DNA from: Bacteroidota bacterium
Lineage (GTDB): Bacteria > Bacteroidota > Ignavibacteria > Kapaibacteriales > UBA2268
DNA: 64,000 bases
Direction of reading: 5' to 3'
Assembly: GCA_004322215.1 (NCBI GenBank)
Contig: SCSM01000013.1
Span: 62,001 to 126,000 of the forward strand
The translations under genes and the position numbers were made by a program. The notes beneath the pieces were generated by a model, which made no database searches, was not told where the DNA came from, and saw only the letters and a list, made by a program, of their open reading frames with translations. The number at the start of each line of letters is the position of its first letter. Position 1 is the first letter of the stretch. Positions 1-64,000 of this stretch are shown here, piece by piece.

Positions 1-293
<293 letters not shown>

Positions 294-339
294 TAAAAGA
301 ATCGTTCTTTGTCAACTGAAATTTCCTTGGTGAGAAATT

Positions 340-2400
340 ATGCCACGGGTAAAAGATATATCGAAACTCAGAAATATAGGCATAATGGCTCATATAGACG
401 CCGGTAAGACCACAACTACGGAAAGAATATTATACTATACCGGCTATTTGCATAGGATTGGAGAAGTTGATGACGGCAATGCCTTCATGGACTACATGGA
501 GCAGGAAAAGGAAAGAGGCATAACAATAACCGCCGCTGCCACAACCTGCTTTTGGAAGGATTATCAAGTCAATATTATTGATACTCCCGGTCATGTTGAT
601 TTTACAGCCGAAGTTCAACGTTCTCTAAGGGTTCTCGATGGAGCAATTGCTCTGTTCTGCGGTGTCGGTGGCGTTGAGCCGCAATCGGAAACCGTATGGC
701 ACCAGGCAGAAATGTACAATGTGCCGAGAATTGCTTATGTAAACAAAATGGACAGGCTCGGAGCAAACTTTGAAAACGTTCTCGAGATGATGATTTCAAA
801 ACTGAAAACAAATCCTGTTGCGATTCAGCTTCCAATCGGTGCTGAAGCTCAATTTGAAGGTATTATTGACCTTATTAAAATGAAGGCAATATATTTCGAT
901 GAAGAATCACAGGGTTTGAATTACGAAGAAGCTGTAATTCCGGAAGATTACCGGATTAAAGCTGAAGAGTTCAGGGCTAAGATGCTCGAAGCGGTTGCTG
1001 AAACCGACGATGTGCTTCTTGGCAAATACCTCGAAGGTGAATTGCTGACAGATGATGAAATCAGGAAAGCCCTCAGAAAGGGCACATTAGAGCTTAGGTT
1101 TGTTCCCGTCCTTTGCGGCTCATCTTTGAGCAATATCGGTGTGCAGCCATTATTGGATGCAGTCCTCGATTATTTGCCTTCTCCTGATAACATTAAACAG
1201 TTTCAGGGATTCGATGTGAAAGACCACGAAAAGGTAATTGTCAGGAAACCGATTAAAGATGAACCCTTTTCCGGACTGGCTTTCAAGATACTGACCGACC
1301 AGTTTGTGGGAAAGTTAACTTTTGTAAGGATTTATTCGGGCGCTGTTAAAATCGGAAATTCAGTCCTCAATTCGTATGCAGGAAAACAGGAAAAAATCAA
1401 TAAAATCCTCATTTTACATGCAAACAAGAGAGATGAAGTTCAGGAAGCAGCAGCAGGAGAAATCGTAGCAATACCCGGTCTTAGATTTACAAAGACAGGC
1501 GATACGCTTTGCGATTCAAAACACCCGATAGCTTACGAACAGATTCATTTCTCCGAACCGGTAATCAATCAGGCAATTGAAGCCAAAACATTAGCTGACC
1601 AGGACAAACTGTTACAGGCACTCGAAAAGCTTGTTGATGAAGACCCGACTTTTAAATTCAAACTCGATGAGGAAAGCGGACAAATCATCATAAGCGGTGT
1701 AGGCGAACTTCACCTCGAAATAATTGTTGACCGGCTTAAGAGAGAATTCAACATTCCTGCAAAAGTAGGTAAGCCGCAAGTTGCTTACAGGGAAACAATT
1801 GCCGGTGAAATCAGGCAGGAAGCCGTATTCGACAAACCGATTAGCGGCAAACCGCAATACGGTAATGTAATTCTCGGGATGAAGCAATCGCAGAGAGGTA
1901 AAGGTATCCTTATTAATATTAATGTTAAGGATGATGTAATTCCAAAACAATATTATTCAGCAATCAAAAAGGGAATTACCGATGGACTCCAGGTAGGATT
2001 GAACGGTTATCCTGTAATTGATTTGGAAGTCAACCTGACCGGTGGCTCATACAATCCTGAAACTTCGACGGAGCTTGCTTACCAGATAGCTGCTTCTGTT
2101 GCAGTGAAAGACGGATTAAGAAATTCAGGTACTTTATTGCTCGAACCATTATTTGAAGTAGAGGTCGTTTCGCCGGAAGAATATGTCGGGGACATAATAG
2201 CAGACCTGAATGCAAGAAGAGGAAGAGTCGAAGGTATCAATCAGAGGGGAGTAATGCAGGTGATTAAAGGTGCTGCACCTCTTTCGGAGATGTTCGGATA
2301 TGTTACAAAGTTGAGGTCGTTAAGCCAGGGAAGAGCAGTTTACACTATGACATTTTCGCACTATGAACCTGCGATTATAAAAAATGGAAATTACTTTTAA
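340..2400 (+). CDS. fusA: Elongation factor G
   Basis: GTPase motifs [28 protein letters not shown] domain [11 protein letters not shown]; str operon context. Confidence 0.98.
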
Positions 2401-2471
2401 ATAGATTGTTTTTTTTTTAGAAAATTAATTAAATAATTATTATTCATAAAATTATATAGGAGCATTTCAAA

Positions 2472-3683
2472 ATGGCAAAAGAAAAATTTGATCGCTCTAA
2501 ACCACATGTTAATATTGGTACGATTGGCCATGTTGACCATGGCAAGACTACTTTAACTGCCGCAATAACAATGGCATTGTCAAAAAGAGGTACGAACACA
2601 GCAATTCGCACATTCGACTCGATTGATAATGCCCCTGAAGAACGTGCGCGTGGAATCACGATTGCCACTGCACACGTTGAGTACGAAACTGATAAGCGTC
2701 ACTACGCACACGTTGACTGTCCGGGACACGCTGATTATATTAAAAATATGATTACCGGTGCTGCGCAGATGGACGGAGCAATCGTTGTTTGTGCAGCAGA
2801 CGACGGTCCTATGCCTCAAACAAGAGAGCACATACTTCTGGCACGTCAGGTTGGCGTTCCGAGAATAGTTGTATTCATGAACAAAGTTGACATAGCCGAC
2901 CCTGAACTTTTAGAACTTATTGAAATGGAACTTCGTGAATTATTGACATCTTACGAATTTCCCGGTGACGAAATACCAATCGTCAAGGGTTCCGCACTTC
3001 AGGCATTGCAGGCAGGCACCGATGCATCGGTTAAAGCCGATGACCCACGTCTTGCTTGTGTGTTCGAACTAATGAAAGCTGTTGACGAGTATATTCCCAC
3101 ACCAGTACGCGATATTGACAAACCGTTCTTAATGCCGGTCGAAGACGTTTTCTCTATTACAGGCAGAGGCACGGTAGGAACAGGCAGAATAGAACGCGGT
3201 ATGGTTAAAGTCGGCGAAGAAGTTGAAATAGTCGGATTTGGATTGCAAAAGAAAACGACTTGTACCGGCGTTGAAATGTTCCGTAAACTTCTCGATGAAG
3301 GCAGGGCTGGCGACAACGTAGGTCTTCTGCTTCGCGGTGTTGATAAAAATGAATTAGAACGCGGAATGGTGATTGCTAAACCCGGTTCGATTACACCTCA
3401 TCATAAATTCAATGCACAGGTAGTGTTTTTGAAAAAGGAAGAAGGCGGAAGGCATACACCTTTCTTTGCAGGTTACAGGCCCCAGTTCTATCTGAGAACG
3501 ACCGATGTTACCGGTGTTCTTAATCTTCCTTCGGGGGTTGAAATGGTAATGCCCGGCGACAATCTCGATAACCTGATTATAGAACTGATTACACCGGTAG
3601 CTATGGAAGAAGGATTGAGATTTGCTATCCGCGAAGGTGGAAGAACTGTAGGCGCAGGAGTTGTTACAAAGATAATCGAATAA
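2472..3683 (+). CDS. tuf: Elongation factor Tu
   Basis: [40 protein letters not shown] at 2458-2462. Confidence 0.99.
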
Positions 3684-3740
3684 TTTTTTTCGAAATTAAT
3701 TGAATTTGGAAGCCCGAATTAAGGAACAATGGAGTAAATC

Positions 3741-4049
3741 GTGGCAACACAAAGAATAAGAATAAAATTGAAATCTTACGACCATAACTTGATAGATAAA
3801 TCAAGCGAAAGGATAGTGAGAACAGTGAAACAGACCGGGGCTGTCGTTTCCGGTCCGATTCCGCTGCCTACAAAACGTTCGGTTTACACTGTAAACCGCT
3901 CTCCTCACGTTGATAAAAAATCGCGCGAGCAGTTTGAGGCAAGAATCCACAAGCGGCTGATTGACATATTCAGCTCGACCCAAAAGACAATAGATGCATT
4001 GATGCGGCTGGAATTACCTGCCGGAGTTGACGTAGAGGTTAAAGTTTAA
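3741..4049 (+). CDS. rpsJ: 30S ribosomal protein S10 (GTG start)
   Basis: [34 protein letters not shown]...; operon position. Confidence 0.98.
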
Positions 4050-4063
4050 TTAAAGGAGTAGAA

Positions 4064-4687
4064 ATGACAGGGGCATTACTTGGTAAAAAGCTTGGTATGA
4101 CAAGTATCTACACCGACAACGGTGAGCAGATACCTTGTACGGTTATTCAGGCAGGTCCATGTCCTATTGTTCAGATGAAAACATCTGGTAACGATGGTTA
4201 TAACTCGGTTCAACTCGGTTTTGAAAACGTTCCCGATAGAAAGGTAAACAAACCTTTGAAGGGGCATTTCGCCAAGGCAGGCATTGAACCCGTCAAATAT
4301 CTTAAGGAATTCAGGGATTTGGAAATTACGCTGAACATTGGCGAATTTCTGAAAGTTGACCAATTCCAAAAGGGCGACAAAGTCAGGGTAACGAGTACAA
4401 GCAAGGGGAAAGGTTTCCAGGGAGTTGTCAAAAGACATCATTTCGGTGGTGTCGGAATGACTACACATGGGCAATCAGACAGAGTCAGGGCGCCTGGCTC
4501 GATTGGCTCATCATCCTATCCCTCCCGCGTTTTCAAGGGCTTGAGAATGGCAGGAAGAATGGGTGGCAAACCGACAACTATCAGGAATCTTGAAATAGTG
4601 GACATAATACCGGAGCAAAACGTTTTACTTTTAAAAGGAAATGTTCCGGGATATAAAAATACTTTATTAGAAATAGTTAAGCAATAG
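4064..4687 (+). CDS. rplC: 50S ribosomal protein L3
   Basis: LGKKLGMTSIYTDNGEQIPCTVIQAGPC...; operon position. Confidence 0.98.
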   Translation: MTGALLGKKLGMTSIYTDNGEQIPCTVIQAGPCPIVQMKTSGNDGYNSVQLGFENVPDRKVNKPLKGHFAKAGIEPVKYLKEFRDLEITLNIGEFLKVDQFQKGDKVRVTSTSKGKGFQGVVKRHHFGGVGMTTHGQSDRVRAPGSIGSSSYPSRVFKGLRMAGRMGGKPTTIRNLEIVDIIPEQNVLLLKGNVPGYKNTLLEIVKQ

Positions 4688-4695
4688 GGCTTAAA

Positions 4696-5322
4696 ATGTT
4701 AGTAGATATATACACAAAAGAAGGAACGCAGTCAGGGCAGATAGAACTGAAAGATGAAATCTTTGCTGTCAAGCCGAATGAACATGCCATGTACCAGGCA
4801 GTCGTTGCCTTCCTTGCTAATAAAAGGCAGGGAAATGCAAAGACTAAAGTACGTTCCGAAGTCTCCGGCGGCGGTAAGAAACCCTGGAGGCAAAAAGGAA
4901 GAGGTACTGCAAGGTCCGGCTCATCCAGGTCTCCCGTTTGGGTTGGCGGTGGAACGATTCACGGTCCCAAGCCGCATAAATTCACAATGAATTTATCCAA
5001 AAAGGTGAAACGGCTTGCCAAAGTTTCGGCTCTTTCCGCAAGATGCGAAGAAAATAATCTTATGGTTATCGAAGATTTCACGTTTGCTGAGATAAAAACA
5101 AAACAAATGACAGAAGTTATAAGGAATCTTAAATTGGAAAATGAAAAACTCCTTATTCTCCTGCCAGAAAAAGACGATATGATTTACCTCTCAACGCGAA
5201 ATATTCCAAATGTAACAGTTCATCCGGTTGATAAAATATCAACTTATGAAATTCTGAATCATAAGAAATTATTGCTTTTTAAGAAAGCAGTTGATGTCGT
5301 ACATAATTCTTTAAGCAATTAA
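4696..5322 (+). CDS. rplD: 50S ribosomal protein L4
   Basis: KPWRQKGRGTARSGSSRSPVWVGGGTIHGPKP. Confidence 0.98.
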   Translation: MLVDIYTKEGTQSGQIELKDEIFAVKPNEHAMYQAVVAFLANKRQGNAKTKVRSEVSGGGKKPWRQKGRGTARSGSSRSPVWVGGGTIHGPKPHKFTMNLSKKVKRLAKVSALSARCEENNLMVIEDFTFAEIKTKQMTEVIRNLKLENEKLLILLPEKDDMIYLSTRNIPNVTVHPVDKISTYEILNHKKLLLFKKAVDVVHNSLSN

Positions 5323-5338
5323 TGCCGGTGGTAATGCT

Positions 5339-5641
5339 ATGATAGATATAATTAGAAGACCGATTGTTACAGAAAAAGCTATGAGGAATCAGGAGCAGGG
5401 ACAATACGTTTTTGAAGTTGACCCCCATTCCAATAAGATTCAAATCAAGCATGCCATTGAAAAGATGTTCGAGGTGAATATAATCAGCATCAGAACAGCA
5501 AGAGTAAAAGGCAAAATTAAAAGCCGTTTCACCCGCAAAGGAATTCAGCAGGGTAAAACAGCAATGAAGAAAAAAGCATTTATAACACTTAAGCAGGGTC
5601 AGACTATTGACATTGTCGGCGGTGCTGCAGGTGTGGAATAA
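5339..5641 (+). CDS. rplW: 50S ribosomal protein L23
   Basis: IIRRPIVTEKAMRNQEQGQYVFEVDPHSNKIQIKHAIEKMFEV. Confidence 0.97.
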   Translation: MIDIIRRPIVTEKAMRNQEQGQYVFEVDPHSNKIQIKHAIEKMFEVNIISIRTARVKGKIKSRFTRKGIQQGKTAMKKKAFITLKQGQTIDIVGGAAGVE

Positions 5642-5676
5642 AATTGAATTAGAAGAAATAATTAGCAGATATTGAA

Positions 5677-6513
5677 ATGGCACTGAGAAATTTAAAACCA
5701 ATAACACCCGGAACAAGGTTCTACTCTTTGAATACATTCGAAGAGTTGACAACAGATAAGCCGTTCAAGCCGCTGACCGTTTCATTGAAGCAGTCAGGCG
5801 GAAGAAATAATACGGGCAGGGTAACCTCTCGCCATCGCGGTGGCGGACATAAGAGGAGATACAGGATTATTGACTTCAAGAGAAACAAATTCAATATGTT
5901 CGCAGAAGTCCTTACAATCGAGTATGACCCGAACCGCTCGGCAAGAATTGCATTGGTTCGGTATGAGGACGGAGTCAAAACTTATATACTTGCTCCCGAT
6001 AAATTGAAAGTCGGCGATAAAATTGTTTCAGGGGATAATGTTGATTTTAAAGATGGCAACACGCTGCCATTAAGGAAAATTCCGGTCGGCTTATTCATTC
6101 ATAATATTGAAATGAAACCTGGCAAAGGTGGCCAGTTGGTACGAAGTGCAGGCATGTCGGCACAGCTCGTTGCTGTCGACGATAAATCGGCTCAGGTGAA
6201 GCTTCCTTCAGGTGAAATAAGGATACTTCCTTCAAATTGCACTGCAACACTGGGCATTGTCAGCAACGGCGACCATGAAAACATTCAATGGGGGAAAGCA
6301 GGACGTTTGAGATGGCTTGGAATCAGGCCTCAAACACGCGGTATGGCTATGAACCCGATTGACCATCCTATGGGCGGCGGCGAAGGTGCTTCCAAATCGG
6401 GTGGTGGAAGGCAGCATCCGAGGTCACCCTGGGGACAATATGCCAAAGGTCTGAAAACACGTAAAAAGAGAAAATTATCAAATAAAAATATTATTCGCAG
6501 TAGAAAAGGTTAA
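5677..6513 (+). CDS. rplB: 50S ribosomal protein L2
   Basis: [36 protein letters not shown]. Confidence 0.99.
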
Positions 6514-6529
6514 TATTACAGGTTGAATT

Positions 6530-6838
6530 ATGTCACGTTCACTTAAAAAAGGTTATTTTGTTTACTATAAATTACTGAAAAAGGTTGAGACACTAAATGA
6601 GTCCAACCAGAAAAAGGTAATCAAGACCTGGTCGAGAGCTTCGACAATAACGCCGAGTTTTGTGGGACATACTATTGCCGTACATAACGGCAACAAATTC
6701 ATCCCTGTTTATATAACTGAAAATATGGTTGGTCACAAACTCGGAGAGTTTTCGCCGACCAGGATTTACAGGGGACATTCCGGGCACAGGAAAGAGCAAA
6801 AGAGTCCGGCTGCCACACCTGCACCTGCAAGGAAATAA
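6530..6838 (+). CDS. rpsS: 30S ribosomal protein S19
   Basis: [19 protein letters not shown]...[22 protein letters not shown]. Confidence 0.98.
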
Positions 6839-6841
6839 TTG

Positions 6842-7201
6842 ATGGAGAACCGGGAAATGGAAGCAAAAGCAATAAAAAAATTCATAAGGTCATCGCCACG
6901 TAAAATGCGTTTGGTGATTGATTTGATAAGAGGGAAAAATGCATCGGAAGCGTTTTCGACCTTGCATTTTTCAACCAAGCATGCAGCTAAAGATGCAGAA
7001 AGAGTTTTGAAATCAGCTATTTCTAATTTGTCGAATATTGAAGACGGCAAGTCTGTCAAAAACGAAGATGTGTATATTAAAACTGCCTTTGTTGACTGCG
7101 GTCCGATAGTTAAAAGAATTAGTCCTGCTCCCATGGGCAGAGCTTACAGAATCAGAAAACGCTCTAATCATTTAACAATAGTTGTTGCAACAAAGGATTA
7201 A
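6842..7201 (+). CDS. rplV: 50S ribosomal protein L22
   Basis: AKAIKKFIRSSPRKMRLVIDLIRGK...PAPMGRAYRIRKRSNHLTIVV; ATG 6842 preferred over upstream TTG 6839. Confidence 0.97.
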   Translation: MENREMEAKAIKKFIRSSPRKMRLVIDLIRGKNASEAFSTLHFSTKHAAKDAERVLKSAISNLSNIEDGKSVKNEDVYIKTAFVDCGPIVKRISPAPMGRAYRIRKRSNHLTIVVATKD

Positions 7202-7215
7202 TAAGGAGTTAAAAC

Positions 7216-7857
7216 TTGGGACAAAAAACAAATCCGATAGGGCTTCGCTTAGGAATTATAAAGCAGTGGGAAGCTAACTGGTTCGACGAGAAAAACGTTG
7301 CTTCCAAGCTATCCGAAGATATAAAAGTTAGAAATTATATTAAAAACCGTTTGAAAAAAGCAGGTGTTTCACGGCTTATACTCGAAAGAACGGCGAAGCA
7401 ATTGAGGATTACTATCAATACATCCCGTCCCGGTGTGATTATCGGCAGGTCCGGAAAAGATATAACTCAATTGGAAGAGGAAATCAAGAAATTCACAAGC
7501 AGGGATGATGTTAAAATCCTTATTAGCGAAATCAAACGTCCGGAACTGGATGCTTACCTGGTTGCAGAAAATATAGCACAACAGCTTGAAGGTAGAATTT
7601 CCTTCAGAAGAGCAATGAAACAGTCGGTGTCTTCGGCTATCAGAATGGGAGCCAGCGGCATCAGGATTATGTGTGCAGGACGGCTTGGCGGAGCTGAAAT
7701 GGCAAGAACTGAACAATATAAAGAAGGAAGAATTCCTTTGCATACACTTCGTGCCGATATTGATTATGCTGTTGCTACGGCACATACGATATACGGAAGC
7801 ATCGGGGTAAAGGTGTGGATATGCAAGGGTGAAATTATCGGTAAACAAGTTTCATAG
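7216..7857 (+). CDS. rpsC: 30S ribosomal protein S3 (TTG start)
   Basis: [25 protein letters not shown] domain [18 protein letters not shown] upstream. Confidence 0.98.
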
Positions 7858-7888
7858 AAAATTTTTAATTAATTGAAAGCAAGTAACG

Positions 7889-8305
7889 ATGTTATCTCCA
7901 AAGAGAGTAAAATATCGCAAGACACAAAGAGGCAGAAGAAGAGGAAAGTCATTTAGGGGCTCTATGGTTTCTTTTGGTTCTTATGGTTTGAAGGCACTTG
8001 AGAATGCATGGATAACCAACAGGCAGATAGAAGCGGCACGTATTGCGATTAACAGGTTTCTCAAACGTGACGGAAAAGTCTGGATTAAGATTTTCCCGGA
8101 TAAGCCATATACTAAAAAACCGGCTGAAACAAGACAGGGAAGCGGTAAAGGTAGTCCGGAGGGCTGGGTTGCTGTCGTTCGCCCTGGTAAAATAATGTTT
8201 GAGGTGGACGGTGTGCCTCGTAAGTCAGCCGAAGAAGCTTTGCGGCTCGCTTCGCATAAATTGCCGATTAAAACAAAATTTGTATCACGTATTGATTTGG
8301 TTTGA
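7889..8305 (+). CDS. rplP: 50S ribosomal protein L16
   Basis: [24 protein letters not shown]. Confidence 0.98.
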
Positions 8306-8306
8306 G

Positions 8307-8510
8307 ATGAAACCACGTAAAACAAAAGACCTTGGTGAGCTTAACGATATGGAATTGGCTCAATCGCTGAAAGAAGCAGAGGAAACTTTTGCTAAGCAAA
8401 AGTTTCAGCATGCACTTAGCCAGCTTCATGACACGGCTTATCTCAGGATATTGAGAAAAGACATTGCAAAAATGAAAACAATAATTAATGAACGCCAGAG
8501 AGTGAAATAA
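8307..8510 (+). CDS. rpmC: 50S ribosomal protein L29
   Basis: [43 protein letters not shown]...; true start ATG 8307, the ORF track extension to 8199 overlaps rplP. Confidence 0.95.
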
Positions 8511-8511
8511 T

Positions 8512-8886
8512 ATGGAACAGGAAACTGGACAAGAAATAATGAATGAAATGGGTACCGTTGCTGAACCACAAGAGGTTACTGCAAAACCGGTAGCAAAAAC
8601 AAAGAAAAAAACAAAAGAGGAGGAATTACCTCTGAAGAAATCTAATAAGAGAATTCTCCAGGGTAAGGTTTTCTCGAATAAAGCTGATAAAACCATTGTC
8701 GTGAAAATTGTCCGTCAGGTTGCCCATCCTTTATATAAAAAATATTACAAGAAGACAAAAAAGATTATGGCTCATGATGAAAGAAATGAGTGTAACATCG
8801 GCGATACAGTGAAAGTGAAGGAATGTCGTCCTCTCAGCCGTAATAAGAGATGGGAACTCGTCGAAATAATTGAAAAAGCCAAATAA
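8512..8886 (+). CDS. rpsQ: 30S ribosomal protein S17 with ~45 aa N-terminal extension
   Basis: Core [57 protein letters not shown]. Confidence 0.96.
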
Positions 8887-8904
8887 GCTTAGGAGTAAAT
8901 TAAA

Positions 8905-9273
8905 ATGATACAGGAAGAAACAAATTTAGTCGTTGCAGATAATTCGGGAGCAAAGAAGGTGCGATGCATCAGGGTCCTCGGCGGACACGCCAGACGTTAT
9001 GCCGGATTGGGTGACCTTGTGGTCGTTTCTGTAAAATCTGCTCTGCCGAATTCAAACGTAAAAAAAGGCGAAGTTTGCAGGGCTGTCATTGTCCGTACAT
9101 GCAAAGAGGTGAAAAGGAAAGACGGCTCGTTTATAAAATTTGATGACAATGCTGCGATTATTTTGAATGCTGCCGGAGAGCCGAGGGGTACAAGGATTTT
9201 CGGTCCGGTTGCCCGTGAATTGCGGGAAAAAAATTATATGAAAATTATTTCACTTGCACCTGAAGTTATATAG
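8905..9273 (+). CDS. rplN: 50S ribosomal protein L14
   Basis: [27 protein letters not shown]. Confidence 0.98.
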
Positions 9274-9605
9274 TGGTGAATATTATGAAAATGAGATTAA
9301 AAAAAGGCGATATAGTACAGGTATTATCAGGAAATGATAAAGGTCTTTCCGGTAGAGTTCTCGAAGTCTATCCTGCAAAAAGTAAAATTTTGGTTGAGGG
9401 TGTCAATATTAGAAAGAAACACATGAGACCAAATCCAAAGAATCAGCAGGGTGGTATTGTCAGTAAAGAAATGCCGATTCATTATTCCAATGTGCTGATA
9501 ATTGATTCGGATAAAAATCCATCGAGAATCGGGATTAAATTCGAAGAGAAAGAAGGCAAGCAAATACCTGTAAGATATGCAAAAACAAATGATAAAAATT
9601 TATAA
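9273..9605 (+). CDS. rplX: 50S ribosomal protein L24
   Basis: MRLKKGDIVQVLSGNDKGLSGRVLEVYPAKSKILVEGVNIRKKHMRP. Confidence 0.97.
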   Translation: MVNIMKMRLKKGDIVQVLSGNDKGLSGRVLEVYPAKSKILVEGVNIRKKHMRPNPKNQQGGIVSKEMPIHYSNVLIIDSDKNPSRIGIKFEEKEGKQIPVRYAKTNDKNL

Positions 9606-9625
9606 GGATATAAAGATTATTTAAT

Positions 9626-10273
9626 ATGGCAAAATCAGGTTCACAGGCAGGAGGAACAGCTAAAAAGCTCGAAATGAAGCCGGAAGGAAAACGTCTTGAA
9701 GACGTAAAGGACGCCAAGCCGGCACCAAAGCCGCGGCTTGAGGGCGTTTATAAAGAAAATATCATTCCTGCTTTAATGAAGAAATTCGGTTATAAGTCCA
9801 TAATGCAGGTTCCGAAACTCAAGCATATTTCGATGAATATGGGTGTGGGGCAGGCAACCCAGGACACAAAGCTTTTGCAGGCAGCAGTTAACGAACTCGA
9901 ATTGATTGCAGGTCAAAGACCAGTGATAACGAAATCTAAGAAGGCGATATCTAACTTTAAACTCAGAGCCGGAATGCCGATTGGCACAAAGGTTACTTTG
10001 AGAAGAGCCAGAATGTATGAGTTTCTCGACAGGTTTATTAATATAGCTTCGCCCCGAATCAGGGACTTCAGAGGATTTTCCGATAAGAGTTTTGACGGCA
10101 GAGGCAATTACACTGTTGGGATTAAAGAACAGATTATTTTCCCTGAGATTGATGTCGATAAGGTTAATAAAATCACAGGGCTCGATATAACTTTTGTAAC
10201 AGATGCAAAGACTGATGAAGAGGCATTATCTCTTCTTTCGGAATTTGGTTTTCCTTTTCGTAAACGTGATTGA
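9626..10273 (+). CDS. rplE: 50S ribosomal protein L5 with N-terminal extension
   Basis: Core [55 protein letters not shown]. Confidence 0.97.
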
Positions 10274-10281
10274 GAGAAGAT

Positions 10282-10551
10282 ATGTCAACAACAGCAATTG
10301 TAGCACGGAACAATAAAAGAAAAAGAATGACTGAGAAATATGCCCAAAAAAGAGCCGAATTGAAAAAACTCGGAGATTATGAGGGACTGCAAAAACTTCC
10401 GAGAAACAGTTCTGCAACGAGAATTCGTAACAGGTGTTCGGTTACGGGACGCGGCAGGGGTGTATATAAAACCTTCGGATTATGCAGGAACATGTTCCGT
10501 CAGTTAGCATTGGAAGGGAAGATTCCCGGTATTAGGAAAGCAAGTTGGTAA
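10282..10551 (+). CDS. rpsN: 30S ribosomal protein S14, long form without CxxC pairs
   Basis: [52 protein letters not shown] 10282. Confidence 0.96.
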
Positions 10552-10573
10552 TAACAAATTATTTGAAAGCATT

Positions 10574-10969
10574 ATGCCAGTAACAGATACTATAGCTGAT
10601 TTTATAACTCAAATTCGTAATGCAGGCAATGCCAAGCATAAGACAGTGGATATACCCTGTTCAAATACAAAGCTTGGAATTGCAGCGATACTGAAAGACC
10701 AGGGTTACATCAGCGATTTTGAAAAGATTGAAGAAGGAAACAGAAGTTATATCAGAATCACTTTGAGGTATTATCAGCGTGTGCCTGCTTTCAATGAGAT
10801 GAAGCGGGTCAGCAAACCGGGCAGGAGAGTATATGCCCCTGCTGATAAATTGCCGAGAGTAAAAAACGGATTGGGTGTAGCGATTATTTCTACATCGAAA
10901 GGGATTATGTCTGATAAACAGGCGCGCCAGTTGAATATCGGCGGCGAGCTGCTTTGCACAATTTGGTAA
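10574..10969 (+). CDS. rpsH: 30S ribosomal protein S8
   Basis: MPVTDTIADFITQIRNA...STSKGIMSDKQARQLNIGGELLCTIW. Confidence 0.97.
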   Translation: MPVTDTIADFITQIRNAGNAKHKTVDIPCSNTKLGIAAILKDQGYISDFEKIEEGNRSYIRITLRYYQRVPAFNEMKRVSKPGRRVYAPADKLPRVKNGLGVAIISTSKGIMSDKQARQLNIGGELLCTIW

Positions 10970-10993
10970 AATTGGATTACAGGAGATAAGAAA

Positions 10994-11533
10994 GTGTCAC
11001 GTATAGGTAAAAAACCGATTAATATTCCACCTAAAGTTCAGGTGAGTTTTGATGACCGTACAATTAAAGCAAAAGGTCCGAAAGGCGAGCTTGCATTAAA
11101 GCTTCCCGAGCCGATTGATGTTAATATCGAAAACAATGTAATTACAATTGTACGCCCGAACGACGAGAAAAAAGTGAGAGCATTGCACGGACTTTCGCGT
11201 GCTTTGACTGCAAATGTAATCGAAGGGGTCGTCAACGGATATACAAAAACTTTACAGATTAACGGAGTCGGCTACAAAGCCGAAATGAAAGGGAAAAGAT
11301 TAATGCTGTCCTTAGGATTTTCACATCCTGTTCTGGTTATTCCACCCGATGGTATTGACATTAATTCTCCCAATCCCAATACGATTATTGTTAATGGAAT
11401 AGATAAACAGCTTGTCGGGCAAACGGCAGCAGTAATAAGAAAATTACGTCCACCTGAGCCATACAAAGGCAAAGGCATTAGATACGAAAATGAATACGTA
11501 AGGCACAAAGCCGGAAAAACTACAGCTAAGTAA
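10994..11533 (+). CDS. rplF: 50S ribosomal protein L6 (GTG start)
   Basis: MSRIGKKPINIPPKVQVSF...PPEPYKGKGIRYENEYVRHKAGK. Confidence 0.98.
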   Translation: MSRIGKKPINIPPKVQVSFDDRTIKAKGPKGELALKLPEPIDVNIENNVITIVRPNDEKKVRALHGLSRALTANVIEGVVNGYTKTLQINGVGYKAEMKGKRLMLSLGFSHPVLVIPPDGIDINSPNPNTIIVNGIDKQLVGQTAAVIRKLRPPEPYKGKGIRYENEYVRHKAGKTTAK

Positions 11534-11564
11534 ATTTAATGTTTTTTTAAAGTGATGATGAGCA

Positions 11565-11936
11565 ATGAACACTAACGAAATAAAAAAGAGAAGACAATTA
11601 AGAAGAAAATTATCTGTCAGAAGGCAAATTAGCGGTACTGCGCAAAAACCGAGATTAACCGTTAGCCGAAGCTTAAAGCATATTTATGCACAGATAATTG
11701 ACGATGAAACCGGAAGAACTCTTGCTTCTGCGTCAACTTTAAATGAAGATGTTGCAGGGAAGGTAACACCGAAGACAAAGAAAATCGAAAAGAGTAAGCT
11801 GGTTGGAACAGCAATAGCAAAATCAGCAATTGAAAAAAATATTAAAAAAGTGGCATTCGACAGGAATGGTTATTTGTATCACGGACGCATCAAGGCACTG
11901 GCAGATTCAGCACGTGAAGCAGGCCTTGAATTTTAA
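11565..11936 (+). CDS. rplR: 50S ribosomal protein L18
   Basis: [39 protein letters not shown]...[26 protein letters not shown]. Confidence 0.97.
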
Positions 11937-11957
11937 TAAAGACAAAAGGAGATTGAA

Positions 11958-12461
11958 GTGTCGAAAGTTAAAGCATCTGAACTTGAATTAAGAGATAAAC
12001 TGGTATATGTCGGCAGAACAGCCAAGGTAGTAAAAGGCGGAAGAAGATTCAGCTTTTCTGCAATCGTTGTCGTTGGTGATGGAAACGGGAAAGTCGGCTA
12101 CGGCTTAGGCAAAGCAGGCGAAGTGGTCGATGCTGTTACAAAGGCAACAGAGTCAGCCAAAAAGCATATTTCATCGGTTCGCCTTCAGGGAACAACAATA
12201 CCGCACGAGGTTATCGGCAGATTCGGTGCAGCAAAAGTTCTTATCAGACCTGCAAGCCCCGGCACTGGTGTTATAGCCGCCGGTGGGGTTCGAGCCATTC
12301 TCGAGTTGGCAGGAGTTCAGGATGTATTGACTAAGAGTCTCGGCTCTTCCAATCCCCATAATACTGTTAAAGCAGCTATGCAGGGATTGATGCAGCTTAA
12401 CGATGCCTCTGCAGTTGCTGCAAGACGCGGTATTCCGGTTGAAAAGGTAATTAACGGGTAA
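11958..12461 (+). CDS. rpsE: 30S ribosomal protein S5 (GTG start)
   Basis: [35 protein letters not shown]. Confidence 0.98.
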
Positions 12462-12492
12462 TTGTAAACGGACCGAATGGCAGGAGTAATAA

Positions 12493-12678
12493 ATGAATAA
12501 ACTTAAAGTAACACAGGTTCGAAGTATCATTGACAGGAACAAAAAGCAAAAGCTGACTATCGAAGCACTCGGTTTGGGCAGACCGAATTATATTAATGTT
12601 CTGCCCGATAATCCTCAGACAAGAGGCATGCTCGCGGTTGTCAAGCATTTGGTAAAAGTTGAAGAAGTTGCGAATTAA
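12493..12678 (+). CDS. rpmD: 50S ribosomal protein L30
   Basis: MNKLKVTQVRSIIDRNKKQKLTIEALGLGRPNYINVLPDNPQTRGMLAVVKHLVKVEEV. Confidence 0.97.
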   Translation: MNKLKVTQVRSIIDRNKKQKLTIEALGLGRPNYINVLPDNPQTRGMLAVVKHLVKVEEVAN

Positions 12679-12696
12679 TAAAGAGAAATTATTAAT

Positions 12697-13158
12697 ATGA
12701 AACACATTGGAAATTTGAAGCACGCTGAAGGTGCGAGACATAAGAAGAAAAGAATCGGAAGAGGTCCCGGTTCCGGATATGGCGGTACCTCAACCAAAGG
12801 ACATAAGGGACAGCAATCACGTTCGGGTGCAAGGGTGCATATATGGTTTGAGGGTGGTCAGATGCCATTGAACAGGCGGCTGCCGAAGTTCGGTTTTTTC
12901 AACAGGAACCGGGTTGATTACCAGGTTGTCAATGTCGGCAAGCTCCAGGAACTGGCAGAAAAAAATAAATTTGAAGATAATAAAATTAATTTTGACATTT
13001 TATATAATCTCGGTGTTATCAGTAAGAAGACATTGCCATTGAAAATTCTCGGCAATGGAACTGTTAGCACTGCATTGAAAGTTGAAGCACACAGTGTTTC
13101 TGCATCGGCGAAGCAAAAAATTGAAACTGCCGGAGGGACCGTAACGACTCATGAGTAG
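12697..13158 (+). CDS. rplO: 50S ribosomal protein L15
   Basis: KRIGRGPGSGYGGTSTKGHKGQQSRSG. Confidence 0.97.
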   Translation: MKHIGNLKHAEGARHKKKRIGRGPGSGYGGTSTKGHKGQQSRSGARVHIWFEGGQMPLNRRLPKFGFFNRNRVDYQVVNVGKLQELAEKNKFEDNKINFDILYNLGVISKKTLPLKILGNGTVSTALKVEAHSVSASAKQKIETAGGTVTTHE

Positions 13159-14494
13159 TTTTGTTCAGACAATACAGAATATCTTCAGGATTGAAGAGCT
13201 TAGGAAGAGGATTATAACAACTCTGCTGATACTTATTGTTGTCAGGGTTGGAGCTCATATCACTCTTCCCGGAATTGATATTACAGTTCTGAAAGCAACG
13301 ACAGGTACCGATGAAGGTACGCTTTTCGGATTGTTCGATTTATTTGTCGGAGGTGCATGGTCTAACGCTGCTGTATTTGCACTCGGTGTAATGCCTTACA
13401 TCACTGCATCAATTATTCTTCAGCTTGGTGGAATCGTTGTTCCAGAGTTGCAGCGGCTTCAGAGAGAAGGCGAAGAAGGAAGAAGAAAAATCACTCAATG
13501 GACAAGGTATCTGACTGTTCTGATTGCAGCATTACAGGCTTATGGTACAAGCATCAGATTATTAAATACTCCTACTTCAGGAGCCCCACTGGTTCCGGTT
13601 AGCGGTTTGTTATTTACTATGTCAACCGTATTTTTACTGACCGCCGGCACAATATTCATGATGTGGCTCGGCGAACAGATAACCGACAGGGGTATAGGTA
13701 ATGGAATTTCATTAATAATCTTTATCGGAATTATTGCACGGCTTCCTGCCTCTGCTTTCCAGGAATATAAATTGATTGAAGTAGGACAGAGAAACTGGAT
13801 TGTAGAATTAATAATACTTGTCATTCTTGTTGCCATAATTGCAGGAGTGGTTCTTGTCACACAGGGAGCCAGGAGGATACCTGTGCAATATGCCCGCAGG
13901 CAGGTTGGTAGAAAAGTTTATGGAGGAACAACTCAATATATACCGTTAAGAGTGAATACGGCTGGTGTTATGCCTATAATTTTTGCACAATCACTCATGT
14001 TTGTTCCGAATACTATATTAAGCTTTTTTCCTGAATCACAATTCCTCTCAAGTTTGGCACATTTATTTAGTGACAGATCGTTTGTGTATGCAATCATTTA
14101 CGGATTGATGATAGTATTTTTTACATATTTTTATACTGCAATCGTTTTTAATCCGAAAGACATTGCAGACAACATGAAAAAACAGGGAGGTTTCATACCG
14201 GGAATAAGACCCGGAAAACCGACCTCCGAATATATAGACCAAATATTAACGAGGATAACATTGCCGGGTTCGGTATTTCTAGCAATAATAGCAATATTAC
14301 CGACATTTGTTACAAGTATTTTTGCAGTAACAAGTAGCTTCGCTTCGTTCTTTGGAGGTACAAGCTTGCTGATTATGATAGGCGTGGCACTTGATACATT
14401 GCAGCAGATTGAATCTTACCTGCTTATGAGACATTATGACGGTTTTATGAAAAGCGGTAGAATCAAAGGCAGGGTAGGACAAGGTGGTTTTTAA
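13151..14494 (+). CDS. secY: Preprotein translocase subunit SecY
   Basis: Multi-TM; PLRVNTAGVMPIIFAQSLM; QQIESYLLMRHYDGFMKSGRIKGR; operon position. Confidence 0.98.
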   Translation: MSSFVQTIQNIFRIEELRKRIITTLLILIVVRVGAHITLPGIDITVLKATTGTDEGTLFGLFDLFVGGAWSNAAVFALGVMPYITASIILQLGGIVVPELQRLQREGEEGRRKITQWTRYLTVLIAALQAYGTSIRLLNTPTSGAPLVPVSGLLFTMSTVFLLTAGTIFMMWLGEQITDRGIGNGISLIIFIGIIARLPASAFQEYKLIEVGQRNWIVELIILVILVAIIAGVVLVTQGARRIPVQYARRQVGRKVYGGTTQYIPLRVNTAGVMPIIFAQSLMFVPNTILSFFPESQFLSSLAHLFSDRSFVYAIIYGLMIVFFTYFYTAIVFNPKDIADNMKKQGGFIPGIRPGKPTSEYIDQILTRITLPGSVFLAIIAILPTFVTSIFAVTSSFASFFGGTSLLIMIGVALDTLQQIESYLLMRHYDGFMKSGRIKGRVGQGGF

Positions 14495-14512
14495 GTGAAT
14501 GAGTCTTAAAAA

Positions 14513-15298
14513 ATGAAATTCCCGTATATAAAAACCGAAAATGAAATCAGCAAGATAGAAAAATCGTGCAGAATCGTTGCCGAAACTCTTACTTTAATCG
14601 GCAAATATATGGTGGCTGGAACTGAAACGATGGAAATTGATAGAATAGCTGAAGATTTTATTTTATCAAAAGGTGCAAAGCCCGCTTTTAAAGGGTATGT
14701 AGTTGACGGAAAAAAGTTCCCTTATACATTATGTATTTCGATTAACGATGAAGTCGTTCACGGGATGCCCGGAAGAAGAAAACTCGAAGAAGGACAGATT
14801 GCTTCTATTGACTGCGGTGCAGAATTGGACGGATATTTCGGAGACAGTGCCGTTACTTATGCAGTTGGTAATGTTACCGAAGAAAAACTACGGTTGATGA
14901 GCACCACCCAGGAAGCTTTGATGCTTGGAATCGAAAAAGCCGTCAGCAAGAATAAAGTCTATGATATATCGAGAGCTATTCAGGAGTTTGTTGAAGGAAA
15001 AGGGTATTCGGTAACACGCGAACTGGTTGGGCATGGAATAGGAAAGAATCTTCACGAAGAACCCCCTGTTCCGAATTTCGTTCCGCCGCTTCTGCACAGG
15101 TCGAAATATCCGAATATAAAGCTTGAAAAAGGAATGGCTCTTGCAATCGAACCTATGGTTCACCAGGGGACAAAATTTGTTAAAACGGAAGCAGACGGCT
15201 GGACTGTCAGAACTGTGGACGGAAAGCCGGCAGCTCATTTTGAGCACACTGTCATTGTTGATGACAATTATCCTTTAATTTTGACTGTTAGAGATTGA
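14513..15298 (+). CDS. map: Type I methionine aminopeptidase
   Basis: SINDEVVHGMPG, DCGAELDGYFGDSAVTYAVG, GHGIGKNLHEEPPVPNF. Confidence 0.97.
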   Translation: MKFPYIKTENEISKIEKSCRIVAETLTLIGKYMVAGTETMEIDRIAEDFILSKGAKPAFKGYVVDGKKFPYTLCISINDEVVHGMPGRRKLEEGQIASIDCGAELDGYFGDSAVTYAVGNVTEEKLRLMSTTQEALMLGIEKAVSKNKVYDISRAIQEFVEGKGYSVTRELVGHGIGKNLHEEPPVPNFVPPLLHRSKYPNIKLEKGMALAIEPMVHQGTKFVKTEADGWTVRTVDGKPAAHFEHTVIVDDNYPLILTVRD

Positions 15299-15304
15299 TG
15301 AAAT

Positions 15305-15523
15305 ATGGCAAAGCAGGAATTGATACGCGTTGACGGAGTAATTGAGGAGACTCTCCCCAATACTCAATTTGTTGTCAAATTTGAAAACGGTCACAAAATT
15401 CTTGCTCATATTTCCGGCAAAATGAGAATGAATTTTATTAAAATTTTGCAGGGTGATAAGGTTACTGTTGAGTTATCGCCTTATGATTTGACAAAGGGTA
15501 GAATTATCTACCGATATAAATAG
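15305..15523 (+). CDS. infA: Translation initiation factor IF-1
   Basis: [72 protein letters not shown]. Confidence 0.98.
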
Positions 15524-15555
15524 AAAGAATATTTACTTATGATTTTGAGATTACG

Positions 15556-15672
15556 ATGAAAGTACAGGCATCAGTAAAAAAAAGAAATCCGGACGACAAG
15601 ATTGTTCGCCGTAAAGGAAGAATTTATATTATTAATAAAAAGAATCCCCGCTTTAAGCAGAGGCAGGGTTAA
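15556..15672 (+). CDS. rpmJ: 50S ribosomal protein L36, cysteine-less form
   Basis: 38 aa [38 protein letters not shown], located between infA and rpsM; below ORF-track length cutoff. Confidence 0.97.
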
Positions 15673-15693
15673 TTATTAACAAGGAGTATTGTT

Positions 15694-16077
15694 GTGGCTA
15701 GAATTGCAGGTATAGACCTACCAAAGAACAAGCGCGGCGTAGTCGGGCTTACTTATGTTTTCGGAATAGGCAAGACAACATCCGAAAAGGTGCTGGCAAA
15801 AGCCGGTGTTGACGAAAGCAAAAAGGTTAACGATTGGACAGATGATGAAATAGCACGAATTCGTTCGGTTATTCAGGAAAGCGTTAAAGTCGAGGGTCAG
15901 CTTCGCTCTGAGGTTCAGATGAACATCAAGCGTCTTATGGACATTGGCTGCTATCGCGGTCTCAGGCACAGGAAAGGATTGCCTGTGAGAGGACAGAGAA
16001 CGAGAACCAATTCCAGGACACGCAAGGGTAAGCGCAAAACCGTTGCTGGAAAGAAGAAAGCTATGGCTAAGAAATAA
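15694..16077 (+). CDS. rpsM: 30S ribosomal protein S13 (GTG start)
   Basis: [26 protein letters not shown]...[24 protein letters not shown]. Confidence 0.98.
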
Positions 16078-16129
16078 TCCTAACGGTACTTTGTACTTTG
16101 TAATTTTTTTATAATATTTTTAAAGTAAC

Positions 16130-16516
16130 ATGGCAACAGTAAAAAAGAAAACAAAGAAAAAAATTGTATCCGATATACATGGTAAAGTGTTTATCAGGGC
16201 ATCCTTCAATAATGTAATGGTTACCATTACCGACATGTATGGTAACACGATTTGCTGGTCATCAGCAGGAAAGAACGGATTCAGGGGCTCAAAGAAAAAT
16301 ACTCCTTATGCTTCGCAGGTATCAGCCGAGCGCACAGCTAAGGAAGCTTATGACCTCGGACTGAGAAAAGTTGATGTGGTTGTGAAAGGTCCTGGCGCAG
16401 GGAGAGAAGCTGCTATTAGAGCATTATCAATAGCGGGACTTGAAGTTCACAGCATTCTTGACAAAACCCCGATACCTCACAACGGATGCAGACCGTCTAA
16501 GAGAAGAAGGGTATAA
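16130..16516 (+). CDS. rpsK: 30S ribosomal protein S11
   Basis: [43 protein letters not shown]...[18 protein letters not shown]. Confidence 0.98.
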
Positions 16517-16578
16517 TATTAGATTTTTGATAATTAAATTAACAGCCATTTAATAAATAAACAGCAGAACAGGCAAGT

Positions 16579-17604
16579 ATGAATATTCAAATGCAAATGC
16601 CCGAGAGGGTACAGATTGAGGAAACACAAAAAAAGAACCACGGAACATTTGTTCTTCAGCCGCTGGAGCAGGGCTATGGCGTTACTATTGGTAACTCGCT
16701 CCGCCGTATTCTTTTATCATCGATTCCCGGTGCTGCAATAATTGGCGTCAAGATTACCGATGTTTTGCATGAATTCCAGACAATACCCGGTGTTGTTGAA
16801 GATGTGTCAGAGATTATTCTTAATCTGAAATCAGTCAGATTGAAAACTGTTGATAAAAAGGCACAATGGATTAATTTCCATTTGAAAGGACCGATTGTGT
16901 GGACTGCTAAGGACATACAGGATGCGACCGATGACATTGAGGTACTCGACCCGAGCCATTATATTGCAACATTAGCAGATGATGCTGAATTTGAGGTCGA
17001 ACTTAGAATAGGCAAAGGCAAGGGATATGTCCCGGCTGAAGACCATCAGTTAACCGATTTCCCGATTGGGATGCTTCCTATTGATGCGATATATACACCG
17101 ATTAAAAACGTTATTTATACGATAGAACCGTACAGGGTGGGACAAAAGACAGATTATGAAAAACTGATTCTGGATGTTATCACTGACGGAACGATTGCTC
17201 CCGATGAAGCACTTCATAATTCGGCAAAAATTATGAATGACCACATAAAGTTGTTCATTCACTTCAACGAAGAAGAAGAAGAATTGCCACCACCGATTCC
17301 CGTCGAGGAAGAAGTTAAAGAGGCAGAGAGAAACCGTCTGCGTAAGATTTTATTGACTCCAGTTGATGAGCTTGAATTATCGGTCAGGGCGCACAATTGC
17401 CTTAAGGCAGCCAATATCAAAAATCTTGCAGAGTTGATTTCACTCCAGGAGCATGAACTCCTTAAATTCAGAAATTTCGGTAGGAAATCTCTTGCGGAAT
17501 TAGGTGAAGTTGTTCATTCGTTCGGATTGGAATTCGGAATGAATATAGATAAATATATAAAAGATGAACCTAAAAAAGTAAGCTTGCTTACTGATAACTA
17601 TTAA
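16579..17604 (+). CDS. rpoA: DNA-directed RNA polymerase subunit alpha
   Basis: PLEQGYGVTIGNSLRRILLSSIPGAA; C-terminal domain ELELSVRAHNCLKAANIKNLAELISLQEHELLKFRNFGRKSLAEL. Confidence 0.98.
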   Translation: MNIQMQMPERVQIEETQKKNHGTFVLQPLEQGYGVTIGNSLRRILLSSIPGAAIIGVKITDVLHEFQTIPGVVEDVSEIILNLKSVRLKTVDKKAQWINFHLKGPIVWTAKDIQDATDDIEVLDPSHYIATLADDAEFEVELRIGKGKGYVPAEDHQLTDFPIGMLPIDAIYTPIKNVIYTIEPYRVGQKTDYEKLILDVITDGTIAPDEALHNSAKIMNDHIKLFIHFNEEEEELPPPIPVEEEVKEAERNRLRKILLTPVDELELSVRAHNCLKAANIKNLAELISLQEHELLKFRNFGRKSLAELGEVVHSFGLEFGMNIDKYIKDEPKKVSLLTDNY

Positions 17605-17645
17605 TTGAAAGAAACTTTTTTGTTTTGTATTGACAGAGTAATAAA

Positions 17646-18308
17646 ATGAGACACCAGGTTAGAGGAAGAAAATTAAACAGAACGGCATCGCACAGGAATG
17701 CATTGTTGAAAAATCTTGCGACTTCACTGTTCGAACATAAACACGTTAGGACTACACTTGCAAAAGCAAAAGAGCTTAGACCATACGCTGAGCATTTAAT
17801 TACAAAAGCGAAAAAAGCTTTGCAAAATGAAAAAGGAGGATTGCTCCCGGAAGGACAAAAGGTTGATATTCACAACCGTAGGATTGTCGGAAGAGACATA
17901 ACTAATAAAGCTGTATTGCAGGAATTGTTCGATACAATCGCGCCACTTGTCGAGGAAAGACCGGGTGGCTATTGCAGAATAACAAAAATTGGTAACCGGA
18001 GGGGAGATGCAGGCGATGCAGCTATCATCGAATTGGTTGACTGGTCGGCTCCACAGGATGGCACTTCATCTTTGAAAGCAAGAAAGAAAGCAATGGCAAA
18101 GAAAGCCGAAGGAAAGAAATCCAAAGCAAAGAAAGCCAAGAAAGTTGAAGAAGAAGTCAAGGGATCTGAGGTAATTGAAACCGTTACAGAAGAGAAAGTA
18201 ACTGAAGCTGACGTCCGGGAAGAAATAACCGAAGAAAAAAATGAAGAAATCACTGATTCTGAAACTATTGAACCATCCGATGAGGAACCAAAGCCCGAAG
18301 AAAAATAA
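17646..18308 (+). CDS. rplQ: 50S ribosomal protein L17 with ~90 aa Lys/Glu-rich C-terminal tail
   Basis: MRHQVRGRKLNRTASHRNALLKNLATSLFEHKHVRTTLAKAKELRPYAEHLITKAK. Confidence 0.97.
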   Translation: MRHQVRGRKLNRTASHRNALLKNLATSLFEHKHVRTTLAKAKELRPYAEHLITKAKKALQNEKGGLLPEGQKVDIHNRRIVGRDITNKAVLQELFDTIAPLVEERPGGYCRITKIGNRRGDAGDAAIIELVDWSAPQDGTSSLKARKKAMAKKAEGKKSKAKKAKKVEEEVKGSEVIETVTEEKVTEADVREEITEEKNEEITDSETIEPSDEEPKPEEK

Positions 18309-18333
18309 ATTTTATAATTATTTAAATTTTTAG

Positions 18334-18363
18334 AAAGGCATCAAAGAAGATGCCTTTTTTTTT
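18334..18363 (+). terminator. Intrinsic terminator of the ribosomal superoperon
   Basis: AAAGGCATC-AAAGAA-GATGCCTTT perfect 9-bp stem followed by T-tract, 26 nt after rplQ stop. Confidence 0.9.
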
Positions 18364-18389
18364 ATAAGAGAATGAAAAATAAAAATATT

Positions 18390-18746
18390 TTATTCCGACA
18401 ACAAAGACTCTTCCGGTACACCCAGCTTATCATTCAATGTTCTCATCATTTGTAATGACAATTTTCTTTTTCCAGATAATATTTCTGAAACCCTGCTTCT
18501 GTATCCAGGATAACATCTCAAATCTGACATTTTCATTCCAAGTTGTTCCAACCTAAACTTTACCGCCTCTAATGGATTCGGTGCTTCAATTAAAAATCTC
18601 TCTTTTTCATTGTTTTCAACAAGAATTGATAAAATATCCAGCTCATCCGATTCCTTTGAACCTGATTTTAAACTCTTTTGCATAAGTACGTAAATCCTTT
18701 CCAGGGCTTTTTCGTAATGCTTCTTATTTTTTATTGGTTTTAACAT
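18390..18746 (-). CDS. higA: HigA-type HTH antitoxin/regulator (COG5499-like)
   Basis: MLKPIKNKKHYEKALERIYVLMQ...ELDILSILVENNEKERFLIEAPNPLEAVKFRLEQLGMKMSDLR...RSRVSEILSGKRKLSLQMMRTLNDKLGVPEE. Confidence 0.85.
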   Translation of the reverse strand: MLKPIKNKKHYEKALERIYVLMQKSLKSGSKESDELDILSILVENNEKERFLIEAPNPLEAVKFRLEQLGMKMSDLRCYPGYRSRVSEILSGKRKLSLQMMRTLNDKLGVPEESLLSE

Positions 18747-18761
18747 TACTTATATATTTTT

Positions 18762-18974
18762 TTAATTATCCTGACTCACAGCTTCTAATACAGATTTAAC
18801 AATTTTGGGATGCAATGATTTGTTTGAATGAAATGGAATAACAAATCTCTCCTCATTTCTAAAATAAATTCTATGACTTCCTTTTGACCTGAGTAATATA
18901 AATCCTGAATTTAAAAGCATTTTTTCGGCTTCTTTAGCAGTTAATACAGGTAGTTTAGGCAATAGCGACCTCAA
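18762..18974 (-). CDS. hicA: HicA-family mRNA interferase toxin
   Basis: LTAKEAEKMLLNSGFILLRSKGSHRIYFRNEERFVIPFHSNKSLHPKIVKSVLEA. Confidence 0.88.
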   Translation of the reverse strand: MRSLLPKLPVLTAKEAEKMLLNSGFILLRSKGSHRIYFRNEERFVIPFHSNKSLHPKIVKSVLEAVSQDN

Positions 18975-19179
18975 TACTGGTTGAATAAATATCTTTATTT
19001 AGTATGATTGAATCCTTGTCAGGGTCAATTGTTTCAAGATATAGTTCAACAGCTTCTTTAATATTTGTAACTGCTTCTTCGAATGTTTCTCCTTGAGTAT
19101 GGCACCCCTTTAATTCTGGACAATATACATAATAACCATACTCATCTTTTTCTATAATAACAGTTAATTTCCCTCTCAT
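18955..19179 (-). CDS. hicB: HicB-family antitoxin (overlaps hicA by 20 nt)
   Basis: LTVIIEKDEYGYYVYCPELKGCHTQGETFEEAVTNIKEAVELYLE. Confidence 0.9.
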   Translation of the reverse strand: MRGKLTVIIEKDEYGYYVYCPELKGCHTQGETFEEAVTNIKEAVELYLETIDPDKDSIILNKDIYSTSIEVAIA

Positions 19180-19249
19180 TTAATTCTCCAACTAATATCT
19201 TAATTAAACTAATTAAAACGTTACTAATATAATAATATTTAGTATATAA

Positions 19250-19328
19250 TAAAGATAAAAAAAAAAGAGCCAAGGGTACAACCCCCGGCTCACAGGTTTA
19301 GAGGACTCATAATTAAACCTGTTTTTTT
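19250..19328 (-). terminator. Tandem hairpins downstream of the T9SS-tailed anti-sigma gene
   Basis: ACAGGTTTA(19292-19300)/TAAACCTGT(19314-19322), and GAGCC(19267-19271)/GGCTC(19287-19291), the latter followed by U-tract on minus strand. Confidence 0.75.
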
Positions 19329-21255
19329 ATTCTACTATAACTCTCTGAACTGCCTGCTCGCCTTTGTCGCTGCGGACTGAAATCAAATACATACCTGGCT
19401 CGATGTCCTGAAGTTTAAAGCTCTCGCTTCTGTCACCACTTGGAAATGATTTCATAGCTGACAGCTCTGCAATTTTTCTTCCGGATAAATCGTGCAAAAT
19501 AATACTAAGCATTCTCGGTTCGAGTAATGTGAAGCTTAGATTTACTTTCCCGGATGTGGGATTGGGAAACACTGTCAGATTTTCCAATGCACCGCTGCAT
19601 GAACGCCATACATCAAAATATGTATCTTTACCTGCAATTGTAGCTGCTTCGCATATATTATCTGCATCCTGTAAAATTTTTATTTCCGGCTCCAATTTGT
19701 TCCTTACCTCAGCAGGTAATGCTTCGAGTAACTTTGGAGTCGGGTCATACCAGAATATAAATGAATATGACCTCGGTGATTCGCCCTTCACTGGTATTTC
19801 TATTGGAATCAGCTTGTTAATCTTTATATATTTATCAATATTAATCTCTATGTTCTTCAATTTATTATCGAGTTCCTTCAACCGCATATCGTTCAACTTG
19901 ATTTTTATATCTTTTAACTTTTTAATACTGCTGTCGAGCTTCATTGAATCATCGTCGTATTCTTCGATTCTAATTCTGTATTTCCTGATTTTCTTTCCGA
20001 CATTTTGCTTGTCCTGCTCAAGTTCTTTCAGGTATTCATCCTGGAGTTCAGGAAATGAATGAAACTCATATAAATTATCAGGATTCGGTATATCAGGAAC
20101 TATTATATTGGGAAAACATAATGAATCGAGTGATTCAAATCCTCTAAATAATGTATCCCATTTAAAATCTAATGCACATGATGTATCAAATTTAAACACT
20201 TTGAATTTATGTCTCAAACTATCGAGATTCATCCTGGAATATTTAAGATATTTTTTACTCGTATCATATTTCTTCATTGCTTCTTTCATAATAGAATCAA
20301 TATTGTTCTTATTATATTTTAATGTATATACTCTCATTGCTTTTGAATAAGCATCATTCACCATCGAATCAACATTGATTTCAACATCGTAATTCTTTTT
20401 GAACCTTTTATTATTATACTTTTTTCTACTTCCTTTAGATGAAGTGTCAGAAATAGATATAACTTTAACAATTGATTTATTATTATTGTCATCATCCAAA
20501 TTCTCTGCTACTGCACGATTGATTAATGATATTGTTTCTTCTTCATCTACTCTCTTATTACTGTCTTTCAGGAAAGGAGAAAGAAATTTACTCGAGTATT
20601 TTGCCTGAATCAAATGGGCTCCATCGTCATCGAGAACGAACACTCTCCTGTTTCCCGCATTATCGGTAATCAGCCGTGGAGAGAAATCAGGAACATTATT
20701 TTCTTCTACCGACAACTTTGAATCATCGGACATGGAGAATCCCCCCTTGACATATAATGTACACAAAATCGGTTTTTTCCCTTTTGTGTCCCAGTAAATC
20801 AGTTTAGGATTATCAGGATTTTTTTCATCAATTTTAATCCCAAGCTTATCGAGGTCTGTATCCTGGAGTTTGACAATCTGCACACCTTTCACATTCACTT
20901 CGGAATTATTTTGATTTTCTTCTGTTGAATCGGTCAACAGTGAATTATTATTAGAATTATTTGTCTGTGAATTATCATTTCTTATTAAATAATTTTCTTT
21001 TACCTGATTTGAATTATTATCATTACTTGCAATGTTGAATGCTGCTATTCCTACTGTAGCTGCTGCTGCAGCAATTGTTGCCAATTTAAACATAATCGGT
21101 GCTCCTTTATAGTAATTTATTATATTTCCAAAAACAGTTCTTTTATTTGAAGCAAAATTTTCAATTAAAGAGCGGGCATCCTCGCCTGACAAGACCGGCT
21201 CCTGGTTTCTTGCCTTAAGGAAATAATCTTCAATATTTTTCTTTTCGTTATTCAT
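19327..21255 (-). CDS. Anti-sigma-like single-pass membrane protein with C-terminal T9SS type A sorting domain
   Basis: ~54 aa polar N-terminus, one hydrophobic segment MFKLATIAAAAATVGIAAFNIA, long Asn/Lys-rich region, C-terminus NLTVFPNPTSGKVNLSF...LHDLSGRKIAEL...IEPGMYLISVRSDKGEQAVQRVIVE; 4-nt overlap with ECF sigma gene. Confidence 0.75.
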   Translation of the reverse strand: MNNEKKNIEDYFLKARNQEPVLSGEDARSLIENFASNKRTVFGNIINYYKGAPIMFKLATIAAAAATVGIAAFNIASNDNNSNQVKENYLIRNDNSQTNNSNNNSLLTDSTEENQNNSEVNVKGVQIVKLQDTDLDKLGIKIDEKNPDNPKLIYWDTKGKKPILCTLYVKGGFSMSDDSKLSVEENNVPDFSPRLITDNAGNRRVFVLDDDGAHLIQAKYSSKFLSPFLKDSNKRVDEEETISLINRAVAENLDDDNNNKSIVKVISISDTSSKGSRKKYNNKRFKKNYDVEINVDSMVNDAYSKAMRVYTLKYNKNNIDSIMKEAMKKYDTSKKYLKYSRMNLDSLRHKFKVFKFDTSCALDFKWDTLFRGFESLDSLCFPNIIVPDIPNPDNLYEFHSFPELQDEYLKELEQDKQNVGKKIRKYRIRIEEYDDDSMKLDSSIKKLKDIKIKLNDMRLKELDNKLKNIEINIDKYIKINKLIPIEIPVKGESPRSYSFIFWYDPTPKLLEALPAEVRNKLEPEIKILQDADNICEAATIAGKDTYFDVWRSCSGALENLTVFPNPTSGKVNLSFTLLEPRMLSIILHDLSGRKIAELSAMKSFPSGDRSESFKLQDIEPGMYLISVRSDKGEQAVQRVIVE

Positions 21256-21860
21256 TTTTCACCTCTATGCGAAATTTTATTCAATTCAAATTTTTCCGTT
21301 TTACTATCTGAAAAAGCTTTCCCATTCTTTTTCTCAAAAAAAATCCTCTTTGGTTTCGGACTATAATCATCCTTCATGATTTTTTCCAGCATATCTCTTC
21401 CTCTTTTCAATCGTGACTTCACTCCCGACAATGTCCCGCCCTGAACTTCCCTGATTTCATCGAGTGTGAATCCCGATATTTCAAACAATATGATAGCTTC
21501 CCTGTACTTTTCTTTTAATTTATTCAATGCGTTGTAAAGCACTTTAACATCAACGTTATTTTCTACATAATCGGAACTAAAAGGAAGCTTTTCTGCTTTT
21601 TCATTATCAAATTCTTTAAATAATTTTCTTCTCCATTTTCCTCTTTTGAAATGACGGCTCGCAATTGTAAACACAAAACTTTTGAAAGATTCCTTTTTCT
21701 TCACTCTGCTGAAATTCTCAAAAGCCGCAAGAATCGTATCGCTTACTAGGTCACGCGAATCCTCGCGATTCCTTGTCAATGCCATTGCATAACCCGAAAG
21801 CTGTCCGAGAACGGGTTCGAGCAGTTTCAGAAATTCTTCCTTTTTTTCCCTGTCCGTCAT
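21252..21860 (-). CDS. ECF-type RNA polymerase sigma factor
   Basis: Region 2 NREDSRDLVSDTILAAFENFSRVKKKESFKSFVFTIASRHFKR; region 4 LKEKYREAIILFEISGFTLDEIREVQGGTLSGVKSRLKRGRDML. Confidence 0.92.
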   Translation of the reverse strand: MTDREKKEEFLKLLEPVLGQLSGYAMALTRNREDSRDLVSDTILAAFENFSRVKKKESFKSFVFTIASRHFKRGKWRRKLFKEFDNEKAEKLPFSSDYVENNVDVKVLYNALNKLKEKYREAIILFEISGFTLDEIREVQGGTLSGVKSRLKRGRDMLEKIMKDDYSPKPKRIFFEKKNGKAFSDSKTEKFELNKISHRGEK

Positions 21861-21957
21861 TTCTTTTTTTTGTAATTTCGCTTCAGTATATAAGTGTCAT
21901 AAGTTCAAAAAAAGTTTCATTATATTATCAGGGTTTTTATTTATTAGACGTTTTTTT

Positions 21958-22839
21958 ATGAAAAAGTTTCGATTTTATATATTTTATTATTTATTATTAT
22001 CTTTTTTCCTGCTCCAGTGCTCATCAGTAAAAACGAACAGTGAAAACAAGCACTTTATCTGGAAGATAAACTCCGGCAAAGCGACTGTTTATCTTCTCGG
22101 CTCGATTCATCTTGCAAAAGAATCGCTGTATCCCCTGGAACCGCTAATCGAATCTTCTTTCGCTGAATCTGACAATCTCGTCGTTGAACTTAATATAGAC
22201 AAAATAAATCCTTCCGAACTTATGAAGAAGGTATTATACCAGGATGGTAATACATTAGAGGCAAATGTCTCACCGGAAATATATGCTAAGCTGAAATCAA
22301 TGTTCGATAAAAACGGAATTCCCCGGTTAGTATATGAAAAAGCACATCCCTGGTTTGCGACTGTCATGCTCGTCAATTTCGAATTAAAGGCAAACGGTTA
22401 TGACGAAAAAAATGGGATTGACCAGCATTTCCTGAATAAAGCCGATGAGAAAAGAATTCTCGAACTCGAATCGGCTGATGAACAATTAAGCTTATTCAAT
22501 GAATTTGACAAATACTCGGAAGAATTCGTCGAATACTCACTTTCTGATTTGAAAAACACTACCGAACAGGTTGACGAACTTTATGAAGCATGGAAAACCG
22601 GGAATACTAAGCTCTTCGAGCAATTGATTGACGTTACAACCGAAGATAATCCGAAGCTTGAGGTTATTTTCAACAAACTCATTAAAGAGAGAAATATCAA
22701 AATGGCTGACAAAATTGCCGGTTACCTCGAATCAAATGAAAAGTATTTCGTCGTTGTTGGTGCCGGGCATATTGTTGGAAAAACCGGAATACTCAATTTA
22801 TTGAAAGAAAAAAATAAATATAAAATTGAACAGTTATAA
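21958..22839 (+). CDS. TraB/GumN family lipoprotein
   Basis: Lipobox SFFLLQCSS; TVYLLGSIHLAKESLYPL...; VVVGAGHIVGKTGILNLLKEKN. Confidence 0.88.
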   Translation: MKKFRFYIFYYLLLSFFLLQCSSVKTNSENKHFIWKINSGKATVYLLGSIHLAKESLYPLEPLIESSFAESDNLVVELNIDKINPSELMKKVLYQDGNTLEANVSPEIYAKLKSMFDKNGIPRLVYEKAHPWFATVMLVNFELKANGYDEKNGIDQHFLNKADEKRILELESADEQLSLFNEFDKYSEEFVEYSLSDLKNTTEQVDELYEAWKTGNTKLFEQLIDVTTEDNPKLEVIFNKLIKERNIKMADKIAGYLESNEKYFVVVGAGHIVGKTGILNLLKEKNKYKIEQL

Positions 22840-22868
22840 ATTTATTTTTCCAATTATTTAAGAATATT

Positions 22869-23288
22869 ATGGCAAACGATTATTCAGATTACTCAGTTTT
22901 GATTGTTGACGACAACCAACCCTTCAGACAGGTTTTGAAGAGTCTTATCGAGATTAATTTCAATGCAAAAGTTTTCGAGGCAAACCATCCTAAGGAGGCA
23001 TTTGAGTTCCTTGAAAAAAATATTCCACAACTCATCATTATGGATATGGAAATGCCATATATGGATGGATTGACTGCCGTTAAGAAAATTCGTGAAGTTC
23101 CTGCTTTGATGAATATCCCGATTGTTATCTGTACGGTTTTGAGCGAAACAAATCTCGTTGTCAGATTGGGTGAATTAAAAATCAGGGACTATATTCTGAA
23201 AAACACTGATGTTAAAACACTCATAAAAAAATTCACCGATATTTTCCTTGATATTGAAAATAAAAACATCGTTTTTTGGTCAACCTGA
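22869..23288 (+). CDS. Single-domain response regulator (receiver)
   Basis: YSVLIVDDNQPFRQVLKSLIE...LIIMDMEMPYMDGLTAVKKIRE. Confidence 0.92.
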   Translation: MANDYSDYSVLIVDDNQPFRQVLKSLIEINFNAKVFEANHPKEAFEFLEKNIPQLIIMDMEMPYMDGLTAVKKIREVPALMNIPIVICTVLSETNLVVRLGELKIRDYILKNTDVKTLIKKFTDIFLDIENKNIVFWST

Positions 23289-24373
23289 TGGCAGAAAGTA
23301 TCGTAAAATTAATCGAGTCAAATGAATTCCCACCTATCATTTGTTTATTCGGGGAGGAGGAATTTCTTGTTGACGATGCATACACCAAACTCTTGAATCA
23401 TCTCTGTCCGGACGACAACTCACGCTACGACCTTGATATTCTCGATTTCGACGAAATGAAACTGGCTCTTGCCATAGAAAATCTTCTGAAAAGCTGCAAT
23501 ACTATCCCATTCATATCGGCACGCAGAGTTGTCGTAGCTAAGCGATTCGAGAAAGCAATGAGCGGCAGAATTTCCGTGAAATCCGAAGAGTATGCAAAGC
23601 TTCAGAAGTTTTTCAGCTCACCCCCTGCAACTACTTGCTTGATTATTATTTCAGCTGACGAAAACCTGAAAGGATTCAATGCTGCAAAAGGAGGTAAGAG
23701 TAAGGATAAATTAGACAAGCTCCTCAAGGATGCAAAATTCCCTTACAACCTGATTCTCGAAAAGCACACCTGGTTTGAGTTTCCTAAAGTTTATGAATCG
23801 GAGCTTTCCTCGTGGGTAAGCCGCAGATTCAAAGAACTTGGGAAAAAGATTGAACCCGCTGCTGCCGAGCTTCTCGTGGCTCAAAGCAATCCCAACCTGA
23901 GAGACGTCGACAATGAAATCGAAAAGATTCTTCTCTATATTGACGAGAAAAATGAAATCACACTCGATGATGTTACTTTCATAGTCGGCTCATCGCGTGT
24001 CTATAACATTTTTGAATTGCAGAAAGCAATAGGCAAACGAAAAATGGGCGAGGCACTTATGATAGTCGAAAACATGCTCGCAAACGAACGCCAGGAAATG
24101 CTCATTATGACTATGCTCACACGCTACTTCATCGCTCTCTGGAAGCTAATCGAAGAATCGGGAAAAACCAACAACAATTATCAGCTTGCCGGCAAAGTCG
24201 GCATCAATCCTTTTTTCGTAACGGAATATTTGCACGCACTATCTTTTTATTCTCCTGCTGAAATCGAGAACGCTTTTCTTTTGCTTTGCGAAACAGATGA
24301 AAAGCTGAAATCCACCTCCACCGACTCACTCTACTTAATCCAGAATATGCTCGTAAGAATCATGAAAAAGTAA
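23288..24373 (+). CDS. holA: DNA polymerase III subunit delta
   Basis: PPIICLFGEEEFLVDDAYTKL...; NPNLRDVDNEIEKILLY; TGATG overlap with upstream gene. Confidence 0.88.
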   Translation: MAESIVKLIESNEFPPIICLFGEEEFLVDDAYTKLLNHLCPDDNSRYDLDILDFDEMKLALAIENLLKSCNTIPFISARRVVVAKRFEKAMSGRISVKSEEYAKLQKFFSSPPATTCLIIISADENLKGFNAAKGGKSKDKLDKLLKDAKFPYNLILEKHTWFEFPKVYESELSSWVSRRFKELGKKIEPAAAELLVAQSNPNLRDVDNEIEKILLYIDEKNEITLDDVTFIVGSSRVYNIFELQKAIGKRKMGEALMIVENMLANERQEMLIMTMLTRYFIALWKLIEESGKTNNNYQLAGKVGINPFFVTEYLHALSFYSPAEIENAFLLLCETDEKLKSTSTDSLYLIQNMLVRIMKK

Positions 24374-24379
24374 TTACTC

Positions 24380-25049
24380 TGTCATTCTGAGCAAAGCGAA
24401 GAATCTTCTTAAATCGTAAATCGTTAATCATTATTCTTAAATATTAATCTCTCTTCCTTGAGAAAGGGCAGTGTTGGTGTAAAAACAAATATAACAATTC
24501 TATCTCGTAGAGATTATATGTCTATAGAAAAACGAATACCCGCTCCCACACTTATCCTGTATGGATTAAATATCGGTGACATCGAATCACTTCCACCAAA
24601 CATTTTCCCGTAGGGAATAAATATTAGTATCACTGAGTCTCGCTGAGTTTGGTTCGGGCAGTGACGCAGAGGACGCAGTTTGTCTGAACGGTGATTTGTG
24701 CGATTAGTGTTATTGTGATGATGAGATTAACCTCACACTTTAGTGTGAGGTGGCTCACATAATCTGCAACTGTCTTGCATAGTGCCCCCATGCTGAAGCA
24801 AGGGGTAAATTCTCACACAAAGGAGGCAAATTTTCTGAGTGGGGATTTGTGTGATTAATGTGATTGTGATGATTTTATTTTATACAATTCCCTGACCATT
24901 CATCTCAGGATAGGAGTTTATAAATAATTATATATATAATCCATAAGGTATAATATTGTGAGCGGGGATTCTTTTTTCTATAGATATGTAATCTCTACAA
25001 GATAAAAGAGCTTATATACTGTGGATTTTGAACCGAGTTCAGAATGACA
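24380..25049. repeat. ORF-poor region bounded by nested inverted repeats (MITE-like candidate)
   Basis: Outer 11-bp IR TGTCATTCTGA (24380-24390)/TCAGAATGACA (25039-25049); inner 68-bp IR 24501-24568/24937-25004, 56/68 identical by hand. Confidence 0.7.
24731..24750. repeat. Perfect hairpin CCTCACACT-TT-AGTGTGAGG
   Basis: 9-bp perfect stem read directly. Confidence 0.9.
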
Positions 25050-25121
25050 AATAAATTTTTTTCCAATTTATAAATGTTATAACTTGCATTTGATACGATA
25101 TTTGATAAATCCTGAAAGTGA

Positions 25122-25814
25122 ATGAACGAAAACATATACAAATTGACTTTTAAAGATAACATTATAGATGCGATTCTTTGCCTTGATGCAGTACTGCCGG
25201 GCAGGGAGTTTTTTTCCTTTTTTAAAAATATTCCGGTTGTTGCGGCTGACGGTGCATCATTCAAGTTGTATGAATATTCGTTAATTCCTGATTATATAAT
25301 CGGTGACCTCGATACCTTTTTATCAAATCCATTGTCGGAAGAATTGAGAACAAGAGCTGAGGTTATTCATTTGCCTGAACAGGAAACAAACGATTTCGAA
25401 AAGTCGCTCAATTTTTGCTATAAGAAGAATTGGAAAAATATTTTGATTGTCGGATTTCACGGCGGTGCCTTGGAGCATACACTTAACAACTGGAGCATTT
25501 TGAAGAAATTCTGTAGGATTTTGAATCTATGTGTTTATGATGAAGAAAGGTATGCGATACCAATTTTTAATTCGATAAGATTTTCACCGAAGGTGACTGA
25601 AAAAATATCAATTATACCGCAGCCGAATGTGAATTTGACAACAATAGGATTACAGTGGGAGCTAAATAATGAGGAACTGGAGCTTGGCAGAAGGGAAGGT
25701 ATTAAGAACATTGCCATTGCTGAAGCAATTGAAATAAAATTGAATAACGGGGAGTATTTATTATTTATTGACCATAGATTACCAAAATTCCCGGTATTTG
25801 AAAAATTGAAATAA
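25122..25814 (+). CDS. Thiamine pyrophosphokinase
   Basis: VVAADGASFKLYEYSLIPDYIIGDLDTF; EQETNDFEKSLNFC; GFHGGALEHTLNN. Confidence 0.87.
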   Translation: MNENIYKLTFKDNIIDAILCLDAVLPGREFFSFFKNIPVVAADGASFKLYEYSLIPDYIIGDLDTFLSNPLSEELRTRAEVIHLPEQETNDFEKSLNFCYKKNWKNILIVGFHGGALEHTLNNWSILKKFCRILNLCVYDEERYAIPIFNSIRFSPKVTEKISIIPQPNVNLTTIGLQWELNNEELELGRREGIKNIAIAEAIEIKLNNGEYLLFIDHRLPKFPVFEKLK

Positions 25815-25886
25815 ATACACTAAATTTATATGAGGTGCGTTTAAAGAAATCTATTTTGTTAATTTTTATACCACAAAAGAATTAAT

Positions 25887-26618
25887 ATGCAAAAAGAAAT
25901 CCACTCACAGTGGAGCACACATCTTGAAAAGGATATTGAAATTGCTGTTTACGGGCGATATGGATATGCCATACTTTTATTCCCGACTTTCACAGACGAA
26001 GAGCTCGAATGTGAAAAGTTCGGTTTGCTCGAATCAATATCAACCGGGATAAAGAAGGGAAAATACAAAGTATTTTCCATTCCGAGCGTGAATTTCGAAA
26101 GCTGGCTTAACGATAAAAAATCGCCGCAGGATAAGTCTTACCGCCATTTCCAGTACAATAATTTCATAATCGAGGAAATGGTGCCATTTATATTCGGAGA
26201 GTGTGGTGGACCTGTGCCAATAATAACATGCGGTGCATCTATCGGAGCATATCATGCGGCAAATTCATATTTCCGCAGACCGGATATTTTCTATGGAATG
26301 ATTGCCATGAGCGGGACATATAATATCGAACATCTTGCTCACGGATTTTTCGATGAAAACTGCTATTTCAATTCACCCGTACACTACCTGCCAAACCTGA
26401 CTGACAGCTACTGGCTGTCATTTCTTGCCAATAAAAAGCATTGCTATATTTTATCAGGCACGGGCGAAAACGAATTTCCTGAGAACTCAACACATATTTC
26501 GAGTATATTGAAGAGCAAGGGTATTCCTCATGAACTCGACATTTGGGGACCCGAATGGGACCACAACTGGGATACCTGGAAGGCAATGCTGCCGAAGTAC
26601 CTGGACGAGAAATTTTAA
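25887..26618 (+). CDS. Esterase-family alpha/beta hydrolase
   Basis: ITCGASIGAYHAANSYFRRPDIFYGMIAMSG (GxSxG-like nucleophile elbow); GPEWDHNWDTWKAMLPKYL. Confidence 0.82.
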   Translation: MQKEIHSQWSTHLEKDIEIAVYGRYGYAILLFPTFTDEELECEKFGLLESISTGIKKGKYKVFSIPSVNFESWLNDKKSPQDKSYRHFQYNNFIIEEMVPFIFGECGGPVPIITCGASIGAYHAANSYFRRPDIFYGMIAMSGTYNIEHLAHGFFDENCYFNSPVHYLPNLTDSYWLSFLANKKHCYILSGTGENEFPENSTHISSILKSKGIPHELDIWGPEWDHNWDTWKAMLPKYLDEKF

Positions 26619-26619
26619 A

Positions 26620-27384
26620 TTAATCTCTCCCAAGAATTTTTACGGCAGGTATTTCGTTTAGCAATTGGTGATAGTAAAGGAAATGCAGGGTGAATTCGAG
26701 TGCATGCTCGAAATTATCGTTCCATCTGAACAATAATCTTCCATCACGCGGTGCGAAATCTTTTCCGGCAGGCAGTTGCTCGATGATTTTTATTTCGGTT
26801 TTATCTGATGCGAGTGAGGCAATAATTTCAGGGAGATTTTCAAAGTGCTGTTCGGCTTTGCAAACCCAGAAAGCAAGCGGCAGAGCGGTTTCGTTCAAAT
26901 CGAACCATTCTTCGCTTATGTCGAGTGTAATCCTGCCTTCTTTCTCGCCGTTCCAGGTGATAACAATATCGGAAGTTTTTGTCATTTCATCGATTGTTTG
27001 ATGCTTTTTCTCGATTTCCGGAAATAGGTTGTACCGTTCACCTAGAATAAGTTTTCCGATTGTTATCATAAAATCGTCGGGGAAATCCGAAGTGAAAATT
27101 TTTACATTTTTGAGTTCTTTAGAAAGAATTATTGTACCTGCTTCTGTATATGATTCAGATATAAGTGCAGGATCTGGGATTACACGGTAATCGGCAACCA
27201 AAATGCCTTTTGCATAATCCATTGGTGTGAATAATGCAGCATCTACTTTGTTGCCGAGCAGAAGAGCAGAACACTCGCATTCGCTCAAACGGTACAGGTT
27301 AATTTCTCCGCTTTGGATGAATTTATCTTTATTGAGCAATAATTCATCATATACAGGATTATTCGGAACTGCAAGCTTTAACAT
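26620..27384 (-). CDS. MqnA/periplasmic-binding-fold-like protein (possible menaquinone futalosine pathway)
   Basis: ALLLGNKVDAALFTPMDYAKGILVADYRVIPDPALISES...; ISEEWFDLNETALPLAFWVCKA resembles MqnA W..wTGLPfvfAvW region. Confidence 0.5.
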   Translation of the reverse strand: MLKLAVPNNPVYDELLLNKDKFIQSGEINLYRLSECECSALLLGNKVDAALFTPMDYAKGILVADYRVIPDPALISESYTEAGTIILSKELKNVKIFTSDFPDDFMITIGKLILGERYNLFPEIEKKHQTIDEMTKTSDIVITWNGEKEGRITLDISEEWFDLNETALPLAFWVCKAEQHFENLPEIIASLASDKTEIKIIEQLPAGKDFAPRDGRLLFRWNDNFEHALEFTLHFLYYHQLLNEIPAVKILGRD

Positions 27385-27410
27385 TTTATTCTTTCATTAA
27401 AATAGTAAAA

Positions 27411-28727
27411 TCAATCATCATTAAAATCGAGAGGTAAAAATAAAAGTGTCAACATACCGGGTATTGTCATAATAACGCTTATGGAAAAGAACCAGAAATA
27501 TCCCACTTGCTCCTGGATTACACCGCTGATGAATCCGGGGAGCATCATACCGAATGCCATTATGCCGGTAGAAATTGCATAATGTGATGTTTTAAATTTA
27601 CCCTTCGATATATACAGCAAATATACCATATAAGCGGTAAATCCCAAACCGTATCCAAGCTGTTCGATTATTATGCATATTTGGATTATGGGATGGAAAC
27701 TAATAACAGAGCCGTCTCCCAACAACCACGAAAAGTCAATTGACATTAAATATAAGGGTTTTGTCCAAGCCATATAAACAAATAAAACAGTGGGAGTGTT
27801 CATGCTGAGAGCGAGGAACCAAACTAATTTTTTCAGACCATATTTTTTGATTAACCAGCCCCCAATGATTCCACCAGCAAGTAATGAAATTATTCCAACA
27901 GTGCCATAGTAAATGCCAACCTCGCTCAATCCGAGCCCCAAACCGCCGAGTTGAGGTTTATCGAGAAAGAATGGCTGAGCCATTTTCAAAAGCAATGCTT
28001 CCCCGAACCTGTATAATAATATATAAGCGAGTATGATACCTATTTTTGTCTGCGAAAAATACTCTCTGAAAATTTGTTTATAAGGAACCGAATCAGTTTT
28101 ATCTTTAACCGGTTTATCGGTTTCCGGATAAGGGAGAATATATGCATGATACAAATACAATAGCAGGAAAACAGCACCCGCAATTATGAAAGCTACAGTC
28201 CAGCCGATTTTCATGTTTCCGGATTTACCCGAACTAATCCAGCCGGCAACATAGAGCAGGACACCACCTGAAAAAATCATTGCCACCCTGTAGAAGGTGC
28301 TCCTGATACCTGTAAAAAATGCCTGGTCTTTTTTATGGAGTGCATGGAGATAAAAACCATCTGTTGCGATGTCGTGGGTTGCCGATAAAAAGGCAATTGC
28401 AGTAAAAAGAATTAAGGATATATAAATAAATCCAGACAAATTCAATGTCAAAGCGACTATTCCAAAACAAATTGCAATTGCCAATTGCATCCATAGAACC
28501 CATTTTCTCTTTGTGGCAATAGAATCAACGAAGGGACCCCAAAAGAGTTTGATTGACCAGGGGAGATATAAGAAACTCGTAAAACCGATGAACAAATTCG
28601 ATACATCGAGCGATTTGTACATTGCCGTTGATAATTGGTTGACAATTACCCAGGGGATGCCTTCGGCAAAGTATTGACTTGGAACATACCACCAGGGATT
28701 TCTTTTATTATTGGAATTATCTGCCAT
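27411..28727 (-). CDS. MFS transporter, AmpG/PAT-like
   Basis: ~12 hydrophobic segments; YFAEGIPWVIVNQLSTAMYKSLDVSNLFIGFTSFLYLPWSIKLFWGPFVD; HDIATDGFYLHAL. Confidence 0.85.
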   Translation of the reverse strand: MADNSNNKRNPWWYVPSQYFAEGIPWVIVNQLSTAMYKSLDVSNLFIGFTSFLYLPWSIKLFWGPFVDSIATKRKWVLWMQLAIAICFGIVALTLNLSGFIYISLILFTAIAFLSATHDIATDGFYLHALHKKDQAFFTGIRSTFYRVAMIFSGGVLLYVAGWISSGKSGNMKIGWTVAFIIAGAVFLLLYLYHAYILPYPETDKPVKDKTDSVPYKQIFREYFSQTKIGIILAYILLYRFGEALLLKMAQPFFLDKPQLGGLGLGLSEVGIYYGTVGIISLLAGGIIGGWLIKKYGLKKLVWFLALSMNTPTVLFVYMAWTKPLYLMSIDFSWLLGDGSVISFHPIIQICIIIEQLGYGLGFTAYMVYLLYISKGKFKTSHYAISTGIMAFGMMLPGFISGVIQEQVGYFWFFSISVIMTIPGMLTLLFLPLDFNDD

Positions 28728-28835
28728 ATATTATTTTAATTAAATTTATGCAAAATTAGGGATTAATTATGTGTTCAATAATAAAAAAAATCCACAGCAC
28801 AAATGTACCGTGGATTATATTTACAAATAATATAC

Positions 28836-29177
28836 TTATTGACCTTGTTGAGGTATCGGTGCCGGCGGCGGCTTCAATGGGCTTTGCTGTTCAGCGGGGA
28901 TTTGAGCACCCTGGGTAACCGGCTTTTGCATTTGCTCGACTTCAGTATGAATGAAGAATTTGTTCGCAGCAATGATAAGAATTAAAATTATTGCAGCGAT
29001 AACCTTAGTTACTTTTGCCAGCATATCGTTTGCCCTCTGCATACCGAATACAGCACCGAACTGGGCACTCAAACCACCGAATGTGGCAGTGAGGTCGCCC
29101 TTGCCGGGTTGAAGCAATACTGCAAGAATCAACAGGATTGCGCCGATTATACCTATAATAGCTAATATAGAAAACAT
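28836..29177 (-). CDS. secG: Preprotein translocase subunit SecG
   Basis: LLQPGKGDLTATFGGLSAQFGAVFGMQRANDMLAKVTK; two TM segments; Pro/Gln-rich tail. Confidence 0.92.
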   Translation of the reverse strand: MFSILAIIGIIGAILLILAVLLQPGKGDLTATFGGLSAQFGAVFGMQRANDMLAKVTKVIAAIILILIIAANKFFIHTEVEQMQKPVTQGAQIPAEQQSPLKPPPAPIPQQGQ

Positions 29178-29256
29178 AATATCACCTTAATTCGCATTAA
29201 TTTAGCTTACAAATTTAGTTAAAAACAGGATTTATAACAAATTTTTACTTAATTAT

Positions 29257-29952
29257 TCACTTTTGATTTACTATCAGTCCATCCCCCATAGTCAGAATTC
29301 TTTCGGATGCATCTGCTATTTGCTGGCTGTGAGTGGCTATTAAAATTGTCAGTTGTCTTTCTTTTCGCAGTGAAATAATCAGTTCGAGAATTGAATTGGC
29401 ATTTGCCGAATCGAGGTTTCCTGTGGGTTCGTCGGCAAAGATGATTGCGGGTTCGTTTATAAGTGCTCTTGCGATGGCAACTCTCTGCTGCTCACCTCCT
29501 GATAATTCCGATGGCTTGTGATTGTGTCTTTCGCTTATTCCTACTTGTGCCAACAACTCTTTTGCTTTTGTTTCAGAAAGGGAAAATGATTTGCCGTTAA
29601 TCAAAGCAGGCATCATCACATTTTCGAGCGAAGTAAATTCAGGTAATAAATGATGGAACTGAAATACAAAGCCGATATGATTGTTCCTGACTTTTGATAA
29701 TTGAGTATCATTCATTTTAGTATAATTGCAAGAATCACCATTTATGTTGAGTAATATATCACCTGAATCGGGTTTATCGAGCGAGCCGAGCAGATGGAGC
29801 AGCGTGCTTTTTCCCACGCCTGAGGGACCCATTAATGCGACAAACTCACCTTTTTTCAATTCAAGAGAAACTCCTTTAAGTACAGGCAATTCCTTACCGG
29901 CTGATTTGGTGTATGTTTTTTTAATGTTACTGGCTTTTAAAATCAAATCCAT
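29257..29952 (-). CDS. lolD: ABC transporter ATP-binding protein, LolD/MacB type
   Basis: Walker A GPSGVGKSTLLH, signature LSGGEQQRVAIARAL, Walker B IIFADEP; FQFHHLLPEFTSLENV. Confidence 0.88.
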   Translation of the reverse strand: MDLILKASNIKKTYTKSAGKELPVLKGVSLELKKGEFVALMGPSGVGKSTLLHLLGSLDKPDSGDILLNINGDSCNYTKMNDTQLSKVRNNHIGFVFQFHHLLPEFTSLENVMMPALINGKSFSLSETKAKELLAQVGISERHNHKPSELSGGEQQRVAIARALINEPAIIFADEPTGNLDSANANSILELIISLRKERQLTILIATHSQQIADASERILTMGDGLIVNQK

Positions 29953-30072
29953 TTTTGTTATTTATATGCTTCGACTACTCTCAGCATGACTTATATTTAT
30001 TTAATAAATTATTTTAAAAAAAGCAGGGACACAAAATTTTGTGTCCCTACAATTCAAGACATTAATTTAAAT

Positions 30073-31545
30073 TTATTTCAAAATTCTCATAGCAACCCTG
30101 CGGTTCATAGCACGTGCTTCATCCGTTGTTTCTTTTTTCAGGGGCTGTTTTTTGCCATAACCTACAGTTTTGATGCGGTTAGCTTCGATTCCAGCATTAA
30201 TTAGGTAATTCTTTACAGAATTTGCCCTGTCTTGGGATAATTTGTTGTTATATTCATCTGAACCGACATCGTCAGTATGGCCTTCAATTTGAATTTTAAT
30301 ATTTGGATTTGCACGTAGGAATTCCACAACTCTTTCAAGTTCAGGAACAGATTCGTCTTTTAACTCTGTTTTGTCGAAATCAAAGAAAACGAGGAGCCGT
30401 GTGTTGCCGCTTTCGAGAGGAGAAAGATAGATATTCTTTGTTTCTTCATGTCCTGTTTCTGTTGGGAGCACTTCATACCTGTCACTATAGAAAAGGTAAC
30501 CGTCTCTTTGTGAAGTGATTGAATAAGTTTTACCGGGCTGGAGTACGACAAAATAATTACCTGTAACATCATCGCTTCTCAAATCGGCAACTTTTTTGCC
30601 GGAGCGTAAATCCGTAACAGTAATTTTACTTCCCAAGGGCTGATTAGTCATAGCATCTTCAACAGTACCCTGGACAAGAACGACAGCATCGGAAGCATAA
30701 GGATTGGGAACAGCCATATATATATCGAGACCGCCGGCTCCACCAGACCTGTCTGATGAAAAGTAAGCAATGTCGGAATTTGCTTTTGCCACATAGAAAA
30801 ATTCATCGGATGAGGAATTAATCGGTTCGCCTGCATTTACAGGTGAAGAAAAACTCCCCCCCTGATATTTGGTTATATAAATATCGAAGCCGCCTTTGCC
30901 TCCGTCTTTATTGCTTGCAAAGGACATAGATTTATTATCAGCACCAATAACCGGGGACATTTCATCTGATGGAGTATTGACAGGACTGCCAATGTTTACG
31001 GCTTTAGACCAGCCGTCACGTGTGCCTGTGGACATATAAATATCTGAGCCGCCTTTGCCATCGGGTCTGTCGCTTGCAAAGAAAAGTGTATTGCCGTCAC
31101 TCGAAAGTGCGGGCTGAGAATCCCAATCGGGTGAATTAACATTTGGTCCAAGGTTTTGCACATCGGTCCATTCTCCGTTGACTTTTTTTGCACTATATAA
31201 ATCAGTTCTTCCCAAACCTTCTTTACCAGCTTCGTAAGCGGCAAATACCATGAACTGACCATCGGGCGTAACTGCTACAGAGCCGATTTGTTCGCCGTCA
31301 TTGACATCGCCTTTCAATTCTTCGGGAACAGTCCAGCCATCTGAGGTTCTTTCGACAACGTAAACTTTTTGACCGTCGTCGCGGTCAGAAGTGAAATAAA
31401 TCAAACGACCGTTTTGCGTTAATGATGGTGCGAAATCATCGGAAGAACTGTTGAAATCTACGGTAATAATATCAACTTTTTTTTGCTGTGCAAATACTAA
31501 AGATGATGCAATAAAAATAACAAGTAATATATATATTTTTTTCAT
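30073..31545 (-). CDS. PD40 beta-propeller repeat - OmpA-domain outer membrane protein
   Basis: Signal peptide; repeated GRLIYFTSDRDDG/NTLFFASDRPDGKGGSDIYMS/KSMSFASNKDGGKGGFDIYI; OmpA motif KIQIEGHTDDVGSDEYNNKLSQDRANSVKNYLINAGI. Confidence 0.93.
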   Translation of the reverse strand: MKKIYILLVIFIASSLVFAQQKKVDIITVDFNSSSDDFAPSLTQNGRLIYFTSDRDDGQKVYVVERTSDGWTVPEELKGDVNDGEQIGSVAVTPDGQFMVFAAYEAGKEGLGRTDLYSAKKVNGEWTDVQNLGPNVNSPDWDSQPALSSDGNTLFFASDRPDGKGGSDIYMSTGTRDGWSKAVNIGSPVNTPSDEMSPVIGADNKSMSFASNKDGGKGGFDIYITKYQGGSFSSPVNAGEPINSSSDEFFYVAKANSDIAYFSSDRSGGAGGLDIYMAVPNPYASDAVVLVQGTVEDAMTNQPLGSKITVTDLRSGKKVADLRSDDVTGNYFVVLQPGKTYSITSQRDGYLFYSDRYEVLPTETGHEETKNIYLSPLESGNTRLLVFFDFDKTELKDESVPELERVVEFLRANPNIKIQIEGHTDDVGSDEYNNKLSQDRANSVKNYLINAGIEANRIKTVGYGKKQPLKKETTDEARAMNRRVAMRILK

Positions 31546-31562
31546 ATTTTTTCTCCTTTCAA

Positions 31563-32447
31563 TTAAATTTCAAACCATAATGCAAGAGCAAGCTGAAGCG
31601 AATGAAGCATCCTGTTTGCAGAAGTTTCATTACCTATAATATTACCGGATTGTACATCATAAAAAGGGACTACAATATCGGAAGTAACAGGAGTCAGCAT
31701 ATACTGGAACCTGCCTTGTGGGACTAAAAAAATGGATTTTGATAGTGGAATAATATAACCAATACCACCTTCAATTCCGATTCTTGTTGATTTTTGAATA
31801 GGAGATTCATTTTCTACAATGGTTCCGGTTGTTGCACCGACTGGAAATTGGTTATTCCAAAATGGATAATCATTCAATTGTGTTATCCCGTTAGTTGAGG
31901 TTGGGTTCCATGTCGTTTCAATATCTCCAGCAAGAAAATGGAAGGTCGGACCGACCGTAAAAAATAATTTATCTGTTGCATTTATTCTAAGTAAAGGAGT
32001 TAATGTTATGTAAGAAGAAGCTACATCAACTTTCAAATTCATAGGCCATTCACTACCATATTTATCAATATCAGTTCCATCGACATTAACTCCATAATTT
32101 TTAATGTCGTAAGCAGCCCGAAGTTGAAAATCGAAAGTTTTATTAATAGGAATATCAACCATAACTCCGAAATGGGGTGAGATTCCACTCGCTGATTTCA
32201 AACCGTCCCACATCGTTCCATGTGGGTAACCATCCGGGACATTCCAGATAATTTCCTGATTAAATAAATTAATGTTCAATCCGGCTTCAACTCCGATTAT
32301 AATCGGATTTCTTTTATAAGACCAGTCTGCTTCTTCAGTTGTTGCCTTTTTACCGTGGGGTCTGAGTACATCCTCTTGCGCATAAGCATTTGAAAAAACA
32401 AAAACAGTCAGAAATAAAAACATTAAAACGTATCTCGAATAATTCAT
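31563..32447 (-). CDS. Outer membrane beta-barrel protein
   Basis: Signal peptide MNYSRYVLMFLFLTVFVFSNAYAQ; alternating beta pattern; terminal LALALWFEI. Confidence 0.75.
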   Translation of the reverse strand: MNYSRYVLMFLFLTVFVFSNAYAQEDVLRPHGKKATTEEADWSYKRNPIIIGVEAGLNINLFNQEIIWNVPDGYPHGTMWDGLKSASGISPHFGVMVDIPINKTFDFQLRAAYDIKNYGVNVDGTDIDKYGSEWPMNLKVDVASSYITLTPLLRINATDKLFFTVGPTFHFLAGDIETTWNPTSTNGITQLNDYPFWNNQFPVGATTGTIVENESPIQKSTRIGIEGGIGYIIPLSKSIFLVPQGRFQYMLTPVTSDIVVPFYDVQSGNIIGNETSANRMLHSLQLALALWFEI

Positions 32448-32646
32448 TTGAACCTTGCCTTTCTATAGTGGTAAAATTTTTTTTTAATATACGAATTTTT
32501 CAGAATAAAATTTTGTTAAATAAAGATTAAATTAATTTAATAATTAACAAATTTGGAAACAAGTTATTGGATTTATATAATTTGCTCATTACTTTTCAAA
32601 GCACTATATTTGGATTCACGGCGTTAATAAAAAAAATGAAAATTAA

Positions 32647-34059
32647 ATGTTCAAATTGTTAAGCATATATGTACTAAGGAATCATGCGGCTCCGTTTTTC
32701 TTCGGAGTGGTGCTTGTAGTTTTCCTTTTCCTGTTTCAATTCATACTGAAATCCATTGACCAGTTGATTGGCAAAGGACTCGACACATGGGTAATCATTC
32801 AGTTGATTGGATTGAATACTGCATGGATGATAGTTTTGGCTGTGCCAATCGGGGTTTTGTTTTCGACTTTGATGGCATTCGGTTCGATGTCTTCCTCGCA
32901 TGAAATAACCATATTCAAATCGAGCGGTGCAAGTTTGTGGCGAATGATGACACCTGTTTTGATATCTGGCGTAATACTGACATTAGCTTTGTTTTGGTTT
33001 AATGATGAGATTTTGCCTGAAGCGAATCACAGGGCAAAGGTATTGATGAGCGATATAACGAGAAAGAAGCCGACATTTTCAATCGAAGCGGGACAGTTCT
33101 CGAATGCGATTGACGGTTACACGATTCTTGCAAGGTCTGTTGATTCTTTGAGAGGCACTTTGAAAGGTGTTACAATATATGATAATACCAAGCCACAGGG
33201 ATTGAATATAGTTTCTGCAGATTCGGGAATTGCAAAATTCACAAATGATGAAACAAAACTTATTCTTGATTTATATAAGGGTGAAATACACCAGTTTTAC
33301 AATAATGATGTGAAGAATTACAGGAAGGTTGATTTTCAGAAGTACCAGATAATGATGAATGCAAGCGGATTTTCGCTGACAAGGTCGAGCGAGGACGCAA
33401 TATCGAGGGGTGACAGGGAAATGCACATTCGGGATATGCAGAAGATTGTTGATGAATCGAATGCATCTGCCCGGATTGCCGAGAAACAAGTTAATAAGCA
33501 GTTCAAAAGGCAGTTCAATTATCTAATCGGTAAAGAAGATTTATCGAAGAGGAGGTATGAACGGGAGGATGAAGATGCAAATATTAGCTTAAATACGGCA
33601 ATGAAGAATGCGTCGAAGAGAATTGATTTCCTGATTTCATCGGTTAGTTCTTCGATGATGAGAAAAACAGATTATGAGTTAAGGGCAGAACAGTACATAG
33701 TTGAAATACAAAAGAAATATGCGATACCGTTTGCCTGCATAGTTTTTATTTTGGTAGGATGTCCGCTTGGAATTATCACAAGAGGTGGAAATTTCGGGTT
33801 CAGTGCAGCAATAACACTTGGATTTTATATTTTATACTGGGCATGCCTGATTGGGGGAGAAAAGTTTGCAGACAGGGGGATAATGTCACCGGTATTGAGC
33901 ATGTGGCTTGGGAATATAATAGTTGGAGTGCTTGGATTATATCTAACAATAAGAGTTAATAATGAGTCATTTAAGATTGGAGGAATGGCCTTGATTGAAA
34001 ATATAAAAAGAAAAGTCAATGATTATATTAATCATTTGAAATTGAGGAAATGGAAATAA
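32647..34059 (+). CDS. LptF/LptG (YjgP/YjgQ) family permease
   Basis: YVLRNHAAPFFFGVVLVVFLFLFQF; AFGSMSSSHEITIFKSSGASLWRMM; KKYAIPFACIVFILVGCPLGI. Confidence 0.92.
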   Translation: MFKLLSIYVLRNHAAPFFFGVVLVVFLFLFQFILKSIDQLIGKGLDTWVIIQLIGLNTAWMIVLAVPIGVLFSTLMAFGSMSSSHEITIFKSSGASLWRMMTPVLISGVILTLALFWFNDEILPEANHRAKVLMSDITRKKPTFSIEAGQFSNAIDGYTILARSVDSLRGTLKGVTIYDNTKPQGLNIVSADSGIAKFTNDETKLILDLYKGEIHQFYNNDVKNYRKVDFQKYQIMMNASGFSLTRSSEDAISRGDREMHIRDMQKIVDESNASARIAEKQVNKQFKRQFNYLIGKEDLSKRRYEREDEDANISLNTAMKNASKRIDFLISSVSSSMMRKTDYELRAEQYIVEIQKKYAIPFACIVFILVGCPLGIITRGGNFGFSAAITLGFYILYWACLIGGEKFADRGIMSPVLSMWLGNIIVGVLGLYLTIRVNNESFKIGGMALIENIKRKVNDYINHLKLRKWK

Positions 34060-34182
34060 TATATCAATTTTCTACATAAGAGATTAATAAGTAATAAATA
34101 ATCACAATCGAGTAAAATATACCACGTATTGCAATTCAGAAATTTGTAATTTTGAGAGGTTATTTACACTAAAGGATTTAAT

Positions 34183-34863
34183 ATGGCAAAAGTAAAATTA
34201 ACAATTCCGAAGTTAATAGAAGAAGCAAAATTATTTTGCGAAACCGAATCAAAATTTAAAAATAAAGAATTATTTGGTGTTACAGATGGGAAAGCAGTAG
34301 GTACATTTGTTGAACATAAATTTCAATCCTATCTTTCAAGCAAATATGAATATATCATGGGAAGTTCTGCGAATGGAATAGATTTGCCAGGTAATGAAAT
34401 TAATACAGATATCAAAGTAACATCAATTAAACAACCACAGTCATCTTGCCCATTTAAAAATACTGAACAAAAGATATTTGGTTTAGGATATAATTTATTG
34501 GTTTTTGTTTATGATAAAACTGATAACAGGACAAAAAAATATGCCACATTAAATTTTTGCAGTTGTTCTTATATTGAAAAAGAAAGAACAGCTGATTACA
34601 CTACAACCAAGAGAATTTCAGAAATGCTAAAAGATGGTGCAAACCGGGAAGATATTGTTGCTTATTTAAATGATAGAAATTTACCAGTTGATGAAACAAT
34701 TTTATATTCAATAGCAGAAAGAATATTATTAAAAACACCGAAGATTGGTTATCTAACAATATCGAATGCATTACAATGGAGACTTCAATATCAAAGAATT
34801 GTCAGTTTGAATGAAAAAATCGAAGGTATAACCAAAATAATTGATAAGGTAAATTCCAAATGA
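34183..34863 (+). CDS. Putative type II restriction endonuclease
   Basis: GIDLPGNEINTDIKVTSIKQPQSSCPF (PD-(D/E)xK-like); ATGA overlap with methyltransferase gene. Confidence 0.7.
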   Translation: MAKVKLTIPKLIEEAKLFCETESKFKNKELFGVTDGKAVGTFVEHKFQSYLSSKYEYIMGSSANGIDLPGNEINTDIKVTSIKQPQSSCPFKNTEQKIFGLGYNLLVFVYDKTDNRTKKYATLNFCSCSYIEKERTADYTTTKRISEMLKDGANREDIVAYLNDRNLPVDETILYSIAERILLKTPKIGYLTISNALQWRLQYQRIVSLNEKIEGITKIIDKVNSK

Positions 34864-36617
34864 ATGTTTTCGGTCATCAGGTTGAATATGAGATTTATCA
34901 TCTAATTAAGAAATTAATAGAATTAAATAATTATTCAAGAATAAATAAAATTGTTGAACAGAAATATAATATCGTTGATTTTGTTGAAAATGAATATGAA
35001 TATAAACTTTTAAAAGCTGAATTTTCAAAGGAAAATACACTGACCTTCTTTGATAATAAAATAGAATATGGAGATTTTCAAACACCGGAGAATTTAACTG
35101 AAAGGATTTGTATTTACATTAAGGAACAAGGAATTAAACCTGAAATAATAATTGAACCAACATCGGGTATCGGAAATTTTATTATTTCAACTTTAAAGTA
35201 TTTTAATAATATTGAGTGTATATACGGTATTGAAATGAACAAGGAATATGCATATTATTCCAAATTCAGGATTATTTCGATGATTGAAAATGGTAAAATC
35301 AATAATAAAACGAAAATAAAAATATATAATTCAAATATTTTTGATTTCGATTTTAGTAAAATAAAAATCGAAGAGGATAAAACAATTTTAATTTTGGGAA
35401 ACCCGCCTTGGGTTACGAATACTACTCTGAGTACATTAAACTCAAAAAATTTACCAGCTAAAACTAATTTCAAAAATCATAACGGTATAGAGGCAATAAC
35501 CGGAAAGGGAAATTTTGATATATCGGAATTTATTACACTAATGATAATAAGATATTTTCAAAATAGAAAAGCATACTTTACATTTATTGTCAAAAATTCA
35601 GTAGTCAAAAATATTGTTTTTGACCAAAAAAAGAATAATTATAAAATAGCTGATATCAGGAAAATAAACATAGATGCACAAAAGGAATTTAATGTATCGG
35701 TTGATGCATGTATTATGTATTGTGAATTTAACAGGAAATCTGAATTGATAGCGAAGGAATTGAGTTTCTATAATAAATTAAAACCTTTTCAATTCGGATG
35801 GTATAAAAACAATTTTGTCTCAAATATAAAAAATTATTCAAACTATGTTTCTTTTGAGGGAAAATGTCAGTTTGAATGGCGGTCAGGTATTAAACACGAT
35901 TGTTCAAAAATTTTGGAATTAAGACTTGAAGATGGTTATTTTATAAATGGCTTAGATGAGAAATTTAAAATTGAAAATAATTTAGTCTATAGTTATTTAA
36001 AGGGTTCATCGTTAAAAGAAAAACACATTAATGATTCGTCATTATATACAATTATAACTCAAAAGAAAGTTTCGGAAGACACAGAATATATAAAAAATGA
36101 CTTCCCTCAAACTTATAAATATCTGATTGAACATGAGAATTACTTTAATAAAAGAAAATCTTCGATATATAGAAATAAACCAAAGTTTTCAATCTTCGGA
36201 ATAGGCGATTACAGTTTTAAACCTTACAAAGTAGCAGTAGCTGGGTTGTATAAGGAATGCTTAGTATCATTAATACTACCAGATACAAATGGAAAACCGA
36301 TAATGCCGGATGATACATGTTATTTTTTAGGTTTCGATAATTTAGAAAATGCTCTAATAGTTTTTTCATTAATGAATGATGAAAATATTATAAATTTTAT
36401 TGAATCTATTACCTTTAATGATATAAAAAGAAAATTTACTAAGGATGTATTAATGAGAATAGACTATGAAAAGATTTCTCAATTTATAAGTTATACTGAT
36501 GTGAAACGGAAGCTCAATTTATTGATTCCTCAATATTCGGAAATAATAAATGAAGAAAAATGGATAAATTTTATAAATTTAATCAAAGTAGTAAATAGTA
36601 ACAGAGTAATTTATTAA
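34860..36617 (+). CDS. Class I SAM-dependent DNA methyltransferase (N6-adenine type)
   Basis: GDFQTPENLTERI; motif I EPTSGIGNFIIS; motif IV LGNPPWVTN. Confidence 0.88.
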   Translation: MNVFGHQVEYEIYHLIKKLIELNNYSRINKIVEQKYNIVDFVENEYEYKLLKAEFSKENTLTFFDNKIEYGDFQTPENLTERICIYIKEQGIKPEIIIEPTSGIGNFIISTLKYFNNIECIYGIEMNKEYAYYSKFRIISMIENGKINNKTKIKIYNSNIFDFDFSKIKIEEDKTILILGNPPWVTNTTLSTLNSKNLPAKTNFKNHNGIEAITGKGNFDISEFITLMIIRYFQNRKAYFTFIVKNSVVKNIVFDQKKNNYKIADIRKINIDAQKEFNVSVDACIMYCEFNRKSELIAKELSFYNKLKPFQFGWYKNNFVSNIKNYSNYVSFEGKCQFEWRSGIKHDCSKILELRLEDGYFINGLDEKFKIENNLVYSYLKGSSLKEKHINDSSLYTIITQKKVSEDTEYIKNDFPQTYKYLIEHENYFNKRKSSIYRNKPKFSIFGIGDYSFKPYKVAVAGLYKECLVSLILPDTNGKPIMPDDTCYFLGFDNLENALIVFSLMNDENIINFIESITFNDIKRKFTKDVLMRIDYEKISQFISYTDVKRKLNLLIPQYSEIINEEKWINFINLIKVVNSNRVIY

Positions 36618-36641
36618 TCAACCATTACTAATTTCAGCGAG

Positions 36642-37967
36642 TCAGTTCATTTTTTGATATAAATGTGTAATAATTTCCTTTTCGGTTCCCGGTTTAACAG
36701 CCAATCTTGCGATTTTGTCAGAATAATTTATATTAATATTAAAAATGCCGGGTAGATATTTTTTTAGATTTTTATTATTTGAAATATATTCCATAATCAT
36801 ATCAGGATTCAATATTGTGATGACAGAACAAGGTTCAATAATTGCAGAACCAAAAGATTCTGCCGATTTGATTTTATTAGTTAGAAACCCGGGTGCGATA
36901 ATTTGAATTGTATCTTGATTTATCGAATAGCCGAATAATCTGCTTTTTATTTCCCGATTATTAAGAAAGTTTTCAGCATCTTCTTTTGATTTCGAAGATG
37001 TAAGATTGATTTTGATAAATGAAAGATTTTCTTTGATAATGAACAATTGCTGTGCAATAGAATTTGCATCTTTATGCACAATAGTTTGATTCCTTTCCGG
37101 CTCGAATGCAGACCTGTAAATAAGCTTTATGTTTTTTTCTGAAGCATGGTCAACCATAGCAGGATAAAGAAGTTTTAAACCATTGACGGAAGCGAAATAA
37201 GCATCCTTATAATTCATTTCCTTAATTGGTTTTGCATTAGGTATGATTTTAGGGTCTGCAGTTCTGAAACCGTTAACATCGGTCCATATAGTGAGCTTTT
37301 TTGTTCCGAGCAGTTCTGCATAAAGAGTAGCAGTGAGGTTAGAGCTTTCTATACCCATTGTTGTGATTTCACCGAGTAAATCCCTTGCCACAAATCCCTG
37401 AGTCAGAACAATTGAATTATTACAAAGAGCCGGCTTTAATATTGTATCTACTTTTGCACTTGTTTCAGGTAATAGAGGATTTGCATTTCCGAAATTGGTA
37501 TCGCTGACAATTAGCGAAGTCGAATCAATACACTCATGCTTAATTCCTTTTTCTATCAGGAACTGATTAACGGTTTGTAAAGCGAAATATTCACCGTAAC
37601 TGAGTATTACATCTAATGTTCGCGGAGTTAATTCATTGGTAATAGATAAACCTCTCAGGAAATTTAAAATTTCTTTTTCACCCTTTTTGAAAATACTTTT
37701 GAGATTGGACAAATGAGATTTATTGGGAATTAATTTTTCAGAAAATTTGTTCAATTCTTTAATAATAGAAGAAATAATATTTTTAGCATCAGGTTCATTT
37801 CCTGATTCGGCAAGCCGTGCTGCTGATTCCAACTGGCGAGTTTCGGAAGCAAAAGCAGAAATAACAATGAGTAATGGCTTTGAAGTATAATTCTTAATGA
37901 TATTAAGCATACAATCAAAGCCGCCCGTTTTACCGAGGACAGCACCACCTATTTTGATTACTTCCAA
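36642..37967 (-). CDS. Aspartate kinase
   Basis: EVIKIGGAVLG; ITTMGIESSNLTATLYAELLGTKKLTIWTDVNGFRTADPKIIPNAKPIKEMNYKDA; C-terminal ACT-like region. Confidence 0.88.
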   Translation of the reverse strand: MEVIKIGGAVLGKTGGFDCMLNIIKNYTSKPLLIVISAFASETRQLESAARLAESGNEPDAKNIISSIIKELNKFSEKLIPNKSHLSNLKSIFKKGEKEILNFLRGLSITNELTPRTLDVILSYGEYFALQTVNQFLIEKGIKHECIDSTSLIVSDTNFGNANPLLPETSAKVDTILKPALCNNSIVLTQGFVARDLLGEITTMGIESSNLTATLYAELLGTKKLTIWTDVNGFRTADPKIIPNAKPIKEMNYKDAYFASVNGLKLLYPAMVDHASEKNIKLIYRSAFEPERNQTIVHKDANSIAQQLFIIKENLSFIKINLTSSKSKEDAENFLNNREIKSRLFGYSINQDTIQIIAPGFLTNKIKSAESFGSAIIEPCSVITILNPDMIMEYISNNKNLKKYLPGIFNININYSDKIARLAVKPGTEKEIITHLYQKMN

Positions 37968-38195
37968 TTAATATTTTTTAAAATTGAACAAAATAATTAA
38001 TACAAAGTTAACAGGACAAGTTTTGCAATCAATAAAAATGTTAAATTTATTTCATTAATATTGCATTAATTATTAATTATAACCGTTAATATCAACTTAA
38101 TATTATCAAATCCGGTAACTTTTTTGATGATTGAGTTGTCTTAGTAGTTAAGGCAATTGCCATGTTGATATGAATTGATTTTAAATGAAATAAAG

Positions 38196-41100
38196 ATGTA
38201 TCGAATTTTATTTATCGCAGTAGCTTTCCTTTGTCAATTCAGTACTTTATTCTCGAATATAGTACTTGAGCTCGATAACGTTGTACCGGGAAATAATTCA
38301 CTTAAAGTTGATACGACTAAATATCCTATGCTTCATGTAAGATTGAAAGCTACACAGGACGGTAATCCAATATTAATTCAAATTCCAAATATACTCATCG
38401 TTCAGAATAACAAGACAACAAAACCATTGAAAATTGTAACATACGGAAACGATTGGTATGATATATATTGGAATTCAATAATGGAAGGTGGAATAAGTAT
38501 AATTTGTGTTAATGGCAAAGAATCAGCCAGGATTTCTGCACCTGCAAATTTATATTTACTGCCTACATTGAATATTAAATCCACGAAAAGTGCAGAAATA
38601 CCTGATGTATATTTTGGCGAAGTAAGTCCCGGGAATAGCTCGACTATAACAGTTAATGTAATAGCACAGGTTGGAGAACATGATTCGACAGGAAGAGAGT
38701 TAAATTTGTGGCTGGATTCCATCAGGACATTTTCTAATGTTTTTTCAACGGAATGGGAGGGCAGCTTTATCAATACAAAGCCGCCGCCCGTGAGTTTATT
38801 TCCGATTTTCAGATACAGAGTCAATTTAATTTACAAGCCACAAACCGGTAATTACGTCAGAGATAAGTTTAAAGTTTTTTATGAAAACGGATTGACTGAG
38901 CAGATAAACCTGATAGGAGGCAAGTTCAATATTCCCAAAACCAATTACATTGAACTTTTGAAACCAAACGGAGGCGAGGTGCTCACTCCCTGTGAAATTT
39001 ATCAAATCAAATGGAGAAGATATAGCCCGGGTGTGGCTACTGATGTTGAGCTAAGCACAGACGATGGATTATCATGGTCAGCAATCGGACAATCAATGGA
39101 TTCTACTTATGATTGGAAAGTACCGAATATTGAAACATCAAAAGCGAAGATAAGAATAAAGCAGGATTTGACATTCACAAAGCCAAAATCATTGAAAAAT
39201 GATGATATACCAACTTATCGAATAGCGCATAGTTTTAACGGATATAAATTATTGGATGCAAACCTCGCAGGAGTGATACGCGAATGGGATTTGACAAATT
39301 ATACAGAAAAGGGCGTTTATAAGATAGAGAATATCCAGTATCCTGCTCAAAAAATAATTCCTTTAGGTATAGATTATATAGAAAGTGACAGCAAGTTTGC
39401 AGTAGCTTATAAATTTCAAAATCAAACGCAGGATTATATTGCATTTTTTGATACGGGGAATTATGTACCGATAAATAAAATACCGATAGAAGCCGGCTTT
39501 AATACAAAAAATGTAAGTGTTGACCATAATAAAAATCTGATGGCATTTATCCCGCAATTCAGTAACAGGATTCTTATATATTCTGCAAAGAACGGAAGCT
39601 TGGTTAGAGAGCTTGATTTTCAATACCCGGTTTCTTCATTCGCTTTCAATCATGAGAAAGACATAGCAGCCGTTGCCTTATACAGTGGGGAAGTACAATT
39701 AATATCTACTTCAGATTTTTCAATAATAGATAAATTCGATTTTTCGGATATACCTATAATTCTTGAATTAGCCCTTTCGCCTGATGGTAAATATATAGGA
39801 GCAGCATGCATGGCTCCCAGAAATACAAAGTTTATAAGTAACAAAAATGAAGTTCATGTTATCGATATTGGTTCAAAACAAATTGTCAGGACTTTTCGGG
39901 AAGCATCGAGCGACCCTGTGGGGGTGGAATTCAATTCATTGTCAACAACTTTATTAATCGGTTCAGCATCACAGCCACAACTGGCATTATGGGATTTGAC
40001 AAATGATAAAGCAAACACACAAATGGAAGGTAGTCTCGGAAATCTGACCGATATTTCATTCTCACCTGTTGGTGCATCAGTTGTCACAGCATCAAATTCA
40101 AGCGACCATCTTTGGATTAGGAATTTTATTACACCTGAAGAAGACAGCAGTAATAATAATTTTTCAATAGTCAGACCTGTCCTGCAGGAAAATTCATTTA
40201 AAACAAATGATGAATATATTGCTACAAGCACAAATTATACATTCAGTTCAAGCATTTGCAATTTAGGATTAGTTCCTGTTAGGATTGACACAGCATATAT
40301 AAAAAACGGAACGAATTTCAGGTTGAAAAATATATTTTTTGGGGATTCTTTGTATCCCGGGAAATGTATAGTTCTCGACCTTATATTTAGTCCGAGAGAT
40401 ACCGGGAAAGTTTATGATACAGTGGTTTTTTCTTCCTGCATAGGTGAATATTATGCACCGATTGAAGGATATGGGAAGAACAGGAATATTTCATTTTATT
40501 TTGATACCCTGGATTTCGGTGAGGTTTGCCTTAATTATAAAATTGATAATGACACTCTATTCATAAGAAATAATGACCCTATTCCTCTTGTGATTAATGC
40601 GATAAAGATAATGGATTACCCGACAGATTTCAGCATTGAAACCTATATTTCCAATGATACTATTGCACCGGGTGAATCCGTGAAAATAAAAATAAGATAT
40701 ACACCAACGGGCATTGGTAATTCGAGTGCTGCGATACAAGTGTTTCATTCATGGCTGCCAAAATTTACAATTAAAAGAGCAGTTTTGAAGGGTACGGGTA
40801 TCGGAACTTTATATTCTCTTAGTCATTCCGATTTGAGGTTTATTCCTGAAATACCGGACAGACAGATTAAAGTTACAAACCTGTCCGATAATCAAATATA
40901 TCTCGAAAAAGCAGATATTATACCAGAGGGAGCTTTTATTATTTCAAACACATTTCCAATTAATATACCCGCAAAAGGGGAGGTAAATTTGGATGTACAT
41001 TGGAACGGCAATAATACTTCAGATGTGAAATTGAATATAGAAGCAGGACCATGTGTATCAATAAAAGAAAATACATTAGGTATATACACAGGGAGTTCAC

Positions 41101-41774
41101 TTTTAACATTTTCAGAGGTAAATGCAGACCCGAGAGGTGAAGCCGATATACCTATAAATTTTATAAATTCGGAAAACAAGCCATATAAAGGAATAAGACC
41201 ATTCAAAGCTGAATTTACGGTTAATCCCAGGGTGTTTTTGCCTCAATCGGTATCAAGTGAATATGGAGATGCAGAATTGATAAGGAACGAGATTATTAAT
41301 GATAAAAGGATTATAGGAGTCAGCGTAAATGGCGACTATGATTTGAAGGGGGTTGCGGCGATAGTTCATGGAATAGCCGGCATAGCTGAAACCGATACAT
41401 CGAAGATGGAATTTGTTAAAACATCATCGTTCTGGGGTAATGCAGTAAATGTTTCTTTTATAAACGGAGATTATAAATTAATTAATCTTTACGGGAGAAG
41501 ATTTATACAAAACAACAATATCAGCTTTTCAATTAGTCCGAATCCAGCTTCTGATATAATTGATGTGAGTATTGAATCTGACGGGAATACAATAATTGAA
41601 ATAAATTTGTTTGATTATCTCGGGAATAAAACTGCCAATTTGTTTTCAGGGGAAGTTACAAAGGGAATTTCACCCGTAAAATTGAATCTTGCGAACATTG
41701 GCACCGGCTCGTATTATCTACATATAAGTTCAGCCGCCTCTCAGCTTATTCAGCCATTAACAATTGTCAGGTAA
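38196..41774 (+). CDS. Secreted WD40-like/Ig-like protein with T9SS type A sorting domain
   Basis: Signal peptide MYRILFIAVAFLCQFSTLFS; WD40-like repeats; C-terminus FSISPNPASDIIDVSIE...LFDYLGNKTANLFSGEV...GTGSYYLHISSAASQLIQPLTIVR. Confidence 0.85.
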   Translation: MYRILFIAVAFLCQFSTLFSNIVLELDNVVPGNNSLKVDTTKYPMLHVRLKATQDGNPILIQIPNILIVQNNKTTKPLKIVTYGNDWYDIYWNSIMEGGISIICVNGKESARISAPANLYLLPTLNIKSTKSAEIPDVYFGEVSPGNSSTITVNVIAQVGEHDSTGRELNLWLDSIRTFSNVFSTEWEGSFINTKPPPVSLFPIFRYRVNLIYKPQTGNYVRDKFKVFYENGLTEQINLIGGKFNIPKTNYIELLKPNGGEVLTPCEIYQIKWRRYSPGVATDVELSTDDGLSWSAIGQSMDSTYDWKVPNIETSKAKIRIKQDLTFTKPKSLKNDDIPTYRIAHSFNGYKLLDANLAGVIREWDLTNYTEKGVYKIENIQYPAQKIIPLGIDYIESDSKFAVAYKFQNQTQDYIAFFDTGNYVPINKIPIEAGFNTKNVSVDHNKNLMAFIPQFSNRILIYSAKNGSLVRELDFQYPVSSFAFNHEKDIAAVALYSGEVQLISTSDFSIIDKFDFSDIPIILELALSPDGKYIGAACMAPRNTKFISNKNEVHVIDIGSKQIVRTFREASSDPVGVEFNSLSTTLLIGSASQPQLALWDLTNDKANTQMEGSLGNLTDISFSPVGASVVTASNSSDHLWIRNFITPEEDSSNNNFSIVRPVLQENSFKTNDEYIATSTNYTFSSSICNLGLVPVRIDTAYIKNGTNFRLKNIFFGDSLYPGKCIVLDLIFSPRDTGKVYDTVVFSSCIGEYYAPIEGYGKNRNISFYFDTLDFGEVCLNYKIDNDTLFIRNNDPIPLVINAIKIMDYPTDFSIETYISNDTIAPGESVKIKIRYTPTGIGNSSAAIQVFHSWLPKFTIKRAVLKGTGIGTLYSLSHSDLRFIPEIPDRQIKVTNLSDNQIYLEKADIIPEGAFIISNTFPINIPAKGEVNLDVHWNGNNTSDVKLNIEAGPCVSIKENTLGIYTGSSLLTFSEVNADPRGEADIPINFINSENKPYKGIRPFKAEFTVNPRVFLPQSVSSEYGDAELIRNEIINDKRIIGVSVNGDYDLKGVAAIVHGIAGIAETDTSKMEFVKTSSFWGNAVNVSFINGDYKLINLYGRRFIQNNNISFSISPNPASDIIDVSIESDGNTIIEINLFDYLGNKTANLFSGEVTKGISPVKLNLANIGTGSYYLHISSAASQLIQPLTIVR

Positions 41775-41783
41775 GGAATTATA

Positions 41784-43718
41784 ATGGCAGGTTGGTTGTT
41801 GCGTAATAATAGATGGCTAATAGTAATTTTTTTAATTTTAATTTTATTTTCCACAAATCTTTTTTCTGAAGAAAAGAAATCTGATTTGTCCTTTTCAGTC
41901 GGTATAGGAGCAAATCTAAATATTCATACTGCTGATTTTCAAAGTATTCCATATAGTGAAATAAAGTGGCAAGGATTTAAATCCGGTTTTGGAATAGGTG
42001 AAAATATATTTGCAGGAATCGAATACAGATTTGGGAAGAAGTTATTTGGAAGCGAAGCGAGAGGAAGATTAAATTTAGCATATTCAAATCTCTCGGCAGA
42101 TTTGAAGCGAGATGAACTAATAGGTCATGTAATTACAGGAATTACCTACACAAATGGAATATCGGAGCATATAGTCGAATCAACAATTTCTGCAATAATG
42201 ATTGAACCGGAGCTTGTATTAAAACCATTTTCCGAAAAGCAAATAAGCACTTCATTCGGTTTTCAGTTTGGTTTTCCGTTGAAGATGAAATACATGCAGG
42301 AAGAGCGTCTAACAAATCCCGATTACGGTTACTACGAGACAGGAGGAAGAACAAGGGAGCATTATGACAGTTTAATTCCATTTCCTTCTTCATTGTATTT
42401 TGCAATATCATTAGGAGCAAGATATGAACTTTATGATTTCGGGAATTTTTCATTGTTACCTGAAATAAGATTCAATCTTGGTCTGACAAATTTGACTGGG
42501 TATCGGAATTGGAAGGCAAATTCAATATCAATCGGAGCAGTTTTACAATTGAATCCGTCAATAAAAAAATCATTGCCACCTCCTGAGCCGCCTCCACCTG
42601 TTAAACCTACTCCACCACAGCCTGAACCTCCAGAACTTACAATTAGTGTTTATAATAATGAAAAGGAGTTGAAATCAGGTGATACGATTAAAGTAAAAGT
42701 AATTGATACACTTTTTGTAACAAGTTATTTCGTTTCTCCGATTATCTTTTTTAAAGAAAATGAATATGAAATAGATGAGAAGCGGGAAAATCCGAATACG
42801 CAGGAAGAAGCACAAAGAATAATGCTCGAAGCGGTTAAAAAATATATGTCAGAAAATCCTGATGTGGGCATTACCTTAATCTCATCTTCACTCGATAATG
42901 AAAATAATGAAATAGTTACCAGGAGAAATGAAAATATAGTTGATAAGTTAAAAATTGATAAGAAGAAAATAAAACAGGTAAGAATTATCAAAAAGAATAA
43001 GTTCAAATATGCTGAATTAGCAGATGAAAACAGGTTTGTTAGATTTCAAACCGGTGAGAATAAACAAGGATTCATTTTGCATGGCGATACAATTGTTAAA
43101 TCGTTGTTTAATAATGTTGAAATTGAAGTTGAACCAAAAATCAAGTCCGAAGAGGAGTATAGTTTTGAAGGACAAATTAAAAATAGTTATGGAAATAAAA
43201 TAGAATTGAATGAATCGAAAAGGAATTATATACTTAATGAATTGATATCTGGTGACTCATTAGGAAATGGAATTAAATTATCAGTAATTGCAAAAGTTAA
43301 GGATAAAAGTAGCCAGGAAGCAATTGCTGAACTGGAGTTGAATCTTAAGAAGGAAGATGATAAAAAAGTTATAATTGAAAATTCTGTAAATAAGGATGGC
43401 AGCAATTTTACAGAGTACATACTCGGATTTTGTAATTTTGGGAAGCCGGATTTTTACAGTATAAATAAGAAAGCCGTTGAATATGTAAATAGTGCTGTTC
43501 AGTCGGGAAAGAAAATTGAGATTCTTCCATTGACAGACAGTCTCGGTTCTGCAGATTACAATATAACACTGGCAAATAAAAGAGCAGAAGCTGCACTTAA
43601 AATCTTAAAAATAAATAAAGACAATATTAATATAACAGTACCAGATAAATATATCTTTTCAAATTCTACACCGGAGGGACGTTTGTTGAACAGGTCTGTG
43701 CTTGTGAGGGTGTATTAA
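41784..43718 (+). CDS. Outer membrane protein with Pro-rich linker and OmpA-like C-terminus
   Basis: N-terminal hydrophobic segment, beta-barrel-like N-half, LPPPEPPPPVKPTPPQPEPPE linker, KKIEILPLTDSLGSADYNITLANKRAEAALKILKI...LLNRSVLVRV. Confidence 0.8.
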   Translation: MAGWLLRNNRWLIVIFLILILFSTNLFSEEKKSDLSFSVGIGANLNIHTADFQSIPYSEIKWQGFKSGFGIGENIFAGIEYRFGKKLFGSEARGRLNLAYSNLSADLKRDELIGHVITGITYTNGISEHIVESTISAIMIEPELVLKPFSEKQISTSFGFQFGFPLKMKYMQEERLTNPDYGYYETGGRTREHYDSLIPFPSSLYFAISLGARYELYDFGNFSLLPEIRFNLGLTNLTGYRNWKANSISIGAVLQLNPSIKKSLPPPEPPPPVKPTPPQPEPPELTISVYNNEKELKSGDTIKVKVIDTLFVTSYFVSPIIFFKENEYEIDEKRENPNTQEEAQRIMLEAVKKYMSENPDVGITLISSSLDNENNEIVTRRNENIVDKLKIDKKKIKQVRIIKKNKFKYAELADENRFVRFQTGENKQGFILHGDTIVKSLFNNVEIEVEPKIKSEEEYSFEGQIKNSYGNKIELNESKRNYILNELISGDSLGNGIKLSVIAKVKDKSSQEAIAELELNLKKEDDKKVIIENSVNKDGSNFTEYILGFCNFGKPDFYSINKKAVEYVNSAVQSGKKIEILPLTDSLGSADYNITLANKRAEAALKILKINKDNINITVPDKYIFSNSTPEGRLLNRSVLVRVY

Positions 43719-43800
43719 TCATAGTATCAAATTTTTATTACTATTTATTTTCTTAGAAATTAATAATTAAATTTAAAGATTTAAAAAAAATATAATAAAT

Positions 43801-44092
43801 ATGATAGTCAATAATAAATATGAGATTGAGGAACTAGTACTTCAAAATAAAAAGAAGATATTAGATTATGGAATCAAAAAAATAGGATTATTCGGTTCTT
43901 TTTATAAGAAATGAGAATAGTGAATCGAGTGATATTGATTTTATAATTAAATTCGATAAAGATAGAAAAACAATAACAATTTTATTAAATTATTCATTTA
44001 TTGAGAATAATATTGCAAAAAATGATGGAATAATTATATGTTAATTATAAAGTCCTTATCTGGAATACAAAATAGTGAAAGATTTTAAATAA
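43801..44092 (+). pseudogene. Degraded MNT-domain nucleotidyltransferase (MntA-like antitoxin remnant)
   Basis: Frame 1 ...KKIGLFGSF then stop; deleting one T of T5 at 43899-43903 gives RNENSESSDIDFIIKFDKDRKT; later frame gives SPYLEYKIVKDFK*. Confidence 0.82.
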
Positions 44093-44152
44093 TTATTAAA
44101 AAAAAGTAATATTAAATTAAATTTGGTAGTGACTTTTTTTTTTAGTTTTAAC

Positions 44153-44162
44153 TAAATTTGTA
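44153..44162 (+). promoter_or_regulatory. Bacteroidota-type -7 element TAAATTTGTA
   Basis: Matches TAnnTTTG; 24 nt upstream of ATG 44186; same 10-mer also seen upstream of three other genes. Confidence 0.55.
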
Positions 44163-44185
44163 TCACATTATTTTAAAAGGTTATT

Positions 44186-44734
44186 ATGATAAATTATAAT
44201 TATTCTTGGTTTGAGCAAATCCAGCAATCGATATATACAGATCCAGTTACTCAAAATCTTTCAACACCAACGGATATTAATCAAGCTGCAAAAACTGAAA
44301 TTAGTGTTTTAGTTGGTCCATCTTATGGTATAATTAGTGCAGGAGATGCTACAATTCTTAATAGTTTGACAGATTTAATAACATCAGGTTATATTGCTAA
44401 TCCTACAGCACAGCAGATAGATGCATATTTAGATAATCTATATAATCAAGTACAAATATATTCTACCCAAGTAACAAGTTCATTTGCCCAAAATATATGT
44501 GGATTTTGGATGAATGAATCAGATCCAAATAAAAGACCAAGAACAACAAAAAAAATGGGCAAAGAAAAAGATCAAATAATGGGTATTCTTGGAAGCTTTC
44601 TTGGTGGATTAATTGGTGGTTTAGCAGGTTGGTTAATAGGTAATTCACAAGGCCATACAGGGGATAAACTAGAAGAGGATGCTGAAATTGGATATGTCGT
44701 AGGTGCAATAATCGGGTGGTTATTATTACCATAA
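44186..44734 (+). CDS. Hypothetical protein with C-terminal glycine-zipper hairpin
   Basis: IMGILGSFLGGLIGGLAGWLIG and IGYVVGAIIGWLLLP; no signal peptide. Confidence 0.65.
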   Translation: MINYNYSWFEQIQQSIYTDPVTQNLSTPTDINQAAKTEISVLVGPSYGIISAGDATILNSLTDLITSGYIANPTAQQIDAYLDNLYNQVQIYSTQVTSSFAQNICGFWMNESDPNKRPRTTKKMGKEKDQIMGILGSFLGGLIGGLAGWLIGNSQGHTGDKLEEDAEIGYVVGAIIGWLLLP

Positions 44735-44915
44735 TATTTTGTCTATAAATAATTTTATTGATTAAAAATTGATACCTTTTGAGGCAGAAAGACTTTTATT
44801 TTTTTTTCGCTCTATTTAGAGGTATTTATAAACACAACCACTATTGCGAAAGCAATTAAAATATTTTTGGATAATAAAAACTTTCATATTCAATAAAAAA
44901 AAATGAGGTGACAAA

Positions 44916-45479
44916 ATGAAATTAATTAAATATTTAATGGGATTCATTATTCTAGCTCTTTTCTTATATCAAATACCAATGTATTCGAAGAATAACGATA
45001 CTTTATCATCAAATTCAAAGAAAAATATTAGCTTGGAGCATGCTTATGTTTCTGTTGCTTATTCTAAAATATTCCTTCCAAATGATGGAAGTTTCGATAA
45101 AAATTTAGGTTCAAGCGGGAATAATTTTTTTGGTGCAACATTTGGGCCATTTGTCTTCATTTCCGAAAATTTTTGTATATCATCCGATATAGGAATTTTA
45201 TTAGGAAATATAAACGGTATTTTTGCATGGAAATTATATTTCATACCTTCATTAAATCTTTGGATAGGTCATTTGAATGTTGGGTTTGGTTCGGGTGTTT
45301 CGAATATGTATTTAAAAAATGATAACTCAAAATACGGTGGCTTGGGTTCAGCGTCAGAATTATTTGCTAATGTCAGTCTAACAGAGAAAATACAAATAGG
45401 ACTTAAAATCGGTTATGATAATTATTCTCAAGTAAAGTATAATACATTATCATTTAATCTGAAATATATTATTTTTTGA
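44916..45479 (+). CDS. Small outer membrane beta-barrel-like protein
   Basis: N-terminal signal MKLIKYLMGFIILALFLYQIPMYS; amphipathic beta pattern, ends LSFNLKYIIF. Confidence 0.65.
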   Translation: MKLIKYLMGFIILALFLYQIPMYSKNNDTLSSNSKKNISLEHAYVSVAYSKIFLPNDGSFDKNLGSSGNNFFGATFGPFVFISENFCISSDIGILLGNINGIFAWKLYFIPSLNLWIGHLNVGFGSGVSNMYLKNDNSKYGGLGSASELFANVSLTEKIQIGLKIGYDNYSQVKYNTLSFNLKYIIF

Positions 45480-45613
45480 TAAATTACATGAGTATTATAT
45501 AATTATAACAACAAATAATAATTATTATTTACATTAAAATAAATTAAATAATAATGGTTCTATTATAATTATATATTTGATATCAAACACAATATTTATT
45601 GAACTATAAGTTT

Positions 45614-45650
45614 ATTTTCCCTGTCAGGAGTTTCTCCCGACAGGGAAAAT
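45614..45650. terminator. Long hairpin, probable bidirectional terminator
   Basis: ATTTTCCCTGTC/GACAGGGAAAAT 12-bp perfect outer stem with inner GGAG-TTT-CTCC. Confidence 0.75.
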
Positions 45651-45684
45651 AATTTATCATTAGTTTTACACCTTCTTTCTATTA

Positions 45685-46971
45685 TCACTTACGCACTAAC
45701 CTCAGGCAGATTCTCCCAGTCTGTTGTGTTTGTGGTGATTTCATATCGGATTTTGTACCCCAGGAACGCCTGATGCCTGAGCTTGCATAGAACAAAGTAC
45801 GTGAGCCGAATTCCAGATTTAATCTATCCATCGTTTCGGTTACCTTTGCCATTTTGATACGGTCTTCTGTGTCGAACAAGCCAAGCTGTGAGCGGTCAAC
45901 CGGCTCGAATCCCGTCAGCATCACCCCGACTTTATTGTACAAATAACCAGTCCTGAAAATTTGGTCAACACCTTTCATAGCATAGCTCACCATTTCTGTA
46001 GTGGAGTCAGTCGGAATAGGGAGCTGCACTAAAACACCATTGTGATATTGTGGTGTTTTTTTGAATGGATTTGTTCTCAGGAAAACAGTCAACATACGGC
46101 AGGCAGAATTTTGTGAACGCATTTTTTCAGCCGCTCTCGATGTGAATAATGAGACTGATTCTTTGATTTCTTCCTTAGTTTCGACATACCTTCCGAAAGA
46201 ACGGGAACAGATGATTGCTTTTTTATCGGGAACTGCAGATTCAAGTGAAACACAGGGAATACCGCGTAGCTCGTAAACAGTTCGCAAACCCATTACAGTC
46301 ATATTATTTTTAATCCATTTGTCGTTCGCTTTTGACAAATCATAAGCATTGTTTATATTGTTTTTCTTTAAGAGCTTTGTGTATTGACGACCGACACCCC
46401 AGACATCGCTGACATCGGTTAATCTGAGATGCTCATCAATTATATCCTGAGATACTCCATAAATATTAAGAACTCCATTATATTTGGAAACTTTTTTTGC
46501 AACGCGGTTTGCGATTTTAGACAATGTTTTAGTTTCAGCAATACCGACTGAAACAGGAATGCCAATCCACTTTTTTACTATATCGCGGATTTCATGGCAA
46601 TATTCCGTGAGGTTTTTTCTTTTGAATCCATCGAGCGAGATGAATGCCTCATCAATGGAATATATTTCTACGTTTGGCGAAAATTGCTCGAGAGTTGTCA
46701 TAACACGGTGAGAGATGTCTCCATAGAGAACATAATTAGAAGAAAATACATTTACCTGATATTTTTCAACTAAATGCTTTACTTTGAAAAGCGGGTCACC
46801 CATCTTTATCCCAACCGCTTTTGCCTCATTCGATAAGGCAACGATAATCCCGTCATTATTTGATAATACAACCACCGGCTGACCCTGGAGCTTAGGATTA
46901 AACACACGCTCACAGGATGCATAGAAGTTGTTGCAATCAACTACTGCAACCGGCGGATTATTTTGAGACAA
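45685..46971 (-). CDS. umuC: Y-family DNA polymerase V catalytic subunit (UmuC-like), probable C-terminal frameshift
   Basis: VVDCNNFYASCERVFNPKLQGQPVVVLSNNDGIIVALSNEAKAVGIKMGDP; YSIDEAFISLDGF. Confidence 0.93.
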   Translation of the reverse strand: MSQNNPPVAVVDCNNFYASCERVFNPKLQGQPVVVLSNNDGIIVALSNEAKAVGIKMGDPLFKVKHLVEKYQVNVFSSNYVLYGDISHRVMTTLEQFSPNVEIYSIDEAFISLDGFKRKNLTEYCHEIRDIVKKWIGIPVSVGIAETKTLSKIANRVAKKVSKYNGVLNIYGVSQDIIDEHLRLTDVSDVWGVGRQYTKLLKKNNINNAYDLSKANDKWIKNNMTVMGLRTVYELRGIPCVSLESAVPDKKAIICSRSFGRYVETKEEIKESVSLFTSRAAEKMRSQNSACRMLTVFLRTNPFKKTPQYHNGVLVQLPIPTDSTTEMVSYAMKGVDQIFRTGYLYNKVGVMLTGFEPVDRSQLGLFDTEDRIKMAKVTETMDRLNLEFGSRTLFYASSGIRRSWGTKSDMKSPQTQQTGRICLRLVRK

Positions 46972-47019
46972 CTGGTTGGTGCTATTATTTTAATAATTTT
47001 TAAAGAGAAAGTTTATTAT

Positions 47020-49233
47020 ATGAAGAAAATTATTTTATGTTTTGGCCTAACGATAATGTTATCATTAACATCTATTTCACAAAAAAATATTTTTGATAAC
47101 ATTGATTATTACAGGGTTTCGACTAATTATAATGGCTCCGCTTACAATGGAAGAACTATTCTCGCTTATGGTGAGGGAGGCGTAATCGTTCGGTCAGGTG
47201 ACGGTGGTAATAATTGGTCACAAGTTAATATGAATGACTCATTCAATATCGTAAGTATAACGAATATAGGCAATGATTTTTACGGTGCAGTAAATAAACA
47301 GTACATAATTAAATCAAGCGATGATGGGATTAACTGGCAGGAATTTGATTATGGAAATAATACAGAATTCTATAAAATCATAGCATTTAATAACTACTTG
47401 TATAGTATAACTAATACGGGGATATATGTTTTCAATACAAATTTTGAAAAATTAAAAGAATATTCATTAAATACAGATACTAATTATTATGATTTCACAA
47501 TAGCAGGAAATAATATTATTTATTCTGCAGGTCATGGCAAGCTTGGAATAATTAATTTACAAAATGATAATGCAAACATAATTGATTTGAAAAATTTAGG
47601 ATTATGTACGGATTGCCCTGTTGTCAAAAATTTATTTTCCGATGGAGATATGACTTATTTTGAACTTGGTAATAATCTTTATCAATACGATGGGAACAAT
47701 GTTGATTTTATATTTATTCCAATTAAAAAGGGAATATATACTTCTTACAATGGTAATTTATATGAATTATATAATATCATTAATACTTCGACTAATCTCG
47801 ATTCTTTATATTTTATTAAAATAGATAAACAAAATCATAATTATACTCATATTAAAAAAGAAGGCAATGACAGGTATATTAGCTCATTAAATTTCAAGAA
47901 AATTTCTTTTTTGACTTCGGATATTATTATTGCTGTCGGTTCTGACAAACTAATTTATATGTCTTATGACAAAGGCAAAAATTGGCAATTAAAATCACAT
48001 TTTAATATAAGCAATGATTTAGGTGATATTTTTAGATTTGATAATGAAAATGCAAACTGTATTTCCTATTCTCATGCGAAATTTTTAAAAACAATTAATT
48101 CAGGTACTACTTGGCTTCCACAAACAATTTACGACCCTATATATCTAAAAAAATGGTTTGGTAATTATCTTGCATGGGGTGCTGCATATTTTAAAGATAA
48201 AATGAATGGTTTTGTTTTTGGAACTTCATTTTTGCAACAAGATGCAAATTTTATTTATACTAATGATGGAGGTGAAACAATTAAGCTAAAAACTGTTAAT
48301 GAAATTAATGCTTATGTTACAGATAAACAGACTTTGATAAGTTCAAATAATAATAATACATTAATGTCATTCCAAGGTGAAGTTTATGAGCTTCAATATT
48401 CATTGATTTTTAAGCTTGATGATACTCTTGGTATTGAGCGTTTGTCTTATCTCGATTCGATGCAAATTTTGTATTTTGATACATACAAAAATGATGAATT
48501 AGTGGTAATAGCCGTAACCTACAAATACCCGCGGGATAGTTCAAAATATACAGTATATGACAGCTTATATTATAGTCTGATTACTTCGAATGATGGCGGT
48601 AAGACATGGATTAGAAATGTATTTGACTTCTATCTTTATCATTCAGTATCAGATAATTTATATGATAAAAGAATAAATAATAATTTAATTATTTATTACA
48701 CTTATCATTTTGACGACAAGAAATTATGTGATATTTACAAACTTGATTTAAATACTAAATCATTAATTAAATTATTTTCTAAAGAAAGCATAATCACTAG
48801 TGGAACAAATGGGATTAGCTCGATTGGAAATAAAATTTATATTAGAGGGATTTTCTCCACCGATTCAGGTACTTTTGTTAAATTGTATGAAAATGTCGAT
48901 ATAGAGAACAATCCTAATGAATGGAATGATGTAACACCTAAATTAAGATATAGTTTGTTCTCGATGGTTGTACAAAAAGACAGCTTAATTTATATGACAG
49001 CTTATGATTCATTGATGAAATCAAACGTAATGTGGTTTGCAAAACCAAAGAAAGTAACAAATGTTGAGGAAGAAATTGAAGTATCAAATTATTTATATTT
49101 AACAAAACCATATCCAAATCCTTCGCTTGATTATGTTAAAACTAAAATTTATTGGGATACGAGTAATAATATTAATGATGTAATTATTGAAGTTTATGAT
49201 ATTATCGGTAATATTGTTTCAGACAAAAAATAA
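47020..49233 (+). CDS. BNR/kelch-like secreted protein with T9SS sorting domain interrupted by in-frame TAA
   Basis: Signal peptide MKKIILCFGLTIMLSLTSIS; KPYPNPSLDYVKTKIYW...IIEVYDIIGNIVSDKK*; same frame continues to 49368. Confidence 0.75.
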   Translation: MKKIILCFGLTIMLSLTSISQKNIFDNIDYYRVSTNYNGSAYNGRTILAYGEGGVIVRSGDGGNNWSQVNMNDSFNIVSITNIGNDFYGAVNKQYIIKSSDDGINWQEFDYGNNTEFYKIIAFNNYLYSITNTGIYVFNTNFEKLKEYSLNTDTNYYDFTIAGNNIIYSAGHGKLGIINLQNDNANIIDLKNLGLCTDCPVVKNLFSDGDMTYFELGNNLYQYDGNNVDFIFIPIKKGIYTSYNGNLYELYNIINTSTNLDSLYFIKIDKQNHNYTHIKKEGNDRYISSLNFKKISFLTSDIIIAVGSDKLIYMSYDKGKNWQLKSHFNISNDLGDIFRFDNENANCISYSHAKFLKTINSGTTWLPQTIYDPIYLKKWFGNYLAWGAAYFKDKMNGFVFGTSFLQQDANFIYTNDGGETIKLKTVNEINAYVTDKQTLISSNNNNTLMSFQGEVYELQYSLIFKLDDTLGIERLSYLDSMQILYFDTYKNDELVVIAVTYKYPRDSSKYTVYDSLYYSLITSNDGGKTWIRNVFDFYLYHSVSDNLYDKRINNNLIIYYTYHFDDKKLCDIYKLDLNTKSLIKLFSKESIITSGTNGISSIGNKIYIRGIFSTDSGTFVKLYENVDIENNPNEWNDVTPKLRYSLFSMVVQKDSLIYMTAYDSLMKSNVMWFAKPKKVTNVEEEIEVSNYLYLTKPYPNPSLDYVKTKIYWDTSNNINDVIIEVYDIIGNIVSDKK

Positions 49234-49383
49234 ATTATTTTTAATCAAATCAATAATTATTCAGGTGAGATAACCTGGCTTATAAAAAATCAACAAAGTG
49301 GTGTGTATATTATTAGTGTTAAATTGGGTGGTGATTCAAAGGCAATACCAGTAGTATTGGTAAAATAAGTGAAAATATTAAAC

Positions 49384-50397
49384 CTAAAACTGCTCGAGCA
49401 CTCTTACATCATTTTCGTAGAGGAGACGGATGTCGTCTATCCCGGTGCGGAGCATGGTGACACGTTCGATTCCGAAGCCAAAGGCATAGCCGGAGTAAAC
49501 TTCGGGGTCAATGCCGCATTCCTTCAATACATTGGGATGAACCATTCCGCAGCCGGCGATTTCGAGCCAGCCGGAGTACTTGCACACACGGCAGCCCTCG
49601 CCTCCACATAGGAAACAGGTTATATCCAATTCTGCACTGGGTTCAGTGAACGGAAAGAAAGAAGGACGAAAACGGAATTTGGAATTTTCGCCGTACATTT
49701 TTTTTGCAAATTGAATCAATGTTCCTTTCAGTTCTGCAAATGTTACATGCTTATCAATGTATAGCCCTTCAATCTGGTGGAACTCTGCAAGCGAACGGGC
49801 ATTGATGGCTTCGTTGCGGTAAACCCTGCCGGGCATAATGCAGCGGATTGGGGGCTTCATCTCTTTCATCACACGTATTTGCACGGGTGATGTATGTGTT
49901 CGTAACAATAATTTATTTTCGGATTCGATAAAGAATGTGTCCTGCATATCCCTTGCAGGATGGTCAGGAGGAAAGTTCAGTGCATCGAAGTTGTGGTATT
50001 CATCTTCGATGTCGGGACCTTCGGCAATAGAGAATCCCATCTTTATAAATATTTCATTCATCTCACGCATGGTCTGAAGCACGGGATGATGGGAGCCGGT
50101 GAATTCTTTTCTGCCGGGTAAAGTCAAGTCAAGTTCTGAAATTGTTTCTTTGCTATTTTCGAATTTCTCTTTTAAGGATTTATAATTTTCTTCGGCAAAG
50201 CTTCGGAGGAGGTTGAGTTCTTTTCCGACAAGCGGCTTTTCATCTTTTGGAACATCTTTCAGACGGTCGAAAAGAGATTGGATGCTTCCTTTCTTAACGA
50301 GATAATCGAGACGGAAATTTTCAACTCCATCGGAATTTTTTATATCCGCAAGACGAGATTCTACTTCTGTCCTTATTTTTTTAATTTCATCGAGCAT
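49384..50397 (-). CDS. pheS: Phenylalanine--tRNA ligase alpha subunit
   Basis: [64 protein letters not shown]. Confidence 0.97.
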
Positions 50398-50578
50398 AAT
50401 TAAAAAAATTTTCAATTTTACTTTTTACAATTTTCATTGAATTTTCAATGAATAAATTTTAAAGATATTCAATTTTCTAAAAACTTTGGTTATTCAAATT
50501 AAATGAATAATAATTGAATTGTTTTACAATTCATTTAAAATTAAAATTTTATTATAAATTGAAAATTCTACACCTTTA

Positions 50579-50926
50579 TTAATTCAGTGCTTCTTTCAGA
50601 ATTTGTTCGAACACAACCGGTTGATTCATTGCGAAATCGGCGAGAATCTTCCTGTTTATGGAAATATTCTTCTGATGCAATGCGTGAATCAAACGGGAAT
50701 AGCTTGTTCCGTGCTGACGAGCAGAAGCATTAATCCTGGTAATCCAGAGTGAGCGGAAACTGCGTTTTTTCAGCCGTCTGCCTTTAAATCCGTGGAGAAG
50801 CGATTTCTCGATATGATGCTTTGCGACTGTCCAGACATTTTTTCTTCTGCCCCAAAAACCTTTAGCGAGCTTTAGGAAGTTTTTACGTCTGCGGTGCGAA
50901 GCTACTTTATTTTTTGCTCTTGGCAT
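50579..50926 (-). CDS. rplT: 50S ribosomal protein L20
   Basis: MPRAKNKVASHRRRKNFLKLAKGFWGRRKNVWTVAKHHIEKSL. Confidence 0.98.
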   Translation of the reverse strand: MPRAKNKVASHRRRKNFLKLAKGFWGRRKNVWTVAKHHIEKSLLHGFKGRRLKKRSFRSLWITRINASARQHGTSYSRLIHALHQKNISINRKILADFAMNQPVVFEQILKEALN

Positions 50927-51016
50927 AAATCACCTTTTATTATTATTGAAAAACGGCTGAGGGAGAGCTTACAAACCCCTGTCGCCAGTTATTTTAAAAT
51001 TCAATTTAGGATTAAA

Positions 51017-51214
51017 TCAGCCCATTGCAAGCAGTTTCTTCACGCGTCCTTCATCGGTTGGATGGACTGTGGTTGCCTGCCTCAAATTGCGTTTTGTTTT
51101 GCTCGACTTCTTTGTAAGAATATGGCTTTTATAAGCTTTCTCACGTTTAAATTTACCGGTAGCAGTCAACTTAAAACGCTTTCTTGCTGCTGAATTTGTT
51201 TTCATTTTTGGCAT
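51017..51214 (-). CDS. rpmI: 50S ribosomal protein L35
   Basis: [46 protein letters not shown]. Confidence 0.98.
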
Positions 51215-51278
51215 TTCTACTTCGCCTCAAATCTATATGTTTTCAAAATTTGCTAAAAAAAGATATGCAATATAATAA

Positions 51279-51863
51279 TTATTTTTCTTTTTTCTTAGTT
51301 TTATCGGGTGTCATAATGACCGACAGAAATTTTCCTTCGGTTTTGATTTCCTGGTCAATTTTTGCAATATCTTCGAGTGCAAGGACAAACCTCTTCAAGA
51401 GTTCGATACCGAATTCCTGGTGGATAATTTCCCTACCACGGAATATTACAGTTGCCTTAACTTTGTGTCCTTCGTCAATAAAATTGCGTGCATGCCTGAC
51501 TTTGAAATTGAAATCGTGAGTATCGGTTCTCCATTTGAATCTCAATTCTTTCATCTGCTGGTGAAGCTGATGCTTTCTCTGGTATTTTTCTTTTTTATGG
51601 AGTTCATAAGAGAATTTGCCATAATCAACAATTTTGCAGACAGGTGGCTTTGCCTGGGGTGCTATTTCGACAAGGTCGAGTTCTCTTTCGTTGGCAATTC
51701 TCAATGCTTCCCTGACTGTCATAACGCCGAGAGGTCTTCCTTCGTCATCAATTACCCTGATTTGAGGTGCATTAATTTCTTCGTTGATTCTCTGTTTGTG
51801 TGCTTTTTCAGGTCTCTGAAATCGAGTAGGCGGAGTAAAATGAATAAAATAAATATTTCTCAA
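51279..51863 (-). CDS. infC: Translation initiation factor IF-3 (non-AUG start)
   Basis: RINEEINAPQIRVIDDEGRPLGVMTVREALRIANERELDLVEIAPQAKPPVCKIVDYGKF; no in-frame ATG upstream of core. Confidence 0.96.
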   Translation of the reverse strand: MRNIYFIHFTPPTRFQRPEKAHKQRINEEINAPQIRVIDDEGRPLGVMTVREALRIANERELDLVEIAPQAKPPVCKIVDYGKFSYELHKKEKYQRKHQLHQQMKELRFKWRTDTHDFNFKVRHARNFIDEGHKVKATVIFRGREIIHQEFGIELLKRFVLALEDIAKIDQEIKTEGKFLSVIMTPDKTKKKEK

Positions 51864-51981
51864 ATATTACCTTTAAATATGAATAAAACCAATTAATTAA
51901 TAAAAAAGTTAAACAAATATAAGATTAATTAAATTAAAGAACAAGAATAATTGTCTATGTTTTAGTGACGAATTAATATGA

Positions 51982-53022
51982 TTATTGGTTTATTCCGTAT
52001 TGTTTAATCAGTGCATCAGCAGTACGGTTATCACCTTTTCTTTTATAAATGTTTATCAAACCGGAGACCGCAATTTTGTTACCGGGTTTGACATCAAGTG
52101 CTTTTTGATAAGATTTTTGTGCATCATCCAATTTGTTTTCCAGGGAATATACATAACCAAGGTTGATTAATGCATCTGAATTGTTAGGAGCAAGAGCTAC
52201 GGCTCTTTGGTACATTAATATTGACTGGTCAAGTTTATTTGCTTTCAGCAGATTATTACCTTTTATAAAACAAATAGAGCCGAGATTGGCAGAAGCAGAC
52301 TGGTGCTGAGGTGATTCAGAGAGGACTTTGTTGTAATAAAATTCGGCGCTATCGAGCATTGCCTGCCTGTGGAAGATGATTCCTATTTGATTATCTAAAT
52401 CAGGATGATGGAGATTATTTGCAAATGCCTCATCAATTGTTTTCCTGGCTTCAATATATTGAGCAAGCTGGAGCTGTTGATTCGATTTATTCAAATAACA
52501 AATAAGTAATTGCCTTTTTGCATCACCTTCGATTGGATTAATTGTACCACCAGCACCGAGCCGCATAGATTCTTTATGTTCGGCGATTGCAGAGTCCCAT
52601 TGCCCCGATACCTCATAGTATATTCCAAGCAGCAGGTGAACTTTTGAATGATAAGGATATTCCTTTACAAGTTCCCGAAGTCTGTCTCCACCCTGATTCA
52701 TTAAATCTTTCTTTAATAGCGGGTCATTAACTTTCATCGAGGAGTCAACGAGGAAATAACCTTCGTACCAGGGGTCAACGGATTTTACTTCCGGTTCTTT
52801 CCAAACGAGGAGAAAGAATATAACAAAAATGAGAAAAAGCAGTGATGAACGGAATTTCGGATTTCGGATATTCCATTCGAATTTTATTCCGGAATGAACA
52901 AAATCATGTTTTGGCTTTTGTTCAGTACCGGTCTTCTGCACCGGTTTTGACTGATGCTGACTTGATTTATCTAAATTCTGTTTTATTTTCTTCTGAAAAC
53001 CTTTATCCTTATCTTTTTTCAT
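51982..53022 (-). CDS. Membrane-anchored TPR-repeat protein
   Basis: One TM; repeats such as DALINLGYVYSLENKLDDAQKSYQKALDVKPGNKIAV. Confidence 0.85.
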   Translation of the reverse strand: MKKDKDKGFQKKIKQNLDKSSQHQSKPVQKTGTEQKPKHDFVHSGIKFEWNIRNPKFRSSLLFLIFVIFFLLVWKEPEVKSVDPWYEGYFLVDSSMKVNDPLLKKDLMNQGGDRLRELVKEYPYHSKVHLLLGIYYEVSGQWDSAIAEHKESMRLGAGGTINPIEGDAKRQLLICYLNKSNQQLQLAQYIEARKTIDEAFANNLHHPDLDNQIGIIFHRQAMLDSAEFYYNKVLSESPQHQSASANLGSICFIKGNNLLKANKLDQSILMYQRAVALAPNNSDALINLGYVYSLENKLDDAQKSYQKALDVKPGNKIAVSGLINIYKRKGDNRTADALIKQYGINQ

Positions 53023-53111
53023 TAATTTAAAATAAAAAGTCTATTGTATCTGTGTTAGTAAGCAAAAATATGTATTTTGTTAGAAATTAATATAAATATT
53101 TCGGAAATGTT

Positions 53112-53741
53112 ATGATTAAAATAAGTTCAATCTATTTATTTATTATTTTAGTTTCCATAATTTTATCTCCAATTAACTCATTTTCTATGATAAAAGATAC
53201 AACGGTTATTATTGACTCGCAAATTACATTTGAAGAGGCAATCAAAGGAACGAAAGCACCTCAGAATGTTATTGCAAATCTTGTTTTTCTTGATGTTAAA
53301 TATTACTCGACAGATAGTAAATTACACAAGGGGCAATTAATCATTCATAAGGATGTTAAACAGGATATAGAGGAAGTTTTTAAATTGATACTTCAAAATA
53401 AATTTCCAATAGCAAAGGTAATTCCCATAGTAAAGTATGATTGGTCGGATAATGCTTCGATGGAAGACAATAATACATCTGCTTTCAATTACCGGAATAT
53501 TGCCGGTACTGAACGGCTTTCGAACCATTCATTCGGAAAAGCGATCGATATAAATCCATTTTTCAATCCTGTCGTCCACAAGGACGGAACACACACCCCG
53601 GAGAAAGCAAAATATGACACGACAAAACCCGGAACATTTTCAGCAGAGAATTTTATTGTGAAAGAATTTCTGAAACGCGGCTGGCGCTGGGGAGGAACAT
53701 TCAGTTCTTATGCTGATAATCATCATTTTGATAAACCGTGA
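53112..53741 (+). CDS. M15-family peptidase (D-Ala-D-Ala carboxypeptidase-like)
   Basis: SAFNYRNIAGTERLSNHSFGKAIDINPFFNPV; GWRWGGTFSSYADNHHFDKP. Confidence 0.85.
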   Translation: MIKISSIYLFIILVSIILSPINSFSMIKDTTVIIDSQITFEEAIKGTKAPQNVIANLVFLDVKYYSTDSKLHKGQLIIHKDVKQDIEEVFKLILQNKFPIAKVIPIVKYDWSDNASMEDNNTSAFNYRNIAGTERLSNHSFGKAIDINPFFNPVVHKDGTHTPEKAKYDTTKPGTFSAENFIVKEFLKRGWRWGGTFSSYADNHHFDKP

Positions 53742-53745
53742 AGAA

Positions 53746-54096
53746 TTATTTGATTTTCTCTCTTTCCTTTTTTGATAAAGAATTAAACACTAAATTGTAA
53801 GAATGGTCAATCATTTCATTTATTGCTTTATCAGAAATTCCCGAATCCGGCTCGACTGTGTTCCAGTGTTTTTTGTTCATGTGCCAGCCGGGAGTGACAC
53901 ACTCGTATTTTTCTCTCAGTTCGATTGCAAGTTCCGGGTCGCATTTTAGATTGAACCGGAATGGAATTGTTTCCATATCGGTCAGTGCAAATATTCTTCC
54001 ACCCACACGGAACACAAGTGTTGTTTCATCAAAAGGAGTATCTTCAGTTACTCCTTTTTTACTCAGGCAATATTTTCTGAATGATTCGAGATTCAT
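53746..54096 (-). CDS. MmcQ/YjbR family protein
   Basis: LESFRKYCLSKKGVTEDTPFDETTLVFRVGGRIFALTDME...ECVTPGWHMNKKHWNTV. Confidence 0.9.
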   Translation of the reverse strand: MNLESFRKYCLSKKGVTEDTPFDETTLVFRVGGRIFALTDMETIPFRFNLKCDPELAIELREKYECVTPGWHMNKKHWNTVEPDSGISDKAINEMIDHSYNLVFNSLSKKEREKIK

Positions 54097-54122
54097 AATT
54101 TCAAAGATAATTATAATAAAAA

Positions 54123-54236
54123 TTACTCACAATTCTGCTCGTAATACAATTTCATTGAGTTCAATTCTAATTCTCTTAAATAACCGGTATCTTCGTATCT
54201 GAGATAGTTAATACATCCCCCTCGTCAAGCTGGATT
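54123..54236 (-). pseudogene. Duplicated 3' end of a metallophosphoesterase gene
   Basis: Minus-strand ...GCINYLRYEDTGYLRELELNSMKLYYEQNCE* parallels GCVYYGRHPGVGFLCALELNSIKLYYEQNCE* of 54894-55577. Confidence 0.82.
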
Positions 54237-54605
54237 TTACATGCTTAAAGGAAGAATTCTAATTCTTGTTTTATTATCATCTATTACAGCAATAGCACCT
54301 TCTTTAAAATATTTTTCATAATTTTTAAGTGCTGATAAAATTGTGTTTCCGTTATCTTCGGGATTTATTTTTTGTGTTCTGATTTGAATAACGCTTGGTG
54401 AATTGTCTTGAGTATTTAAGAGGATAGTCCCAAAATCAAGGTCATGTGTAAATATTATATAATTATTTTTTCTTGCCCATGAAAAAATCACATCATCACT
54501 TGCATTTAACTCACCGACTGATGACCAATGTATTGCTTCTATACAATTATCATTAAAAAAATTTACCCGACGGGGTGATAAATTCATATCAAGTAGAATC
54601 TTCAT
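54237..54605 (-). CDS. DUF5615-family PIN-like putative toxin
   Basis: MKILLDMNLSPRRVNFFNDNCIEAIHWSSVGELNASDDVIFSWARKNNYIIFTHDLDFGTIL. Confidence 0.88.
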   Translation of the reverse strand: MKILLDMNLSPRRVNFFNDNCIEAIHWSSVGELNASDDVIFSWARKNNYIIFTHDLDFGTILLNTQDNSPSVIQIRTQKINPEDNGNTILSALKNYEKYFKEGAIAVIDDNKTRIRILPLSM

Positions 54606-54832
54606 GCAGGTTCTAATTCGACTTCAATTTCAGATGTTCTCCAGGCGGCATATTCAAGTGCTTCAATAATATCTCCATTATTCAAGTATGGATAATCCTT
54701 GAGTATGTTTTCAAAAGAAGCACCGGATGCAATTAATCCAACAATTGTACCAACTGTTACCCTTGCCCCTTTAATGCAGGGTTTCCCCCCCATTATTGAC
54801 GGATTTAGTTCTATTCTTGAAAATGTTTTCAT
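54602..54832 (-). CDS. DUF433-family putative antitoxin
   Basis: RIELNPSIMGGKPCIKGARVTVGTIVGLIASGASFENILKDYPYLNNGDIIEALEYAAW. Confidence 0.9.
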   Translation of the reverse strand: MKTFSRIELNPSIMGGKPCIKGARVTVGTIVGLIASGASFENILKDYPYLNNGDIIEALEYAAWRTSEIEVELEPA

Positions 54833-54893
54833 TATTTTTAATTTTTAATAATACAAATTTAATAACTATTTAGATCCATTTTTATTTTATTGT

Positions 54894-55577
54894 TTATTCA
54901 CAATTCTGTTCATAATACAATTTAATTGAGTTCAATTCTAAAGCACAGAGGAAGCCGACACCGGGATGTCTTCCATAATAAACACAACCACCATCGAGCT
55001 GAATTTTATTTAATTTCAGGCTGAACTGAATTTGTTCCAAAGTGTGAGGCGTATGACCGCAAACGAGCCGTCTTCCATTTGTTTTTTTCATATCTACAAA
55101 ATCATCACGTGTCCATAGCATTGAGAATTCTTCATCAAAAGGATTTGGCTCGTCAAAATTCATTCCTGCATGGCAGATAATGAAATCATCGAGTTCTATA
55201 TAGTAAGGGAGATTAAGAAAAAATTCAAGATATTTATTTTCGAGTTCAAGTATATCACTGATACCAAAACTCCTGAACGTTGCATCGGAGCCATTACGCT
55301 TCCAATCTTTAATATCCATTCCATAATAATGATTGATTAGTAAAGATTCGTGGTTACCCATCACAGGATTTATCGAATAACCTTCGATTTTAAGTTTCAA
55401 TAACAAATCAATTACTTCTTTACTTCGAGGACCACGGTCAATAAAATCCCCGACAAAAAATAATTTATCTTCCTTAGTAATTTTCAGATTATCAAATAAC
55501 AATTTATGAAAAGTCTTGTGACAACCATGAACATCACCGATAACAATACGTCTCTTATATTTATCCCCATCTGTCAA
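54894..55577 (-). CDS. Calcineurin-like metallophosphoesterase (serine/threonine phosphatase type)
   Basis: IVIGDVHGCHKTFHKLL, FVGDFIDRGPRSKEVIDLL, VMGNHESLL, VCGHTPH. Confidence 0.92.
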   Translation of the reverse strand: MTDGDKYKRRIVIGDVHGCHKTFHKLLFDNLKITKEDKLFFVGDFIDRGPRSKEVIDLLLKLKIEGYSINPVMGNHESLLINHYYGMDIKDWKRNGSDATFRSFGISDILELENKYLEFFLNLPYYIELDDFIICHAGMNFDEPNPFDEEFSMLWTRDDFVDMKKTNGRRLVCGHTPHTLEQIQFSLKLNKIQLDGGCVYYGRHPGVGFLCALELNSIKLYYEQNCE

Positions 55578-56953
55578 AGCAATGAACCTCTCAATACAAG
55601 CATTGCAACAGAAAAATATATTATTAAGCCGGTAACATCAACGAGTGTGGCAACAAATGGAGCCGATGAAGTCGCCGGATCAAACCCCAGTTTTTTTATA
55701 ATCAACGGGAGCATGGAACCCATCAGAGTCCCCCATGCAACAACTCCAATGATTGATACAGCTATTGTCGCTGCTATTAAAAGCCAGTGTATGCCAAATG
55801 AACCAGTAATCATTTGTGCAGCAGACACTCTAATGAAACCTATCATTCCCAATATTATTCCCAGTAATAATCCGGTTATGATTTCTTTCCTGAAAACCTT
55901 AAACCAATCCTTAATGGAAATTTCTCTCAATGCCAATGCACGAATGACAAGAGTTGATGCCTGGGAACCGGAATTTCCGCCGCTCGATATGATTAATGGG
56001 ATGAATACAGCCAATATTACTGCCTTGCTTAACTCACTTTCAAAAAACTGCATAGCTGTCGTTGTCAGCATTTCACTCAAAAACAAAATACTGAGCCAAG
56101 ACACCCGCTTTTTCACCATTTCGAATAGTGAAGTGGTATGGTACGGTTCTTCTAAAGTCCTGACAGCAGCACCTTTGTGAATGTCCTCTGTGGCTTCTTC
56201 TTCAGCAACATCGAGTATATCGTCACTGGTTACTATGCCAATCAGGATACCAGAACTATCAGTAACAGGGAGGGTATTCCTGTCGTACTTTTTGAAATCA
56301 TGTAGTGCTGTTTCCTGGTCGTCGTTTACATTTAAATAAATGAAATTTTCATCCATCAGGTCTTTAATAATTGCATCCGGCTGAGCCAGAAGTATATCAA
56401 TAATTTTAATATCGTCTAAAAGTTTACCTTTTTCGTCAATTACATAAATCATTTCGAGCGTTTCACTCTTTTTCCCGTTTTCCCGGATGAATTTAAACAC
56501 TTCATTAATAGTCCATTGCTCACGAATGCTAATATATTCGGGCGTCATCAACCTTCCGACACTGTTTTCGGGATAACCGAGTAATTTTTGAGCAACAACT
56601 CTTTCTTCATGCGATAGATTCATAATCAATTGTTTTGCAGCTTGAGCGGGAATTTCTTCAAACAAAGAAGTACGGTCATCGGGGTCCATCTCATTTAAAA
56701 TTTCAGTTATTTCGGAATGGCCTATTGTTTTAATCAAATCAAGTTGGAGGTCAATGTCCAAATATTCGAATACGTCAGTGGCATATTCTTTGGGTAAAAT
56801 TCTGAAAATCAGAACTTTCTCGTTTTTGCCGAGTAATTTGATGAAATCCGCAACATCTGCGGGATTCCAATCCATCAGAACTTCTTTTATAGTTGCGAAA
56901 TCTCTTTTGTCGAGCAATTCCTTGATTTCGGGTAACAGAATTTGTATTATCAT
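55574..56953 (-). CDS. mgtE: Magnesium transporter MgtE
   Basis: N-domain MDPDDRTSLFEEIPAQAAKQLI, CBS pair, C-terminal TM domain with SSGGNSGSQASTLVIRALA. Confidence 0.95.
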   Translation of the reverse strand: MIIQILLPEIKELLDKRDFATIKEVLMDWNPADVADFIKLLGKNEKVLIFRILPKEYATDVFEYLDIDLQLDLIKTIGHSEITEILNEMDPDDRTSLFEEIPAQAAKQLIMNLSHEERVVAQKLLGYPENSVGRLMTPEYISIREQWTINEVFKFIRENGKKSETLEMIYVIDEKGKLLDDIKIIDILLAQPDAIIKDLMDENFIYLNVNDDQETALHDFKKYDRNTLPVTDSSGILIGIVTSDDILDVAEEEATEDIHKGAAVRTLEEPYHTTSLFEMVKKRVSWLSILFLSEMLTTTAMQFFESELSKAVILAVFIPLIISSGGNSGSQASTLVIRALALREISIKDWFKVFRKEIITGLLLGIILGMIGFIRVSAAQMITGSFGIHWLLIAATIAVSIIGVVAWGTLMGSMLPLIIKKLGFDPATSSAPFVATLVDVTGLIIYFSVAMLVLRGSLL

Positions 56954-57039
56954 ATATGTTTATCCCTATTTATTTCATTTACGATAAATGATTTTTTTTC
57001 ACTCCTCATTTTCAAAATTACATATTAATTTCATTTTAG

Positions 57040-57049
57040 TAAATTTGTA
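57040..57049 (+). promoter_or_regulatory. Bacteroidota-type -7 element TAAATTTGTA
   Basis: Read directly; upstream of ATG 57095. Confidence 0.5.
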
Positions 57050-57094
57050 GTTTTTATCTGAATAGTGGGGAATAATTTTAAAACGGTATTTAGT

Positions 57095-58189
57095 ATGTAT
57101 GAGAATGCAAAAGTGAAATTAATAATATTTCTTGCGGTAATATTCTTTTTAATTTCAATTAATAATTCTTATTCTGACGAAAAATATTATTATACAGGAA
57201 AGGATTATGGCAATGAATACATGTACAATCCGCTCTACGTTATACTCAACGGTAGTTATGACATTATTCAGCTTGACTGCAACAGCAGGAAGATATTTGA
57301 ACAACCATACGGTTCGGGCAATTACAATGTAACAAGGAATATCTTCAATCCGTTTGTGTCAATTAAAACTTATGGCTGGTGGAATTTTCTATCGAATGAG
57401 ATTTTTCCTCTTTCTTTCAAAAAGGAAGGTATGCAGTGGTGGCCAAATTATTCACTTCATATAGTCGGCGGGGGAATGACGTTTGCGTCGCTTGAAGAGT
57501 GGTATGAATATAATAACATTCCTGAACCGTATATTTTTGCTGCAGCAACAACCATGTTCTATCATTACTGGAACGAGGTTGTTGAAATGGAAGACTACAG
57601 GGGGTTAACTGTTGACCCGGTATCTGATATATGGGTATTCGATATAGCAGGAATCCTATTATTCAGTTTTGACGGAATAAAGGAATTTTTTCGGGATGAA
57701 CTTCATCTCAGGGATTGGTCGCTTCAGCCATCTTTGACTGTACCCTCATGGGAACTTCAGAACAACGGGCAATATTTTTCAATTAAATATGATTTGCCAT
57801 TTTATAATAAAATGGCATTGTTCGGATATATGGGCATGAGCGGGCTTGGTGGATTATCCTATAAATTAAACGGTGAAGATGCTATTTCTTTAGGATTAGG
57901 AACCCGACCGGCAACAAGATATATCATTGATTCTTCTGCGACAGCAAGACAATATACTTTGAATCTGACATGGAATGCCGGATTGTTTTATGACAGGAAT
58001 GGTTCTCTTATGGCTTCCATAGCTTTCAGCGGGCAGGAAAAGAATTTGTGTAATATCAACATTTATCCCGGTTCTATAGATATGGGTAATATTAAACTTG
58101 GCTTCTGGACTGTCATACCAAGAAAAGGAGATTATTATTTCGGATTATCTGCAAGATATATTCCCGGTATCGGAGTTGTAATCAAATAA
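57095..58189 (+). CDS. Hypothetical exported protein
   Basis: MYENAKVKLIIFLAVIFFLISINNSYS signal-like; C-terminal beta-rich half; no family recognised. Confidence 0.65.
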   Translation: MYENAKVKLIIFLAVIFFLISINNSYSDEKYYYTGKDYGNEYMYNPLYVILNGSYDIIQLDCNSRKIFEQPYGSGNYNVTRNIFNPFVSIKTYGWWNFLSNEIFPLSFKKEGMQWWPNYSLHIVGGGMTFASLEEWYEYNNIPEPYIFAAATTMFYHYWNEVVEMEDYRGLTVDPVSDIWVFDIAGILLFSFDGIKEFFRDELHLRDWSLQPSLTVPSWELQNNGQYFSIKYDLPFYNKMALFGYMGMSGLGGLSYKLNGEDAISLGLGTRPATRYIIDSSATARQYTLNLTWNAGLFYDRNGSLMASIAFSGQEKNLCNINIYPGSIDMGNIKLGFWTVIPRKGDYYFGLSARYIPGIGVVIK

Positions 58190-58254
58190 ATCCACCAAAA
58201 CAAACATTATACAATATCGTTTTTACACTTGTTAATTTTACAGAATAAAAAAAG

Positions 58255-61200
58255 ATGGCACATAATACGAAACCAGTATTTTACAGTGAATCAACAAAGA
58301 GATGGAAAAGGTTTTTATTTATTATAAGAATAATTTTTGCATTATTTGTCATTGCGGTTTTTGCTGTCGGATTTGAGATTTTCAGCGATTCACCAGATTT
58401 ACTCCCAAAACTTCGCGATAGGAACCAGGAACTAAAAAAGGTGCTGAATCCCGAGAAAGTTAATATTATTAAGACAAAAGCAAATACAGTCTATAAAAAT
58501 TTAAGGTCCCAATTAAAAAATGTTCCCGATTTCAATTACCTTAGAAAATTCAGATTGACACCTGCTAATGTAAAACCGGCACTTTCAAGAATTCGGGCAG
58601 GATTTTATGTGAATTGGGATTTACAGTCATATTATTCCCTGCGAGATAATATTTCAAAACTAAACATGGTTTTTTGTGAGTGGCTCTTTGTTCCTGATAC
58701 AGGCAATACGGTTGTTGCAGATATTGATTACAGGGCATTATCAGTTCTGAAAAAAGGAAATGCCGCAATAGTTCCGATGCTCACAAATTTTTTCAAAGGA
58801 GATTGGAACGGTGATAATGTCCACCGGATAATCAGCTCAAAAGAAGCAAGGAGTAAATTTATAGAAAGCATTCTAAATATTCTCAGAAAATATGGCTTCA
58901 ACGGGATTAACATTGACTTTGAAGAATTAAATGAAAAGTATAATGAAAATCTTACCGATTTTGTCAGAGAGTTGTATAAAATCCTTCATTCAAACGGATA
59001 TTTGGTTACCCAGGACATCTCACCATTCAATTCCGATTATAACATATCCGAATTGAAAAACTATCTTGATTATATAGTCATAATGGCTTACGACAATCAC
59101 TATGCAGACAGCGAACCGGGTCCGGTAGCACCTGTGAAATGGGTTGAACAGGCAATTACATCATTTATGAAAAAAGTTGCTCCTGAAAAACTGATTTTGG
59201 GACTTGCCGCTTACGGTTATGACTGGCAGCAGGGATATGAAGGCAACGAAGTATCGTACCAGGAGGCAATGGTAACTGCAAAGGAATCTGAAGGAAAAAT
59301 TGATTTCAACGATGACAATTATAATCTGAGCTATACTTATTATGATGACAACGACAATCCGCACGAGGTGTGGTTCACCGATGCAGGTACATGCTTTAAC
59401 CTTATGAGGACTGCCTCTGATTTCGGAACCTCTGGAGTTGCTGTCTGGCGACTCGGCTCTGAGGATTCACGCATCTGGAAATTTTATACTCGTGATTTTT
59501 CCGGGGAATCTTTTACTACTCAACCGTTTAATCCTAAAAGACTATACGTTTCGCCACCGACCAAGGACCTCGATTACCAGGGAGAAGGTGAAATTATTGA
59601 TATTATTTCAACACCTGATTCCGGTTACATTCAAGTTGATTACGATAATAATGATAATCTTGTTTCGGAAGAGAAATACATAAAATTTCCGCAGACTTAT
59701 GTAATAAAAAAATTCGGAAAGGCACCCGGTAAGATTGTTCTTACTTTCGATGACGGACCTAGCGATAAATACACACCACAGATATTGGATATTCTGAGAC
59801 GCGAAAAAGTTCCTGCAACATTTTTCATTGTCGGATTAAATGCAGAAAATAATTTAAGTGTACTGAGAAAGATTAATGATTTGGGTTACGAAATAGGAAA
59901 TCACACTTTTTCTCACCCACGGTTAGCCGATGAAAGCCAGCCCATGGTTAATTTCGAATTGAGTGCCACGAGAAAACTCATCGAGAGTATCACCGGCAGG
60001 TCAACTATTTTGTTCCGTCCCCCGTTCAATGCCGATGCAGAGCCGGAGACTATGGACGAATTAATACCAATTATCGAAGCAAAAAAGATGCAATATTACA
60101 CGGTTGGCGAATCAATTGACCCACGAGACTGGGAAGAGAATATACCTGCCGATTCAATTTTCAACCGTATCGTTCGCGAGGAAAAATTAGGGAGCATTAT
60201 TCTTCTACATGATGCAGGTGGGGACAGAAGCGAAACAGTGAAAGCACTGCCGAGAATAATTCATTATTTTAAAGAAAAAGGTTATGGATTTACTACAATT
60301 GCAGGAATGCTCGGTTACAATCGCAATTTTGTCATGCCAACTGTTGAAGAAGGAAAAGAGAAATATTTTTCCGAATTTAACTGGTGGATTATCAACGCCA
60401 TTTTCTGGTTCGATAAAATTATATTCGGTTTGTTTTTTCTCGGAATACTCCTTGCAGTCGGAAGAACTTTATTTATTATTATACTTGCTTCTATTCAGAA
60501 AAGTAAAGACAGTAAATTTTCACCTGAACAGCTTGTTGGAAATCCTTTGGTGAGTATTGTTATCCCGGCTCATAATGAAGAAGTAACATCGGTCAAAACA
60601 ATACAAACTCTATTGCAATGTGATTACAAAAACATAGAAATCATATTTGTGGATGACGGTTCGAGCGATAACACATACCATAATGCAATAAGTGAATTCG
60701 GAAGTAATGAGAATGTTAAAATATATACAAAACCAAACGGAGGAAAGGCATCTGCCCTGAATTTCGGCATACATTATTCAAAAGGTAAGTATCTTATTTG
60801 CATTGATGCCGATACACAATTGAAGCAAAATGCAATCAGCAAAATCCTTAAATATTTTACTGGTGATAAAGTTGCTGCCGTAGCAGGAAATGTAAAAGTC
60901 GGGAACAAACATAATTTACTCACAAAATGGCAGTCAATAGAATACATCACAAGCCAGAATTTCGACCGACGTGCATTTGACGTATTGAATTGCATTACAG
61001 TTGTACCGGGTGCCATCGGTGCCTTCAGGAAATCGGCAGTTGACGAAGTTGGTGGTTTTAAAACAGACACGCTTGCCGAGGATTGCGACTTAACACTTCA
61101 GCTTTTGCAGGCGGGATATACAATCAGGAACTGCATGTCTTCGATTGCATACACAGAAGCACCTGAAACCTTCAAAATGTTTTTAAAGCAAAGATTCAGA

Positions 61201-61614
61201 TGGTCATTCGGCATTATGCAAAGCATCTGGAAACACAGGAAAGCAATGTTCAAGCCGCGTTATAAAAATTTCGGAATGTTCGCTTTGCCACACGCAATGC
61301 TGTTCCAGTTCATAATGCCTTTAATCGCACCGCTCGCTGATTTTGTAATGTTACTGTCAATTTATGAAGGATACTGGGTGCATACACTGCCTTATTACTT
61401 ATTGTTTGCTCTTATGGATGTCTTGTCCGCTATAATAGCTTTCCGTTTCGAAAAAGAAAAAATAAGGGACATCTGGCTCCTTCTGCCACAGCGATTCATA
61501 TACCGGCAGCTTATGTATTTAATCTTATACAGAACAGTCATAACTGCTATCCGGGGAACCCTCGTCGGCTGGGGTGTCCTCAAGCGCACAGGCAGAGTGG
61601 AATTAGCAAATTAA
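58255..61614 (+). CDS. Fusion: GH18-like domain + NodB polysaccharide deacetylase + GT2 processive glycosyltransferase
   Basis: GH18 GFNGINIDFEELN; CE4 KIVLTFDDGPSDKYTPQIL and HTFSH; GT2 PLVSIVIPAHNEE, VDDGSSDNT, EDCDLTLQLL, QRFRW. Confidence 0.93.
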   Translation: MAHNTKPVFYSESTKRWKRFLFIIRIIFALFVIAVFAVGFEIFSDSPDLLPKLRDRNQELKKVLNPEKVNIIKTKANTVYKNLRSQLKNVPDFNYLRKFRLTPANVKPALSRIRAGFYVNWDLQSYYSLRDNISKLNMVFCEWLFVPDTGNTVVADIDYRALSVLKKGNAAIVPMLTNFFKGDWNGDNVHRIISSKEARSKFIESILNILRKYGFNGINIDFEELNEKYNENLTDFVRELYKILHSNGYLVTQDISPFNSDYNISELKNYLDYIVIMAYDNHYADSEPGPVAPVKWVEQAITSFMKKVAPEKLILGLAAYGYDWQQGYEGNEVSYQEAMVTAKESEGKIDFNDDNYNLSYTYYDDNDNPHEVWFTDAGTCFNLMRTASDFGTSGVAVWRLGSEDSRIWKFYTRDFSGESFTTQPFNPKRLYVSPPTKDLDYQGEGEIIDIISTPDSGYIQVDYDNNDNLVSEEKYIKFPQTYVIKKFGKAPGKIVLTFDDGPSDKYTPQILDILRREKVPATFFIVGLNAENNLSVLRKINDLGYEIGNHTFSHPRLADESQPMVNFELSATRKLIESITGRSTILFRPPFNADAEPETMDELIPIIEAKKMQYYTVGESIDPRDWEENIPADSIFNRIVREEKLGSIILLHDAGGDRSETVKALPRIIHYFKEKGYGFTTIAGMLGYNRNFVMPTVEEGKEKYFSEFNWWIINAIFWFDKIIFGLFFLGILLAVGRTLFIIILASIQKSKDSKFSPEQLVGNPLVSIVIPAHNEEVTSVKTIQTLLQCDYKNIEIIFVDDGSSDNTYHNAISEFGSNENVKIYTKPNGGKASALNFGIHYSKGKYLICIDADTQLKQNAISKILKYFTGDKVAAVAGNVKVGNKHNLLTKWQSIEYITSQNFDRRAFDVLNCITVVPGAIGAFRKSAVDEVGGFKTDTLAEDCDLTLQLLQAGYTIRNCMSSIAYTEAPETFKMFLKQRFRWSFGIMQSIWKHRKAMFKPRYKNFGMFALPHAMLFQFIMPLIAPLADFVMLLSIYEGYWVHTLPYYLLFALMDVLSAIIAFRFEKEKIRDIWLLLPQRFIYRQLMYLILYRTVITAIRGTLVGWGVLKRTGRVELAN

Positions 61615-61634
61615 ATATTGATTGCAATTATCTC

Positions 61635-61650
61635 CCTTCCTCGAGGAAGG
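61635..61650. repeat. Perfect 16-bp palindrome CCTTCCTCGAGGAAGG
   Basis: Read directly; intergenic. Confidence 0.85.
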
Positions 61651-61759
61651 ATTAGGTTGTAGTGCAACGGAAATCCCGATACATCGGGGGTAGGTGTTAT
61701 TGCCCCCTTACTCAAATCACAAATCGTTAATCTTTATTCTAAAATCGCAATCATGCTTT

Positions 61760-61784
61760 GTCATCCCTGCGAAAGCAGGAATCC
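61760..61784. repeat. Dispersed-repeat-like TGTCATCCCTGCGAAAGCAGGAATC hairpin
   Basis: CCTGC(61766-61770)-GAAA-GCAGG(61775-61779); the wording is a common dispersed intergenic repeat. Confidence 0.65.
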
Positions 61785-62018
61785 ACAGCCACAAACCTCA
61801 TCAGTTTCATTCGTAATTCATAATTGATTTTGTGGGAAGGTTAGTGTAGGTGTAAAAAAAACTTGACTATCCCATTTACAATTTCCTATTTCCCTGCTTG
61901 CATTTTAAAGTATTTCTTCTTAAATTTATTGCATATATATAAAAAAATAAAATTGATAAGACAATTTGATTTACATGATTAATGATTTATCGTAACATCT
62001 TTTTTAATATATATATTG

Positions 62019-62028
62019 TAAATTTGTA
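62019..62028 (+). promoter_or_regulatory. Bacteroidota-type -7 element TAAATTTGTA
   Basis: Read directly; ~35 nt upstream of TTG 62062. Confidence 0.5.
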
Positions 62029-62180
62029 AGAATTCTTTCATCAATTATTAAAGGCACAAAATTGAACAAAATTATAAAAGAAATCTTTTTAGAAAAAAAA
62101 TCATTACTAAAATTCAAAATAAACTCCCAAAATTATTTCATATTGCTGAACTTGAAAGTTCTCGTGCAGGTAAAATCGGG

Positions 62181-62693
62181 ATGGAAGTTGGTAGTCTAAG
62201 GGAAAGAATTATTGTTGCTCTATTGATTTATAAATTTGGTGAAAAGAATGTTGAAACAGATATACCAATTACTGAACCCGAAGTAGATGTCAAAGTATTC
62301 AATAATCCTGTTTCAATAAAAACTATTACAGGTAAAAATTTTTCAGGAGTTAAATTAATTTGGACTGTAGATGCTGAAAGTGTCTTGTATTTTCGGGAAC
62401 ATTATAAGCCGGGTTGTGATATGATATTTGTTCAGATAAATTGGAACGATATGGGTGCATTATATTATATTCCTGTTGAAGTTCAAATTAAGATTTTTAA
62501 TAAATTCGGAAAAGATAACTACATTAAACTCCCGAAGGCAGGAACAAATCCAAGAGGTGCAGAAATAACTGCTGATGCGTTGAATGAGCTTGTTAATCAT
62601 AAAGGTTCATATAAAATTCCAATTGAATGGAGAAAAGAAATTATAAAATTTAATGCTTTTGAAAGGTGGGTTGAACTTTGGGAACAAGATTGA
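62181..62693 (+). CDS. Type II restriction endonuclease, ThaI-like; N-terminal ~40 aa encoded upstream behind a poly-A tract
   Basis: ITEPEVDVKVFNNPVSIKTITGKNFSGVKLIW (D..xD/E-x-K core); upstream same frame LPKLFHIAELESSRAGKIG. Confidence 0.7.
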   Translation: MEVGSLRERIIVALLIYKFGEKNVETDIPITEPEVDVKVFNNPVSIKTITGKNFSGVKLIWTVDAESVLYFREHYKPGCDMIFVQINWNDMGALYYIPVEVQIKIFNKFGKDNYIKLPKAGTNPRGAEITADALNELVNHKGSYKIPIEWRKEIIKFNAFERWVELWEQD

Positions 62694-63610
62694 AGGCTCA
62701 CAAAAAGGGTACTAAAACAAGTACCTTCGGCACTAATGGAAGAATTAATCATGATTCCTCAACATTCTATAATTCAAAATTATATTCAGGAATTGATAAT
62801 AATAAAACTAATGAAATAATAGAAAATACTTTACCTAAAGATTTATTAAACTCCATTATTCTTGGAAATGCAGAAAATTTAAGTTTGATTCCTGATAACT
62901 CGATTCATTTGATGATTACATCACCACCATACAATGTTTCAAAAGTTTATGATGAAGATTTGTCTCTTGATGAGTACCTCGGATTATTAAAAAATGTTTT
63001 TTCTGAAACCTATCGTGTCTTAGTTAATGGAGGCAGAGCTTGTATAAATGTTGCCAACATCGGAAGAAAGCCCTATATACCTTTATCCGATTTAATTTCA
63101 AAAATTACGATTGATATTGGTTTCAATATGCGTGGAGAAATTATTTGGAATAAAGGTGCAGGTGCAGGGGTTTCTATGGCATGGGGAAGCTGGCAGTCTG
63201 CCTCTAATCCTGTTCTGAGGGATGTACACGAATACATTTTAATTTTCTCAAAAGGTGATTATCAAAGAAAACAGAATGGCAAAGAAAATACTATAACAAA
63301 AGAACAATTTATGGAATGGTCAAAATCTATTTGGACTATGAATCCTGAATCAGCAAAAAAAGTAAATCACCCAGCCCCATTTCCTGAAGAATTACCTTAT
63401 AGACTAATTCAACTTTATTCATTTAAAAATGATATTATTTTTGACCCCTTTATTGGCAGTGGTACAACAGCAATATCCGCTCTCAAATCTAACAGATTTT
63501 TCATAGGTTACGAAATCAATAAAGAATATAAATCTATTGCAGAAAAAAGAATTAATGCTTATATGAACCAGGGTTTTCTCGAATTTAATAAAAATGAGAA
63601 CTCAGCATAA
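62678..63610 (+). CDS. Type II DNA methyltransferase (SPPY; N4-cytosine or N6-adenine)
   Basis: MITSPPYNVSK; DPFIGSGTTAISALKSNRFFIGYEINKEYKSIAEKRI; overlaps endonuclease gene. Confidence 0.9.
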   Translation: MGTRLKAHKKGTKTSTFGTNGRINHDSSTFYNSKLYSGIDNNKTNEIIENTLPKDLLNSIILGNAENLSLIPDNSIHLMITSPPYNVSKVYDEDLSLDEYLGLLKNVFSETYRVLVNGGRACINVANIGRKPYIPLSDLISKITIDIGFNMRGEIIWNKGAGAGVSMAWGSWQSASNPVLRDVHEYILIFSKGDYQRKQNGKENTITKEQFMEWSKSIWTMNPESAKKVNHPAPFPEELPYRLIQLYSFKNDIIFDPFIGSGTTAISALKSNRFFIGYEINKEYKSIAEKRINAYMNQGFLEFNKNENSA

Positions 63611-63688
63611 AAGCCATTGACAACGAAGGCATGGAAGCCATCGAAGTAGTAAAAATCAAAGTAAATGGTGAGGTGGAAGTAGAGTAAT

Positions 63689-64000
63689 ATGAAAGCTGCT
63701 AATAAAGTTGGTATTTGTGCTTTATGCAAAAATGAATCTTATTTACAAATTTCTCATTTAGTTCCAAAATTTGTTCATAGGATATTGAAGAATAATGATC
63801 AAACAATGATAAAAGTTGATAATATTGGTGAGAGAAAAGTTCAGGATAGCATGAAAGAATATCTACTTTGTAGTAACTGTGAAATGATAATGAATAAATA
63901 TGAGACTTATGTAGCTAATTTCATTCATAAAGGTATCAAAAATCTTAAGGAGCATCAATTTTATTTTATTGCTAATATAAATTATAAGAATTTTAAACTT
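63689..64000 (+). CDS. HNH/zinc-finger-like protein, 3' truncated by window
   Basis: MKAANKVGICALCKNESYLQISHLVPKFVHRI...KEYLLCSNCEMIMNKYETYVANFIHKGIKNL, open to window end; CxxC...SH.vPK...CxxC. Confidence 0.65.
   Translation, partial: MKAANKVGICALCKNESYLQISHLVPKFVHRILKNNDQTMIKVDNIGERKVQDSMKEYLLCSNCEMIMNKYETYVANFIHKGIKNLKEHQFYFIANINYKNFKL

Follow-up and report, generated by a model that had tools for sequence, protein, structure and literature searches.

A family of anti-sigma-like membrane proteins ending in a type IX secretion sorting domain and carrying a predicted second start

The window (the whole stretch of DNA that was analysed, 64,000 nucleotides, part of contig C22 of a 4.2-Mb genome) contains an ECF sigma factor gene followed by the gene of a 642-aa anti-sigma-like membrane protein, which ends in a sorting domain of the type IX secretion system (T9SS). 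By a narrow measure, we are inclined to read this protein as the counterpart, with a C-terminal T9SS sorting domain (CTD), of the barrel-ended Dma anti-sigmas: engaged by the T9SS, autoregulating, and accompanied by a short form that sets the threshold of the response. The strongest new point is a conserved second start, located where the transmembrane segment (TM) begins. The nearest named relatives of this genome, which belongs to a little-studied lineage (Kapabacteria/Ignavibacteria), are MAGs carrying the labels Ignavibacteriae and Candidatus Kapaibacterium. Both open reading frames (642 and 202 aa) lie where the initial annotation had placed them and the 4-nt overlap between them is present in the sequence; that annotation mentioned neither the sister architecture with a barrel-type end nor the conserved internal start. 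The features of the locus, in the direction of transcription, are as follows.

21891-21918, minus strand: putative autoregulatory ECF promoter, GAAACTTTTTTTGAACTTATGACACTTA; a similar sequence lies upstream of homologous sigma genes
21252-21860, minus strand: ECF sigma factor gene, 202 aa (Pfam Sigma70_r4_2 7.5e-10, Sigma70_r2 4.1e-8), overlapping the next gene by 4 nt
19327-21255, minus strand: gene of the 642-aa CTD-type anti-sigma-like protein, long form (Por_Secre_tail; 91-locus family)
21097-21255, minus strand: residues 1-53, conserved cytosolic N-terminus, presumed sigma-binding domain (conserved residues; helices 8-16 and 24-35 in a low-confidence model)
21102-21108, minus strand: internal Shine-Dalgarno sequence (SD) AAAGGAG, 8 nt before the ATG of codon 55 (from sequence; the 16S anti-SD tail in the same genome is CCTCCTTT)
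21091-21093, minus strand: internal start codon ATG (Met55) of a predicted short form of 588 aa; Met55 is invariant in an eight-sequence alignment
21025-21096, minus strand: transmembrane segment, residues 54-77 (hydropathy; helix 52-77 in the model)
20620-20886, minus strand: small conserved extracytoplasmic domain, residues 124-212 (xGVxxIxLxxxELxxLGI; alignments, strands 140-207 in the low-confidence model)
19828-19935, minus strand: long predicted helix in the Asn/Lys-rich linker, residues 441-476 (low-confidence model)
19576-19818, minus strand: conserved pre-CTD module, residues 480-560 (NKLIPV...W..P...LPE...C...WRSCSGAIENL; alignments)
19333-19572, minus strand: T9SS type A sorting domain (CTD), residues 562-641 (Pfam, NCBIfam and fold match)
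19257-19326, minus strand: likely terminator, a hairpin and then a T-run 3' of the stop codon (from sequence)

The hairpin and T-run after the stop codon of the anti-sigma gene point to an operon of two genes. With regions 2 and 4 in the sigma factor and a membrane partner arranged beside it, the two genes form an ECF sigma/anti-sigma pair in which inhibition is predicted. No conserved downstream partner of the operon was found across the compared loci. Directly after the operon, the window has small genes resembling a HicB/HicA pair and a helix-turn-helix protein (18390-19179, minus strand). The same genome carries three paralogous sigma/CTD-protein pairs. At the third, the gene of a beta-propeller-like protein (L221:3450-4439) shares 4 nt with the anti-sigma gene, a partner that is not conserved elsewhere. 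About 2 kb from this third pair lies the gene of a 344-aa probable lipoprotein that matches part of SprA (TIGR04189, 371-586; L221:8597-9631, which is C12:58597-59631 of the genome).

Hydropathy gives the 642-aa protein a sole TM, the hydrophobic segment at residues 54-72, in agreement with the single TM near residue 55 proposed initially. Residues of about 200-480 resemble a tether, being Asn/Lys-rich and mostly below 50 in pLDDT, with two small conserved domains beside them. In the pre-CTD module, Cys 535 and Cys 553 are invariant in the closest eight proteins; a disulfide between them is possible, and the module is a possible sensing domain. The full-length AlphaFold model is poor (mean pLDDT 40.9), with a better CTD region (about 70-85 over most of it), and the presumed sigma-binding role of residues 1-53 therefore rests on conservation and gene pairing. 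The assignment of the C-terminus to the T9SS type A domains was upheld by Por_Secre_tail (PF18962, E 9.4e-9, 35.9 bits against a cut-off of 27, residues 562-641) and TIGR04183 (E 1.7e-8, 34.3 bits against a cut-off of 23). Foldseek matched the predicted CTD to the solved T9SS CTDs of RemA (8gl6_D, E 9.8e-4) and mirolase (8qb1, E 1.7e-3); a search of PDB sequences using the family profile gave two weak CTD-type matches only. Since the genome holds at least 150 T9SS type A domains and a SprA translocon, a CTD tag is meaningful there.

The initial annotation had suggested a search for ECF sigma genes followed by TM proteins with a sorting domain, and such pairs proved to recur in one lineage. The search for sigma homologues covered 100 relatives, and the C-terminal profile (A1) was run on 124 genomes of the order. 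The analysis includes 91 loci with the layout of sigma factor, N-terminus, TM, linker and CTD; they are spread over 49 genomes, of which 47 belong to one order and two fall outside it but within the same class. Across the 91 loci the TM starts at a median residue of 52, and the anti-sigma start codon overlaps or abuts the sigma stop at 54. When 396 genomes sampled from the phylum were scanned, the C-terminal profile matched in only 18 (16 of this order and two of its class). Weaker profile matches without a sigma gene (L188-L193) are ordinary cargo, and the distant matches inspected in a pattern-based scan of contigs past the close relatives are ordinary signal-peptide-bearing T9SS cargo. More distant sigma homologues have short anti-sigma-like proteins downstream, without a CTD. 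Among Bacteroidia relatives, sigma homologues are followed by anti-sigma-like proteins of about 280 aa (L232-L239), in which a conserved Met stands right before a TM ending in a lipobox-like L-I-A-C; if translation began at this Met, the segment would be a lipoprotein signal peptide. These proteins may have a parallel dual-form design; no SD precedes that Met.

Downstream of ten sigma homologues in this order lies the gene of a protein with the same kind of N-terminus and TM and a different end. From their sequence pattern, the C-termini of these ten sister proteins look like outer-membrane barrels, with weak Pfam OMP matches. The N-terminal profile (region of residues 1-53), run on a small database, also matches the barrel-type proteins at E values from 3e-8 to 0.02, and the weakest match (L072) scores no better than its own shuffles. 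This arrangement is that of the Dma proteins, which have a sigma-binding end, a TM, a disordered tether and a C-terminal barrel, with an adjoining ECF21 sigma factor (PMC13088901). Because the sister proteins carry a barrel-like end behind the same N-terminus and TM, the CTD would occupy the position of the Dma barrel. The window protein thus resembles Dma in several respects: a presumed sigma-binding region at the N-terminus, a single TM followed by a long disordered tether, an outer-membrane-related C-terminal domain and an adjoining cognate ECF sigma factor. It differs in ending in a T9SS type A sorting domain (Por_Secre_tail) and not in a beta-barrel, and in having extra conserved linker domains and a conserved internal start. 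We suggest that it works like a Dma protein, but we do not class it as one, since the predicted TM and tether and the sigma partner are present and the barrel is absent. At one locus (L142, G069:C130:21300-25800), an 853-aa open reading frame apparently encodes sigma factor and CTD-type anti-sigma together, which recalls Dma3.

The internal start of the window protein has the form AAAGGAG-N8-ATG (21108-21091), and in the alignment of the closest eight proteins the N-terminal half has very few invariant positions, one of which is Met55, at the start of the TM. With TM and start calls made heuristically, and an ATG counted from 12 codons before to 5 codons after the TM start, an in-frame ATG accompanies the TM in 74 of the 91 family members, and 50 of the 91 combine it with an SD energy of -5 kcal/mol or lower. 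The mean SD energy is -5.25 kcal/mol, compared with -3.83 +/- 0.20 in synonymous-codon shuffles (0 of 2000 as low), and the SD z-scores overstate certainty because the family sequences are related and not independent. Choosing the ATG by position only, rather than as the best of several, gave the same result. In contrast, 742 other internal ATGs show no deviation (-1.95 vs -2.05 in shuffles). The SD-to-ATG spacing in the family is mostly 6-7 nt, and the SD core falls in varied codon phases, encoding KG, WR, RR or GG. Examples of the internal start are present in eight of eight taxonomic families sampled. The ATG is missing from 17 of the 91 members, including a paralog in the genome studied here; L046 and L049 are paralogs that lost the internal start. 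An Rfam search for an RNA element had no match, and the folding around the internal start is not unusual (z 0.63). The sequences themselves show nucleotide-level selection on the SD/ATG signal, along with the layout and its conservation.

It has been proposed that SD-like stretches within genes slow the ribosome, and the internal SD could accordingly mark a translational pause site, or be a side effect of codon bias before the TM, and not a start. We consider this distinctly unlikely, as SD and in-frame ATG occur together and at canonical spacing. In addition, the SD is present in 70% of members with the ATG vs 18% of those without it (p 1.5e-4), and precedes only 1 of 19 out-of-frame ATGs in the same region. 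Other TMs seldom show the combination: an SD and ATG at the TM are found in 8 of 98 TMs of other proteins, compared with the 50 of 91 in the family (p 1.5e-12). Among the barrel-type members, none of ten has an internal ATG preceded by an SD. As the conserved signal is missing from shuffles, other ATGs, other TMs and the barrel-type proteins, a second, N-terminally truncated product is likely made from the internal start.

This predicted short form begins at the TM (MFKLATIAAAAATVGIAAFN...). Its N-terminus was set against 17 cargo signal peptides from this genome: it has fewer basic residues at the start, and a simple custom score for a signal-peptidase site has a family median of 0.3 for the short form vs 2.3 for cargo (p 0.05). 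For these two reasons, it is somewhat more probable that the short form is a membrane-anchored twin lacking the sigma-binding end than that it is a secreted cargo protein, and the secreted reading was set aside on evidence that is not decisive.

A further question is whether the whole protein is ordinary T9SS cargo, with Met55 as its true start, the TM as a cleaved signal peptide and the upstream codons as noise; the initial annotation had named this outcome as one that would undo its proposal. The CTD is like that of type A cargo in sequence and predicted fold, and a strong SD before a Met55 invariant in the closest homologues would suit this reading. Nevertheless, it is very improbable. Residues 1-53 are conserved as protein across the family and are common to the barrel-type proteins, the gene always stands beside an ECF sigma gene, with its upstream start overlapping the sigma gene, and the short N-terminus is poorly like cargo signal peptides. 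Type A cargo begins with a cleavable signal peptide, whereas in the long form the TM follows a charged cytosolic N-terminus of 53 residues, and a sigma factor is its partner. Because of the conserved N-terminus and the sigma pairing at all 91 loci, ordinary cargo does not fit the long form.

The promoter region bears on what the sigma factor controls. A motif of about TG[AC][AG]ACTTTTTT...TGACACTTA is common upstream of many family sigma genes. In the whole genome this pattern has two exact matches only, one at this operon and one at a paralogous sigma gene on contig C20, so that the main target of the sigma factor is probably its own operon. Allowing up to two mismatches added three further sites, fewer than a reversed-pattern control. 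The whole-genome pattern search placed no T9SS genes under the inferred promoter, and the idea of a T9SS regulon was rejected on that basis.

The initial annotation had proposed that the circuit senses T9SS capacity, with a free CTD reporting a blocked T9SS and the released sigma factor upregulating T9SS genes. The CTD is present, and in Porphyromonas gingivalis the CTD protein PorA acts upstream of PorXY-SigP (PMC7712824). PorA shares with our protein a CTD and a place upstream of an ECF sigma factor, but it is a small, secreted, signal-peptide-bearing surface protein that acts via a two-component system (PMC7712824), whereas the window protein unites the CTD and the presumed sigma-binding end in one chain. 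We regard capacity sensing as unlikely, given that the inferred promoter is exact only upstream of sigma genes and that three paralogous pairs in one genome fit a single housekeeping sensor poorly. SprA is found in 122 of the 124 genomes of the order, with or without the sigma/CTD system, so its co-occurrence is uninformative and lends the proposal no support. What stands of the original reading is the combination of an anti-sigma-type membrane protein, an ECF sigma factor and a T9SS domain, as a conserved class and not an odd fusion; the sensing of T9SS capacity, though possible, finds no support in the regulon evidence.

It is also conceivable, although doubtful, that the same anti-sigma has no T9SS role, and that its CTD is a periplasmic beta-sandwich or an outer-membrane anchor sensing the state of the envelope, as Dma barrels presumably do. 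Barrel and CTD ends swap behind the same N-terminus, the CTD tail of the window protein (..GEQAVQRIIVE) is unlike the cargo CTD tails seen in its own genome, and the inferred promoter stands at no T9SS gene. On the other hand, the main features of a sorting domain are kept in the CTD, and the T9SS is near-universal in the lineage.

Under the T9SS-engaged reading that we favour, we infer sigma binding, CTD engagement, a release trigger and a role for the short form. The anti-sigma would cross the inner membrane once, hold the sigma factor by residues 1-53 of its long form, and reach toward the outer membrane with its long linker and terminal sorting domain, where the T9SS machinery would recognise the CTD. 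Loss of this engagement, or cleavage of the linker, would free the sigma factor, which would mainly raise transcription of its own operon. Initiation at Met55, with its own SD, would yield the short form, which keeps the TM, linker and CTD of the long form and has no sigma-binding end; it could compete for the partner of the long form and so set the response threshold. We propose only tentatively, and with less than even confidence, a two-isoform, envelope-spanning switch in which sigma release is set by the ratio of the long form to its sigma-blind twin together with the occupancy of the secretion machinery.

Dual-start genes are familiar in bacterial systems, for example lambda holin S and the long and short forms of CheA, in which a shorter product, made from an internal in-frame start, modulates the full-length protein. 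The present case is alike in its in-frame internal start and shorter, here predicted, product; it is set apart in that no dual-start anti-sigma factor has been reported in the searchable literature. In the literature searched, we found no description of a CTD-ended anti-sigma, and the dual-start feature in such anti-sigmas is nowhere described. If our reading is true, the Dma principle, in which one protein reaching from the cytosol to the outer membrane controls a sigma factor, would extend to the type IX secretion system, barrel and sorting-domain ends would be interchangeable, and a conserved dual-start design would be added to what is reported for anti-sigma factors. It makes testable whether a sorting domain on an inner-membrane-anchored protein may engage the T9SS and signal back to transcription.
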